DNA from: Candidatus Shapirobacteria bacterium | GTDB lineage: Bacteria; Patescibacteriota; Microgenomatia; UBA12405 | Direction: 5' to 3' | Length of the DNA: 49,291 nt | Assembly (NCBI GenBank): GCA_016188545.1 | Contig: JACPHO010000007.1 | Location: 1 to 49,291, forward strand | Made by a program: the position numbers and the translations under genes | Notes under the pieces: generated by a model | Told to the model about the DNA's origin: nothing | What the model saw: only the letters and a program-made list of their open reading frames with translations | Database searches by the model: none | In this document: one piece after another, positions 1-49,291 of the stretch | Numbering within the stretch: position 1 is the stretch's first letter | Layout: every line of letters begins with the position of its first letter

Positions 1-1566
1 AAAAAGGTTAATGGTGGTACTTGTGGAGTGGATAATGATTGTGCATCCGATTGGTGTGGTCCTGGTAGTGTTTGTAAAGGAAAATTAATTGTTGGGGCTG
101 ACTGTAGCTTTGGTAACAGATGTGCATCTGGATGGTGTATTGATTTCAAATGCGTGGCGGCTGGAGGGCAACCAACAAAAGTTCAGGCTACCGTAGGACC
201 AACACGAAGATTAACAGCAATGCCAACTCAACCAGTCGAGGGGTGTACGGCGGTTCAGGCTAGTGGCAGTGCCAAAAAGTGTGACGGCAACACGGCAATG
301 ACTTGTACTAAATTGGCAAACGGTTCGACGATATGGAAATCAACAGTTTGTACTTATGGTTGTAGTGGAGGGAAGTGTAATCCAGCACCGACGCCAGGCC
401 CAATCGTACTACAGCCAAATGACAATAAATGTGCCTGTATTAACGGTAAAATTGTTAATGATGGTGCTTGTCAATACCTGGTCGGTTCAGCTTGTAAATA
501 TGTTACCCCAATCGTACTACAGCCAAATGACAATAAATGTGCCTGTATTAACGGTAAAATTGTCAATGATGGTGGCTGTCAATATGTAATTGGTTCAGCT
601 TGTAAATATGTTACCCCAACGGTAGTGGCGCCAACTGGGGCTTGTATCAACGGAGCTCACGTGGTTCAAGCATCGCTATTGAATTGTGATCCTGGTACTA
701 AGCGGACCTGTGATTGTGACAATAGACAGTGGTCATGTTTTTGTGACACAAACGATGATGGTGACAAAACTTGTATTGATAGTGCCAAGGGAAACAAACT
801 ATCAAATGGTACTTGGGCACATTTAGACGATGAGTCGTCGGCTAAGTGTATCTGCGGTGGTGGTAATTATCATCTAAATAGTAATGGAAAATATGTTTGT
901 GGTAACAGTGGAGGTGGAAATGGTGGGGGACAGGCGACAGTAACTCCGCCACGAGGTGGTGGAGGTGGAGCTTGTAATTCTAGTTCACCCAAACCAGCGG
1001 ATATATGTGTAGCCAAGATGTTGAGTATTAAACCAGTTTGTAACAATGGTGAGTGGGACTATGAGCAGCAGCTGTGTACGGCTAAGGGAAGAACTGAGGT
1101 CTGTGGTGGCAAGAAATATTGTTGTCCCAGCGCTGGTGGAGCTTGGACGACTAATATGACCAGTTGTCCAAATGCGCCATCAGGTACAACTGGTAGTTGC
1201 AAACAATGTCCAAGTGACTTTAAATGTTATCGTCGAGGAAGTGAGTTCAAATGGTTTGTGTCAGGGTATGTGATGGATGGCTTTGCACTTTATATTCCGG
1301 AAAATGTTAAAGAGCCGTGTGGAGGTGTGCCAAAACCAGCATTTAGAGGTAAAAATAAAGGCGATGCCAACTGTGATGGCAAGATTGATGTAACTGATTA
1401 TTCACTATGGCACAAGGAATTCTTTGACGGTAACAAGGGGGCGGTGGTTAAGAATAGTTGGCATGCTGACTTTACCGGTCCAAACGGGAAGTGTGACAGC
1501 AAGGTTGATGTTTATGATTTTTCACTGTGGCAGAAATTCTTTAATGAGTTTACTAAACCGGATTAA
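1..1566 (+). CDS. Cys-rich secreted protein with C-terminal dockerin-like repeats; 5' end truncated by window edge
   Basis: Frame is open from base 1 (KKVNGGTCGVDNDCASDWC...), so the real start is upstream; C-terminus has two Ca-loop-like repeats GDANCDGKIDVTDYSLW / ADFTGPNGKCDSKVDVYDFSLW. Confidence 0.8.
   Translation, partial: KKVNGGTCGVDNDCASDWCGPGSVCKGKLIVGADCSFGNRCASGWCIDFKCVAAGGQPTKVQATVGPTRRLTAMPTQPVEGCTAVQASGSAKKCDGNTAMTCTKLANGSTIWKSTVCTYGCSGGKCNPAPTPGPIVLQPNDNKCACINGKIVNDGACQYLVGSACKYVTPIVLQPNDNKCACINGKIVNDGGCQYVIGSACKYVTPTVVAPTGACINGAHVVQASLLNCDPGTKRTCDCDNRQWSCFCDTNDDGDKTCIDSAKGNKLSNGTWAHLDDESSAKCICGGGNYHLNSNGKYVCGNSGGGNGGGQATVTPPRGGGGGACNSSSPKPADICVAKMLSIKPVCNNGEWDYEQQLCTAKGRTEVCGGKKYCCPSAGGAWTTNMTSCPNAPSGTTGSCKQCPSDFKCYRRGSEFKWFVSGYVMDGFALYIPENVKEPCGGVPKPAFRGKNKGDANCDGKIDVTDYSLWHKEFFDGNKGAVVKNSWHADFTGPNGKCDSKVDVYDFSLWQKFFNEFTKPD
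400..615 (+). repeat. Two near-identical 108-bp (36-aa) tandem repeats inside CDS
   Basis: PIVLQPNDNKCACINGKIVNDG[A/G]CQY[L/V][V/I]GSACKYVT twice in a row (400-507, 508-615). Confidence 0.95.
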
Positions 1567-1578
1567 TAAGGAAAAAAT

Positions 1579-2976
1579 ATGAAAAACAAATCTTTAAACA
1601 TCGTTTTTGGAACTTTAATGGTGGTGGCCTTAATCGCTGGAGTAGTACTGGTTGGTCAGAATCAAAACACCCAAAGAGGAGCCTATTTTTCGGGGACAAA
1701 AATGTTTATTATGCCTGAAGAAATAACTGGTACGGTGGGGACAAATGTAGTGGCTCAACTATTCCTGGATACCGAAAAGGCGGCAAAGGTGAGCGCAGTA
1801 GATGTGGTGGTGTGTTATGGAGATGGGTTGGAAATTAATGCCACCAATCCCGAAAGTCAGGTGATATTAAATACTGAAGCGTTAAAGGATTTGGTTGATG
1901 TGAGCTTGGAAACGGTGAATGGGAAAAGGTGTGTGAGGATTATTGCTTTGGCAGGAGCGACAATGAAGCCAGCTAGCTTGAAATCAGGATTGATTCGAGT
2001 GGCCAATATCCGGTTTAAGGCGACCAAGGCGGCGACAGGTGTAGTTTCGGTATTGCCAGGTCGAGCCAAGATTGGTGGTTATAATCCAGCTGCTGGAGCA
2101 ACGGATAACAGTATTAAAGTGAGTTCTGCGGCTGGTGCCAAATATACCATAACTGGAGGGGCAACGGCTGGTTCGTGTGGTTGGTGTGGATTGGAATGTG
2201 TCCGTAAAACTCCAAATATGCAGTGTACTGCGATAGCCCCTCCCGAGGGAAAAGTGTGTGTTGAGGTTAATAATCAGTGTGTGATTCGTGATAGCGCACC
2301 AACAGGAACAGAACCAACGGGAACAGAACCAACGGGAACAGAACCAACTGGTAGTGAGCCGACAGGAACAGAACCAACAGGAGTACTGGGAGATGATTCA
2401 TATCTTGGCTTTAAAATGGCCTTTTATGGGGTAAGAGGAGATGCTTTGTGTGCTGATCCGGAAAAATTACCACTAACAGTAACAGTTAGATCAAATGGAG
2501 GGGTAGTTAAGACCTACAACAATATAGTGTCTACCAAGGTTAATTCAAGTGGCGATGTGGGGATGTATCAAGTAAAAATGAGATTGGATGGTTTTGGATA
2601 TCGAGATGGTGTGGCGGTATTTATCAAGAGCCCAAAGTCATTACAAGTAAAGTATGGGGTTAATAACCAGTCTGCTTATTATGGGATGGCTGGTGGTGAG
2701 TTGTCGGGTCTTACCAGTGACGAGACAAGTACACCAATGTTTGACTTTACAAAATATCCCTTGCTTTCGGGTGATGTGACTGGTCCAAATCAAGTTCAGG
2801 ATGGAGTGATTGATGGATTGGATTTTTCGTACATAAAGACAGAATCAATCAAACGAACAGAAGTGGCTTCTGGTGGCTACATGTCAGCTGATATGAATGG
2901 TAACTGTAAGATGGAGTCACAAGATGTTGCTAACATGATGCTGTCACTAAGTGTTAAACAAGGACAGTTGTATTAA
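1579..2976 (+). CDS. Secreted cohesin-like protein with Thr/Pro linker and C-terminal dockerin-like repeats
   Basis: N-terminal hydrophobic segment; MFIMPEEITGTVGTNVVAQLFLDTEKAAKVSAVDVVVCYGDGLEI resembles cohesin/BACON-type beta domain; C-term SGDVTGPNQVQDGVIDGLDFSYI...ADMNGNCKMESQDVANM. Confidence 0.65.
   Translation: MKNKSLNIVFGTLMVVALIAGVVLVGQNQNTQRGAYFSGTKMFIMPEEITGTVGTNVVAQLFLDTEKAAKVSAVDVVVCYGDGLEINATNPESQVILNTEALKDLVDVSLETVNGKRCVRIIALAGATMKPASLKSGLIRVANIRFKATKAATGVVSVLPGRAKIGGYNPAAGATDNSIKVSSAAGAKYTITGGATAGSCGWCGLECVRKTPNMQCTAIAPPEGKVCVEVNNQCVIRDSAPTGTEPTGTEPTGTEPTGSEPTGTEPTGVLGDDSYLGFKMAFYGVRGDALCADPEKLPLTVTVRSNGGVVKTYNNIVSTKVNSSGDVGMYQVKMRLDGFGYRDGVAVFIKSPKSLQVKYGVNNQSAYYGMAGGELSGLTSDETSTPMFDFTKYPLLSGDVTGPNQVQDGVIDGLDFSYIKTESIKRTEVASGGYMSADMNGNCKMESQDVANMMLSLSVKQGQLY
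2296..2385 (+). repeat. Six 15-bp minisatellite units encoding (E/A)PTG(T/S)
   Basis: gaaccaacgggaaca and variants, 6 copies in frame. Confidence 0.95.
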
Positions 2977-2999
2977 TTTAATTAAAACAAGGAGACAAA

Positions 3000-3623
3000 A
3001 TGAACAAAAATAATTTATTGAAATACTTAGTACCGGTTGTTGCGGTAATTGTATTAGCTGAGAGTGTGGTGCTTATTTCTCAACTAAAAGGAAAGCCTTT
3101 AAATCAGTCAAAACAGGAGGGTGAAAACCAGGTTGGGGAGGTAGTTGATAATTTGGAAGAAACGAGAAGTGGAGATGAAGTTTATCAGATTGAGTTGACG
3201 GCAGATGCGACAGAATATAAGGTAGGTCAGGTGGGGAAGGTGGAAGTGAAAATGTTAGGCAAGATTGATAAGTCACTTGATTCGATCAATGTCTATGTTA
3301 AATATGACCCCAATATGTTTGAAGTTAATGAGCTTAAGTTTGATGACAGATTACCAGCGCCAGTATTTAGCAAGGTCAGTACCCTAAGAGGATTATTAGT
3401 TGCTAATTTCTTGATATCTGATCCAAAAGGACTGGAGCTATCAGCTAATGATCAGCTGACCTTAATGACTTTTAATATGAAGGCTGTGAAGACAGGAAAT
3501 TATGATTTTGAAATAAGTACTGGAAAGGAAATGAAAGAGTCTGCTACTATGATTGTAGAGAATGGTAGTGGTAAGCCAGTATCTTTTTCAAGCAATAAGT
3601 TAACGGTTAAAGTTATTGAGTAA
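3000..3623 (+). CDS. Membrane-anchored cohesin-like domain protein
   Basis: N-terminal TM; DEVYQIELTADATEYKVGQVGKVEVKMLGKIDKSLDSINVYVKYDPNMFEVNEL is cohesin-like. Confidence 0.6.
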   Translation: MNKNNLLKYLVPVVAVIVLAESVVLISQLKGKPLNQSKQEGENQVGEVVDNLEETRSGDEVYQIELTADATEYKVGQVGKVEVKMLGKIDKSLDSINVYVKYDPNMFEVNELKFDDRLPAPVFSKVSTLRGLLVANFLISDPKGLELSANDQLTLMTFNMKAVKTGNYDFEISTGKEMKESATMIVENGSGKPVSFSSNKLTVKVIE

Positions 3624-4315
3624 TGAATTTTAAAAAAATAACTGGGGTAGTCGCAATTGCGGTGATGGTTTTGTTGTTGAAACCAGTAGTGGCGCTGGCT
3701 GTGCCACACTTTACCTTATCTCCAGCTAGTGGAAGTCAAACTGTGGGACAGGAGTTTTCAGTGATGATGGGGGTGGATTCTGATACTGAAAAAGTAGTAG
3801 GCATAGATATTAAGGCAAGTTTTGATAGCTCAAAATTGGAGGTAGTTTCGATTGAAAAAGGGGTAATTCCTGATGACGGATACCAATTTTCTTATACCAG
3901 TGGACAGGCGATTATTCGCAATGACACTGGTGTTTTTGAAGTTACCCTGACTCCTCTAAATCAAAGTGTCTTGGTCGGACCAATCGCCAAGCATGAACTT
4001 TTAAAAATAACTTTTAGACCAAAAGCAACTGGTTCGGCAACTCTTAACTATACTTGTTTGTCAGGATCAGTGGTGGAGACAAATATTATATCACAAGTTG
4101 GGGCTGATGTGGTTGATTGTAGTGCAAACCAAGGTGGATCTTATACTATTAATGCTGGTATTGGTGGTAATAATAGTGCTCCAGAAGCAACTGCGACTCC
4201 TGTACCTGAAGGGTCATCTGATTTGCCTCAAACAGGGGTAATTGAGAATACGATGTTATTAGTTGGGTTTGGTTTTGTGAGTGTAATTGTTGCTGGGTTT
4301 TTTGGATTGTTATGA
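3623..4315 (+). CDS. Cohesin-like surface protein with C-terminal LPQTG + TM sorting-like signal
   Basis: FTLSPASGSQTVGQEFSVMMGVDSDTEKVVGIDIKASFDSSKLEVVSI...; tail SSDLPQTGVIENTMLLVGFGFVSVIVAGFFGLL. Confidence 0.75.
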   Translation: MNFKKITGVVAIAVMVLLLKPVVALAVPHFTLSPASGSQTVGQEFSVMMGVDSDTEKVVGIDIKASFDSSKLEVVSIEKGVIPDDGYQFSYTSGQAIIRNDTGVFEVTLTPLNQSVLVGPIAKHELLKITFRPKATGSATLNYTCLSGSVVETNIISQVGADVVDCSANQGGSYTINAGIGGNNSAPEATATPVPEGSSDLPQTGVIENTMLLVGFGFVSVIVAGFFGLL

Positions 4316-4992
4316 AAAGTGGTAAAGTAGGACTGAAAACGGTAATCGTGATGACGATATTAGCATTGGTTGGAGTGTTGAGTTTTTTAGGAATGGGGGC
4401 AGCAAAAACATATTTGAGTGGGGCATCGGCCGGTTCTGAACCAAAATCTGTATTGGCTACTCCGTCTGATGATGGAAAAAGCGTCACTATTTCATGGCAG
4501 ACTGATAAGTCAGTGCAAGCGGTGGTTGAGTATGGTACAACTCCTGCCAGCTTACTTTTGAGAAGTTTGGAATCTGATAGCTCAACCAGTCATAAAATTT
4601 CAATATCTCCACTTAAAGGTGGAACAAGTTATTATTTTAGGATTCGGGTGGGTGAGGAAGTGTATGACAATAGTGGAATCCCTTTTTCTTTTAAGACGAA
4701 AGGTGCGGGTGGTGGTACAGGAATACCAAGTATAAACCCGCAGGTGACATTAGTAGCAACACCATCTTTAATCAATGGTTGTGCAAGAAATGTTGATTAT
4801 AATAATGATAATGTAGTTAACTCTCTGGACTACATTAAATGTATGAGTGGTGGTAAGGGTACAGTGTCACCGACAAAGGTAGTAATGATTACACCGATAG
4901 TAACTTCTGGTGGATGTCGAATTGATGTTGATTACGACAAGAATGGGTCGGTCAATAGTTTAGACAGGATAAAGTGTTTACAAAATAAGTAA
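4312..4992 (+). CDS. Fibronectin type III-like domain plus two dockerin-like half repeats
   Basis: ATPSDDGKSVTISWQTDKSVQAVVEYGTTP...; DVDYDKNGSVNSLDRIKCL and NVDYNNDNVVNSLDYIKCM; start overlaps previous stop (ATGA). Confidence 0.65.
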   Translation: MKSGKVGLKTVIVMTILALVGVLSFLGMGAAKTYLSGASAGSEPKSVLATPSDDGKSVTISWQTDKSVQAVVEYGTTPASLLLRSLESDSSTSHKISISPLKGGTSYYFRIRVGEEVYDNSGIPFSFKTKGAGGGTGIPSINPQVTLVATPSLINGCARNVDYNNDNVVNSLDYIKCMSGGKGTVSPTKVVMITPIVTSGGCRIDVDYDKNGSVNSLDRIKCLQNK

Positions 4993-5049
4993 ATATAGGT
5001 AAAATGCGTGTCAGGAGATTTTACTCCAGGTCCAAGTGGAGGTGAGTTG

Positions 5050-5256
5050 ATGCCAATAATTGTAAAAAAGAATAAAGATGAAACAAAAGATGATGTAATC
5101 GGAAAGTTCCGTCGTTTGTCAATGGAAGAAGATATTGTGGAAGAAATACGAAAAAGAAGTGCTTATGCAAAACCCGCCGAGGAAAGATATGCTAAAAAAA
5201 AAGTTATTTTATGGCGCGAAAAATGTCGCCGTAGAGCAAAAAAAAGAAGATATTAA
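5050..5256 (+). CDS. rpsU: Ribosomal protein bS21
   Basis: MPIIVKKNKDETKDDVIGKFRR...REKCRRRAKKRRY; strong SD GGAGGTGAG upstream; internal ATG favoured over GTG at 5008. Confidence 0.8.
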   Translation: MPIIVKKNKDETKDDVIGKFRRLSMEEDIVEEIRKRSAYAKPAEERYAKKKVILWREKCRRRAKKRRY

Positions 5257-5685
5257 ATGAGAGACAAACTTAAACAAGATAGTATTGATTCACTCAAGGC
5301 TCATAATCAGGCTCGGGTTGATGTACTCCGATTTCTAATATCATTGATTGATAAAAGAGAATTGCAGCTTCCTCCCGGGTCGATGACTGAGACTGAAGTG
5401 TTGTCGGTGATGAGAAAAGAACTTAAGAATAAGGAAGAATCACGGGAAATGTTTCTAAAGGGAAATCGAGATGATCTAGTAAAGAGTCTGGACTACGAGA
5501 TGAGTGTACTGAAAGAGTACTTACCTGCAGATATTAGTGATGATAACCTTGTTAAATTTGTTGACGAGGCCATTGCTTCAGTCGGTAATAATTTTGGTCT
5601 AGTGATGCGAGAAGTTTTGAAAAAAGCAGAGGGGAAAGTCGGGGGAGACCGGGTTTCAAAAATCGTCAAAGAAAAGCTGGGATGA
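5257..5685 (+). CDS. GatB/YqeY domain protein
   Basis: MRDKLKQDSIDSLKAHNQARVDVLRFLISLIDKRELQ...EVLSVMRKELKNKEES...EYLPADISDDNLVKFV. Confidence 0.88.
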   Translation: MRDKLKQDSIDSLKAHNQARVDVLRFLISLIDKRELQLPPGSMTETEVLSVMRKELKNKEESREMFLKGNRDDLVKSLDYEMSVLKEYLPADISDDNLVKFVDEAIASVGNNFGLVMREVLKKAEGKVGGDRVSKIVKEKLG

Positions 5686-6044
5686 TAAACAATATAGTTT
5701 TGGTCAAATCACCGAAAAATTCTGGAGTCGAGGTGTCGGAAGTGGTGGTGCTGACCAATAAAGCTATGAAGCTTAAATCCCTAAGTGACTGTGAGGTGAG
5801 TGTGGTTTTTGTGGGACGTAAGCGAGCAAGGGATTTGAATATAAAATACCGACAAAAAAGTTATATTCCCCAGGTACTAGGATTTCCTATGAGTAGGGAG
5901 AAAGATGTTGATGGAATAATTCGTTTGGGTGATATTGTAATATGCACTCAGAAACTAAAGTATGAGGCAGTATTTATGGGAAAAGACCAGAAAGTAATAC
6001 TTGAGCAGTGGCTATTGCACGGGTTAGAAAATCTATTGATATAG
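5682..6044 (+). CDS. YbeY-like rRNA maturation factor, apparently truncated/degenerate
   Basis: VSVVFVGRKRARDLNIKYRQKSYIPQVLGFPMS...LGDIVICTQ...HGLENLLI; the HxxxHxxxxxH metal motif is not complete. Confidence 0.55.
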   Translation: MINNIVLVKSPKNSGVEVSEVVVLTNKAMKLKSLSDCEVSVVFVGRKRARDLNIKYRQKSYIPQVLGFPMSREKDVDGIIRLGDIVICTQKLKYEAVFMGKDQKVILEQWLLHGLENLLI

Positions 6045-6088
6045 TAACGGATATTGCTTCGTAAAATAGCTTTAGTTAGAATGAGTGG

Positions 6089-7648
6089 ATGTCCGTGTTC
6101 CATCTAAAATATCGACCACTAACTCTGCACGATCTGGACTTGACTATTGTCGTCAAAAATTTGACTAACCTACTCTCCGCTAAAGAAATTCCCCAAGCAT
6201 TGCTTTTTTCTGGACCAAAGGGTGCAGGAAAAACTTCTGCAGCTAGGATTGTGGCTAGGGCGCTGAATTGTGAAAAAACAAAAGGGGTTGATCCATGTGG
6301 AAAATGCCCAAGTTGTCTGGAAATACTTACGGGAAATAGTCTTGATGTGGTAGAAATTGATGCTGCTTCTAACCGGGGGATTGAGGAGGCTAGATCTTTG
6401 AAGGATCGAGCATATTTGTCTCCTGCTCGACTTAAGAAAAAAGTCTTTGTAATTGATGAAGTTCACATGATGACGCGAGATGCTTTTAACGCACTTCTAA
6501 AACTTTTAGAGGAACCTCCCAAACAAACTGTATTTATTTTGTGTACTACTGATGAGGAAAAAATTCCCGAGACAGTGCTGTCGAGACTAATTAAAGTTCG
6601 TTTCGAAAAAGGAGGAGATGATGAAATGCTCAAGGCACTTTTGAGGGTAGTAGATGGAGAAGGTATAAAAGTAAGCAAGAAATCATTAAAAAAAATCGTT
6701 GACAGTTGTGATCGAAGTTTTCGTAACTTACACAAGCTTTTTAATGAATTGTTTTTGGAGATAGGTTCCGAGATGACAGACAATAAGGTAGATCTTTTCT
6801 TAGGAACCAGACTTGGTGAATACTCTCCCGAACTTTTTGAAAACGATTTGGCATCGGGACAGCTAAAAGAAATTATGACAAAGTTGGAAATAATGGCGAA
6901 GAGTGGGGTTGACTTTCAAGCATTTAGAGAAAGACTGATTGGATATTTTCAAACAAAATTACTAGAAGCCTGTGGAGTAAGTGATAAGGGTAAAGTGGTA
7001 CTTAGTCTAGCTAAGCTAGAGAAGTTGTTGCAGCTTCTAATAAGCGCCGGAAAAATGGAAACTGATTCGTTTATTCCCCAGTTACCATTACAGCTGGTGA
7101 TAGTGGAATTTTTGGAAGGTAAACAGAATGGTGAACCAAAAAAGGCTGATGTATCAAAAAATGATACAGAAACGCCAAAGGTTAAAGTATTGAAGATTAC
7201 AACTCAAAGTGCAAATGTTGAAGAATCAACATTGATTGAAGAAAAAATTGACCAACCAGCCATAAAAAATGTTAGTGTGGATTTTAACATCGATAGGGTT
7301 TCCGAAGATTGGGGTAAAGTATTGATAGCGGTTAAACCCTTTAATCATTCGGTAGAAGCATTTTTGAGGGCAGTTCGGCCGATAAAAATAAGTGGAGGTG
7401 CAATTATATGTGAAGTTTTTTATCCGTTTCACAAGGACAAATTAGAAGAGGCTAAAAATCGTCAAATTGTCGAGCAGGGTTTCAAATCAGTCTTTGGAGT
7501 CGAACTAACTTTTGAGTGTGTATTGGCAAAAAGTAAGCTTGAACCGATTGTAGTCAAAAACGATACACCAGAAGAGGTGGTGGCTCCACCACCAACCCAA
7601 GTAACAGGGGATGAGATGTACGACGTTGCCAAACAAATTTTTGGATAA
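6089..7648 (+). CDS. dnaX: DNA polymerase III subunit gamma/tau
   Basis: LLFSGPKGAGKTSAARIVARALNC, CGKCPSC, VFVIDEVHMMTRDAFNALLKLLEEPP. Confidence 0.95.
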   Translation: MSVFHLKYRPLTLHDLDLTIVVKNLTNLLSAKEIPQALLFSGPKGAGKTSAARIVARALNCEKTKGVDPCGKCPSCLEILTGNSLDVVEIDAASNRGIEEARSLKDRAYLSPARLKKKVFVIDEVHMMTRDAFNALLKLLEEPPKQTVFILCTTDEEKIPETVLSRLIKVRFEKGGDDEMLKALLRVVDGEGIKVSKKSLKKIVDSCDRSFRNLHKLFNELFLEIGSEMTDNKVDLFLGTRLGEYSPELFENDLASGQLKEIMTKLEIMAKSGVDFQAFRERLIGYFQTKLLEACGVSDKGKVVLSLAKLEKLLQLLISAGKMETDSFIPQLPLQLVIVEFLEGKQNGEPKKADVSKNDTETPKVKVLKITTQSANVEESTLIEEKIDQPAIKNVSVDFNIDRVSEDWGKVLIAVKPFNHSVEAFLRAVRPIKISGGAIICEVFYPFHKDKLEEAKNRQIVEQGFKSVFGVELTFECVLAKSKLEPIVVKNDTPEEVVAPPPTQVTGDEMYDVAKQIFG

Positions 7649-7743
7649 CACAGTATTATAGCTTCATCTCCGATTTGATGATCGAAGGATTGGTTATCCA
7701 CGGAATAATGTTAGAATTGGAGGTTAGAAATTATTTTAATTTT

Positions 7744-8016
7744 ATGTCAGTTATCGGTAAAGCCAAGATGGCTATGCAGGTTTTTAAAATGAAGAAGGAG
7801 ATTGAATCTCAAAGCTATGAGTACGAAGATAACGGAATCAAAATTGAGGTGAGTGGTTTTATGGCCATGAGTGAACCCAAAATTAAAAGTCTAATTATAA
7901 ATGGTGTAGAAAATAAAGCAATTGTTGAGGCTATTAACAAAGCTTTAAAAAAGTCTACGGAATCTTCTATGCGGAAGATGCAGGAGTTGGGTAAGGGTTT
8001 GGAAGGGATGATGTAA
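7744..8016 (+). CDS. YbaB/EbfC family nucleoid-associated protein
   Basis: Between dnaX and recR (canonical order); QVFKMKKEIES...IKIEVSGFMAMSEPKIKSLIING... Confidence 0.75.
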   Translation: MSVIGKAKMAMQVFKMKKEIESQSYEYEDNGIKIEVSGFMAMSEPKIKSLIINGVENKAIVEAINKALKKSTESSMRKMQELGKGLEGMM

Positions 8017-8017
8017 T

Positions 8018-8629
8018 ATGGCAACGCTTCCTCGAGCAATATCAGATTTAGTGGGTGTTTTTGAAAGATTGCCAGGGATTGGTCCAAAAAGCGCCACCAG
8101 ATTAGCTTTTTATCTACTTAACACGCCGATAAGTTTTGTTGAAGAAATAGCGGGAGACCTAGCTAGGTTAAAAAGCGAGATAATGATCTGTGGGGAGTGT
8201 TTTGGCGTCAGTGAAAGTAATGTCTGTGGTATATGTCGTGATTCTAAGCGAAAAACAAATTTGATCTGTGTGGTAGAAAGAGCAATTGACGTGGTTGCTT
8301 TGGAAAATGTTGGTAACTATGGCGGTATTTACCATGTTTTAAATGGAGTAATTAATCCTCTTAACCACATAGGTCCGGAGGATCTTAAGATAGATGAATT
8401 GTTGTCCCGATTATCAAAGATTGATGGTCCTGTCGAAGTGATTCTAGCTACTAATCTAACAATGGAGGGGGAGGCGACTGCACTTTATATACGTAAAAAG
8501 ATAGAAGTTTTAGGAAAACATGGGCTAAAGATTAGTCGGATAGGAAGTGGATTGCCTATTGGTTCCGATATGGAATACGCGGATATGGCGACCTTAAGTC
8601 GAGCGATGGAAGGGAGAACAGAATTATAA
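8018..8629 (+). CDS. recR: Recombination protein RecR
   Basis: LPGIGPKSATRLAFYLL, CGECFGVSESNVCGIC, CVVERAIDVVALE, Toprim. Confidence 0.95.
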   Translation: MATLPRAISDLVGVFERLPGIGPKSATRLAFYLLNTPISFVEEIAGDLARLKSEIMICGECFGVSESNVCGICRDSKRKTNLICVVERAIDVVALENVGNYGGIYHVLNGVINPLNHIGPEDLKIDELLSRLSKIDGPVEVILATNLTMEGEATALYIRKKIEVLGKHGLKISRIGSGLPIGSDMEYADMATLSRAMEGRTEL

Positions 8630-8745
8630 AAATCCAAAATCAAAAATTCAAAAGAAAAAACTAAAAACCAAAATAAAAAAAACGAAAAAGTAGAATCTAA
8701 ACAAGAAAATACAAATTATTAGTTTTAAAATTTACAATTAATTAG

Positions 8746-9258
8746 ATGGTAGACGATTCGATACTCAAAAAAGTTTTGAAAAATCTGGGGCAGATTGGGG
8801 CTGAGACTGGTAAGGAAATAATAAAAGAGAGTGGAAAGATTACGGAGTCGGTAATTACCGGCAAAGAACTGTTTGGTAACATTAAGACTTTTAGCCCTGA
8901 GGAGAATGCTATGAGAAAGGCAGAGGATGAACAGAAAAAACAGGCAGAGCTAGCCAGTCTTCGTTCGGGAATGAGTGAATCGGGAAGAAATGTCTCTGCT
9001 GAGATTACTCAGGTGGAAAAAGAAGAAGAGAGGGAAGAAGACCAAAAAGAAAAACAGTTTTTAGAAAATTTACGTATCCAGAGGCAAATGGAAGCGGAAG
9101 AGCACCAAAGACTCGCAGCTGAGATGGGAGTGTCGACAAATCCGGCGAAACAAAAGAAAAGTAGGGGAAGTGCCTTTGCTAAGGGAAAAAAGAAAACCCA
9201 GCAGCCCGATCCTGCCCAGTTATCGCAAACAGCCGAGTTGGCTGGTAAAATGGAGTAG
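8746..9258 (+). CDS. Hypothetical coiled-coil, charged protein
   Basis: Open frame of 170 aa; long Glu/Lys/Gln helix region. Confidence 0.6.
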   Translation: MVDDSILKKVLKNLGQIGAETGKEIIKESGKITESVITGKELFGNIKTFSPEENAMRKAEDEQKKQAELASLRSGMSESGRNVSAEITQVEKEEEREEDQKEKQFLENLRIQRQMEAEEHQRLAAEMGVSTNPAKQKKSRGSAFAKGKKKTQQPDPAQLSQTAELAGKME

Positions 9259-9287
9259 TTGACATGGTATGTACGCTAATGTACACT
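9259..9287 (+). promoter_or_regulatory. Promoter with embedded palindromic operator for toxin-antitoxin pair 1
   Basis: TTGACA (9259-9264), 17-nt spacer, TACACT (9282-9287); TGTAC-N6-GTACA at 9270-9285. Confidence 0.75.
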
Positions 9288-9292
9288 GAGAT

Positions 9293-9568
9293 ATGACCAA
9301 AATAATGACAGTAACTGAGCTGAGAAAGAATATCTTTAGCGTGATTGAGGCAGCTAGAATAAATAAACAAATTACTAAGATAATGCTTCATGGTGAAGTC
9401 GTGGCGGAGATTCGGCCAAAGAAGAGCATTAAAAAGAAGACCACCCACTTACTTGATTTGATAAATTCATTTCCTAAAACAAAATCGATGACTGTGAAGG
9501 AAATGGATGAGGCTTATAGAAAAGCAATGATGAAAAAACATGGCGAATATCTTTCTGGACGTAAATAA
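9293..9568 (+). CDS. Phd/YefM-type antitoxin
   Basis: MTVTELRKNIFSVIEAARINKQITKIMLHGEVVAEIRPKK. Confidence 0.8.
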   Translation: MTKIMTVTELRKNIFSVIEAARINKQITKIMLHGEVVAEIRPKKSIKKKTTHLLDLINSFPKTKSMTVKEMDEAYRKAMMKKHGEYLSGRK

Positions 9569-9896
9569 ATTAATTAGCATAATAGATGGTGGCGGTGAAG
9601 AGGGGTTGAGAAGGTATGAATTGGTTGTAGCGTCGTTGTCTTGGCATATTGTTAGTTATTTGAAAAAGTGGAAAATTCCAAATAAAAGATTAGAAAAACT
9701 TTTTGAAGTTTTAGTTTCAGTTGAAATGAGTAATGAAATTGTAAAAAAGGCGATGATTGGTCCGACAAATGACTTTGAGGATAATGTTCAACTACATTCA
9801 GCTATGTTGGGAGAGTGTGATTATTTTTTGACACTGGATCGGGAACTGCTAAAGATGAAGCATTTTGGGAAAATGCAGATTTGTGATAAGATCTGA
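9540..9896 (+). CDS. PIN-domain toxin
   Basis: MANIFLDVNKLISII...NDFEDNVQLHSAMLGECDYFLTLDRELL; overlaps antitoxin 3' end by 29 bp. Confidence 0.8.
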   Translation: MANIFLDVNKLISIIDGGGEEGLRRYELVVASLSWHIVSYLKKWKIPNKRLEKLFEVLVSVEMSNEIVKKAMIGPTNDFEDNVQLHSAMLGECDYFLTLDRELLKMKHFGKMQICDKI

Positions 9897-9971
9897 AATA
9901 TGCTTAGAGTAAGTAAATATTTTGTGATGATTTGTTGTACTGCCTGTTGATTGGGGGTATTTGTGTTTAAT

Positions 9972-9999
9972 ACCTCCCAAAAGTGGGAGGTTTTTATTT
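9972..9999 (+). terminator. Rho-independent terminator
   Basis: ACCTCCC-AAAAGT-GGGAGGT followed by TTTTATTTA. Confidence 0.85.
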
Positions 10000-10010
10000 A
10001 TTTTTTACTT

Positions 10011-10584
10011 ATGACAATTTCAATTGATAAATATACTTTTAATAAAGATGAACTGGTCGGGGTAATCATTCCACACCCTGATGATGAGGTGTTGATGTTT
10101 GAATTTGTCAGGTATCTTTGTCAAAGCTAAAATTAGGACTCATATTATTTTGTTGACGAGAGGTGAAAAAGGGAAAAATCCAGAATTAAGGGTTGGTGAG
10201 TTTAAAAAGGCAATGACTTGGTGGGGATTTGATTTTACAATATTAAATTTTCCGGATCGCGAGCTAAGCTTTTTGCCAATTAAAGAAATTGTGTTGGAAA
10301 CCACCAAGATTATTGATAGGCAAATGATCACTAGTTTGATGAGTTTTTCTCCATTTGAACAAACTGTTGGTTTTGATCATCCAGATCATAATGTGGCGGG
10401 CGAGGTGACCAGGTTAGTGTCAGTAGCTATGGGGGGGAAAAGAGGACTGTGGTTGTGGAGGAGTAGCGGTAAGTCAAGTTTATTAGATGACAGGGTAGCT
10501 TATGTTAGGAGGTTTTATCCATCGCAAGATATACCCAAGCGTGTTTTGAGCCAAATAGGCGAAAGTTATTTAAAAGTTAGATAA
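10011..10584 (+). pseudogene. PIG-L/LmbE-like deacetylase, split by a single frameshift
   Basis: Frame 1 from 10011: MTISIDKYTFNKDELVGVIIPHPDDEVLMFE...stop; frame 2 (10099-10584): ...KIRTHIILLTRGEKGKN...GFDHPDHNVAGEV. Confidence 0.75.
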
Positions 10585-10592
10585 AATAGGTT

Positions 10593-11978
10593 ATGCAAAA
10601 AATATATTTATATAATACAGCCACTAGAACAAAAGAAGAGTTTAAGCCGTTGGAAAATGGTAAAGTGGGAATATATTCTTGCGGACCAACGGTGTACTGG
10701 GATCAGCATGTCGGCAATATGTATGCCTATCTTTTTGCTGACGTCATGGTCCGGACATTGAAATATTTTGGTTATGAGGTCAATCAGGTAATGAATTTGA
10801 CTGATGTGGGGGCATTGACATCCGATGCTGACACTGGAGATGACAAGATGGAAGTCGGTGCAAAAAGGGAAGGGTTAACAGTTTGGGATGTGGCCAAAAA
10901 ATATGAAAAACAATTTTTTGAGAGTGAAGAACTATTAAATATAAGCAGGCCCAATACGGTTTGTGCGGCTACGGCTCATATTAAGGAGCAGATTGAGCTG
11001 ATTCAAAAAATTGAAAAAAATGGTTTTTGCTACAAAACAAGTGATGGAATTTATTTTGATACCAGTAAATATACTGATTACGCTAAATTTGCCAATCTTA
11101 AACTAGAGTCAATAAAATATACTGATCGGGAGGAAATAAATAAGGAGAAGAGAAACTTGAGTGATTTTGCCTTGTGGAAGTTTTCGCCTTCAGATGGAAA
11201 AAGACAGATGGAGTGGGATAGCCCGTGGGGGGTAGGTTTTCCCGGATGGCATATTGAATGTACGGCCATGTCTGTAAAATATTTGGGGGAACATTTTGAT
11301 ATTCATACCGGAGGAATAGATCATATACCAGTTCATCACACCAACGAAATTGCTCAGGGATATGGAGCTTTTGGGCACCAAACAGCCAACTTTTGGATTC
11401 ATAATGCCTGGGTAATGGGTAAGGGAGGGGCAAAAATGTCGAAGTCATTAGGAAATATTTTTACAGCCCAGGAATTGGTAGAGATGGGAATTGATCCGCT
11501 TGGCTACCGCTATTTATTTTTGACAACACATTATCGGAAAGGAATGGAGTTTTCACTGGAAAGTCTGAAGACAATTAATATCGCCTATCAAAAATTGAAA
11601 ATGTTGGTAAGTGGCTGGCCAGGTGAGGGAAAAGTTGATGAAAATTATCAGAAAGTATTCGAGGAAAAAATTGCTGATGATTTGGGGATGCCGGAGGTAA
11701 TGGCTTTGGTGTGGAAATTGGTAAAAGATGAAAAGGTGACCGAGGCAGATAAAAAAGCGACACTGATTGATTTTGACAGAGTGCTGGGACTAAAATTGGG
11801 TGAAGAAAAAGTTGAGGAAAAAATACCCGAAGAGATCGTGATTTTGGCCAATATGCGCTTGGAAGCCAAGAAAAATAAGAATTATAACGAGGCTGATGGA
11901 ATCAGGACGGAGATTGAGAAGAAGGGATATTTGATCGAAGATACTGATGGAGGATATAAGATAAAAGTAGCTATTTAG
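10593..11978 (+). CDS. cysS: Cysteinyl-tRNA synthetase
   Basis: YSCGPTVYWDQHVGNMYAYLFADV, HTGGIDHIPVHHTNEIAQ, AKMSKSLGN. Confidence 0.96.
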   Translation: MQKIYLYNTATRTKEEFKPLENGKVGIYSCGPTVYWDQHVGNMYAYLFADVMVRTLKYFGYEVNQVMNLTDVGALTSDADTGDDKMEVGAKREGLTVWDVAKKYEKQFFESEELLNISRPNTVCAATAHIKEQIELIQKIEKNGFCYKTSDGIYFDTSKYTDYAKFANLKLESIKYTDREEINKEKRNLSDFALWKFSPSDGKRQMEWDSPWGVGFPGWHIECTAMSVKYLGEHFDIHTGGIDHIPVHHTNEIAQGYGAFGHQTANFWIHNAWVMGKGGAKMSKSLGNIFTAQELVEMGIDPLGYRYLFLTTHYRKGMEFSLESLKTINIAYQKLKMLVSGWPGEGKVDENYQKVFEEKIADDLGMPEVMALVWKLVKDEKVTEADKKATLIDFDRVLGLKLGEEKVEEKIPEEIVILANMRLEAKKNKNYNEADGIRTEIEKKGYLIEDTDGGYKIKVAI

Positions 11979-12570
11979 TTATTTTCGTGCCAGCTAGACC
12001 TACATGCAGTTTATGATCAGGTGTCAAAGTGAAACTGGCATGAGTTAATGTAACTCCTCTCGGCTCTAGTCCAAGCTGGTCTCCAATTGCGCTGGTAAGC
12101 ATTGTGTTTGGCTCGGGAAGAGCTTTCGCAATTATTGCTTCAACATTTAGTTTTTTGACTGCGGCTGCATGTTTGCTTGTGCTTTCAGTGGTTTCAAAGG
12201 TAATGCCAGTCATTTCGAGTGTGTCGAAGCTTCCTTCCTTATTTGCCCAATTGAGACGAAGATGGTAATCACCAGGAAAAGGTTTGAGAACTTCAAGAGT
12301 TGTGTCGACGATACAAAGTTCTCTTGTGCCAGCTTTGTTTTGTCTGATTTCAACGGTGGTGTTTTTTGCCTTTTCGATTGTAGCGATAAGGGCAAAAGTG
12401 ACTCGATTGAATTGGCTGGTCACGCCGTCGACAACTGTTTGCAGGTCATCAGCGCTTAAATCTTGGTCGAAAGTTTCACCACCACGTATCTTGGCTGCGA
12501 CAGAATCGATAAGAGGAGAAGTTATAAAAGGCACGGGCGCTTTTTCAGTGACTTTATTAAAAAAAGACAT
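11971..12570 (-). CDS. Hypothetical protein
   Basis: 199-aa ORF; 3' end overlaps cysS 3' end by 8 bp (convergent). Confidence 0.55.
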   Translation of the reverse strand: MSFFNKVTEKAPVPFITSPLIDSVAAKIRGGETFDQDLSADDLQTVVDGVTSQFNRVTFALIATIEKAKNTTVEIRQNKAGTRELCIVDTTLEVLKPFPGDYHLRLNWANKEGSFDTLEMTGITFETTESTSKHAAAVKKLNVEAIIAKALPEPNTMLTSAIGDQLGLEPRGVTLTHASFTLTPDHKLHVGLAGTKITK

Positions 12571-12598
12571 GGTGGTATGTTAGCATATTAGTTGAGGA

Positions 12599-12627
12599 TT
12601 GACAAAACTAATAGTATCCTATATAAT
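12599..12627 (+). promoter_or_regulatory. Consensus sigma70-type promoter
   Basis: TTGACA - 17 nt - TATAAT, upstream of ORF at 12654. Confidence 0.8.
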
Positions 12628-12653
12628 AACATATTAACCGTTTTTAATTAAAA

Positions 12654-13376
12654 ATGCACACAAGAATGCCAGAAAGACCAAATATGCTTGAACAGTTGAG
12701 AGTAGGTGTTCGCAATGGTTGGAATAGGTTGACTCGTTTTGTTGATAGAGTGCGTTCAGGTGAATTTATTGAAGAGAAAAAAATCGAAATCCGAGTAATT
12801 AAGGAGTTGCTTACTGATCGTGATGAGAAAGGCAATGTGGTACCTGACACACGGAATTTTTTTCAGCGATTGCGAGATACTGCAAGTGGTGCTGCTGAAC
12901 TAGTTAGAGTAGGATTTAACACCATTCGTAACCGAGTTGAAGTGGGAATGGATAGGTTACGACAGAGATGTGAGGATGAGGGTGTTCCGGCGGCGGTGAT
13001 GAACATCACCTCAGAAGCTTTACAGGCGGTGGCTGAATTGCCATCAAGATTGGGGGAGAGACTAAACATATTTAAGGTTGGTTTCGAGCTTGCCAAGGCA
13101 GACATGGTAGATACAGTGATGACGGAGGTTATATCACCAGATAATGTAGTTGAGGTAGATGAAGGAGAAGGTATAGCAATTTTTCCATCAACTGAAGCAT
13201 TGGACAGATTTGACCTTCTTGATAATGTTCGATCATATGCTTTGGAAAAAGCAACTTTTTTTAATGATCGGATAATTAGATGTCAAGAGAGGTTGAAAAA
13301 GATGCAGGAAGGTAGAGAAAGATTTGTTCAAGCTAGATCAACTTTCGTATTGCAAGGAATACCTGTTGCCGAGTAA
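12654..13376 (+). CDS. Hypothetical protein
   Basis: 240-aa ORF behind a consensus promoter. Confidence 0.6.
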   Translation: MHTRMPERPNMLEQLRVGVRNGWNRLTRFVDRVRSGEFIEEKKIEIRVIKELLTDRDEKGNVVPDTRNFFQRLRDTASGAAELVRVGFNTIRNRVEVGMDRLRQRCEDEGVPAAVMNITSEALQAVAELPSRLGERLNIFKVGFELAKADMVDTVMTEVISPDNVVEVDEGEGIAIFPSTEALDRFDLLDNVRSYALEKATFFNDRIIRCQERLKKMQEGRERFVQARSTFVLQGIPVAE

Positions 13377-13384
13377 AATAAACT

Positions 13385-13672
13385 ATGGACGTTAAAGAGG
13401 CGAGAGAGATAGTCGAGGGAATGGAATTGTCAGCTGAGGCCATTCTTAAAATTGATGAGATACTGACGCCTTATGAAAGCAGCGAAGATATCCCCGATGA
13501 GGTGATTGATAAAATATTAGCCATTGTGGATATTGAAATGGATGCGACCAAATTGGCAGCGGATATTTATGCTACAGGGGCAGAGATGGCTAGTGAATTT
13601 GTCAAGTCAATTGATAATGAAGCGGGAAAAATAGCTGACGAAATTGATGATAAACTGAAGAAGGCTGAATAA
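13385..13672 (+). CDS. Hypothetical acidic helical protein
   Basis: 95-aa ORF directly downstream. Confidence 0.55.
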   Translation: MDVKEAREIVEGMELSAEAILKIDEILTPYESSEDIPDEVIDKILAIVDIEMDATKLAADIYATGAEMASEFVKSIDNEAGKIADEIDDKLKKAE

Positions 13673-13716
13673 TAGGATTGTAAATAGATGGTGGCTGTGG
13701 TAAGCTAGATAGTTTT

Positions 13717-14013
13717 ATGAAAGAAAAAAAGTATACATATCAAATGGTTCTGGTTTTTGCTCCCAAAACTGAATCTAAGGCGATCGATGGAGTCTGGGGA
13801 AAATTAGCGGCATTTTTGGATAGTGTCAAAGCCGAAATAATCAAGAAAGAAAATCTGGGAACCAAGGAGTTGGTTTACGAAATCCAAAAACACCGTAAGG
13901 GAGATTTTTGGGAATTGACGGTTGAATCGACCAAACCAGTAAAGGTGACAGATATAAATATTTTTTTGAATCGTGATGTATCGGTGATTCGTTATTTAGT
14001 ATTAAAAAATTAA
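13717..14013 (+). CDS. rpsF: Ribosomal protein bS6
   Basis: KKYTYQMVLVFAPKTE...LGTKELVYEIQKHRKGDFWELTVE; followed by ssb and rpsR. Confidence 0.85.
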   Translation: MKEKKYTYQMVLVFAPKTESKAIDGVWGKLAAFLDSVKAEIIKKENLGTKELVYEIQKHRKGDFWELTVESTKPVKVTDINIFLNRDVSVIRYLVLKN

Positions 14014-14030
14014 AATTTAAGTAAGAGACT

Positions 14031-14519
14031 ATGCCAAGTAGATGCCTTAATCGTGTATTGTTAATTGGAAATTTAACCCGTGATCCAGAACTTCGTTATA
14101 CCCCAGCTGGTATGGCTGTGGCCAGCTTTGGTTTGGCTACTAATCGTGTCTGGGTTACCAAACAAGGTGAAAAGAAAGAAGATGCACAGTTTCATCGAAT
14201 TGTGGCTTGGAACAAACTAGCAGAACTATGTTCACAGCTTTTATCAAAAGGTCGAAGAATTTATGTAGAAGGAAGAATTCAGTATCGTGAGATAACTGAT
14301 TCAGCCGGAGTTAAGAAACAAGTATCAGAGATTGTGATTGACGACATGATTATTTTAGATAATAAAGGAATTCCTCAGGGCGATCGTCAACCCCTGCACA
14401 CAGAAGAGCATACTGTTGATCAGCAGCCTGGGGTGGAAGATGTGCCTACTGGCGAAATTGAGGACATCGTTATTCCAGATGAAATCGGTGAAGTGTCAAT
14501 TGAAGAAAAAGGTGAATAA
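14031..14519 (+). CDS. ssb: Single-stranded DNA-binding protein
   Basis: NRVLLIGNLTRDPELRYTPAGMAVASFGLATNR...FHRIVAWNKLAELCSQLLSKGRRIYVEGRIQ. Confidence 0.95.
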   Translation: MPSRCLNRVLLIGNLTRDPELRYTPAGMAVASFGLATNRVWVTKQGEKKEDAQFHRIVAWNKLAELCSQLLSKGRRIYVEGRIQYREITDSAGVKKQVSEIVIDDMIILDNKGIPQGDRQPLHTEEHTVDQQPGVEDVPTGEIEDIVIPDEIGEVSIEEKGE

Positions 14520-14522
14520 AAT

Positions 14523-14756
14523 ATGAAGCAAAAAAAACCACCAATCAAACCAAGATCGAAAGAATGTGCTTTTTGTAAAGCTAAGGTCGAACCACAATGG
14601 AGCGACGTTGAGCGACTGAAAGAATATTTGTCAGCTAGATCCAAGATAATGACTTCAAAATTTACCGGAGTCTGCGTCAAACATCAAAAAAGGTTGGCTG
14701 TGGCTGTTAAGAGAGCTCGGCACTTGGCCCTGATTCCTTTCACCACCCAAGAGTAG
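14523..14756 (+). CDS. rpsR: Ribosomal protein bS18
   Basis: CAFCKAKVEPQWSDVERLKEYLSARSKIMTSKFTGVCVKHQKRLAVAVKRARHLALIPF. Confidence 0.92.
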   Translation: MKQKKPPIKPRSKECAFCKAKVEPQWSDVERLKEYLSARSKIMTSKFTGVCVKHQKRLAVAVKRARHLALIPFTTQE

Positions 14757-14781
14757 TGGGGGTGTTTGGTATAATCTTTAG

Positions 14782-15531
14782 GTGAACAAGGTTAAAGCCA
14801 GTTGGATAATATCATTACCGTACGCAGCGGTGTTGAAGGTCAAAAAAGGTGAAAAGGTAACTTTGGGTCAGGTATTGTTTGAGGGAGTGACTGAAACAGA
14901 GAAGGTAGTGGCTATGCAAAATCAACTGAAGGGGCTGACAAGCGATTTTATTAAGGAAATAAATTCCAAGAATAACCAGAAAGATTTTCAGCAAGGTGAT
15001 GTGATCATTGAAAGCCAAGGGTGGTTTTCCCATAAAATAACATGTCCAGAAAGTGGTAAGTTTGCTGGTATTGACGAACTTCTAAACTTACATCTGATAG
15101 TTGGTTCAGAAAAATGGAGAGTAACTAGCCCAACAGAAGCAGTAGTGGGACTAATAACTGAGGATGAACTGAAATTAGAATTCATGGCACAAGAGTATTT
15201 GGGTAGGGGGCTTAACACCACAAAAGGATGGGTAAGTAACGGGTTTAAGAAAATAAATACGCTGTCAGATATTAACTTTGACTGTAAAGACAGGATAATT
15301 TTGGTTGAGAAAATGGCAGATACCGTTAGATTAAAATCAGAAGTGGTGGGGGTGGGAGCGATTATTGTGCTTGATGAAAATAATGAAACTGGAGATGCTA
15401 GAATTAATTTCAAGATACCAGGCTTGGCGGTTTCAAGAGAAGTTTATGATGAACTTTTGAAGCAAGTGGGACGGCCAGATGCCCGTGCCTTGGTAAATGG
15501 AAATAGTGGCAGGTTGTTATTAGTTGTTTGA
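14782..15531 (+). CDS. Conserved-looking hypothetical (lipoyl/biotinyl-like beta region)
   Basis: GTG start 6 nt after TATAAT; 249 aa; VKKGEKVTLGQVLFEG resembles a hammerhead/lipoyl-like motif. Confidence 0.55.
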   Translation: MNKVKASWIISLPYAAVLKVKKGEKVTLGQVLFEGVTETEKVVAMQNQLKGLTSDFIKEINSKNNQKDFQQGDVIIESQGWFSHKITCPESGKFAGIDELLNLHLIVGSEKWRVTSPTEAVVGLITEDELKLEFMAQEYLGRGLNTTKGWVSNGFKKINTLSDINFDCKDRIILVEKMADTVRLKSEVVGVGAIIVLDENNETGDARINFKIPGLAVSREVYDELLKQVGRPDARALVNGNSGRLLLVV

Positions 15532-16780
15532 ACATTTTGTGCCAATAAAAATAGTTAGAAATATATTATTAGTGGCTGCTTTAGTGGCAGTTTTTTCGTT
15601 GGTCAGTTATCGTCTTGGAGAAAGTAAGGTAACTTATCCTAAAGGTGAACTGAATTTGTCGATGATGTGGCGAGTCAAGGATCGGCTGGCAAAAACATTC
15701 TTAGAAAAAGATAAGATGAAGGACTCGGAGTTGACCCAAGGGGCGATTTCGGGAATGGTTCAGGCGTTGGGGGACCCGTACACAGTCTACTTACCGCCAA
15801 AAGAAAATAAGAGCGCCAATGAAGATTTGGCAGGTGAGTTTGGTGGAGTGGGGATAAGCTTGGGATATAAAGAAAAATCTCTAGCGGTGATGTCACCGCT
15901 TCCAAAGACTCCAGCCGAAAGAGCTGGCGTGTTAGCTGGAGACTTAATTTTAAAAATTATTGACAAAGAAAAGAGGGTTGATCGAGATACAAATGATATC
16001 GCCCTTGATGAGGCAGTTAACTTAATTCGCGGTAAAGTGGGGACTGAAGTAACTTTGAAAATGTATCGTGAGGGAGTTAAAGAACCTTGGGAAGTGACTC
16101 TTAAACGAGATAATATTGTGGTGCCCAGTTTGGAATTAGAATTCAAGGAAGAAAAAGGTAAAAAGGTGGCATGGATAAAGTTGTATAAGTTTACCGACAG
16201 GTTGTATAAAGACTGGTCTGATGTGGTGAATAAGATTTTGACTGAAAAAAATCGCGGCAACTTTGGTGGAATTGTCCTGGATGTTCGTAACAATCCAGGA
16301 GGATTTTTACAAGCTTCAGTGATGGTAGCGTCTGACTTTTTGAAAGAAGGGACAGTAGTGTCACAGGAATCGTCAAATGGTTCTAAAGAGACTTACACAG
16401 TCGATAAATCACTTGGTCGACTTACCAGTGAAAAGCTAGTGGTATTAGTAAACGGGGGATCGGCTTCAGCATCGGAAATATTGGCGGGGGCTTTACGCGA
16501 TCACAACAGGGCGAAGCTGGTTGGTGAAAAAACATTTGGGAAGGGAACAGTTCAACAACCTGAAGATTTCCCAGATGGATCTGGCCTTCACGTGACCATT
16601 GCCAGATGGTTGCTACCTAGTGGTAAAAATATTCACAAGGTTGGTGTAGAGCCGGATGTGGTTGTCAAATATGTGGCTCCCATTATTCCGACAGGTACTA
16701 CAACACCTGTTCCCACTGGGACAAAAGTGGAGGTTAAGGATAACCAGTTGGATAAGGCGATTGAAGTGCTTTTGCAGTAA
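15524..16780 (+). CDS. S41 family C-terminal processing peptidase
   Basis: GGVGISLGYKEKSLAVMSPLPKTPAERAGVLAGDLI (PDZ); LVNGGSASASEILAGALRDHNRAKLVGEKTFGKGTVQ. Confidence 0.92.
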   Translation: MFEHFVPIKIVRNILLVAALVAVFSLVSYRLGESKVTYPKGELNLSMMWRVKDRLAKTFLEKDKMKDSELTQGAISGMVQALGDPYTVYLPPKENKSANEDLAGEFGGVGISLGYKEKSLAVMSPLPKTPAERAGVLAGDLILKIIDKEKRVDRDTNDIALDEAVNLIRGKVGTEVTLKMYREGVKEPWEVTLKRDNIVVPSLELEFKEEKGKKVAWIKLYKFTDRLYKDWSDVVNKILTEKNRGNFGGIVLDVRNNPGGFLQASVMVASDFLKEGTVVSQESSNGSKETYTVDKSLGRLTSEKLVVLVNGGSASASEILAGALRDHNRAKLVGEKTFGKGTVQQPEDFPDGSGLHVTIARWLLPSGKNIHKVGVEPDVVVKYVAPIIPTGTTTPVPTGTKVEVKDNQLDKAIEVLLQ

Positions 16781-16809
16781 CCATTGAAATCCTCGACATA
16801 TATTCTTAG

Positions 16810-16945
16810 AACCGATAGTTTGCTGTCATGAGTAATCTCAGGCGCACGTACTGCAACTATCTACAAGCTCGTAAGTTACCTAACCGGAAAACAACTTACT
16901 GCGCAAGTTTCTTCGAATATACGTCCGAGTATTTCAGATCATTTT
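16810..16945. ncRNA. Candidate structured RNA element (three hairpins)
   Basis: GATAGTT(T)GC/GCAACTATC, GTAAGTT/AACTTAC, GAA(T)ATAC/GTATTTC in a non-coding gap. Confidence 0.35.
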
Positions 16946-16973
16946 CAGCAAAGTGAATATATTATAATTTTAT

Positions 16974-18140
16974 ATGGATGAAAAAATTTTGAAAACATTT
17001 TTGATTGGACTGGGAGTTGGGGCGGTGGCGGTGGGCGCTTTTTTTGGTGGCGGGGTAGCTAGTCAGAGAGGGTGGTTAAAATTGCCAGGTGTGGATAATG
17101 CTGGAAATGTGACGATAAATAGATCAAAAGAAGTGGTGGATGAAGAATCGGTGGTGACGAGGGTAGTGGAGAAGGCAACTCCAAGCGTGGTGACGGTGTC
17201 GATTTCAAAAACGAATGTTGTGGGTGGAAATTTGCCACCAGGGTGGGATGTATTTGGCGACTTTTTTAATGTACCAAGAACTAAGCCAGTAGAGCAGAAG
17301 ATAGAACAAGATATCGGTACTGGATTTGTTATTGAAAAAGATGGCTTGATAGTGACCAACAAACATGTGGTTTCGGACTCTGGTGCGCGATACAAGGTGG
17401 TGATTGGCAAAGACCAGGTGGTGGAGGTAAAAGATATTTATCGGGACCCGACCAGTGATTTGGCCATATTGAAAGTAGATAAAACCGGATTGACACCAGT
17501 AACTTTAGGTGACTCGGATCAATTGAAAGTTGGCCAGACGGTGATAGCCATTGGAACTGCGCTTGGTGAATTTAGATCGACGGTAACTAAGGGAGTAATC
17601 TCTGGTTTGGGTAGGGGAATTACTGCTGGGTCACCATTGGCAGGATCTGAAAGACTTGATAACGTAATTCAAACAGATGCGGCCATTAACCCTGGAAATT
17701 CCGGTGGTCCACTATTTAATTCAAGTGGTGAGGCGATTGGAGTGAACGTGGCGGTATCGCAAGAGGGACAAAGTATCGGATTTGCTTTACCAATTAATCT
17801 AGTTAAAGAATCGATTAACAATTTTAAGACAACTGGTGAGTTTGAAAGACCGTACCTGGGTGTTGGCTACCAGATGATTACCAAACAATCGGCACTTTTG
17901 AACGATGTACCTGCGGGCGCTTATGTAAAGTCGATTGTTGAGGGTAGTCCGGCTGAAGTGGCTGGACTAAAGGTTGGGGATATTATTGTGGAGATGGAAG
18001 GTAAAAAGTTGGTTGACGAAAAGAATGCATCTCTAGCCAATATGATTAATCGTAAAAAAATTGGTGACATGGTAAGTCTAAAAGTGTGGAGAGAGGATAA
18101 GGAACTGGCCTTTAGTGTAAAGCTAGAAAAAAGGAAATAG
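16974..18140 (+). CDS. HtrA/DegP-like S1C serine protease with PDZ
   Basis: GTGFVIEKDGLIVTNKHVV, DLAILKVD, INPGNSGGPLFNSSGEAIGVN. Confidence 0.94.
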   Translation: MDEKILKTFLIGLGVGAVAVGAFFGGGVASQRGWLKLPGVDNAGNVTINRSKEVVDEESVVTRVVEKATPSVVTVSISKTNVVGGNLPPGWDVFGDFFNVPRTKPVEQKIEQDIGTGFVIEKDGLIVTNKHVVSDSGARYKVVIGKDQVVEVKDIYRDPTSDLAILKVDKTGLTPVTLGDSDQLKVGQTVIAIGTALGEFRSTVTKGVISGLGRGITAGSPLAGSERLDNVIQTDAAINPGNSGGPLFNSSGEAIGVNVAVSQEGQSIGFALPINLVKESINNFKTTGEFERPYLGVGYQMITKQSALLNDVPAGAYVKSIVEGSPAEVAGLKVGDIIVEMEGKKLVDEKNASLANMINRKKIGDMVSLKVWREDKELAFSVKLEKRK

Positions 18141-18167
18141 AGTTGGTGGTGGTATAATCGGCAGTAT

Positions 18168-18530
18168 ATGGCAAACAAAGTACATGGACAAGAGCTGGTA
18201 AAAACATTAGTTATTGCTGAACCAATGGGATTAACTCGTATATTTGATAATAGAACTACGTTGAGCGTTGTCGAACCGAGCCCTCTGCCTACACTTTTTG
18301 GGCTAAGAAACGGAAATAACCTGGAAGTTCGTGATAGGCATGGTAGAACAGAAGGTCGGACATTTCTTTTCATGGATGAAAACAAGCTGGATTTGTGCGG
18401 TGAAGGGACTGAAAAAACTGTAGTTGACAATGGCCTGTTGGGAAATGTTCGGATTACTTTGGTAAGGGGGACTGGTGATGCTTTGAGAAAGCGTATTGAG
18501 GCAACTCCAAATAGAAAAGTTATTGACTAA
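18168..18530 (+). CDS. Hypothetical protein
   Basis: 120-aa ORF, TATAAT 9 nt before ATG. Confidence 0.5.
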   Translation: MANKVHGQELVKTLVIAEPMGLTRIFDNRTTLSVVEPSPLPTLFGLRNGNNLEVRDRHGRTEGRTFLFMDENKLDLCGEGTEKTVVDNGLLGNVRITLVRGTGDALRKRIEATPNRKVID

Positions 18531-18540
18531 TTTTTTCGGC

Positions 18541-18753
18541 TTATTTTCCAGGTGATTTTTCTTGTTTATCTGTTGTGGGCGACAGTTTGTTGGTGATTGG
18601 TTGAGTGGGGGTGGGGAGTCGGGCAGAAAGTCCGGGGATAGCCTGAGGAAGTTTTCTTTCGGTCAAGTTTTTTAGTGCGGCTTCGGTCTGATTCAATAGG
18701 TCAACAAATTCTTCCTTGTTTGTAGGTATCTTAGTTCGTAGTTTCTGGAGCAT
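18541..18753 (-). CDS. Small hypothetical protein overlapping the RF1-like gene
   Basis: 70-aa ORF; start overlaps end of upstream gene. Confidence 0.4.
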
Positions 18754-19450
18754 CTAATATGGATAGCTCGAGGAGCATATCGGTGATATCGCCATCAAGG
18801 CAATTTTTTAAATTGAACTCTTTGTTGATACGATGGTCTTTGATCTGATTGCGTGAGTAGTTATAGGTGCGGATTTTGTCGGCACGCATGGCTAGACCGA
18901 TTTTTTCGCGAGTAGAGCCGTTGGTAGCTAGTCGTTTATCCTCTTCGTTTTGCCATAGTTTGGCACGAAGTAAGGTCCAGGCAATTTCTTTGTTTTGTTC
19001 TTGGGAACGTTCTTGACGGACAGAGAAGGTTAGTCCTGTTGGTTTGTGAAGAAGACGAACAGCGGTGCTAACTTTGTTAACATTTTGACCTCCATTTCCG
19101 CCGGCTCGGGAAGCTGTTATTTCAACATCATCAGGATTGATGACTATATCATGTGAAGTTACTTGGGGGAGGACAACTACGGCAGCGGTTGAAGTTTGGA
19201 TACGACCCTTCTTTTCAGTAACAGGAACTCTTTGGACGCGGTGGGTACCTGTTTCCCACTTTAATTGGTCAAAGGCACCCATTCCAGATATTTTAATGAT
19301 ATTGCTGTCAACTTGGGAAACTTTCCAACCGACTTTTCCAGCATAACGACTATACATGTGCATAAGATCTTCCATCCATAGGGCTGATTCATCACCACCG
19401 GGACCGGGTCGAAATTCGAGTAGGGCAATGTTTGGGTTAATGGTTGGCAT
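18731..19450 (-). CDS. prfA: Class-I peptide chain release factor, RF1-like, lacking N-terminal domain
   Basis: [38 protein letters not shown] (PxT-type); [20 protein letters not shown] (GGQ). Confidence 0.85.
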
Positions 19451-19493
19451 GTTTTATTGATTTAAGAAATATGATTTATGATATATGAATAAT

Positions 19494-19535
19494 ACAAAAA
19501 AAGCCGTTAGAAAACATTGTTTTCAAAACGGCTTT
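19494..19535 (-). terminator. Rho-independent terminator of rpmE
   Basis: On minus: AAAGCCGTT...GAAAACAATGTTTTC...AACGGCTTTTTTTG. Confidence 0.88.
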
Positions 19536-19542
19536 CAACTAG

Positions 19543-19815
19543 CTAATTTTTGTCAGCGGCTTTTTTAGCCTTTTTATCGGCAACCTTTTTAGCCTTAGCA
19601 GCTTTGTAGGTAACACCCTGAGTAACTTTTTCTTTAAACTTGTCGATACGTCCCTTAATGTCAACGAATTTTAGTTGTCCAGTGAAGAATGGGTGGCATT
19701 TGCTGCAGACCTCGACTTCAATAATTTCAACGGTTGAACCGGTAATAAATTTGTTGCCACAGGCACAGCTGACTTGGCAATCTTCAAAATATTTAGGATG
19801 AATAGCTTGTTTCAT
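19543..19815 (-). CDS. rpmE: Ribosomal protein bL31 (four-Cys type)
   Basis: [60 protein letters not shown]. Confidence 0.93.
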
Positions 19816-19854
19816 AGTAGTAGATTATAGCAAATATTTAATTAATTTGGGTTT

Positions 19855-19912
19855 TTGACAATTATGTATATTGATTTATATTATTGACATTGGGTAAATT
19901 ATGTATTATCAT
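19855..19912 (+). promoter_or_regulatory. Tandem promoters of toxin-antitoxin pair 2
   Basis: TTGACA-N16-TATATT (19855-19882) and TTGACA-N17-TATCAT (19884-19912); AATTATGTAT direct repeat at 19860 and 19897. Confidence 0.65.
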
Positions 19913-19918
19913 GGTTTT

Positions 19919-20158
19919 ATGACATACACAATTTCAATTTCGAGCAGGAAGCTAGGATATTTTCCTGAAGAATTACTAAAAAAAATGAAGATAAAAGGTA
20001 AGGGTAAAGTAGTAATTTTTGAGGATAATGGAAAGTGGGTGATTAAACCAGTAAAGGATATTATGGAATTTGCCGGAATGACTAAGAAAAAAATGCCTAA
20101 AGATTTTGATTATAGAGAGTATATGGAGACACACTACAATGAATCTGATAGATTCTAA
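19919..20158 (+). CDS. AbrB/VapB-like antitoxin
   Basis: MTYTISISSRKLGYFPEELLKKMKIKGKGKVVIFEDNGKWVIKPVKD, paired with PIN gene. Confidence 0.65.
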   Translation: MTYTISISSRKLGYFPEELLKKMKIKGKGKVVIFEDNGKWVIKPVKDIMEFAGMTKKKMPKDFDYREYMETHYNESDRF

Positions 20159-20537
20159 TGTTTGGATAAGATTGGCAGAAGGTCAGGTTGGGGTGGTTGA
20201 GTTTGTGAAATTTGTGAGAGATGGATCTAAGCAGTTTTATTTACCGGGAATTGTGGTCGCAGAGATAGAGTGGGTATTAAGGAGTGTCTACAAGAGAGAA
20301 ACGACTCAAATTATTGAGTTTGTAGATTCAATCGTGGGCATGAACAATTTGGTTGTATTTAGTGATATCAATATTAATAAGTCGTTGGATTATTTTCGAA
20401 AATATAATATTAAAATGATAGATGCCATGATTGCTTCAATTATGGATGGCAGTGATATGATTGTGAGTTATGATAGAGATTTTGACAAATTACCAGGGAT
20501 TAAGCGAGTTGAGCCAAAAGATCTGCTGGTGAAATAG
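20139..20537 (+). CDS. PIN-domain toxin (VapC-like)
   Basis: MNLIDSNVWIRLAEG...KMIDAMIASIMDGSDMIVSYDRDFDKLPGIKRVEP. Confidence 0.85.
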   Translation: MNLIDSNVWIRLAEGQVGVVEFVKFVRDGSKQFYLPGIVVAEIEWVLRSVYKRETTQIIEFVDSIVGMNNLVVFSDININKSLDYFRKYNIKMIDAMIASIMDGSDMIVSYDRDFDKLPGIKRVEPKDLLVK

Positions 20538-21831
20538 TTTTCTGTTCTCCAGTCGACATGTTTTTGAGGGTGACTTGATTGTTTTTGGCTTCATCTGGCC
20601 CAATCACTGCGACAAATGGTATGTTTTTGTCACTGGCATATTTGAACTGTTTACCGAGCTTGTCGGCGATAGGGTAGAGGAGCGTGTTGACATTATCTTT
20701 TCTCAATAAATTTGCCAACTTAATGCTTTCATTTTGTAATTCCGGAGAAAAAATGGATACTAAAACTTTGGCACTGGAAAGCGAATCTGGAACCATTTTT
20801 CGATCTTTTAAAATATCGCAAATTCTTTCAATACCAAATGAGCCACCGGTAGCCGGTATTTGTTTGGTGTCGCCAATGTAGCGGCCAATCAAATTATCAT
20901 AACGGCCGCAGCCGGCAATAGAGCCGACACCGCCATCAATTACCTCAAATTCCCAGACCGGGCCGGTGTAAGAGGCGAGTCCGCGGGCGATGGAAGTATC
21001 GAAACGATAGAGGTCTTCTGATATATTTAAAAGCTTAAAATAATCAAAAATTTGCTTTAATTCGTCCAGACTTTCTGAACCTATAGCTGTAGTGCCGACT
21101 GTAGATTTTAATTGTTCAATAATTTGATAATTATCCAAATTTAGGTAATTATTAGTATCGGTTATTTTTAGAATTTCGTTGGCCTGGTTTCCTTCCAGAC
21201 CTCTTTTTTTAGTTAGCTCCTGTAAGACGCCTTCACGACCGATTTTTTTTAGTTTGTCAACGGACATGCATATGCCATAAAACTTATCAGCAGGAATATT
21301 TAGATATTCTCGAAGACCATCTAAAAATTTTCGATTACTGATACGGGCGATATATTTATCAAAACCGAGATGGTCAACTATTTCTAAGCCCATTTGAATA
21401 AATTCGGCATCAGCTATCATGGAGGATGAGCCAATGGTGTCAGCATCACATTGAGTAAATTGACGATAGCGACCTTTTTGGGTATTTTCGGCGCGCCAAA
21501 CAGGTTGGATTTGGTAACGCTTGTAAGGAAAGGAAACTTTATCAAAATTTGCGGCTACTGCCCGGCACATCGCAGTCATTACTTCGTACTTAAGCATGAC
21601 ATCACGATTGCCGGGATCTTTGAATCGATAAAATTGTTTTTCGGCCTCTTCACCACTGACACCCAACATAAATTGGCTGTATTCTACGGCCGGAGTTTCG
21701 AGGGGTTCGTAGCCGTATTTTTCAAAAACCGATTTGAAAGTGTTGATGACAAATTCGCGTAATTTGATATCGGAGGCGAACCAATCATTGAAGCCACGAA
21801 GAGGTTGCGGTTTTAAAGAAGTATCAGTCAT
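20500..21831 (-). CDS. hisS: Histidyl-tRNA synthetase
   Basis: LRGFNDWF...KYGYEPLETPAVEY...VWRAENTQKGRYRQFTQCDADTIG; GLASYTGPVWEF; GGRYDNLIGRY-like. Confidence 0.95.
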   Translation of the reverse strand: MTDTSLKPQPLRGFNDWFASDIKLREFVINTFKSVFEKYGYEPLETPAVEYSQFMLGVSGEEAEKQFYRFKDPGNRDVMLKYEVMTAMCRAVAANFDKVSFPYKRYQIQPVWRAENTQKGRYRQFTQCDADTIGSSSMIADAEFIQMGLEIVDHLGFDKYIARISNRKFLDGLREYLNIPADKFYGICMSVDKLKKIGREGVLQELTKKRGLEGNQANEILKITDTNNYLNLDNYQIIEQLKSTVGTTAIGSESLDELKQIFDYFKLLNISEDLYRFDTSIARGLASYTGPVWEFEVIDGGVGSIAGCGRYDNLIGRYIGDTKQIPATGGSFGIERICDILKDRKMVPDSLSSAKVLVSIFSPELQNESIKLANLLRKDNVNTLLYPIADKLGKQFKYASDKNIPFVAVIGPDEAKNNQVTLKNMSTGEQKTISPADLLAQLA

Positions 21832-21846
21832 GGGTAGATTTTATCA

Positions 21847-23295
21847 TTAACCGGCTTCGAATATTTCTTTGTTGACGATTTTGCGGTTCCAATTTTCAGC
21901 AGCTTCCAATACATAAATTGTTGGTGGAAATTTAACGGTTGCTTCCCGGTCGACAACATAATTTTGATCGCGACTACGGCGTTCAGTGCTGAGTAGTACC
22001 GTATTTTCGCCGATATTGCTGAAGACTGCACCTTGGCCGGCGTTTACTGCCCAAATATTTCGGGCTACTTTGAGGGATTCCTGTCGCATAATGTTTACTG
22101 GATACAATTTCTTTTTAGCAAAAGTGTCATAGCGTCGTTCAACATCTTCCTCAAATTTATTCCCCCAGGTACGGTTAAAATCTGTATCTCTAAGTGCGGA
22201 TACCTGTGTCATTACTCGTCGGACGGTTTTGTCATATATGGGGTTGTTATTGGTTAGATTGGAAATTTTTTCTACCGAAAGTCGGCCATTGTATTTTTTT
22301 ATATATTCGCGGAGATTAGCCATATATTGTTCTAAGTTGGCCAAATTTTTCGGAGTAACCGGGCCGTTGGCACCGATTTCGGTATAATCAGTATCAGCGA
22401 CATACATTTGTAAGCCGGCATTGATACCATAATTTTCAAAAAGATCGACTTTATCGGCCATTTCATCAATGATCAAAGGTACAGGTTCTACCTTGGGATT
22501 AGACTTGTAAGTATCAAGATTGGGATTGAGTGTATAGCCACCCTGATAATCGAACTCATTGATGGTACAAAGCATGGTGGTTAAGTCTACCGATTCACCG
22601 GACAATCCTTTGACCACAACTTCCGGTAAACGAATTTTTTGCTCCCAAGTATCATCTGTTTTTAGGCGATCTATCTCAAATAGAAGCCCGGTAAACTGAA
22701 GAGCCTTTTCAGGATTTGAAGTTTTGGATAATCCCTGTTGAAGAGTATTGGCTAAACGCTGTTTTTGTTTGATCAATTCCCGTGTAGAAATTAAATTCAC
22801 TATTTCGTCATCAGATATTTGGCTAATTATATTTTGATCAATTAACTGGCGGGAATATTCAAGTTTGGGAGTATCATTGGGAATTCTTTGACCCAAAGAT
22901 TCTAAGTTATCCAGTTGCTGGCAGATTAGTCGGTTGTACAGGTCGTCATATTCAGGATCGGGTTGCTGTTTAAGGCGGGAAATTTCTCTTCCGGCAATTT
23001 CCTTTTGATATTTTAACTTCCTGTCGATAGCTCCTTGTTGGCGGCGGATGGCAGCCCTAGTTTCGTAACCAATTGTGTCAGCCCACCATTGACGAGCAAC
23101 AGTGGAAGTATCGGGCTGAGCAAGACTAGTATCCTTGTCCATTTGAGCCATTACATCAGCTTTTTCTTTTTGAGATATTTCCACAAGACTGGCTAAATCT
23201 TGAGACGAATTATATGGCGCCTGAAATTGGTCATAATTCCAAGATTGAGAGCGAGGGAGGACTTTGTTTTTAATATCAATGGGCTGAAAGGGCAA
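21847..23295 (-). CDS. Unknown 482-aa protein
   Basis: Long open frame, TTG start overlapping previous gene; family not recognised. Confidence 0.7.
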   Translation of the reverse strand: MPFQPIDIKNKVLPRSQSWNYDQFQAPYNSSQDLASLVEISQKEKADVMAQMDKDTSLAQPDTSTVARQWWADTIGYETRAAIRRQQGAIDRKLKYQKEIAGREISRLKQQPDPEYDDLYNRLICQQLDNLESLGQRIPNDTPKLEYSRQLIDQNIISQISDDEIVNLISTRELIKQKQRLANTLQQGLSKTSNPEKALQFTGLLFEIDRLKTDDTWEQKIRLPEVVVKGLSGESVDLTTMLCTINEFDYQGGYTLNPNLDTYKSNPKVEPVPLIIDEMADKVDLFENYGINAGLQMYVADTDYTEIGANGPVTPKNLANLEQYMANLREYIKKYNGRLSVEKISNLTNNNPIYDKTVRRVMTQVSALRDTDFNRTWGNKFEEDVERRYDTFAKKKLYPVNIMRQESLKVARNIWAVNAGQGAVFSNIGENTVLLSTERRSRDQNYVVDREATVKFPPTIYVLEAAENWNRKIVNKEIFEAG

Positions 23296-23461
23296 TGACC
23301 TGGTTTAAATCTGAAACAATGTTTCTGGCTAATTTTTGAGCATCCTGTTCTATAGCCTGGGAAACAGTAACTGATCTTTTGAACAGTCGCTGACCGAATA
23401 AACTATCCAACAAAGGATTGGACTTGACTTCATTTTTATAAATTTTCTCCGGTGATTTCAT
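23276..23461 (-). CDS. Small hypothetical protein
   Basis: MKSPEKIYKNEVKSNPLLDSLFGQRLFKRSVTVSQAIEQDAQKLARNIVSDLNQVIALSAH; between the two neighbours in the same direction. Confidence 0.5.
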   Translation of the reverse strand: MKSPEKIYKNEVKSNPLLDSLFGQRLFKRSVTVSQAIEQDAQKLARNIVSDLNQVIALSAH

Positions 23462-23489
23462 AATTTTTACTTTCATAATTTTTAATATT

Positions 23490-23735
23490 TTAATAACTTG
23501 ACCGATCACTTCTTTGTCTGGTTGGTAATCGGTCGGGAATAAATACATCAATGGTGGTCCGTTCACCATTTTCGATAGGTCCGGGACGACTGACCCAGCT
23601 ACCGGGTGGTTGATAAGAAATAGTAACGGTTTCTTCAGTCAGAAAGCCACCTGAAAATTTTTGGCATCGGGAAAGTATCGGTCCGTCCCGGCGCGGATCG
23701 TAATTTCTGATGCTAATGTCAACGGTTTTATTCAT
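23490..23735 (-). CDS. Small hypothetical protein
   Basis: 81-aa ORF, TAAAAT 6 nt before ATG. Confidence 0.5.
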   Translation of the reverse strand: MNKTVDISIRNYDPRRDGPILSRCQKFSGGFLTEETVTISYQPPGSWVSRPGPIENGERTTIDVFIPDRLPTRQRSDRSSY

Positions 23736-23765
23736 AATTTTATTTTAATTTAATAATTTGGGGAA

Positions 23766-23794
23766 CAAAAAAATCCCCCAAGAGCGGGGGATTT
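23766..23794 (-). terminator. Rho-independent terminator/attenuator in front of the hisS-containing operon
   Basis: On minus AAATCCCCC-GCTCTT-GGGGGATTTTTTT, 9-bp perfect stem and T run. Confidence 0.9.
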
Positions 23795-23816
23795 GAGAAT
23801 TTAAATAAGATTTGTT

Positions 23817-23897
23817 TTAGGTCGAAACAACACCCCGCTGGTTGGTGACCACGGTATGGGTGTGATGGAAAAAACAATTTGTCAGAGTAAAATTCAT
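23817..23897 (-). CDS. 26-aa leader peptide with His codons
   Basis: MNFTLTNCFFHHTHTVVTNQRGVVST*, between TATAAT and the terminator. Confidence 0.65.
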   Translation of the reverse strand: MNFTLTNCFFHHTHTVVTNQRGVVST

Positions 23898-23908
23898 ATT
23901 ATTTGTTG

Positions 23909-23936
23909 ATTATATACCATATCTCATAATATTCAA
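23909..23936 (-). promoter_or_regulatory. Promoter of the leader transcript
   Basis: On minus TTGAAT-N16-TATAAT; -10 ends 11 nt before the leader ATG. Confidence 0.7.
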
Positions 23937-23985
23937 TGGCCAAAAGAACCATTGATCAGTTAGAAGTGTTTATGAAGAGTTTGTA

Positions 23986-24474
23986 ATGAATACAAAAATT
24001 GCAATAATCGGAAACTATGCAGCGGGAAAGACTACATTTGCCAATAAGTTGGGAAAGTTGTTAAAAATAAAGGTATATCATCTCGATGAAATCTACTTTA
24101 GAAAAAAGAAAGATAACCCCGACTTTGATTGGGATAAATATCAAACCAAATTGGTCGGCAATAATAAGTGGATAATTGAAGGAAATTTTCCTAGAACGTG
24201 GGACATTAGAGTTGGTGCTGCCGACAAAGTGATTTTTTTTAACTTTCCAATATGGTTGTCTTTGTTTAGATACGTTTATAGAAAAATTAAGTTTAAAACT
24301 CGGGATGGAGTTGGACTAAAAGAAATAAAGAAAATTATATTTTTCCCCAAACTTAGGGTTGACGGTGATAAAGCGGTGATTTTTAGGTCAAACAAGGAGT
24401 CGGATGACTATCTAGGACGGCACCGTTGTAATTTGGTCACTTTTTTAGTATGTTTTTACCTGTTCTTCGGTTAA
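23986..24474 (+). pseudogene. FlaR/adenylate-kinase-like P-loop protein, 3' end replaced by IS sequence
   Basis: KIAIIGNYAAGKTTFANKLGKLLKIKVYHLDEIYF...WIIEGNFPRTWDIRV; reading frame enters the IS at 24419. Confidence 0.75.
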
Positions 24475-25578
24475 CAGTATTCAAATGACTCGGTGAAGAG
24501 TAAAATCAATGTCATGAAAAAAGATATGGTTGTGCCTATTGTTCAAGTAAAAGTGTAATTAGAAAAGGTGTCAGACGAGGAAAAATTAAATACTTTTGTA
24601 AAGATTGTCAACATTGGTTCCAAATTAATCGAACCATCACCAAGAAATTTGATACGAAAAAGGTTTTAAATCTTCATTTGTCTGGACTATCATTTCGAAA
24701 TTTAGGTGAGACTCTGGACATTAACGCTTCAACTGTTTATCGAAAGATTAAACCACTGTTAGAAGAGATGCCACATTGTGCTGATCTCTCCCGAGGCAAT
24801 GACAAGCACTATTCTGGCATCCTTCTCCTAGACGGCAAATACACTCATGTCAAAGGCTACAACGACAAGATTCCTGTTATCTATGGAATTGATTATCTAA
24901 CTCATGACATTGTTCATTTTGTTTTATCAAAAGGTGAAAACTACCAGACCTCTCTATCGTTCTTTCAATCTCTTCGGCTATTGGGTTATCCCCTTAAAGC
25001 TCTAGTGTGTGATGACAATCAAAATTTCCAATTAGCTTGTAGCCGAGTCTATCCTAAATCAGTAATTCAAATTTGTCACAATCACTACAAAGAAAACATT
25101 AGAAGACAGCTATTTGTTAGAAGTGACTCAACCTATCGACCATTTATGTATGAGATTGAACAATTGTTTTCTAGAAGAAGATCAATAGCAGAATTTTTCT
25201 CAATCATCAGAAAAATTCTGCTTAAGTACGGAAATGATCCTAAATGTCAGGGAGTAATCATTGATATTGAAAAAAGAAAGAATGTTCTTCTAGCCTATAT
25301 GCTCGATAAACATATTCCTAGAACCACAAACCTAATTGAATGTTTCAACTCTCATCTCGAAGGCAGACTAAAAAGTGTTAAAGGTTTCGAATCAATTGGT
25401 CATGCCAGATTATGGTTTAATGCCTACTTTATCAGAAGAAGATTAAAGCCGTTTACTGACTGTACCGGACAATTTAAGAAACTAAATGGTAAATGTTCAC
25501 TTGAAACCGTAATTCAAAACGAAACAAAATTTCAAACACTAAAACAAAAGTTCAGGTGACCGTTTTTGCAACGGTACG
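24419..25578 (+). mobile_element. Insertion sequence, about 1160 bp, 9-bp target duplication ATCTAGGAC
   Basis: ATCTAGGAC at 24410-24418 and 25579-25587; terminal inverted repeats ACCGTTGTAATTTGGTCAC / ACCGTTGCAAAAACGGTCAC. Confidence 0.92.
24514..25559 (+). CDS. DDE transposase, Mutator/IS256-superfamily-like (IS1249-type), needs -1 frameshift near start
   Basis: Zinc ribbon GCAYCSSK...YFCKDCQHWF in frame upstream of 24678; LLLDGKYTHVKG, ALVCDDNQNFQLACSRVYP, RTTNLIECFNSHLEGRLKSVKGF. Confidence 0.8.
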
Positions 25579-25591
25579 ATCTAGGACTGGG

Positions 25592-25666
25592 GGTGGCTGA
25601 AGGGACTCGAACCCTCGACCCTTCCCTTCACAGGGGAATGCTCTAACCAACTGAGCTACAGCCACC
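25592..25666 (-). tRNA. tRNA-His (GTG), with G-1
   Basis: GGTGGCTGTAGCTCAGTTGGTTAGAGCATTCCCCTGTGAAGGGAAGGGTCGAGGGTTCGAGTCCCTTCAGCCACC; anticodon loop CTGTGAA. Confidence 0.96.
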
Positions 25667-25725
25667 ATATACTCGCAATGCGAGAATTTTCAATTAACAA
25701 TTTTCAATTTACAATGAAAAGAGTT

Positions 25726-25755
25726 AAAAATAAATCCGCCAGTTTTTGGCGGATT
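25726..25755 (-). terminator. Rho-independent terminator
   Basis: On minus AATCCGCC-AAAAACT-GGCGGATT-TATTTTT. Confidence 0.75.
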
Positions 25756-25864
25756 CTGTCGATACAGTAATTACCGCCAATTACTTGGTGGTATGGTGAT
25801 GGTTTAAGATCACGATTACTGAATTCATTGTCAGTATTTTATCAATAAATAGGGTGATGTCAAA

Positions 25865-26641
25865 TTATTTCTTAGTCGGAGTTGGTTCGGGTTTGTAGTC
25901 GAGGTCGATTAGGCGAACAGCATTGTAGGTTTTAGTGGCCTTTTCATCAGGGCGGAGGATGGCGATTATGCGATGACCAGACTTAACATCTGTTTGTTTA
26001 ATTTTTTGCTGAGTTATTGATAGGTACTCAGTCTTAGTGTCCATGCGGATCTGGAAAAGAGTGTTCTTGTTGTGGGTAGGTACCAGTGTAAGAATTGAAC
26101 TAGTCTTAGACATGTCAACTATTTTACCTGTAGTTACGGTTTTTTTTATCTGTAACTTGGAAAGGTCGGTCACTATGATTCGTTTACCTAAAAAGGTGTT
26201 AGCCTGCGTGTCGTCGATACCAAGGACGAGAATGTCCTGACCGACTTTGAGTTTAGCAAGAGTGGTTTTGTTCCGGTTGGCGTCGATAATTGTCAAGGTT
26301 GGATCAAGTTGGATTATGCGCGTCTCATTGTGGTACTCAATACTGAGGGACTTGTCACTAACTTCGACAATCTTTCCTGCTATGGATTTTTTAGATGTGG
26401 AAGGGCTGATAATTTGCATGAGTTTTTCTTTGACTTTTTGTTGGACGACTTCACGAATTTTTTGGATATCATCGGAGACAGTGTTGGTTGGAGAGGCAGT
26501 AGGTGTGGCAACTTCTGTTGGTTCCGGAAGAATTGTGGGAACTTTGACAATGGCATTTGAGGGTTTTATGGCGAGGGCAAAAAATATCAAAGTTAAAAAT
26601 ATCATATTATATTTTGGCGGTAGAATAGGTAACCTGGACAT
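25865..26641 (-). CDS. Secreted/membrane-anchored hypothetical protein with beta-barrel-like repeats
   Basis: N-terminal hydrophobic segment, low-complexity PTEVATPTASPT linker, IAGKIVEVSDKSLSIEY / TTGKIVDMSKTSSILTL repeats. Confidence 0.6.
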   Translation of the reverse strand: MSRLPILPPKYNMIFLTLIFFALAIKPSNAIVKVPTILPEPTEVATPTASPTNTVSDDIQKIREVVQQKVKEKLMQIISPSTSKKSIAGKIVEVSDKSLSIEYHNETRIIQLDPTLTIIDANRNKTTLAKLKVGQDILVLGIDDTQANTFLGKRIIVTDLSKLQIKKTVTTGKIVDMSKTSSILTLVPTHNKNTLFQIRMDTKTEYLSITQQKIKQTDVKSGHRIIAILRPDEKATKTYNAVRLIDLDYKPEPTPTKK

Positions 26642-27086
26642 TTACTGTTGATTGGTTGTCGGCAGCATCAAAGGCATCGATTTGGATGTTGTTGAGACCT
26701 GACTCTAGGTCGATTTCCATCTTAAACTCACCTTTGTCTGAGGCAGTGGTCTGGAAGTGTTTGAGGCTGGTGTTGATAATTATTTGACTGTTGGGAGAGG
26801 CAGTACCAATGATTTCCAACAGGGAGTTGGCGACTATGTCTTCGTTTTTGGGACTGGAGATAATGAGTGTTGAATCAGGATTGGAAGTATTGTTAGTTTT
26901 TATGTCTTCGTTGATTTTGGTTTCTAGTGAAGATGAAGTTGGAGCCGGAGATGTTTCATTAATTACTGGAGTGGGAGCTGGTTGGCTGGCAGTTCTTTTA
27001 CTCTTTTGAGATGCCAAATAGCCTCCGGTGAGACCGAAGCCCAAAAGTGCGCCTAAAGTAATAGCTAGGGTGATTTCTTTAAACAT
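26607..27086 (-). CDS. Membrane-anchored Ig-like domain protein
   Basis: TM then IISSPKNEDIVANSLLEIIGTASPNSQIIIN...GLNNIQIDAFDAADNQSTVNVQVTY. Confidence 0.65.
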   Translation of the reverse strand: MFKEITLAITLGALLGFGLTGGYLASQKSKRTASQPAPTPVINETSPAPTSSSLETKINEDIKTNNTSNPDSTLIISSPKNEDIVANSLLEIIGTASPNSQIIINTSLKHFQTTASDKGEFKMEIDLESGLNNIQIDAFDAADNQSTVNVQVTYSTAKI

Positions 27087-27140
27087 GAGTAGTTGGTAGA
27101 TGATACCACGGAAGGGGGTTGGTAAATGTTAAAATCAGGT

Positions 27141-27719
27141 ATGGAAATAAAAAATAATGGTCAAAACGGCTTGCAAATTATTGGTAAAAAAGAAACAGTA
27201 TTGGTAAATCCTTCGGGAGATACCCTGAAAAAATCAAGCTCTCGAGTAATTTTATATAACCGGAAAGTTGAAACTGGTTTACTAACCATGGAAAATAAAG
27301 TTCTGATAATCGGACCGGGAGAGTATGAGGTTGGTGGTGTAGAAATTAATGGTCATAACGACGGTGAGAGTGGAGTGGTGTATTCGGTAGCAATTGATGG
27401 ACTAACTGTGGCAATACTGGGAAGTATGAAAGGAGAATTGAGTGAAAAAAAGATTGATAAGATCGGCGCCGCCGATGTTTTATTGGCAGATATCAGTGGT
27501 TGTGGTGAGTCACAGAGTAAGGTACTTCTAAAACTAGCAAAGAAATGGGGTATAAATTATCTACTACCTTACGGACAAAGGATCGGTGGTACTGAAATTC
27601 ATGACTTTTTAAATGTGGCTGATAATGAGGGTTTGGAGCCGGTGTCCAGTCTTAAAATGGATAAGGACACATTACCTGAGGGAATGGAAACAGTGTTATT
27701 AAAGGAGACTTTAACTTAA
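27141..27719 (+). CDS. Degenerate metallo-beta-lactamase-fold-like protein
   Basis: GPGEYEVGGVEINGH..., no HxHxDH motif; ATG at 27141 favoured because TAAAAT lies 5 nt upstream. Confidence 0.55.
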   Translation: MEIKNNGQNGLQIIGKKETVLVNPSGDTLKKSSSRVILYNRKVETGLLTMENKVLIIGPGEYEVGGVEINGHNDGESGVVYSVAIDGLTVAILGSMKGELSEKKIDKIGAADVLLADISGCGESQSKVLLKLAKKWGINYLLPYGQRIGGTEIHDFLNVADNEGLEPVSSLKMDKDTLPEGMETVLLKETLT

Positions 27720-27722
27720 GAT

Positions 27723-29027
27723 ATGAGTGATAGCTTGCGAATGCCTCCACATTCTGATGAAGCGGAAACCAGCGTTCTTGGTTCAATATTGATTGATAAT
27801 GACGCTATATTGTCGGTCTCAGAGTTTTTAAGACCAGAGCATTTTTATGATCCGAATAAATTTTGTGTGTACGAAGCTATGCTTAGTTTGTATGAGAACA
27901 GGTCACCGATTGACATAGTGACTGTTTCGGAGAAACTGCGGGAATTAAAATCACTTAAAAAAGTAGGTGGAAAGGCATTTTTAAGTAGGTTGGCTAATGA
28001 TGTACCAACTAGCGCAAATGTTGAAAGTTACGGAAAAATCATTAAGTCGTTATCTGCTAAAAGAGAACTAATATCAGCGGCTGGAAGAATATCGGAGCGT
28101 TCGTTTGACGAGGGAGTGACATCACCTGAACTGTTGGATTACGCTGAACAGGAAATATTTTCACTTAGTCAAAAGCACTTAAAGTCTGTTCCGACCTCGC
28201 TAAAAGAAGTTTTAACTGCTAGTTTTGATCGCCTTGACGAACTACAAAAGATGGGGACCGGACTTAGGGGAATTCCGACGGGGTTTCATCAACTGGATAG
28301 CATGCTTGCTGGAATGCAGGATAGCAACTTGATTGTACTGGCGGCTCGCCCTGGAGTTGGTAAGACCGCTTTTGGCTTGAACATAGCTCGGTATTGTGCT
28401 GTTGAGAAAAAAGTACCTACTTGTATCTTTTCACTAGAAATGAGTAAGGAAGAGTTGGTGGATCGTTTGTTGGTGCGACAGGGGTTAATTGACGCTTGGA
28501 AACTTAAAACTGGTCAGTTGTCGGATGACGATTTTGCGTCGTTGTCAGAGGCTATGGGAGTGCTAGCTGAGGCTCCATTGTACATTGATGATACTCCTGG
28601 TCTGACGGTAACAGAACTAAGAACTAAAGCTCGAAGATTACAAGTCGATAAGGGGATTCGATTTATTATCGTCGATTACTTACAGTTGATGCATGGAATG
28701 TCGCGTGACAATCGGGTACAAGAAGTTTCGGAGATCTCTCAGGGTCTAAAGAATTTGGCCAGAGAGCTAAAACTACCAATCGTCGCAATGGCCCAGTTAA
28801 ACCGACAAATGGAGAGCCGAGGTGGTAAGCCAAGGCTATCTGACCTTCGAGAATCAGGAAGTATCGAACAAGATGCTGACGTGGTGATGTTTTTACACCG
28901 TGAGGACGAAGAGGTGAGAGAACTTGTCATGTGTTCGATTGAAAAACACCGAAACGGTCCGACTGGTCAATTCAACCTATACTTTAATGGAAAGCAAGTT
29001 AGTTTTTTTGATGTGGAGAAGAAGTAA
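27723..29027 (+). CDS. dnaB: Replicative DNA helicase
   Basis: MPPHSDEAETSVLGSILID..., LIVLAARPGVGKTAFGLNIA, SDLRESGSIEQDADVVMFLHRE. Confidence 0.97.
   Translation: MSDSLRMPPHSDEAETSVLGSILIDNDAILSVSEFLRPEHFYDPNKFCVYEAMLSLYENRSPIDIVTVSEKLRELKSLKKVGGKAFLSRLANDVPTSANVESYGKIIKSLSAKRELISAAGRISERSFDEGVTSPELLDYAEQEIFSLSQKHLKSVPTSLKEVLTASFDRLDELQKMGTGLRGIPTGFHQLDSMLAGMQDSNLIVLAARPGVGKTAFGLNIARYCAVEKKVPTCIFSLEMSKEELVDRLLVRQGLIDAWKLKTGQLSDDDFASLSEAMGVLAEAPLYIDDTPGLTVTELRTKARRLQVDKGIRFIIVDYLQLMHGMSRDNRVQEVSEISQGLKNLARELKLPIVAMAQLNRQMESRGGKPRLSDLRESGSIEQDADVVMFLHREDEEVRELVMCSIEKHRNGPTGQFNLYFNGKQVSFFDVEKK
28999..29023 (+). repeat. 25-bp direct repeat, copy 1 (dnaB 3' end)
   Basis: TTAGTTTTTTTGATGTGGAGAAGAA. 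Confidence 0.97.
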
Positions 29028-29033
29028 ATAGAT

Positions 29034-29627
29034 ATGGCAGTAGATGTTCGCAAAAATATGCTAGGAACTGAAGTTACTAGGCTGATTCGAGAGCCAGAGG
29101 CAAGAGATAGTGAATTGAGAATTAATGTAATGAAAAGTTTAAGAAGTGACGGTTCAACAGAAATGGGTAATATCGCAGGTTGGTTTGAGTTGCATCACTT
29201 GGGTGATGATTCGATAGCTGATCTGGCGAGCGCTGTGTGGAAATCAGGGCCCGAAAGGAGACTCGATACCCCAGAGTCGATTATTCAAGTACTGGATTTT
29301 TGGGGAAATGAACAAAAGAAAAACATGGAGGAAAATCCTGATATAACCAAATCTTGGTCTAATGATGATTATGTTAATGAGACTGGAAAAATGTGTTGTT
29401 TGATAGATTACTTATTGAGTGCCAGCGACAATGCAATATCCGAGGATATATTGGAAAGATGTAGCTCAGAAAATGTTGTAAAGGCGATGGGTTTGATTGT
29501 CGAAAGAAGTTATGGAAAAAATCGAGCCCGACAGATATTAAGTGATCTTGGCATTGGAGAATATCAAGTTTGTAGAAAACTGTATGAGATCGTGGAGCAT
29601 GGAGTTGATCAGGATAAAATAAATTAG
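29034..29627 (+). CDS. Orphan hypothetical protein between the 25-bp repeats
   Basis: 197-aa ORF; its TAG stop lies inside repeat copy 2. Confidence 0.65.
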   Translation: MAVDVRKNMLGTEVTRLIREPEARDSELRINVMKSLRSDGSTEMGNIAGWFELHHLGDDSIADLASAVWKSGPERRLDTPESIIQVLDFWGNEQKKNMEENPDITKSWSNDDYVNETGKMCCLIDYLLSASDNAISEDILERCSSENVVKAMGLIVERSYGKNRARQILSDLGIGEYQVCRKLYEIVEHGVDQDKIN

Positions 29628-29648
29628 TTTTTTTGATGTGGAGAAGAA
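29624..29648 (+). repeat. 25-bp direct repeat, copy 2
   Basis: TTAGTTTTTTTGATGTGGAGAAGAA, identical to 28999-29023. Confidence 0.97.
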
Positions 29649-29651
29649 AGG

Positions 29652-29873
29652 CTAAACGGATCTAAGAGTGGTACAAAGTGTTTTGGGAAATGCGGTATGA
29701 AAATCTTGAATAAATCGAGCCCGAATTTGTTCCATGGTGCTGATATGGGAGTGAGCCGAAGAAAGATCGAGGGAAGTTAATGACGAACGAGAGGCGGCCT
29801 CAGCTTGTTGATGGAGAGTAATAAGTTCCTCTCTTGAATAACTTTCCCTACGGTTTGGGTCAAAAGTTTTCAT
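29652..29873 (-). CDS. Small hypothetical protein starting 2 nt after tRNA-Leu
   Basis: MKTFDPNRRESYSREELITLHQQAEAASRSS... Confidence 0.5.
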   Translation of the reverse strand: MKTFDPNRRESYSREELITLHQQAEAASRSSLTSLDLSSAHSHISTMEQIRARFIQDFHTAFPKTLCTTLRSV

Positions 29874-29875
29874 AG

Positions 29876-29959
29876 TGCCGAAAGAGGGAATCGAACCCCC
29901 ATGACATTGCTGCCACACGATTTTGAGTCGTGCGCGTCTACCAATTCCGCCATTTCGGC
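29876..29959 (-). tRNA. tRNA-Leu (CAA)
   Basis: GCCGAAATGGCGGAATTGGTAGACGCGCACGACTCAAAATCGTG...GGGGGTTCGATTCCCTCTTTCGGCA; long variable arm. Confidence 0.96.
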
Positions 29960-30192
29960 AATAACTCGTCTATTATCTCACGTCCTGACCCGGATTTTAA
30001 GTATATTTCCAACTGTCTTGCTTCTTGACGACTGTCACAAATCTGGACATAGACCAGTGACGGTTTCTGGTCCTTTGTTGTTTGACACTTGCCAGCACCA
30101 CGTTGGTTCAACCTTCGGTTTAAATTATCCGTAAGTCCTTTGTAAAATGTTCCATTGCTGCACTTAAGTACATATACATAGTAAGTGTTCAT
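29938..30192 (-). CDS. GIY-YIG domain endonuclease-like protein
   Basis: MNTYYVYVLKCSNGTFYKGLTDNLNRRLNQRGAGKCQTTKDQKPSLVYVQICDSRQEARQLEIYLKSGSGREII; last codons lie in tRNA-Leu. Confidence 0.9.
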   Translation of the reverse strand: MNTYYVYVLKCSNGTFYKGLTDNLNRRLNQRGAGKCQTTKDQKPSLVYVQICDSRQEARQLEIYLKSGSGREIIDELLPKWRNW

Positions 30193-30264
30193 GTCGTGTG
30201 CGCGCCCACCACGGCGGGCAAGTCTACCAATGGAGTTTATCCGCCAAGGCGGACCATTTCGGCA
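30193..30264 (-). other. Decayed copy of the tRNA-Leu 5' half with two palindromic insertions
   Basis: GCCGAAATGG...CGGA...ATTGGTAGAC...GCGCAC(A)CGAC in tRNA order, interrupted by TCCGCCTTGGCGGA and GCCCGCCGTGGTGGGC. Confidence 0.8.
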
Positions 30265-30305
30265 AAGCAAGACAAGTATAGCAAAAATGTAGTGTAAAAT
30301 AGCTT

Positions 30306-30956
30306 ATGGTTTTGGGATTAATCAAGCTTCTGGGGATAGTACTTTTTTTATATCTAGTATGGCGAAATTTGAACGATGATTATCGCGATGAGCATTTAAT
30401 TTCGTATGGTTGGAGCTCAATAATGGTGATGCTTTTGGGTGGAAGGATCGTTTATGGACTGTGGAACTGGGGGGCGTTAAATGATAGTTGGACTAGTTGG
30501 CTGATGGTATGGAAAACATCCGGATTCAATTATTACGGAGGAGTCATGTTTGTATTACTTTGGACTTGGTGGTTTTGTTTAAAAAATGAATGGAAACTTT
30601 GGTCATTTTTGGAAGACGTTACTCCAATATATTATCTGCTTTTGGCTTTTTTGAGTGGGGGTGAATACATTCAAAGAGGTTTAGATTTTAGACTATTGGT
30701 GTGGATGATTGTTTTCGTGATAGGCTATCTATTGGCAAATTTTTTGAAAGGTAACTACCGCTCAATCTCTTGGTATAGAAGTGGAAAAAAAGGATTTATA
30801 TTCTTTGCTACTAACCTAGTAATGGGTTTGGTCGCTACCGTCATTTCGTTCCTATTTAAAGATGGGTTGTTTCTAATTATTTTGTACCTAGGACTGAGTT
30901 TGATTTTTGGGGTGGGATTAGTTATTCTTGGAGAGACATATGGTACAAAAAAATAA
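30306..30956 (+). CDS. Polytopic membrane protein, diverged Lgt-like
   Basis: SYGWSSIMVMLLGGRIVYGLWNW...TSGFNYYGGVMFVLL resembles the Lgt core; divergent. Confidence 0.5.
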   Translation: MVLGLIKLLGIVLFLYLVWRNLNDDYRDEHLISYGWSSIMVMLLGGRIVYGLWNWGALNDSWTSWLMVWKTSGFNYYGGVMFVLLWTWWFCLKNEWKLWSFLEDVTPIYYLLLAFLSGGEYIQRGLDFRLLVWMIVFVIGYLLANFLKGNYRSISWYRSGKKGFIFFATNLVMGLVATVISFLFKDGLFLIILYLGLSLIFGVGLVILGETYGTKK

Positions 30957-31320
30957 TCAACCAGTAGCAAGTATACCTAGCCGACTATTGTTGCCCATAA
31001 AAACATTTTTGGAATCAGAAATTATTAAGTGGAAAAGAACAGAAAAAGACATTAAAAAAAGTGACCCTTTTTCTGACACTAATCGACTAATGCAAAATTC
31101 AGTAGAACAGGATGTTGATGAGCAAGTAGGACATTTTGAGTCAGAAGTTAAAGTCTCATTTGTCAAAAAACAACTGGTCCAGCTCCGTAAGGCATTAACT
31201 ATGATCAAGGTGGGAAAGTACGGCATTTGTGAAAAATGTGGAAAAATGATTGATACTGATAGATTGGCCGTAAAGCCAGAGGTCACTATCTGTATTAACT
31301 GTGCAGTGGATCGTGAATGA
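30940..31320 (+). CDS. DksA/TraR-type C4 zinc-finger protein
   Basis: GKYGICEKCGKMIDTDRLAVKPEVTICINC. Confidence 0.85.
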   Translation: MVQKNNQPVASIPSRLLLPIKTFLESEIIKWKRTEKDIKKSDPFSDTNRLMQNSVEQDVDEQVGHFESEVKVSFVKKQLVQLRKALTMIKVGKYGICEKCGKMIDTDRLAVKPEVTICINCAVDRE

Positions 31321-31612
31321 TGTAATTGTTAAAAACTACGGTGTCAGTTTTGGTCAGAGTTTTCCTGGGATAATTTTTATTAGTGCTTTGCTTTTGGTGG
31401 TGTTGATAGTAATGGCGTGGAGAGATAGAAAAGTTTCTTTATGGCTGGTGGTATTAGGGGGGGGACTAAACTTGATCGAAAGATTGTTTTTTGGATATGT
31501 AAGAGATTACTGGAAAATCCCAGGAATTTCGCTGTATAATAACATCAATGATTGGTTAATTTTTGGAGGAGTAGCGTGGTATATTCTGGAGAAATTGAAG
31601 GAAAAAAAGTAA
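31301..31612 (+). CDS. Diverged signal-peptidase-II-like membrane protein
   Basis: NYGVSFGQSFPG...LVVLGGGLNLIERLFFGYVRDYW...LYNNINDWLIFGG matches LspA pattern with D to E at NxxDR. Confidence 0.6.
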   Translation: MQWIVNDVIVKNYGVSFGQSFPGIIFISALLLVVLIVMAWRDRKVSLWLVVLGGGLNLIERLFFGYVRDYWKIPGISLYNNINDWLIFGGVAWYILEKLKEKK

Positions 31613-32280
31613 ACGTTGTATATGAAGACGACTACTTAATGATTGTTGAAAAACCATCGGGTATGGTGACGACTCGAGAGATGAGAATGGGTAATGACGG
31701 CATAAGTTACCTTGAAGATTGGGTGGGGGAAAACCGTCCAAATGATATGCACAGAAAGGGGATTGTTCATCGACTGGATAAAGACACCTCGGGATTGGTG
31801 GTAGTGGCAAAAACAGAAGAGGTTCGAACATTATTAAAAGATATTTTCAAGCAGAGGAGGGTCACTAAAAAATACTTGGCGGTGGTGGGAGGCGACCTAC
31901 CCAAAATTGGAGATATGAACATGCCCATAAAAAGGTCTAAGTATTACTTAGGAAGGTTTAAAGTTGATGTGGATGGTAAAAGTGCGGTAACTGAGTTTGG
32001 TGTATTGAAAAAACTAAAAATTGATGGAAAAATGTTTTCATTGGTTGAGGTAAATCTGAAGACTGGTAGAACTCATCAGATCAGAGTTCACTTTAGTTAC
32101 TTGGGGTGGCCGCTCATGGGAGATAGCGTATATAAAGGGTATAAATTTCCCGGATTAAACCGACAATTTTTACATTCTGCATATATTAAGTTTGTCCACC
32201 CAAAAACCTTAAAAGTAATCGAAATAAATTCGCTTTTACCATCTGAGTTACAGGAAATTATTGATAAATATGGGGTTTAA
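31576..32280 (+). CDS. RluA-family pseudouridine synthase
   Basis: GIVHRLDKDTSGLVVVAKT; VNLKTGRTHQIRVHFSYLGWPLMGD. Confidence 0.94.
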   Translation: MVYSGEIEGKKVNVVYEDDYLMIVEKPSGMVTTREMRMGNDGISYLEDWVGENRPNDMHRKGIVHRLDKDTSGLVVVAKTEEVRTLLKDIFKQRRVTKKYLAVVGGDLPKIGDMNMPIKRSKYYLGRFKVDVDGKSAVTEFGVLKKLKIDGKMFSLVEVNLKTGRTHQIRVHFSYLGWPLMGDSVYKGYKFPGLNRQFLHSAYIKFVHPKTLKVIEINSLLPSELQEIIDKYGV

Positions 32281-33112
32281 AAAATATGCTGTTTCGACAC
32301 TTTTGGTGGTCGCAATACTCGTGATGGTGGGTGTTTTTTTGAAATCTTATAGAGGTATGAGCCAGGATTTGAGACTGGCCTATGTTGATGAGAGTGGAAT
32401 AGTAATTAAGTCAATTTCCAAACAGCGAAGGATGGTAAATATTGCTCGGGTAAGCAGTGATGTACCGGTATGGGTTCCTGGTGGGTTGGGGTGGTATGAA
32501 GCTGGGAAAATAAAAAAATTGCTGGAACAGGAAAAACAGACTGACAAGGTGGATGACATATTGGTCTTTAACTTTGGTTTTAATCCAGATATTGTTAGGT
32601 TTTCTTCTGAAAGTATTAGTCGAGATTGGTGGCAGATGGGAAAGGTTTGGGGATGGGGTAATTTTATAACTTACAGTTTAAAGGGAGATGGAGGACTAAT
32701 GACTAAGGAAGAAAAAATTACCGGCCAGTTGTCGGTTGAAAAGGAATTTTTAACCACTATCATGCAAAGAGATTTTGCCGATTCACAGGTGATTGAAGAG
32801 GGAGTTAAAGCATCGGTGTATAACGACGGCACCGCCAATGGTTTGGCGGCGGTGGTGGCTAGAAATATGGAATGGATGGGGATGACTGTGTATGGAGTCG
32901 AAAGCGTAAACCGAGAAGGAGTAGGTGAAAAGTGCCAGATTATTTATGGTGATAAGGTGCTAAAGACTAAAACGTGGGAACATCTGAAGACATTGTTTTT
33001 TATGTGTGAGCAAACTCAAGATGCTCTCTTGGGTGAAAAAGAAGTCGAGTTATACCTGACTGATAAATACGCTGAAATGATAAACTATCAAAGCTATAAT
33101 AATAGTAACTAG
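32270..33112 (+). CDS. Membrane protein with LytR_C-like domain
   Basis: N-terminal TM; EGVKASVYNDGTANGLAAVVARNMEWMGMTVYGVESV. Confidence 0.65.
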   Translation: MGFKKYAVSTLLVVAILVMVGVFLKSYRGMSQDLRLAYVDESGIVIKSISKQRRMVNIARVSSDVPVWVPGGLGWYEAGKIKKLLEQEKQTDKVDDILVFNFGFNPDIVRFSSESISRDWWQMGKVWGWGNFITYSLKGDGGLMTKEEKITGQLSVEKEFLTTIMQRDFADSQVIEEGVKASVYNDGTANGLAAVVARNMEWMGMTVYGVESVNREGVGEKCQIIYGDKVLKTKTWEHLKTLFFMCEQTQDALLGEKEVELYLTDKYAEMINYQSYNNSN

Positions 33113-33133
33113 AAATTAGTAACTAGTAACTAG
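33103..33133 (+). repeat. Three copies of TAGTAACTAG
   Basis: TAGTAACTAG at 33103, 33117 and 33124. Confidence 0.9.
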
Positions 33134-33141
33134 AAAAAAAT

Positions 33142-33849
33142 ATGTCAGGACATTCAAAATGGGCGAATATTAAAAACAGAAAAGGAGCGCAGGACCAGAA
33201 GCGGAGTGTGACATTTACAAAAATGTCAAAGAACATAATTACGGCGATTAAACTGGGTGGAAATAATACAAATCCTGAAGGTAATTCGTATTTGAAGACA
33301 GTGCTTGATAAGGCTCGTGAAGTAAATATGCCTAAGGAAAATATCACGAGGTTGATAGAGAAATTTAATCTAAGAAAGGATCACTTGCAAAGTCTTTATT
33401 TAGAAGGATTTGGCCCACATGGGGTGCCGGTGATGGTAGAGGTTGAAACCGATAATAAGAATAGAATACTTGGAGAGATACGACTTATCTTTAAAACTAA
33501 TGGTGGGAGTTTGGGTGAGGAGGGAAGTGTTGGTTATCTGTTCGAAAGAGTTGGAGAAATCGAGGTGGAAAAAATGGACGAAAGTTTGGAGTTGGAGTTA
33601 ATTGATAAGGGAGCATTGGAAATCGATGACAAGATAATTATTGTTGAGGCAAAGGCACTGGGCGAAATAGTTAGGTTCTTAAAAGAAAAAGCGATAGAGG
33701 TAACCTTGGGAAAACTGATTATGAGATCTTTAAACCCGATAAGCCTACCATCCGAAACTGAGGTGGGTGAGGTACTTGATATGATTGATGAGTTAGAAGA
33801 AAACGAAGAAGTGGCCGGTGTGTTTGCCGGCTTTGACTATCATGAATAA
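33142..33849 (+). CDS. yebC: YebC/PmpR family protein
   Basis: MSGHSKWANIKNRKGAQDQKRSVTFTKMSKNIITAIKLGG. Confidence 0.95.
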   Translation: MSGHSKWANIKNRKGAQDQKRSVTFTKMSKNIITAIKLGGNNTNPEGNSYLKTVLDKAREVNMPKENITRLIEKFNLRKDHLQSLYLEGFGPHGVPVMVEVETDNKNRILGEIRLIFKTNGGSLGEEGSVGYLFERVGEIEVEKMDESLELELIDKGALEIDDKIIIVEAKALGEIVRFLKEKAIEVTLGKLIMRSLNPISLPSETEVGEVLDMIDELEENEEVAGVFAGFDYHE

Positions 33850-34627
33850 AAGATTTAGATACATGATGTCGGCACTTATTTGTGCCCTAGGATTTGGGTT
33901 ATTTATATCACTGCCGTATGAGTCAAGGTATTTTGGATTGATGGCAGGGGAGGTATTGGTGGTTTTTTGCATGTGGTTTGGGCTGGGGATTTTGTTTGAA
34001 GGTAACTTTTATGTTCGAGTGATGTCGGTACTTTTGCCAATTATGTTTTTTACTGGTTTTGGAATGTTTGGGGCTCTTCTAGCTGACAACTGGCTGTCGG
34101 TGGTACTGATGTCAATATTTTACGGTCTAATTACTTACGTCATGTTTTTGGTGGAGAATGTGTTCTTGGTAGCTATCGGGTTCAAAACAGTACCACTATA
34201 CAGAGCTGCCTATACGGTATCGTTGATATTACTACTATTGTCAGCCTTTTTTATGTACGATAGTCTTTTTTCTTTTCGAACAACCTACATTTATAACACT
34301 CTATTTTCAATACTAATTTCGGGACTGATTTTTCTATACCAGTTTTGGTCTGTATCGATTGAGTTGCCAGATGATGGTAAAGACCTTAGCTTGCGTTCGT
34401 ACGTACTAATACCGACACTCTTAGTAGCTGAAATGACTTTAGTGCTATCTTTTTGGCCAGCGGGAATATTTAAAGGTTCGGTCTACTTGGTATCGGCAAT
34501 ATACGTTTTATGTGGCTTGATTCAGGCAGATATCCGCAATCGATTGTTTATGAAGACCAAACTAACCTTTTTGTGGATAACTATTGCCATACTTTCCGCC
34601 ATATTGATGGTTACAAAGTGGAATTAA
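33842..34627 (+). CDS. Polytopic membrane protein, unknown
   Basis: ATG overlaps yebC 3' end; multiple TM segments. Confidence 0.7.
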   Translation: MNKRFRYMMSALICALGFGLFISLPYESRYFGLMAGEVLVVFCMWFGLGILFEGNFYVRVMSVLLPIMFFTGFGMFGALLADNWLSVVLMSIFYGLITYVMFLVENVFLVAIGFKTVPLYRAAYTVSLILLLLSAFFMYDSLFSFRTTYIYNTLFSILISGLIFLYQFWSVSIELPDDGKDLSLRSYVLIPTLLVAEMTLVLSFWPAGIFKGSVYLVSAIYVLCGLIQADIRNRLFMKTKLTFLWITIAILSAILMVTKWN

Positions 34628-34757
34628 ACTAAAAATGGTAGTGGAGTTGAGCCTTTTGAATTTAATCTCAAATATCCTCTTGGAATCGGAGATTTAGGTT
34701 CAAATTGAGTAAATAATTTACTAGTAATGAACATTTTTTTAGGTAGGGTAGTGAAGG

Positions 34758-35257
34758 GAGGGGAGTAAGATAGGCAATATTTTCACACTTTATCCTATAA
34801 TTTTCACAGATAAAGTCCTATAATATTATAGGGTAGGTGATATATATTGATATAGTCTGTGTGAATAAGTAGTTGGCAGCCTCGAATGGATCTGCTAGCT
34901 GTTCGAGAGTAGTCACAGTGGGGGTAGGGATAAGTAATGTAATTAATAGTAGTTTAATTGTTTATTGATATACGTTGGAGACGGGGTGTAGTAGTTGAAG
35001 TATTCTAGTACTCGTCTATCAGGGAGACACTAGAATATTATATGTCGCACAATGTATCTTTTGCGACGTATGTCAAAACGGAAGTGTGGGGGAGGGTTCT
35101 GTAGAAAAAATAAAAAGTTAAAAATAAAAAGTTAAAAAAAACAATAAATATTATTTTGTGATTAGATAACTATATTATTTATCCATTAGTCGCCCGCTTA
35201 CCCTTTGTGTTACAAATTTGGCGACTTAGGTTCAAATCCGTTTGTCGGACTCCCCTC
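34758..35257. ncRNA. Candidate large structured non-coding RNA or recombination region
   Basis: 9-bp closing pair GAGGGGAGT/ACTCCCCTC plus at least six internal perfect or near-perfect stems; no convincing ORF. Confidence 0.45.
35110..35137 (+). repeat. 14-bp A-rich tandem repeat
   Basis: ATAAAAAGTTAAAA x2. Confidence 0.9.
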
Positions 35258-35374
35258 GGCTGATATTTTAGAGTATAGGTAGATATATTGCCTATAAATA
35301 GGCACAATACATATATGACCTCACCAAAGGCCCTAGAAATGACGATTTGATAGTTCGGGGTGTTAAGATAGACT

Positions 35375-36313
35375 ATGACATCTGATTTGGTAGCCTTGAC
35401 AGTTAACTTTTTAGAATATTTAGAGGTGGAGAGAAACTGCTCTCGATTGACCATAAGAAACTACGCCCATTATCTAAACACTCTAATCCAATACCTTCAT
35501 GAAGAACTAAAAATGGTTTCTCCAAAAATAGAAGATTTAACATTTGAAGTAATTAGAAAATTTAGGGTTCACCTGAGTCGAAGTCCTGGGACAGCTGGGG
35601 CTGATATGAAATCGGTAACTCAGGGGTATTATGTAATCGCTCTAAGGTCTTTTCTAAAATGGTGTGTCAAAAATGATATCAAGTGCCTTGCTCCGGAAAA
35701 AATTGAGGTTCCGAAAAATAATGACCATTCTCTAAAGTTTTTGGATGATGAACAAATGACCAGACTTTTAAACCAACCACTACCTTCATCTAAAAATGGC
35801 TTGAGAGATAGGGCAATATTGGAGCTTTTGTTCTCAACTGGACTGCGGGTATCGGAACTAGTTGGACTATCCCGTGACCAGGTTAACCTATCTACCAGAG
35901 AATTTGGGGTGATTGGTAAGGGTGGTAAGTCACGAGTAGTGTTTGTGTCTAAATCAGCAGCACTTCATGTGGAGCGGTATCTAAAGTCACGGATGGATAA
36001 GATGAAACCACTGTTCATTCGAACTGGTGGTAAGAGTTCAATAACGGACGGTGACGAAAAGATGAGATTGTCAGCTCGATCAGTCCAGAGATTGGTGAAG
36101 CACTATGTCCGAGCCGCTAAGTTGCCGGTAGCGGCGACTCCCCATACACTAAGACATTCAATGGCAACTGACCTTTTACGGGCTGGGGCTGACCTTAGAT
36201 CAGTTCAAGAACTGTTGGGTCACAAGAATATTGCCACTACCCAAGTCTATACGCATGTGACTGATGCTCGTCTTCGAGAGGTTCACGAAAAATTTCACAA
36301 AGGAAACAAATAA
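35375..36313 (+). CDS. XerC/XerD-like tyrosine recombinase
   Basis: LLFSTGLRVSELVGLSRDQ; HTLRHSMATDLLRAGADLRSVQELLGHKNIATTQVYTH. Confidence 0.93.
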   Translation: MTSDLVALTVNFLEYLEVERNCSRLTIRNYAHYLNTLIQYLHEELKMVSPKIEDLTFEVIRKFRVHLSRSPGTAGADMKSVTQGYYVIALRSFLKWCVKNDIKCLAPEKIEVPKNNDHSLKFLDDEQMTRLLNQPLPSSKNGLRDRAILELLFSTGLRVSELVGLSRDQVNLSTREFGVIGKGGKSRVVFVSKSAALHVERYLKSRMDKMKPLFIRTGGKSSITDGDEKMRLSARSVQRLVKHYVRAAKLPVAATPHTLRHSMATDLLRAGADLRSVQELLGHKNIATTQVYTHVTDARLREVHEKFHKGNK

Positions 36314-36562
36314 TCCGAATCCCCTGCTGAGAATGATATGTACCGAATATGTCCTATAGTTGACATGTTTCTGGGCATATAGGGGAAAATATTGATCCAA
36401 TCTCTGTCTTTACTTGAGCATTTCTAAATTTCCCGTATTTTAGGCTTAAAATAAAAATTCTAAGCTAATTAGCAGAGAGCACTTTTGACTGCTAAAAGAC
36501 ACTATCTCATAAGTTTAGTCTTATAATGTGAGATATATCCCCTACCCTTACGTATCCTATAT

Positions 36563-39232
36563 TTATTTCTTGGCAGGAACCTCGTCGTCGGGGCTGTTAT
36601 TGATGACTGTCATGGCTGTTAACTTGTCGTCGGTTGACTTGAATCTCATCAAAATAACCCCTTTGGTGTTGCGACTAAGTGTGGGAATATTTTTGAGTGG
36701 CAAATTGATGGTAATTGCTTTTTTGGAAACCAGAATCACCTGATCTGCTAACTCAGAAACGACTTGAGCGGCAGCAATTTGACCTGTCTTCGAAGTCAAA
36801 GCAGAGACCTTGACACCAAGTCCACCACGTTTTTGAAGTGGGTATAAGTAAACATTACTACGTTTACCAACACCGTTTTCAGTGACAACTAAAAGATGTC
36901 GGAAAAACGAACCATTCTTTTCTTTTGAGGCAGCGGTGAGAGTAGCAGGAACAACGTCCATGCTGACTAGATAATCATTGTCTTTGAGAGCAATACCTCG
37001 GACACCTTGAGTGTGACGACCCATGGGTCTGGCGTCAGCTTCGTTAAAGCGAATACATTTTCCTTGCTTAGTAACTAAAAATACTTGGTCATTACCACTG
37101 GTTAGCTTTGCCCAAATTAGCTCGTCTTTGGCTTCTAACTTAATTGAAGTTAGTCCTGTTTGACGGATATTTTGGAATTTATCAATAGCAGTTTTCTTAA
37201 CCGTACCATGCTTGGTTGCTAAGAGAATATATTTGTTATCTGCACTCTTACTAAGTGGAAGGACTGTCTGGACAACTTCACCTTGGATTATATTAATCAA
37301 ATTGACGACAGCTTGGCCCTTAGATTGGCGAGAACTTTCAGGTACGTCCCAAACCTTGGTTTTAAAGACACGACCTTTATTGGTGAAATAGAGAAGTTCA
37401 TCGTGAGTGTTTACAAAAAGCATGCTCTCAACCTCATCCTCTAACTTTGTCGACATTCCTGAGACACCCATACCACCGCGTTTTTGGGTACGGTAAGTCT
37501 CTTTGGCAACTCTTTTAATGTAGCCTGTTTTAGTAATGGTAACTAAGGTAGGTTCATTGGAAATCAGATCCTCTTCGCTGAAGTCTTCAAGACCTCGGGA
37601 ATAAATCTTAGTGCGACGAGGGTCAGAGTACTTTTCCATGATTTCAGTGTTTTCAGACTTGAGAATCTTAGTCATTGCATCAGAACGAGTAACGATATCA
37701 GTAAGATGTCTGATATTGGAATTGACTTCAGTGTACTCATCATCAATTTTTTGTCTTTCAAGTGCCGCAAGTCGACGCAGTTGCATCTCGAGAATTGCAT
37801 TGGCTTGAAGATCGGAGAGTTTGAATTTGGCCATTAAGTTCTCGCGAGCTTCTTCAGTGTTTTTGGAAGCACGGATGGTCTTAATAATTTCATCAATAAC
37901 GTCAAGTGCGAGCTTAAGCCCTTCGAGGATGTGAGCCCGCATATAGGCGGTCTTTAGGTCAAAAATACAGCGGCGACGGATAACAGTCTCACGATGTCGA
38001 AGGAAGAGAAGTAGCATTTGGCGAAGGTTTAGAGTCTGGGGAACACCATTGACTAGGGCTAACATGTTGGCAGAGTAAGAGGACTGGAGGGCAGTATATT
38101 TGAAAAGTTTATTGAGAATGGATTTTGGTTTACCGGTTTTTTTGATTTCGACGACGACACGAATACCGTGTCGGTCGGACTCGTCGCGAAGATCTGAGAT
38201 ACCGATAATTTTTTTGTCACGGACTAGATCGGCAATCTTTTTGACGAATTCTGATTTGTTGACCTGGTAAGGAAGTTCAGTGATGACGATACGGATTTTG
38301 CCGGATTTGGTTTCTTCAATTGCAGTTTTACCACGGACACTGAATTTGCCTCGACCAGTGTTATACATTTCAATGATCCCTGTTTTTCCAAAAATTTCTC
38401 CTGATGTGGGAAAGTCTGGACCTTGGACAAACTTGGTGAGGTCTTCGATAGTGGCCGATGTCTCAAAATTGAATTCTAGTTTGCCTAAGTTGTAGACCGG
38501 TTCGAGAACTCGCTCTTGAGTAGTTTGGGCTTTGTTGAGGATGGGTCGAAGGTCGATGGGGACTTCAACAGTTTCCAGAGAAGAATGCTCGAGGATATAT
38601 TCTAGCGCCTGACATAATTCTTTGAGGTTGTGAGGTGGAATACGAGTGGCCATGCCAACGGCAATTCCTTCGGCGCCGTTTAGTAAAAGGTTGGGAATAC
38701 GGACTGGGAGAACGGTAGGTTCGAGAGTAGAAGCATCGTAATTGTCCATCATATCGACCGTATCTTTGTTAAGATCGGTGATCATTTCTGGGGTTATTTT
38801 GGCAAGTTTGACCTCGGTATACCTCATAGCTGCCGGAGGATCGCCGTCGATACTTCCAAAGTTTCCTTGACCGTTTACTAAGATATAACGCATGGAAAAA
38901 TCTTGAGCCATACGGACAAGTGCCATGTAGATACTGGAGTCTCCATGAGGATGGTAAGACTTCATAACGTCTCCAACAACAGCAGCAGACTTGACGTTTT
39001 TACCAGAGACAGTCAGACCCATCTGATTCATGGCATAGATGATTCTTCGGTGGACCGGTTTCATACCATCCCGGACATCAGGTAATGCCCTAGAAACAAT
39101 GACACTCATGGCATAGTCAAGATATGACTTCTCCATCTCAGGGACGATATCAACGTCGAGAATTTTACCTTGATTATTGATGAATATTTTGTCGTCTTTG
39201 ACGATGGTGTTTTTGGTTGTATCTTGGGACAT
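36563..39232 (-). CDS. gyrA: DNA gyrase subunit A
   Basis: [70 protein letters not shown]. Confidence 0.97.
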
Positions 39233-39305
39233 AGTTTGTAGCTTGATTTAATTATCTTCTTGGATTATAATTTGACTAATCACGCCCTCCGAGCAATCGG
39301 GGGGA

Positions 39306-39869
39306 TTATTTTTGTTTTTCAACTTGTAAGAAAGAATATCTAGTCTTAAATAAACCTTTTTTAATATCCCAAATTTCTTTGCCGAGGTGCCCTTGCTCGT
39401 AGATGACAATTACTTTTTTGGCTTGTTTGATTAAATATTCGTAGACTGGAGCAAAATCTCCATCACCTGAGAAAAAAATAAAAGTGTCATAACCTTCATT
39501 AAGATGCTGGTAGACGTTCATGCAAACTTCAATATCAAAGTCGCATTTTCGGATGGTGATATCTTGATTGTTTACTTTGCCAACAGTTATATATTTGACT
39601 GGTTTGGTTATTAGGTTGTAACCAATTTTTTTAACTTGATTTAAAAAATCGATTGATTTTTGGTTGACATCTGTACCATAAAAAAAATTAAGGGAGTCAA
39701 TTTTGGAATATTTTTTTAGATATTTATAAAGTACTTTTGGATCCACAGGCTTTTTGAGATGCGATTTCCAACCATAGACATTACCGTAGTCAATATAAAC
39801 AACTGTTTTTGAAGTTAGTTTTAATTCTTGGACTTTGACAATCGTGTTTTTGGTTGTATCTATGGCCAT
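39306..39869 (-). CDS. NYN (LabA/DUF88-like) domain protein between gyrB and gyrA
   Basis: VVYIDYGNVYGWK...KSDINSL-like core; DTFIFFSGDGDFAPVYEYLIKQAKKVIVIYEQGHLGKEI. Confidence 0.85.
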   Translation of the reverse strand: MAIDTTKNTIVKVQELKLTSKTVVYIDYGNVYGWKSHLKKPVDPKVLYKYLKKYSKIDSLNFFYGTDVNQKSIDFLNQVKKIGYNLITKPVKYITVGKVNNQDITIRKCDFDIEVCMNVYQHLNEGYDTFIFFSGDGDFAPVYEYLIKQAKKVIVIYEQGHLGKEIWDIKKGLFKTRYSFLQVEKQK

Positions 39870-39870
39870 A

Positions 39871-41895
<2,025 letters not shown>

Positions 41896-41992
41896 CTAAT
41901 TTTTGTATCAATAGTGTTAAAAATATGGTAAAAAAAAGACTCATTTTTGACGGAAAATAGCGTGAAATAATTGTGGTATAATCCGCTTAGTT

Positions 41993-42235
41993 ATGGCTAC
42001 TGCTGCACAAGTCGACGCAATGGAATCATTAAATGGAGTTTTGCCGGTAGATGGACTATGTGATCCACTTGGCAGGATGTTGGAAGAGCATGCCAGTGCA
42101 CCAGTTTCCCGAATTAGACAGCCTATGGCAACTGTTGCCGGTGGGCAGATATTGTGTGCACAATTGGATGGGACTATTTGTAGATTAAAAAGTGCTCGTT
42201 GTGACAGTGGAAATAGAAGACTAACGGCTATCTAG
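41993..42235 (+). CDS. Small hypothetical protein
   Basis: 80-aa ORF, TATAAT 10 nt before ATG. Confidence 0.45.
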   Translation: MATAAQVDAMESLNGVLPVDGLCDPLGRMLEEHASAPVSRIRQPMATVAGGQILCAQLDGTICRLKSARCDSGNRRLTAI

Positions 42236-42751
42236 GATTTGGTAAGAAATTATCGAGGTAGCGACTAAGACATTCAGTGATTTGTTTATCCCAAACATAG
42301 GTATCTCGACTATTTGGTCAGCCATTTTTTGAGCCGACTCCCCTACTCCATTCGACTCACTGCCAGCAACCAGAGCTATGGGAAATTTATATTTTGTTTT
42401 ATTATACGGAACACTGTTTTGGGTTTGTTCGCAAATGACGATATTATAGCCGTCTTGTTTTAATTGCTTAAGACAATCTTCTGTATTCTGAAGTTGCTCC
42501 CAGGGAATCCATTTCCAGGTACCAATACTACTTCGATGTATTTTAAGATTAGGTGGGGTGACGACTGGACCACAGAGATATATTTTTTGAGCGCCGATGG
42601 CGTCAGCTAACCTAAAAAAAGAACCGATGTTGTAGGTGTCGAGAATATTATCGAGAACTAGAACGATTTGGTTTCGCTTGATTAGAGTTTGTTTTTTCCT
42701 TGAGTCCCCTACCCGACTTTTACGCAGTTGGTGAGAGTTGAGCTTTTCCAT
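42221..42751 (-). CDS. SpoU/TrmH family RNA methyltransferase
   Basis: VLVLDNILDTYNIGSFFRLADAIGAQKIYLCG; LVAGSESNGVGESA; IPMFGINKSLNVLVATSI. Confidence 0.93.
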   Translation of the reverse strand: MEKLNSHQLRKSRVGDSRKKQTLIKRNQIVLVLDNILDTYNIGSFFRLADAIGAQKIYLCGPVVTPPNLKIHRSSIGTWKWIPWEQLQNTEDCLKQLKQDGYNIVICEQTQNSVPYNKTKYKFPIALVAGSESNGVGESAQKMADQIVEIPMFGINKSLNVLVATSIISYQILDSR

Positions 42752-42781
42752 ACAAGTTGTATTTTATCAGAAAAATGGGGA

Positions 42782-43729
42782 TTAGTTGACACATCCACCA
42801 GCACTGGGGGCGGCACCAGATAATTCGTTCAGGACTGTTTTACACTCTGAGGGAGTTTTATTAAAGGAAATACAGACAGCTTCTTTGATGACATTAGGAG
42901 TGCGGTACTTATCTTGAGTAGCTAATTTTTTGCCAATGAGCATACTCCCTGTTCCATCTTGTGAGTAGGCGCTTTCAGCGGGAAAGTCAACATCGTTGAT
43001 TAGGACTGTGGGTGAGCCTTTGATTTGGTACTTGGTGGTTATTTCAATTTCTTTTTCGATAAGGTTGAAGGCTTCTTTGTTGAAACACTCAGTGATTTTG
43101 TTGGTGTCTAGCCCTGCTTGCTTGCCTTGCTGTTCCCAGCAGGTATCGGCGTTGTCGGCAGTACAATTTTTATTGACAAGACCGACAAAATCCCACCAAG
43201 CTTTTTTGCTGTCTCCACTAAGGTTCCAGGCACAGAGTTCACGGACATTTTGGTTGCCTTCCTGTCGACCATGGAGTGAAGAATAGAGTATACCTGAAGC
43301 TGACTTTATATATGACTTTTCATCAAGACATTTGGTGTATCCTTGGCCGATTGTTTTTTTGCAATCAGTCACTGAAGCAAAATATTTATTCTGAACATAC
43401 TGATCACAAAGTTTTTCGTCACCAGAGCGGCTTTTGCAAAAAGTTTCTAAGTTGTCGATTTTGTCAAAAATATAGTGAGGAACAAAACTAGCATCGTTTC
43501 CCAAAAGATCGTAGACCGGACGAATGACGTCTTCTATCTGGTTTCCGTAGGGACAAAAGCTCATGATAAAAAATTTGAGCTCAGGTTTTTGAGATTTTTG
43601 GGGTGTAAATACAACTGCATTCGAAGGGTTGGTTGTAGTGGTGCTTATGGTACTAAGATAGTATCCGCCAAAAAAAGAAGCGGTGAGAAGTATGATGGAA
43701 AAGAAAACTAATTTTTGATCACCTTTCAT
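42782..43729 (-). CDS. Membrane-anchored thioredoxin-fold protein, GILT/VSR-thioredoxin-like
   Basis: FFIMSFCPYGNQIEDVIRPVYDLLGNDASFVPHYI; SSLHGRQEGNQNVRELCAWNL; QIKGSPTVLINDV. Confidence 0.7.
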   Translation of the reverse strand: MKGDQKLVFFSIILLTASFFGGYYLSTISTTTTNPSNAVVFTPQKSQKPELKFFIMSFCPYGNQIEDVIRPVYDLLGNDASFVPHYIFDKIDNLETFCKSRSGDEKLCDQYVQNKYFASVTDCKKTIGQGYTKCLDEKSYIKSASGILYSSLHGRQEGNQNVRELCAWNLSGDSKKAWWDFVGLVNKNCTADNADTCWEQQGKQAGLDTNKITECFNKEAFNLIEKEIEITTKYQIKGSPTVLINDVDFPAESAYSQDGTGSMLIGKKLATQDKYRTPNVIKEAVCISFNKTPSECKTVLNELSGAAPSAGGCVN

Positions 43730-43932
43730 TAATCTTCGACGATGCTAATAGCGTTAACAGGGCAGGAACTACAGGCCATTTCTGTCTTTTCATTAACTGG
43801 AGGAGCTGTTGGTTTGACGATGGCTTTGTAGGAAGTGGTTTCCATTTCAAAGGTATCGGGGTCAATTAAGGGACAGGTGTTGCAACCAATACATTTGTCT
43901 GGGTCAACTATGGCTTTTTTGGTGGTGGACAT
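43729..43932 (-). CDS. Ferredoxin, single [4Fe-4S]-type
   Basis: DPDKCIGCNTCPLIDPDTFEM...MACSSCPVNAISIVE. Confidence 0.85.
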   Translation of the reverse strand: MSTTKKAIVDPDKCIGCNTCPLIDPDTFEMETTSYKAIVKPTAPPVNEKTEMACSSCPVNAISIVED

Positions 43933-43940
43933 GAGAATTA

Positions 43941-44447
43941 TTATAACAGATCGATACTGTAGGAGTTGTCTTTTCGGAATTGGCCTGATTTAATGATGGT
44001 GTCTAGGACCATGTATATTCGGTTTTCGGCTTCTTCTCTCGTTAGATTGTGTACATTACCTGGAAAATAGTGAAAAATTTCGTTACGGCCATGTTTCCAG
44101 GCGTCCCAAAGTTGCTCAGCAATCTCCTCACCTGCCTGGTCGAGATCAGACAGTTTTTGGAAGACAGAAAAACGCTTGTAACGAAGGGAAGGGTTGAGGG
44201 TTTTGCCAACTCGAAATCGGTCACTGTCATAACTATATTGGTCAATTATTTTGAGCTGTAAGAAGAAGTCTTTGAGATAACCTTCGTAAGCTTTGGAAAT
44301 TGGGGCTACTAAAAACGAGTAATCACTAATATGGTCAGTCCCTTTCAGACGTTCAAGAACTGCTTCAACGTCGGTGACTAAATTGGCTTGATTTGGTGAG
44401 AGGTATTTTTTCGCCTCGGCAAAAATACTTGATGATAGCTGACTCAT
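43941..44447 (-). CDS. HEPN-like protein
   Basis: AWKHGRNEIFHYFPG contains RX4H motif in a helical context. Confidence 0.5.
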   Translation of the reverse strand: MSQLSSSIFAEAKKYLSPNQANLVTDVEAVLERLKGTDHISDYSFLVAPISKAYEGYLKDFFLQLKIIDQYSYDSDRFRVGKTLNPSLRYKRFSVFQKLSDLDQAGEEIAEQLWDAWKHGRNEIFHYFPGNVHNLTREEAENRIYMVLDTIIKSGQFRKDNSYSIDLL

Positions 44448-45007
44448 GTAGCGGATCGAAGGAGTAGTATAAAAAATATACCAGAGAGGATGGAGAAAAT
44501 GGCTATATATTTATCGAGATAAGCTGTGGGTAGTTGCTTGGACTCTCTGGCAAATAGCCAGTCTTGAAGGTGTTGCTTGCGGTGTTTAAAATCGTAAAAC
44601 TCGTGGGAAAGCAAATGAATGTTTATGGCTAGCAGAAAAGCCTTGGCGAATATATTGTCGGAACTTGTAAAAACAAAGACAGAGATGATGGAGATGACTA
44701 CTTGAAAGAAAAAGTGGTGAAAAATAAGACTTGTGTGTTGGTTCTCGGTGGCATCAATTAACTTGATCACGGAACGAATATCGTATTTGAAAATAGCTAG
44801 ACGAGCTAGCCGACTTTCTTCGACGTTGGGATTAAGGTAAAGCCAGTAAACTATGTGATCGAAGTCAAGAAAGAATGCTCCAAGCCCAAGTCCCAGTATA
44901 AGGAAGATGTATTGATAAATAGGAATTTTAAAGAATACCCAAAAAACAGAAGTCAGTAAAAAGATTACTACTAAAGGCGCCAAAAATCTTTTGCGTTGAG
45001 AAGTCAC
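44444..45007 (-). CDS. Polytopic membrane protein with conserved-looking Asp/His motifs
   Basis: FLDFDHIVYWL, HTSLIFHHFF, HLLSHEFYDF; overlaps HEPN-like gene start by 4 bp. Confidence 0.6.
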   Translation of the reverse strand: MTSQRKRFLAPLVVIFLLTSVFWVFFKIPIYQYIFLILGLGLGAFFLDFDHIVYWLYLNPNVEESRLARLAIFKYDIRSVIKLIDATENQHTSLIFHHFFFQVVISIISVFVFTSSDNIFAKAFLLAINIHLLSHEFYDFKHRKQHLQDWLFARESKQLPTAYLDKYIAIFSILSGIFFILLLRSAT

Positions 45008-45097
45008 ATATTAATATTAACAGATATATTTCAATCCCTCTAAATCTCCCTTTGACAAGGGAGACTTAAGATAAATTGCTTAATAAATTAGTGAAAT

Positions 45098-46321
45098 TTA
45101 CTCGTATCTTAGGGCTTCAATTGGGGATAGCTTGCTAGCCTTGCGGGCAGGGGCAACTCCAAAAATAATTCCGACGGTGGCAGAGACACCAAAAGCGATG
45201 AGAATTGAGCTGAGAGTAACTGAAGCTGGAAAGAATTTGTTGATAGCCAGAGAGCCAAGGAAACCAAAAAGTATACCTATAAAACCTCCAGCACAGGAAA
45301 GGATGACTGCCTCAATTAAAAACTGGACTAATATGGCACGGGGGTAAGCACCGATTGCCTTACGGAGACCAATTTCACGGGTCCTTTCACTGACGGTAAC
45401 TAACATAATGTTCATAATTCCAATTCCACCAACAACTAGTGAAATTGCGGCGATACCAGCCAGACCAGTGGTCAGGGCGCTGATAATAGAATTAATACTA
45501 TCGAGTAACTGACTACTGTCAAAAACAGTAAAAGCGTCTTTGTCATATTTTTTAAGAAGAATTTTTTCAACTTCTTTTTTGACATCAGGAACGTCACTCT
45601 TATCTTGAGTTTTGATAAGAATTCTTTGAAGATGATTGTTGCCGGTTATTCCAAAGACATTATCGAGTGGGGTAAATGTCTGCGAGTCGACGTCTGGTCC
45701 GCCAAACGAACTCCCTTTTTTATCAAGCACCCCAACAACTTTGTAGTTTTTGCTCTTGATAATTACTTTTTTACCTAAAGCTTGGCTTTGGGGAAAAAGA
45801 TCGGCAGCGATGGTATAACCCAGGACAACCACACTATCTTTTTTATCGTACTCTTCTTTGGTAAACCAACGGCCATTACCGGCGGATGGTGTTTCGTTGA
45901 CACCAGTGGCGTACTGTTCAGTGCTACCAATAATGAAGATATCTGGCTTGGTTATTTTGGGTGATCTGACCTCTGCGGTAGTTATAGAAACTGGTATTAC
46001 TGTGTTGGGACGGAGATTACGTTTTAAAAGAGCCACATCACTTAAGTTGAAAGTAGTTGAGACAAACTGGCCACCGCCATTGTTATTGAACCCACCTTTG
46101 TCGTTGAACAGCTTTCCAGGGGCGACAAAAACACTATTGGCACCTAAACTTTCAAATTGGTCACTAATATATTTTTTTAGACCATTGCCAATAGAGGTCA
46201 AGAGAATAACTGAAGTGACGCCGATGATAATTCCAAGGGATGTTAGAACTGTCCGACCTTTGTTTTTGAGGATGGAACGGATGCTGGATTTCAAAAGGTC
46301 TTCAAGGGATGGCTTAAACAT
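45098..46321 (-). CDS. MacB-like ABC transporter permease
   Basis: SIRSILKNKGRTVLTSLGIIIGVTSVILLTSIGNGLKKYISDQFESLGANSVFV; FtsX C-terminal. Confidence 0.93.
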   Translation of the reverse strand: MFKPSLEDLLKSSIRSILKNKGRTVLTSLGIIIGVTSVILLTSIGNGLKKYISDQFESLGANSVFVAPGKLFNDKGGFNNNGGGQFVSTTFNLSDVALLKRNLRPNTVIPVSITTAEVRSPKITKPDIFIIGSTEQYATGVNETPSAGNGRWFTKEEYDKKDSVVVLGYTIAADLFPQSQALGKKVIIKSKNYKVVGVLDKKGSSFGGPDVDSQTFTPLDNVFGITGNNHLQRILIKTQDKSDVPDVKKEVEKILLKKYDKDAFTVFDSSQLLDSINSIISALTTGLAGIAAISLVVGGIGIMNIMLVTVSERTREIGLRKAIGAYPRAILVQFLIEAVILSCAGGFIGILFGFLGSLAINKFFPASVTLSSILIAFGVSATVGIIFGVAPARKASKLSPIEALRYE

Positions 46322-46322
46322 A

Positions 46323-47039
46323 TTATTTGTGAACGGTAATGTGGCCGTCTTTAATAATAATAATTCGGTCGGCTTCTTTGGCGAGATCCAGATCGTGAGT
46401 TACAAAAACGATAGTTCTCCCCTCTTTTTTGTGGAGGTGGTGAAACAGTTCCATAACGTCTTTGCCTGACTTGGAGTCTAAATTCCCAGTGGGTTCATCA
46501 GCCAAAATAATTTTGGGATTATTGACTAACGCTCTAGCTATGGCGACTCTTTGCTGTTGACCGCCGGAGAGCTGGGCGGGAGTGTTTTTTAGCTTATCTT
46601 CTAACCCGACTTTTTGAAGCATGGATAGGCCGATACCATCTCTCTTACTCTTTGGAACATCTGAATAGAGAAGTGGTAGTGTGGCATTTTCTAAAGAAGA
46701 TGTTTTGGCAAGTAAGTTGAACTGTTGAAAAACAAAACCGAGGGTGACGTTGCGGATTTGGGCCATTTGGGTCTCTTTTAGTTTGGAGATATCGTGTCCA
46801 TCCAATAGAACCTGGCCACTAGTAGGGTTATCGAGAAGTCCAATAATGTGCATTAGAGTAGACTTACCAGATCCGGATGGACCAGTAATAGAAATAAATT
46901 CACCCTTATATATTTTTAGATCAACATGATCTAGGGCATTGAAAATAACATTGCCAGAGTTGTAGGTTTTGACAACGTCGCGAAGTTCAAGAACAATTTC
47001 TTTTTGGGAATTATTTTTGGATGATGGCAACTTGGTCAT
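46323..47039 (-). CDS. ABC transporter ATP-binding protein (MacB/LolD-like)
   Basis: ITGPSGSGKSTLMHIIGLLDNPTSG; LSGGQQQRVAIARALVNNPKIILADEPTGNLDSKSG. Confidence 0.96.
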   Translation of the reverse strand: MTKLPSSKNNSQKEIVLELRDVVKTYNSGNVIFNALDHVDLKIYKGEFISITGPSGSGKSTLMHIIGLLDNPTSGQVLLDGHDISKLKETQMAQIRNVTLGFVFQQFNLLAKTSSLENATLPLLYSDVPKSKRDGIGLSMLQKVGLEDKLKNTPAQLSGGQQQRVAIARALVNNPKIILADEPTGNLDSKSGKDVMELFHHLHKKEGRTIVFVTHDLDLAKEADRIIIIKDGHITVHK

Positions 47040-48063
47040 TGGCTTCTAATCCAGAGCGGATTTCAATGTAATCGTCGTTTTCTATTCCGGTGGTGATGTT
47101 TTGAGCCCGGAGTTCTTTTCCTGACAGGATATAGACATATTTCTGACCATTGTCATCGTAAACCGCACTAGTGGGAACTACCGTGGCATCATTATTTTGA
47201 CTGAGGATAATGTCAGCATCACCATCCATCCCAATCCTGTATTGAGGACTTTGTTCATTGGTGGGGAGTATAAAACGGATTTCATAGACAGTTGAGGTCT
47301 GTCCGGAGATCGGAGTATAGGCAATATAGTTTATCTTTGACTCGAGTTCGTGGTCGGAAAAACTGTCTAGTCGGATAGTGGCACCTTGACCTTCTTTGAC
47401 ACGGATGACAGTTTCTTGGTCGATCTCAGATTTAAAGTAGATATCTTTGGGATTAATGATAGTAAAGGTAGCGGTGGCTGGAGTGATATTGATACCGGCA
47501 ACGGGCTGTTCGATGTTAACCACGACTCCATCGATTGGGCTAATTAAAGTTGCCTCCTGGATAGCCATGTCGGTAATTTCGTAGGTAATGACGGAGTTGT
47601 TAAGTGAGTATTGAGTCCGGTCTAAAATTCTTTGGATGGTATCAGTGACCAAAAATTTTTCTCGAGTGGTTTTGTACTGATCCTGGGTATCATTGAATTG
47701 ACTTAACTCCTCCTGATAATTATTGAATTGGGTGGTTAAGTTTTTTTTGAGTTGGGTTTTGTCGAGACTAGCAATAGCCTGGCCTCGGTGAACCTTATCC
47801 CCCACCTTGACTCCGACCCAAACCAACTTTCCGGAGTTTTGAAAACGTAGATTGACGATCTGGGAAGAGCTGATTGATCCAGCGAGAGTAACCACTTCTC
47901 TAATAGAATCATTTTTGGGTTGGTAGAGGGTGTGTTTTTTGGAGTTGTATTTAATAGTAGTATCTTTGGTGGCATTAATTCTGGGAATAACAATTACAGC
48001 TACTAAAATAAGGAGGCTAAATATAGAAAATAGTTTGGTTTTGGACACGTGCCAATTATACAT
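47011..48063 (-). CDS. MacA-like efflux periplasmic/extracellular adaptor
   Basis: SISSSQIVNLRFQNSGKLVWVGVKVGDKVHRGQAIASLDKTQLKK; start ATG at 48063 overlaps upstream stop. Confidence 0.88.
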   Translation of the reverse strand: MYNWHVSKTKLFSIFSLLILVAVIVIPRINATKDTTIKYNSKKHTLYQPKNDSIREVVTLAGSISSSQIVNLRFQNSGKLVWVGVKVGDKVHRGQAIASLDKTQLKKNLTTQFNNYQEELSQFNDTQDQYKTTREKFLVTDTIQRILDRTQYSLNNSVITYEITDMAIQEATLISPIDGVVVNIEQPVAGINITPATATFTIINPKDIYFKSEIDQETVIRVKEGQGATIRLDSFSDHELESKINYIAYTPISGQTSTVYEIRFILPTNEQSPQYRIGMDGDADIILSQNNDATVVPTSAVYDDNGQKYVYILSGKELRAQNITTGIENDDYIEIRSGLEANDQVAIIQK

Positions 48064-48356
48064 TAGAGTTCGGCTTTTTTCAGTTCTTTGAGTTTCCACA
48101 TAAATAGTCTGGCTGGGGAGCGGACTGCCTTAGGAGAGTGATCTTTGACAAAGTAAAGTGCACTTTCGAGAAGTTTGCGGTCAGTTTTTTTGGCCAATCT
48201 TATATAAAGTGACTTGTTTTTCCAATCGTCGAGTTCTTCGGCTAGCTGTAGTCCAAAAGCTTGAAACTCGTTCTTTATATATTTTTTGCGTTGTTTTAGA
48301 GTTTCACTTAGTTTAAACAAAGTGTCGGAAACGGGGGTGGGAGGGGTGGAACGCAT
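48063..48356 (-). CDS. Small hypothetical protein
   Basis: 97-aa ORF, stop/start overlap with adaptor gene. Confidence 0.55.
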   Translation of the reverse strand: MRSTPPTPVSDTLFKLSETLKQRKKYIKNEFQAFGLQLAEELDDWKNKSLYIRLAKKTDRKLLESALYFVKDHSPKAVRSPARLFMWKLKELKKAEL

Positions 48357-48382
48357 AGCCTATTTATTGTACACTGATAGTC

Positions 48383-48910
48383 ATGAGGTTGTTTATTGGT
48401 TTGGTTTTGGTGGCGGTAGTAATGGGGGCGTACCTAGTGATGACCAAAACAAATTTTCAAAATCGGGCAATACTGATTGAACCAGGTAAAGTAATTGACA
48501 ATACTGTTAGTAAATATGAGACTAACTACTTGTATTTTGAATATCCCAAAAAATATAACTTGGTTGATATTCCAGTGAGAGATGGACGAGTCTATACCAG
48601 TGTTAAATTTGAAGGTAATCCAGAAAAAGTTCTGGTGATGGATCTACTGTTTCGAGAATCGACTCAAACATTGAATGAGTTGACTGATATTAAAATGCGT
48701 CGAGCGAATACTTATCAGTACGCCGAAGAGGTAGCCAGAATTGGTGACAACCGAGGGTTTATTTTTAGAACTGCAGACCGCAAAGAGAGGGTGGCATATT
48801 TTATGAAAAAAGGGAGATTGTTGCAGGTAACAATGATCACCAGTGGGTTATTTTCGGAAGATATTGAAGAAGAATTTCAGAATATCTTGCAAAGTGCAGT
48901 GTGGAAATAA
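48383..48910 (+). CDS. Membrane-anchored hypothetical protein
   Basis: N-terminal TM; TACACT 7 nt before ATG. Confidence 0.55.
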   Translation: MRLFIGLVLVAVVMGAYLVMTKTNFQNRAILIEPGKVIDNTVSKYETNYLYFEYPKKYNLVDIPVRDGRVYTSVKFEGNPEKVLVMDLLFRESTQTLNELTDIKMRRANTYQYAEEVARIGDNRGFIFRTADRKERVAYFMKKGRLLQVTMITSGLFSEDIEEEFQNILQSAVWK

Positions 48911-48936
48911 TAATAGTGGGTTAGAATAGTTACAGA

Positions 48937-49152
48937 ATGAAGTCGAGACTTAAAAGTGTTTTGGTGGGGGCGGGTTTGATGGGACTGGTTGGGGCGTCGG
49001 TAGTCGGATATGGTTGGAATCGAGTAATAAGGGTGAGTGATGGTGATACTTTTGTTTTGGGAAATCGTCAGGAAGTGAGACTGCTGGGGATTGATGCACC
49101 AGAGAGGGATATGTGTGGGGCAAGTGAGGCAAAAGAAGAGTTGGAGAAATAG
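48937..49152 (+). pseudogene. N-terminal fragment of a secreted staphylococcal-nuclease-like protein
   Basis: RVSDGDTFVLGNRQEVRLLGIDAPERDMCGASEAKEELEK then TAG; the rest of the SNase domain is missing. Confidence 0.75.
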
Positions 49153-49291
49153 GGATAATGGTAAATATCGGGTGCTAAAAAGTGACTATTTAGTGTAAAC
49201 TTCCTTCATTTATTTATCTTACTTATCTATGACTATTAAAAATGTCCTAAATGTAACTCAAATTCAGTAAAGAAAAATGGTAAAGAAAATG

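Follow-up and report, generated by a model that had tools for sequence, protein, structure and literature searches.

The window, i.e. the whole 49,291-nt stretch of DNA that was analysed, is concluded with high confidence to carry two ribosome-mediated transcription attenuators that sense charged tRNA-His, leader 1 acting on tRNA-His and leader 2 on the hisS operon (Table 1). In this way an uncultured bacterium with a tiny genome seems to detect a lack of histidine, through ribosome stalling on two His-rich leader peptides; relatives carry switches of this type for several further amino acids. What was observed, in sequences taken from metagenome assemblies and by computation only, comprises the parts of the attenuators and how far they are conserved, complementarity in excess of shuffles, a predicted switch, and leader codons that match the downstream genes. 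A His attenuator upstream of hisS had been put forward in the original prediction, and this interpretation is supported by conservation, by the exclusive stems and by the lack of a downstream consensus promoter; it was incomplete, with the second His attenuator, upstream of tRNA-His, having been missed.

Table 1. Features of the two His leaders and of their gene neighbourhood in the window (asterisk, stop codon)
Feature	Position	Strand	Basis or remark
Leader 1 promoter TTGACA-16-TAAAAT	25836..25863	(-)	-10 box 7 nt before ATG
Leader peptide 1 MNSVIVILNHHHTTK*	25781..25828	(-)	HHHTTN/HHHTSK and position in common with relatives
Leader 1 segment 2 TTGGCGG	25774..25780	(-)	directly 3' of stop codon
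Leader 1 segment 3 CCGCCAA	25746..25752	(-)	5' arm of terminator
Leader 1 intrinsic terminator AATCCGCCA-AAAAC-TGGCGGATT	25732..25756	(-)	sequence inspection
tRNA-His(GTG), gene controlled by leader 1	25588..25666	(-)	1.7 kb upstream of leader 2
Mutator-family transposase, between tRNA-His and leader 2	24678..25559	(+)	PF00872, 4.4e-8
Leader 2 promoter TTGAAT-16-TATAAT	23909..23936	(-)	10/12 consensus matches; transcript start would be a few nt 5' of ATG
Leader peptide 2 MNFTLTNCFFHHTHTVVTNQRGVVST*	23817..23897	(-)	26 codons + stop; core common to 17 family genomes
Leader 2 regulatory codons CAT CAC ACC CAT (His His Thr His)	23856..23867	(-)	three His codons, interrupted by Thr
Leader 2 protector (1:2) hairpin ACACC..CCGUGG / CC.GCGG.GGUGU	23830..23863	(-)	paired-cell count, alignment
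Leader 2 segment 2 AGCGGGG	23833..23839	(-)	exclusive-stem score; alignment
Leader 2 segment 3 CCCCGCT	23783..23789	(-)	partner of segment 2 (antiterminator) or part of terminator
Leader 2 intrinsic terminator AAATCCCCCGCTCTTGGGGGATTT-TTTT, with T tract	23767..23794	(-)	sequence inspection
First downstream ORF, 81 aa, unknown	23490..23735	(-)	ORF list, profile search
Second downstream ORF, 97 aa, unknown; overlaps first in another frame	23276..23569	(-)	ORF list, profile search
482-aa protein, unknown	21847..23295	(-)	G037 homologue also directly upstream of hisS
hisS, histidyl-tRNA synthetase	20500..21831	(-)	TIGR00442, 4.5e-107

The promoter, the 26-codon ORF and the terminator of leader 2 were all found on the minus strand where they had been placed, and AGCGGGG and CCCCGCT are exact complements at the positions proposed, giving a 7-bp exclusive stem. 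The stop codon, said to lie about 14 nt from AGCGGGG, is separated from it by 13 nt, and a tRNA-His was located at the claimed distance of 1.7 kb upstream. The operon had been described as three unknown genes plus hisS; hisS was confirmed, and of the three unknown genes those of 81 and 97 aa overlap each other in separate frames. These two ORFs (23276-23735) are possibly one frameshifted gene.

The exclusive stem of leader 2 reached -15.5 kcal/mol, whereas dinucleotide shuffles averaged -7.9 (p=0.0125), and the folding of the leader also beat shuffles (z = -2.44). The His codons of leader 2 are few (three) and interrupted by Thr, which is a point against the attenuator. In leader 1, TTGGCGG is complementary to CCGCCAA of the terminator with p=0.0075 versus shuffles. 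When the 49-kb window was scanned on both strands for a terminator preceded by a short ORF in which six codons include three or more His, leaders 1 and 2 were the only two matches, both upstream of His genes. The features that define a his/trp-type attenuator are present: a short ORF carrying codons cognate to the downstream gene, a terminator between leader ORF and gene, and an antiterminator exclusive with the terminator (the two p values above); selection of the fold by ribosome position is supported by the folding model only.

In the proposed mechanism, segment 2 would have two possible partners, the His-codon region upstream (giving the protector) and segment 3 downstream (giving the antiterminator); segment 3, if not captured, would pair with segment 4 as the terminator. 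When His-tRNA is plentiful, the ribosome would reach the stop codon and cover segment 2, and the terminator would form. With scarce His-tRNA, a stall at the His codons would open the protector, segment 2 would capture segment 3 and RNA polymerase would read through. Ribosome stalling, read-through and the physiological response to charged tRNA are inferred only, as there were no expression data.

The switch was modelled by folding with the ribosome at given positions and the mRNA hidden up to 12 nt beyond the A-site position. With the ribosome waiting at the last His codon the antiterminator formed with a modelled probability of 0.80, which dropped to 0.14 once the ribosome stood at the stop codon. 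A switch was predicted for 30 of 36 leaders, whereas the 40 shuffle sets gave 5.8 on average and never more than 10; in a few leaders the modelled pairing at the stop codon stays at 0.3-0.5, which speaks against the attenuator reading. Pairing of segments 2 and 3 was better than in shuffles in 25 of 37 leaders (p<0.05), and the Fisher value for this excess (4e-27) overstates independence because the genomes are related. The position of segment 2 depends on the leader, being at the stop codon in leader 1 (about -2 to +10) and about 11-24 nt before the stop in leader 2; a few extended leaders depart from this. Between families, a different segment 2 comes with a different segment 3, as in TTGGCGG/CCGCCAA, TTGGGG/CCCCAA, GGAGGG/CCCTCC and AAGTGTGGGTT/ACCCGCACT.

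Conservation of the leader ORF, of its His codons and of the exclusive stems in relatives, with covariation in the stems, had been named as checks of the prediction. Leader 2 was found in 17 family genomes with the conserved core HHTHTVVTxxRG, and at least two core His codons are kept in all 17, single positions being variable (for example HQYH, HRTH, NHCH). In an alignment of 11 leader 2 sequences, the first two CAY codons and a later CAY are invariant; all 66 antiterminator cells are paired (slid controls 45-64%), as are 92.6% of the protector cells (slid controls 36-60%). One antiterminator pair occurs as G-C, G-U and A-U. Pairing is thus kept in the exclusive stems, but covariation in the leader 2 alignment scored no better than shuffled letters; it was not significant because most paired columns never vary, and was not used as support.

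His leaders upstream of tRNA-His or hisS were found in 35 genomes, 22 of them in the family of the window. In 14 family genomes leaders 1 and 2 flank tRNA-His upstream of hisS, the pair of the window being separated by an insertion. The other 13 genomes lie outside the family in the same class, with a His leader upstream of hisS (G047, G051, G093, G103, G115, G138, G149, G159, G195, G235, G253, G335 and G348), and in G047, of another family, tRNA-His stands between the His leader and hisS. In a strict scan of 80 hisS-upstream regions of the class, picked by hisS similarity alone, nine His leaders were found in sense and none in antisense orientation; the same scan found no His leader in 90 hisS-upstream regions or genomes of other classes of the phylum. 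The genomes are related, and the thresholds of the leader scanner were fixed during the work, after the first cases had been seen. Two His-like ORFs near hisS (G031 and G089) are doubtful and were left out of the counts; MNDNFKHRHHH, MNTDFKHRHHH and MSNKNHHH were rejected as N-termini of longer proteins.

The genes behind leader 2 differ among genomes, including unknown proteins, racemase-like, peptidase and nucleoside hydrolase genes and diverged hisS types. On a Candidatus Shapirobacteria contig (L031, apparently identical with the G003 contig) tRNA-His is flanked by the two leaders; leader 2 there is 78% identical over 159 nt to that of the window, with a different gene behind it. The hisS of the window is 77% identical to that of G003 and about 40-54% identical to those of other family members with nearly the same leader 2. 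Judged from these identities, leader 2 was kept while hisS was exchanged or diverged. In three loci (L036, L113 and L322) a REP-like repeat, GTCATTGCGAGC..GAAGCAATC, is inserted between the conserved core of leader 2 and the terminator.

Leader 1, tRNA-His, leader 2 and hisS follow in this order in most family relatives; with the leaders in series, hisS would therefore have to pass two checks and tRNA-His one. The 5' end of tRNA-His lies 5-26 nt after the leader 1 terminator stem in nine genomes, and 5-13 nt after it in seven, a gap that leaves no promoter room, so tRNA-His must be transcribed through the terminator there. In the window the distance is 66 nt, and a separate weak promoter for its own tRNA-His is thus possible. 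In the relatives tRNA-His and leader 2 are adjacent without a transposase between them; in the window a transposase and a kinase-like gene part them, and leader 2 is preceded by a promoter of its own. In G024, G030, G034 and G004 the last base of the tRNA's encoded CCA is also the first base of the leader 2 AUG, and the same CCA/AUG sequence is present at a contig end in G033. The AUG of 25 leader-1-type ORFs follows the -10 box at 5-10 nt (median 7), a spacing to be expected of leaderless transcripts.

Six synthetases were compared, because the leader 2 model weakly matched regions upstream of trpS and pheS. Leaders were found upstream of hisS (His 8, one also counted as Ile), trpS (Trp 5), pheS (Phe 7 and Leu 1), thrS (Thr 3), leuS (Leu 5) and ileS (Ile 11). 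The leader codons match the downstream synthetase in 39 of 41 cases, compared with a mean of 7.9 and a maximum of 21 in 100,000 permutations. The switch model fits the His, Trp and Phe leaders and some Thr and Leu leaders, and none of the 11 Ile leaders; the mechanism at ileS may differ, since the simple 2:3 switch fails there. Further Thr- and Ile-like pattern matches (NFYITTT, SIII) were rejected as N-termini of MetRS, glycosyltransferases and other genes.

Several single leaders were also observed. Upstream of trpS in the genome that the window belongs to (G000 contig C8, L359 1068-1139 +) stand a Trp leader, MKLTVSQSWWQVSSPSAGDIDLS*, and a terminator; at the pheS of the window, rplT is followed by a terminator, but a Phe leader is absent. 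A very short upstream ORF with at least three Ile, often with a AAAATCCTTC..GAAGGATTTT-like terminator, precedes 11 of 27 ileS genes (L458-L487). The leader MSFIKLSRSWRLQLAQSGDVLMA* lies upstream of a racemase-like gene and trpS (L328, G031). Phe-rich leaders occur in L326 (G275) and L327 (G315), the former upstream of sugar-kinase-like and DAHP-synthase-like genes, possibly reflecting biosynthetic attenuation.

It is rather probable that leader-peptide attenuation plays within this class of CPR bacteria, at hisS, trpS, pheS, thrS, leuS and ileS, the role that the T-box has in Firmicutes, and that the His locus is a serial pair with the tRNA gene between, where the leader 2 AUG sometimes shares the terminal A of CCA, so that maturation of the tRNA may compete with translation of the leader for one and the same transcript.

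The operons suggest His-related functions for the racemase-like, M20 hydrolase and nucleoside hydrolase genes. A racemase-like protein stands between leader and hisS in five genomes, with histidine racemase as the best family (CntK model 2e-19, below its cut-off, two tested; PDB 9cr1, 1e-10, one tested). These proteins are DapF-fold-like and closest to histidine racemase (L100 1547-2380 +, L105 5048-5746 -, L169, L101 and L201). An M20-family hydrolase between leader 2 and hisS in five genomes (L113, L185, L148, L164 and L175; two tested) could possibly scavenge His-peptides. A nucleoside-hydrolase-like gene, named by sequence motif only, follows the His leader in three genomes (L319, L324 and L325) and adjoins hisS where the contig shows it.

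It is very improbable that the hairpin before hisS is merely the ordinary terminator of an upstream transcript, with hisS transcribed from its own promoter and the short ORF incidental. Such a hairpin would stop any transcript entering it, and a TAAAAT precedes the ATG at 23735; a dedicated promoter past the terminator that drives all hisS expression would, according to the original prediction, have refuted attenuation. However, no 9-of-12 sigma-70 site was found between the leader 2 terminator and this ATG, so the TAAAAT has no matching -35 and no consensus promoter exists past the terminator. The ORF, the His codons and the exclusive stem are kept in 17 genomes despite different downstream genes, and seven relatives have no promoter room between the leader 1 terminator and tRNA-His.

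Anticodon mimicry was considered because GUG, the His anticodon, is invariant: HisRS would bind the ACCGUGG of leader 2 in the manner of thrS and repress its own gene, with the ORF secondary. ACCGUGG is indeed invariant in 11 of 11 aligned leaders, silent codon positions included, but GUG sits in a predicted stem and not in a loop, which explains its invariance, and mimicry by GUG was rejected on this ground. ACCGUGG is absent from leader 1 and from the leaders in other families, which nevertheless keep the His codons and the switch, and the cognate codons at trpS, pheS, thrS, leuS and ileS would be left unexplained, making such repression hardly credible. T-boxes control hisS in Bacilli (PMC2965389), but a T-box riboswitch sensing uncharged tRNA-His directly is practically ruled out here: neither the window region nor any of 20 leader loci was matched by the T-box covariance model (RF00230), and transcripts of ~130 nt starting at or near the AUG leave little room for specifier and antiterminator domains. 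Two attenuators driven by the translating ribosome remain the preferred reading.

Among known leaders, Rfam His_leader (RF00514) matched neither the window region, with E up to 10 allowed, nor any of the 20 leader loci. Phe_leader (RF01859) matched weakly over the whole leader 2 element (37.1 bits, E=2e-4, gathering score 55); this identity was rejected, the match being below gathering with the main helix largely mispaired, and the codons being His and the gene hisS. No paper linking Patescibacteria/CPR with leader-peptide attenuation was found in the literature searched, in agreement with the original prediction, whose author knew of no such description in CPR bacteria. To our knowledge, leader-peptide attenuation has not been described for any tRNA gene. 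Known regulators are few in CPR bacteria, and many amino-acid pathways are missing from them. The leaders offer a direct, testable answer to how they sense amino acids, with the ribosome reading the charged-tRNA level; by inference, this level would act as a gate for the synthetase and, in the case of His, for the tRNA as well.

The enterobacterial his operon attenuator (RF00514) has the same His-codon leader peptide, exclusive 1:2/2:3/3:4 stems and intrinsic terminator, whereas here hisS and a tRNA gene are controlled instead of biosynthesis, in a CPR host and with apparently leaderless leader mRNAs. Corynebacterium is known to have leader peptides that lack a ribosome-binding site (PMC4046766). 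Leader-peptide control of aminoacyl-tRNA synthetase genes is known at gamma-proteobacterial pheST and has been proposed for trpS and leuS in Streptomyces (PMC1262725); those are isolated cases of the same attenuation, whereas here six synthetases in one small-genome group are concerned, together with a tRNA gene and serial attenuators. A His leader peptide was predicted upstream of hisS* and hisZ in Bacilli (PMC2965389); there too, a His-codon ORF and a terminator precede a hisS paralogue, but neither a tRNA gene nor a serial arrangement was described. Salmonella mgtCBR likewise has two leader ORFs in series, tandem attenuators with different signals, ATP and proline (PMC3641672); there two signals meet in one operon, whereas here both leaders sense His with a tRNA gene between them. 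The type of mechanism is already known, and what is new is its use in CPR bacteria, the serial arrangement and the control of a tRNA gene.

Follow-up and report, generated by a model that had tools for sequence, protein, structure and literature searches.

Results

Anatomy of the tRNA-Leu locus

The window, i.e. the whole stretch of DNA analyzed here, comprises 49,291 nucleotides of contig JACPHO010000007.1 (assembly GCA_016188545.1) from Candidatus Shapirobacteria bacterium, a member of the Patescibacteriota. On its minus strand a promoter, a 5' fragment of tRNA-Leu, a GIY-YIG gene and an intact tRNA-Leu(CAA) follow one another in this order. The locus contains the following features:

30275..30283, minus strand: predicted tRNA-Leu promoter of the extended -10 type, TGCTATACT, which aligns with the empty site of a same-genus genome
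29960..30263, minus strand: 304 bp of extra DNA compared with the empty site of the same-genus genome G002
30254..30263, minus strand: 5' segment of tRNA-Leu native to the host, GCCGAAATGG, with the same bases as positions 1-10 of the intact tRNA
30240..30253, minus strand: boundary hairpin 1, TCCGCC-TT-GGCGGA, perfect, at the junction of native and element DNA
30222..30239, minus strand: tRNA-derived segment apparently borne by the element, TAAACTCC ATTGGTAGAC
30204..30219, minus strand: hairpin 2, GCCCGCC-GT-GGTGGGC, near-perfect, 3' of the D-loop GGTAGAC
30193..30203, minus strand: final tRNA-like remnant GCGCACACGAC, approximately tRNA positions 25-33, abutting the start codon
29938..30192, minus strand: minimal putative GIY-YIG endonuclease gene of 84 aa with a TAG stop codon in the tRNA D-loop
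29875..29959, minus strand: intact, apparently restored tRNA-Leu(CAA), called by ARAGORN and Rfam (3' end 29875/6)

A sequence-only reading of the window had placed an intact tRNA-Leu at 29959-29876, where ARAGORN and Rfam both call tRNA-Leu(CAA) (29959-29875/6), and a GIY-YIG gene starting with the ATG at 30192, which corresponds to an ORF at 30192-29938. The gene and the tRNA share 22 bp, the last of the former and the first of the latter, and the gene ends with the TAG of the tRNA D-loop (...TTGGTAG) as its stop codon, in agreement with the overlap of 22 bp that had been proposed. The upstream 5' half-tRNA, previously assigned to 30264-30193, is real in that a fragment aligning to the intact tRNA up to approximately tRNA position 33 exists; however, it starts at 30263 and is interrupted by two hairpins. 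Judging from its sequence, TGCTATACT likely functions as a promoter that would now drive the remnant, the GIY-YIG gene and the tRNA.

A same-genus empty site and tRNA-Leu(CAA) loci of the order

In genome G002 of the same genus (locus L135), the same extended -10 is followed directly by a single intact tRNA. The window is 304 bp longer than this empty site and its remnant begins exactly at the position where the orthologous tRNA of G002 starts. This upholds the earlier suggestion that tRNA-Leu was invaded by a GIY-YIG element of approximately 0.3 kb, which brought a new 5' part with it. tRNA-Leu(CAA) is located near dnaB in many relatives, and 28 loci of this tRNA in the order could be scored as their upstream sequence was available. 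The GIY-YIG gene is absent from 25 of them, so that element-free alleles occur at the same site, as is typical of homing genes. A 5' remnant is present at all three loci with the gene and at one of the 25 without it. Two additional loci, L047 and L088, carry GIY-YIG genes at tRNA-Leu(CAA) and belong to more distant genomes. L150 yielded a weak remnant match with two mismatches that lies inside the upstream coding sequence.

A half-tRNA lacking the nuclease gene had been named as an observation that would speak against the insertion. One instance was found: at L134 (G016), tRNA-Leu(CAA) has remnants on both sides and no GIY-YIG gene. These remnants bear hairpins, as they would after loss of the gene, and the locus has the look of a relic left by at least two insertions.

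Distribution across the order and the phylum

The genome of the window encodes seven small GIY-YIG genes and one of uvrC length. Five of the seven small genes adjoin a tRNA gene on the same strand, namely tRNA-Glu, -Cys, -Ala, -Ser and -Leu. On contig C8 of this genome (L007), a GIY-YIG gene without a tRNA within 1.5 kb is broken by an in-frame TGA and is a probable pseudogene. Within the order, 44 genomes yielded 125 small GIY-YIG genes, of which 70 lie within 200 bp of a same-strand tRNA and two within this distance of an opposite-strand tRNA. In a sample of loci from the phylum the corresponding numbers are 46 and 0 of 72 genes. Both samples are weighted to the best-scoring matches and these fractions are therefore estimates. 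A GIY-YIG match was obtained in 204 of the 286 phylum genomes searched.

Most tRNA types are affected, with elements located either upstream or downstream. Those upstream of a tRNA have a 5' remnant behind them, those downstream a 3' remnant. In the order, a 5' remnant of the same tRNA was found in 21 of 34 upstream-type cases (false-match rate 3.3%) and a 3' remnant of the same tRNA in 13 of 16 close downstream-type cases (0.3%); no remnant was detectable in the other 13 upstream-type cases. Same-tRNA remnants accompany 17 of 32 upstream-type genes in the phylum sample (1.2%). As a control for chance, 5' anchors taken from tRNAs of a different amino acid gave a match in 1-3% of trials. A survey of short GIY-YIG genes beside tRNAs had been suggested as a check on the window, and it returned both recurring tRNA fragments and an empty site. 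The arrangement can no longer be called unusual, as it had been, given dozens of such loci on both sides of most tRNA types throughout the phylum. Upstream-type genes mostly end close to the start of the tRNA, with the stop codon no more than approximately 25 bp to one side of it or the other, and in L095 the ATG of the gene overlaps the CCA end of a tRNA-Val. Some phylum loci come from single-contig assemblies, which argues against misassembly.

Several loci deviate from the common arrangement. In L072 (G016, 577-694), two tandem tRNA-Asn 5' remnants, each with its own hairpin, precede a single GIY-YIG gene, which suggests that insertion recurs at one site. In L003, L004, L094, L096, L099, L105, L108 and L126, the gene is located approximately 100-190 bp 3' of tRNA-Ser, -Asp or -Ala and a hairpin-rich spacer extends from the tRNA 3' end; in the class as a whole the distance is 65-190 bp, hairpins are present and a tRNA remnant is absent. 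This second architecture is possibly a related insertion type. L019 of G001 contains, between tRNA-Met and tRNA-Ile(TAT), a tRNA-like gene (oriented positions 449-524) whose anticodon stem-loop is a perfect palindrome and which ARAGORN calls tRNA-Stop(TTA), and the same palindromic arm recurs in the remnant 3' of the GIY-YIG gene. The tRNA-like gene with its suppressor-like anticodon is probably a relic.

Hairpins at the element edge

A perfect inverted repeat was detected in 28 of 34 remnants compared to 4.4 expected from shuffled sequences; a few of those counted in remnants of the downstream type are simply the tRNA's own T-arm. Read from the outside in, the host-identical tRNA prefix ends at the start of the hairpin in 34 of 36 upstream-type cases, with prefix lengths of 10-26 bases and once 33. 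Most downstream-type elements show the mirror arrangement of hairpin and host-identical segment. The mean folding z is -2.0 at the hairpin boundary versus -0.3 within the ORF. These junctions bear on two further points of the sequence-only reading. The old half was thought to have decayed passively, whereas the host-identical segment ends in the D-arm, where the apparently element-borne hairpin begins. Insertion had also been placed near the anticodon loop; since the hairpin sits where the host-identical tRNA ends, the D-arm is at least equally likely as the point of exchange.

Elements with the same target have similar hairpins in different hosts. Hairpin 1 of the window, together with the 18 nt after it, is similar to L104, a tRNA-Leu(TAA) element from a different genus, with TCCGCC..GGCGGATAAACT.CATTGGTA in common, and the Gln elements L055 and L243 from two orders have a long hairpin in common. 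The Glu elements L001 and L021 of two genera also agree in their hairpin, while their outer segments match the tRNA of the respective host (GGCCCC and GGCCCT). It would appear from these comparisons that the hairpin is carried along by the element and that the outer part of the tRNA is the host's own. The palindromes of L117 and L118 differ in ways that preserve inner pairing. In many cases, among them L072, L100 and L117/L118, the element side of the hairpin also contains sequence derived from the tRNA.

Palindromes also occur elsewhere in these genomes. A 20-bp palindrome, CCTGCCTGCCGGCAGGCAGG, is scattered almost unchanged across families of the order with 0-61 copies per genome, and TCCGCC..GGCGGA is likewise dispersed in the order. 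CCTGCCTGCCGGCAGGCAGG occurs just once in G037, and the tRNA-Leu remnant of L118 contains a copy. It is possible that CCTGCCTGCCGGCAGGCAGG hairpins reflect independent insertion at the same place. We rejected the idea that the boundary hairpins as a whole are random dispersed palindromes, as their coincidence with tRNA remnants is far above the density expectation and many of them differ in sequence at the same position. RNA folding of remnant, gene and tRNA, with and without hairpins, was discarded as a guide: almost every fold, including that of the clean-duplication control, had the remnant paired to the 3' end of the tRNA, probably due to the multiloop energy terms of the model.

Protein, phylogeny and selection

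The product of the window gene consists of a GIY-YIG domain alone and belongs to this superfamily by its match to PF01541 (E=5e-11, above cut-off). Tyr, Tyr, Arg, Glu and Lys are invariant among its relatives. The window copy has Arg in place of a nearly invariant His, which makes its own activity uncertain. The nearest solved structures by sequence are UPF0213 proteins (1zg2, 1ywl) and SLX1. In the predicted structure (pLDDT 82), UPF0213 is the only significant fold match and SLX1 comes next. Neither the sequence nor the predicted structure of the protein contains a recognizable separate DNA-binding domain. SLX1 acts together with SLX4. UPF0213 proteins stand alone, and to our knowledge neither their role nor a link of UPF0213 or SLX1 to tRNA genes has been described. 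Phage records contained no match to the window protein, and a search with it for related loci retrieved only a Prevotella protein without a tRNA within 1.5 kb.

The phylogeny of the GIY-YIG proteins follows the target tRNA rather than the host, and lineages are specific to a site across hosts as in homing genes. Along the tree the target isoacceptor changes 38 times (mean of 200 label shuffles 56.6, minimum 52) and the side, upstream or downstream, 13 times (shuffles never below 17), while host genome (59 versus 57 changes) and genus (52 versus 51) do not cluster beyond chance; the tree is short (86 columns) and single forks are weak, but the label test does not depend on any one fork. With dN/dS of approximately 0.07-0.3 in pairs with estimable dS, the nuclease gene is evidently under purifying selection.

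Discussion

Relation to known elements

Group I introns in bacterial tRNA genes target the anticodon arm, encode a homing endonuclease and insert nearly silently. At our locus silence would come through a repair copy and not through splicing, and between 29800 and 30350 there was no Rfam intron match up to E=5, with only the tRNA reaching its gathering score. Free-standing phage GIY-YIG endonucleases are closer in form. We know of no duplicated tRNA part at T4 SegB. Like the window gene, segB encodes a GIY-YIG protein, is free of an intron and lies among tRNA genes, and it promotes inheritance of a tRNA region, as the window gene would; it is given as cutting a tRNA intergenic region and is located between intact tRNAs (PMC2988022). 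LAGLIDADG homing endonucleases are encoded in CPR rRNA insertion sequences, which share with our elements structured-RNA targets, target-specific endonuclease clades and probably the bacterial radiation, but lie within rRNA genes rather than at tRNA genes; GIY-YIG is described as sparse and outside a homing context, and the text does not mention tRNA (PMC11270868).

The closest parallel are the mORFs in the fungal mitochondrial genes atp6, atp9, cox2 and nad3 (Allomyces, Glomus), where an endonuclease ORF inserts together with a replacement gene end and leaves the native end behind, and where the responsibility of the endonuclease for mobility is stated to have been demonstrated biochemically (PMC3630166). 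The window and many of its relatives likewise carry an inserted gene part that restores the target while the native part is left. However, mORFs reside in protein genes, bring a visibly foreign replacement and, in the described atp6 case, encode a LAGLIDADG enzyme (PMC3630166), whereas here a tRNA in bacteria is rebuilt from the 5' or the 3' side, the enzyme is an 84-aa GIY-YIG protein and a hairpin marks the junction. As both tRNA copies are nearly identical and the replacement part is not foreign, we describe the element as working like an mORF rather than as one.

A probable tRNA-restoring element and its alternatives

We consider it probable, on the strength of the sequence comparisons, that the window contains a tRNA-targeted element of approximately 0.3 kb that is mobile by homing-type recombination and restores the tRNA that it interrupts. 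Starting from what can be read off the DNA, namely the anatomy, the empty site, the target-specific lineages, the hairpins shared by same-target elements and the purifying selection on the gene, we infer DNA cleavage, repair-driven copying and a function of the hairpin as follows. The small nuclease, a UPF0213/SLX1-like catalytic domain only, would break an element-free tRNA gene in the region of the D-arm and anticodon arm. Repair from an element-bearing copy would then bring in the hairpin, the nuclease gene and a fresh version of the severed tRNA part, which would be the 5' part for upstream elements such as that of the window and the 3' part for downstream elements. The same kind of break repair is invoked for the fungal mORFs with replacement ends (PMC3630166). 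With the tRNA rebuilt, the insertion would be nearly silent, and the severed part of the host would remain outside the element, terminating at its hairpin. The hairpin would most likely prevent this leftover from serving as a tRNA or as a target. Several observations speak against this explanation. The restored tRNA is identical in sequence to the presumed target, and no resistance mutation was seen that would protect it from self-cleavage. The restored part is not visibly foreign either, since it hardly differs from the native segment (39/39 bases agree in L072). The lack of a recognizable DNA-binding domain, the Arg at the His position of the window copy, the 13 of 34 upstream-type cases with no detectable remnant and the class that has hairpins but no remnant also count against it.

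The main rival, which we judge unlikely, is a target-site duplication: an SLX1-like nuclease would nick the two strands 10-40 bp apart, the element would insert and gap filling would duplicate part of the host tRNA, with no repair segment from a donor. The match of duplicated parts to the host's own intact tRNA, exact for L001 and L021, fits this explanation, as do the structural proximity of the protein to SLX1, a nuclease of branched DNA, and hairpin ends reminiscent of elements that move via structured DNA. A plain duplication would not be expected to leave tRNA-derived sequence on the element side of the hairpin, though, nor would targets be expected to track the protein lineage so tightly, and a transposase is not encoded. 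The hairpin itself could also be working machinery, which would make these elements a new class of minimal mobile element. An SLX1-like structure-specific nuclease lacking a DNA-binding domain would then act on hairpins extruded from the tRNA gene and on the terminal hairpin of the element, the target would be set by tRNA shape and not by a long sequence, and the tRNA would be rebuilt during insertion; we regard this possibility as rather doubtful.

Alternatively, the location next to tRNAs might reflect function and not mobility, with the GIY-YIG protein acting on RNA as a tRNA-processing or tRNA-cleaving enzyme or as a toxin and the hairpinned fragment being its substrate or decoy. Likely co-transcription with the tRNA and the tRNA-specific lineages would agree with such a role. 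It is nevertheless very improbable in view of the patchy presence at only three of 28 scorable tRNA-Leu(CAA) loci, the clean empty site in the same genus, the precise junctions within tRNA genes and the similarity in sequence and fold to UPF0213 and the DNA nuclease SLX1. Still less probable is an integrase-type insertion in which the GIY-YIG gene is cargo or a leftover. tRNA genes are classic attachment sites and are regenerated by integration, but the extra 304 bp of the window hold one ORF and no integrase, none was seen in the 1-3-kb flanks of the loci, the regenerated side is 5' in some members and 3' in others, and it is the nuclease lineage that tracks the target. Least probable of all is neutral noise, i.e. 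a tandem tRNA duplication, decay of one copy and insertion of an unrelated GIY-YIG gene, which could draw on the dispersed palindromes and tRNA fragments of these genomes but conflicts with the tie between remnant and gene at tRNA-Leu(CAA), the hairpin at the junction and the similar hairpins at the same target in other genera.

Implications

For the tRNA-restoring element, we call the homing-type organization with a repair segment known, and the use of tRNA genes as targets, the insertion on either side and the hairpin edges new. In the literature on GIY-YIG and tRNA genes, CPR/Patescibacteria and UPF0213/YhbQ, with subscription papers and preprints outside its scope, we found no report of tRNA-targeted or tRNA-restoring GIY-YIG elements. 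The findings point to a widespread family of selfish elements, very small in size and apparently not described before, by which tRNA genes are disrupted and rebuilt, and to one route by which reduced genomes may tolerate parasites in essential genes. They provide a natural system in which to study how a nuclease spares a gene whose original sequence it has just restored, which role the hairpins of the element play and whether target specificity is possible for a bare GIY-YIG domain of approximately 84 aa. Such elements would also account for tRNA fragments annotated in this phylum and for its odd GIY-YIG proteins whose C-terminal end is translated tRNA.
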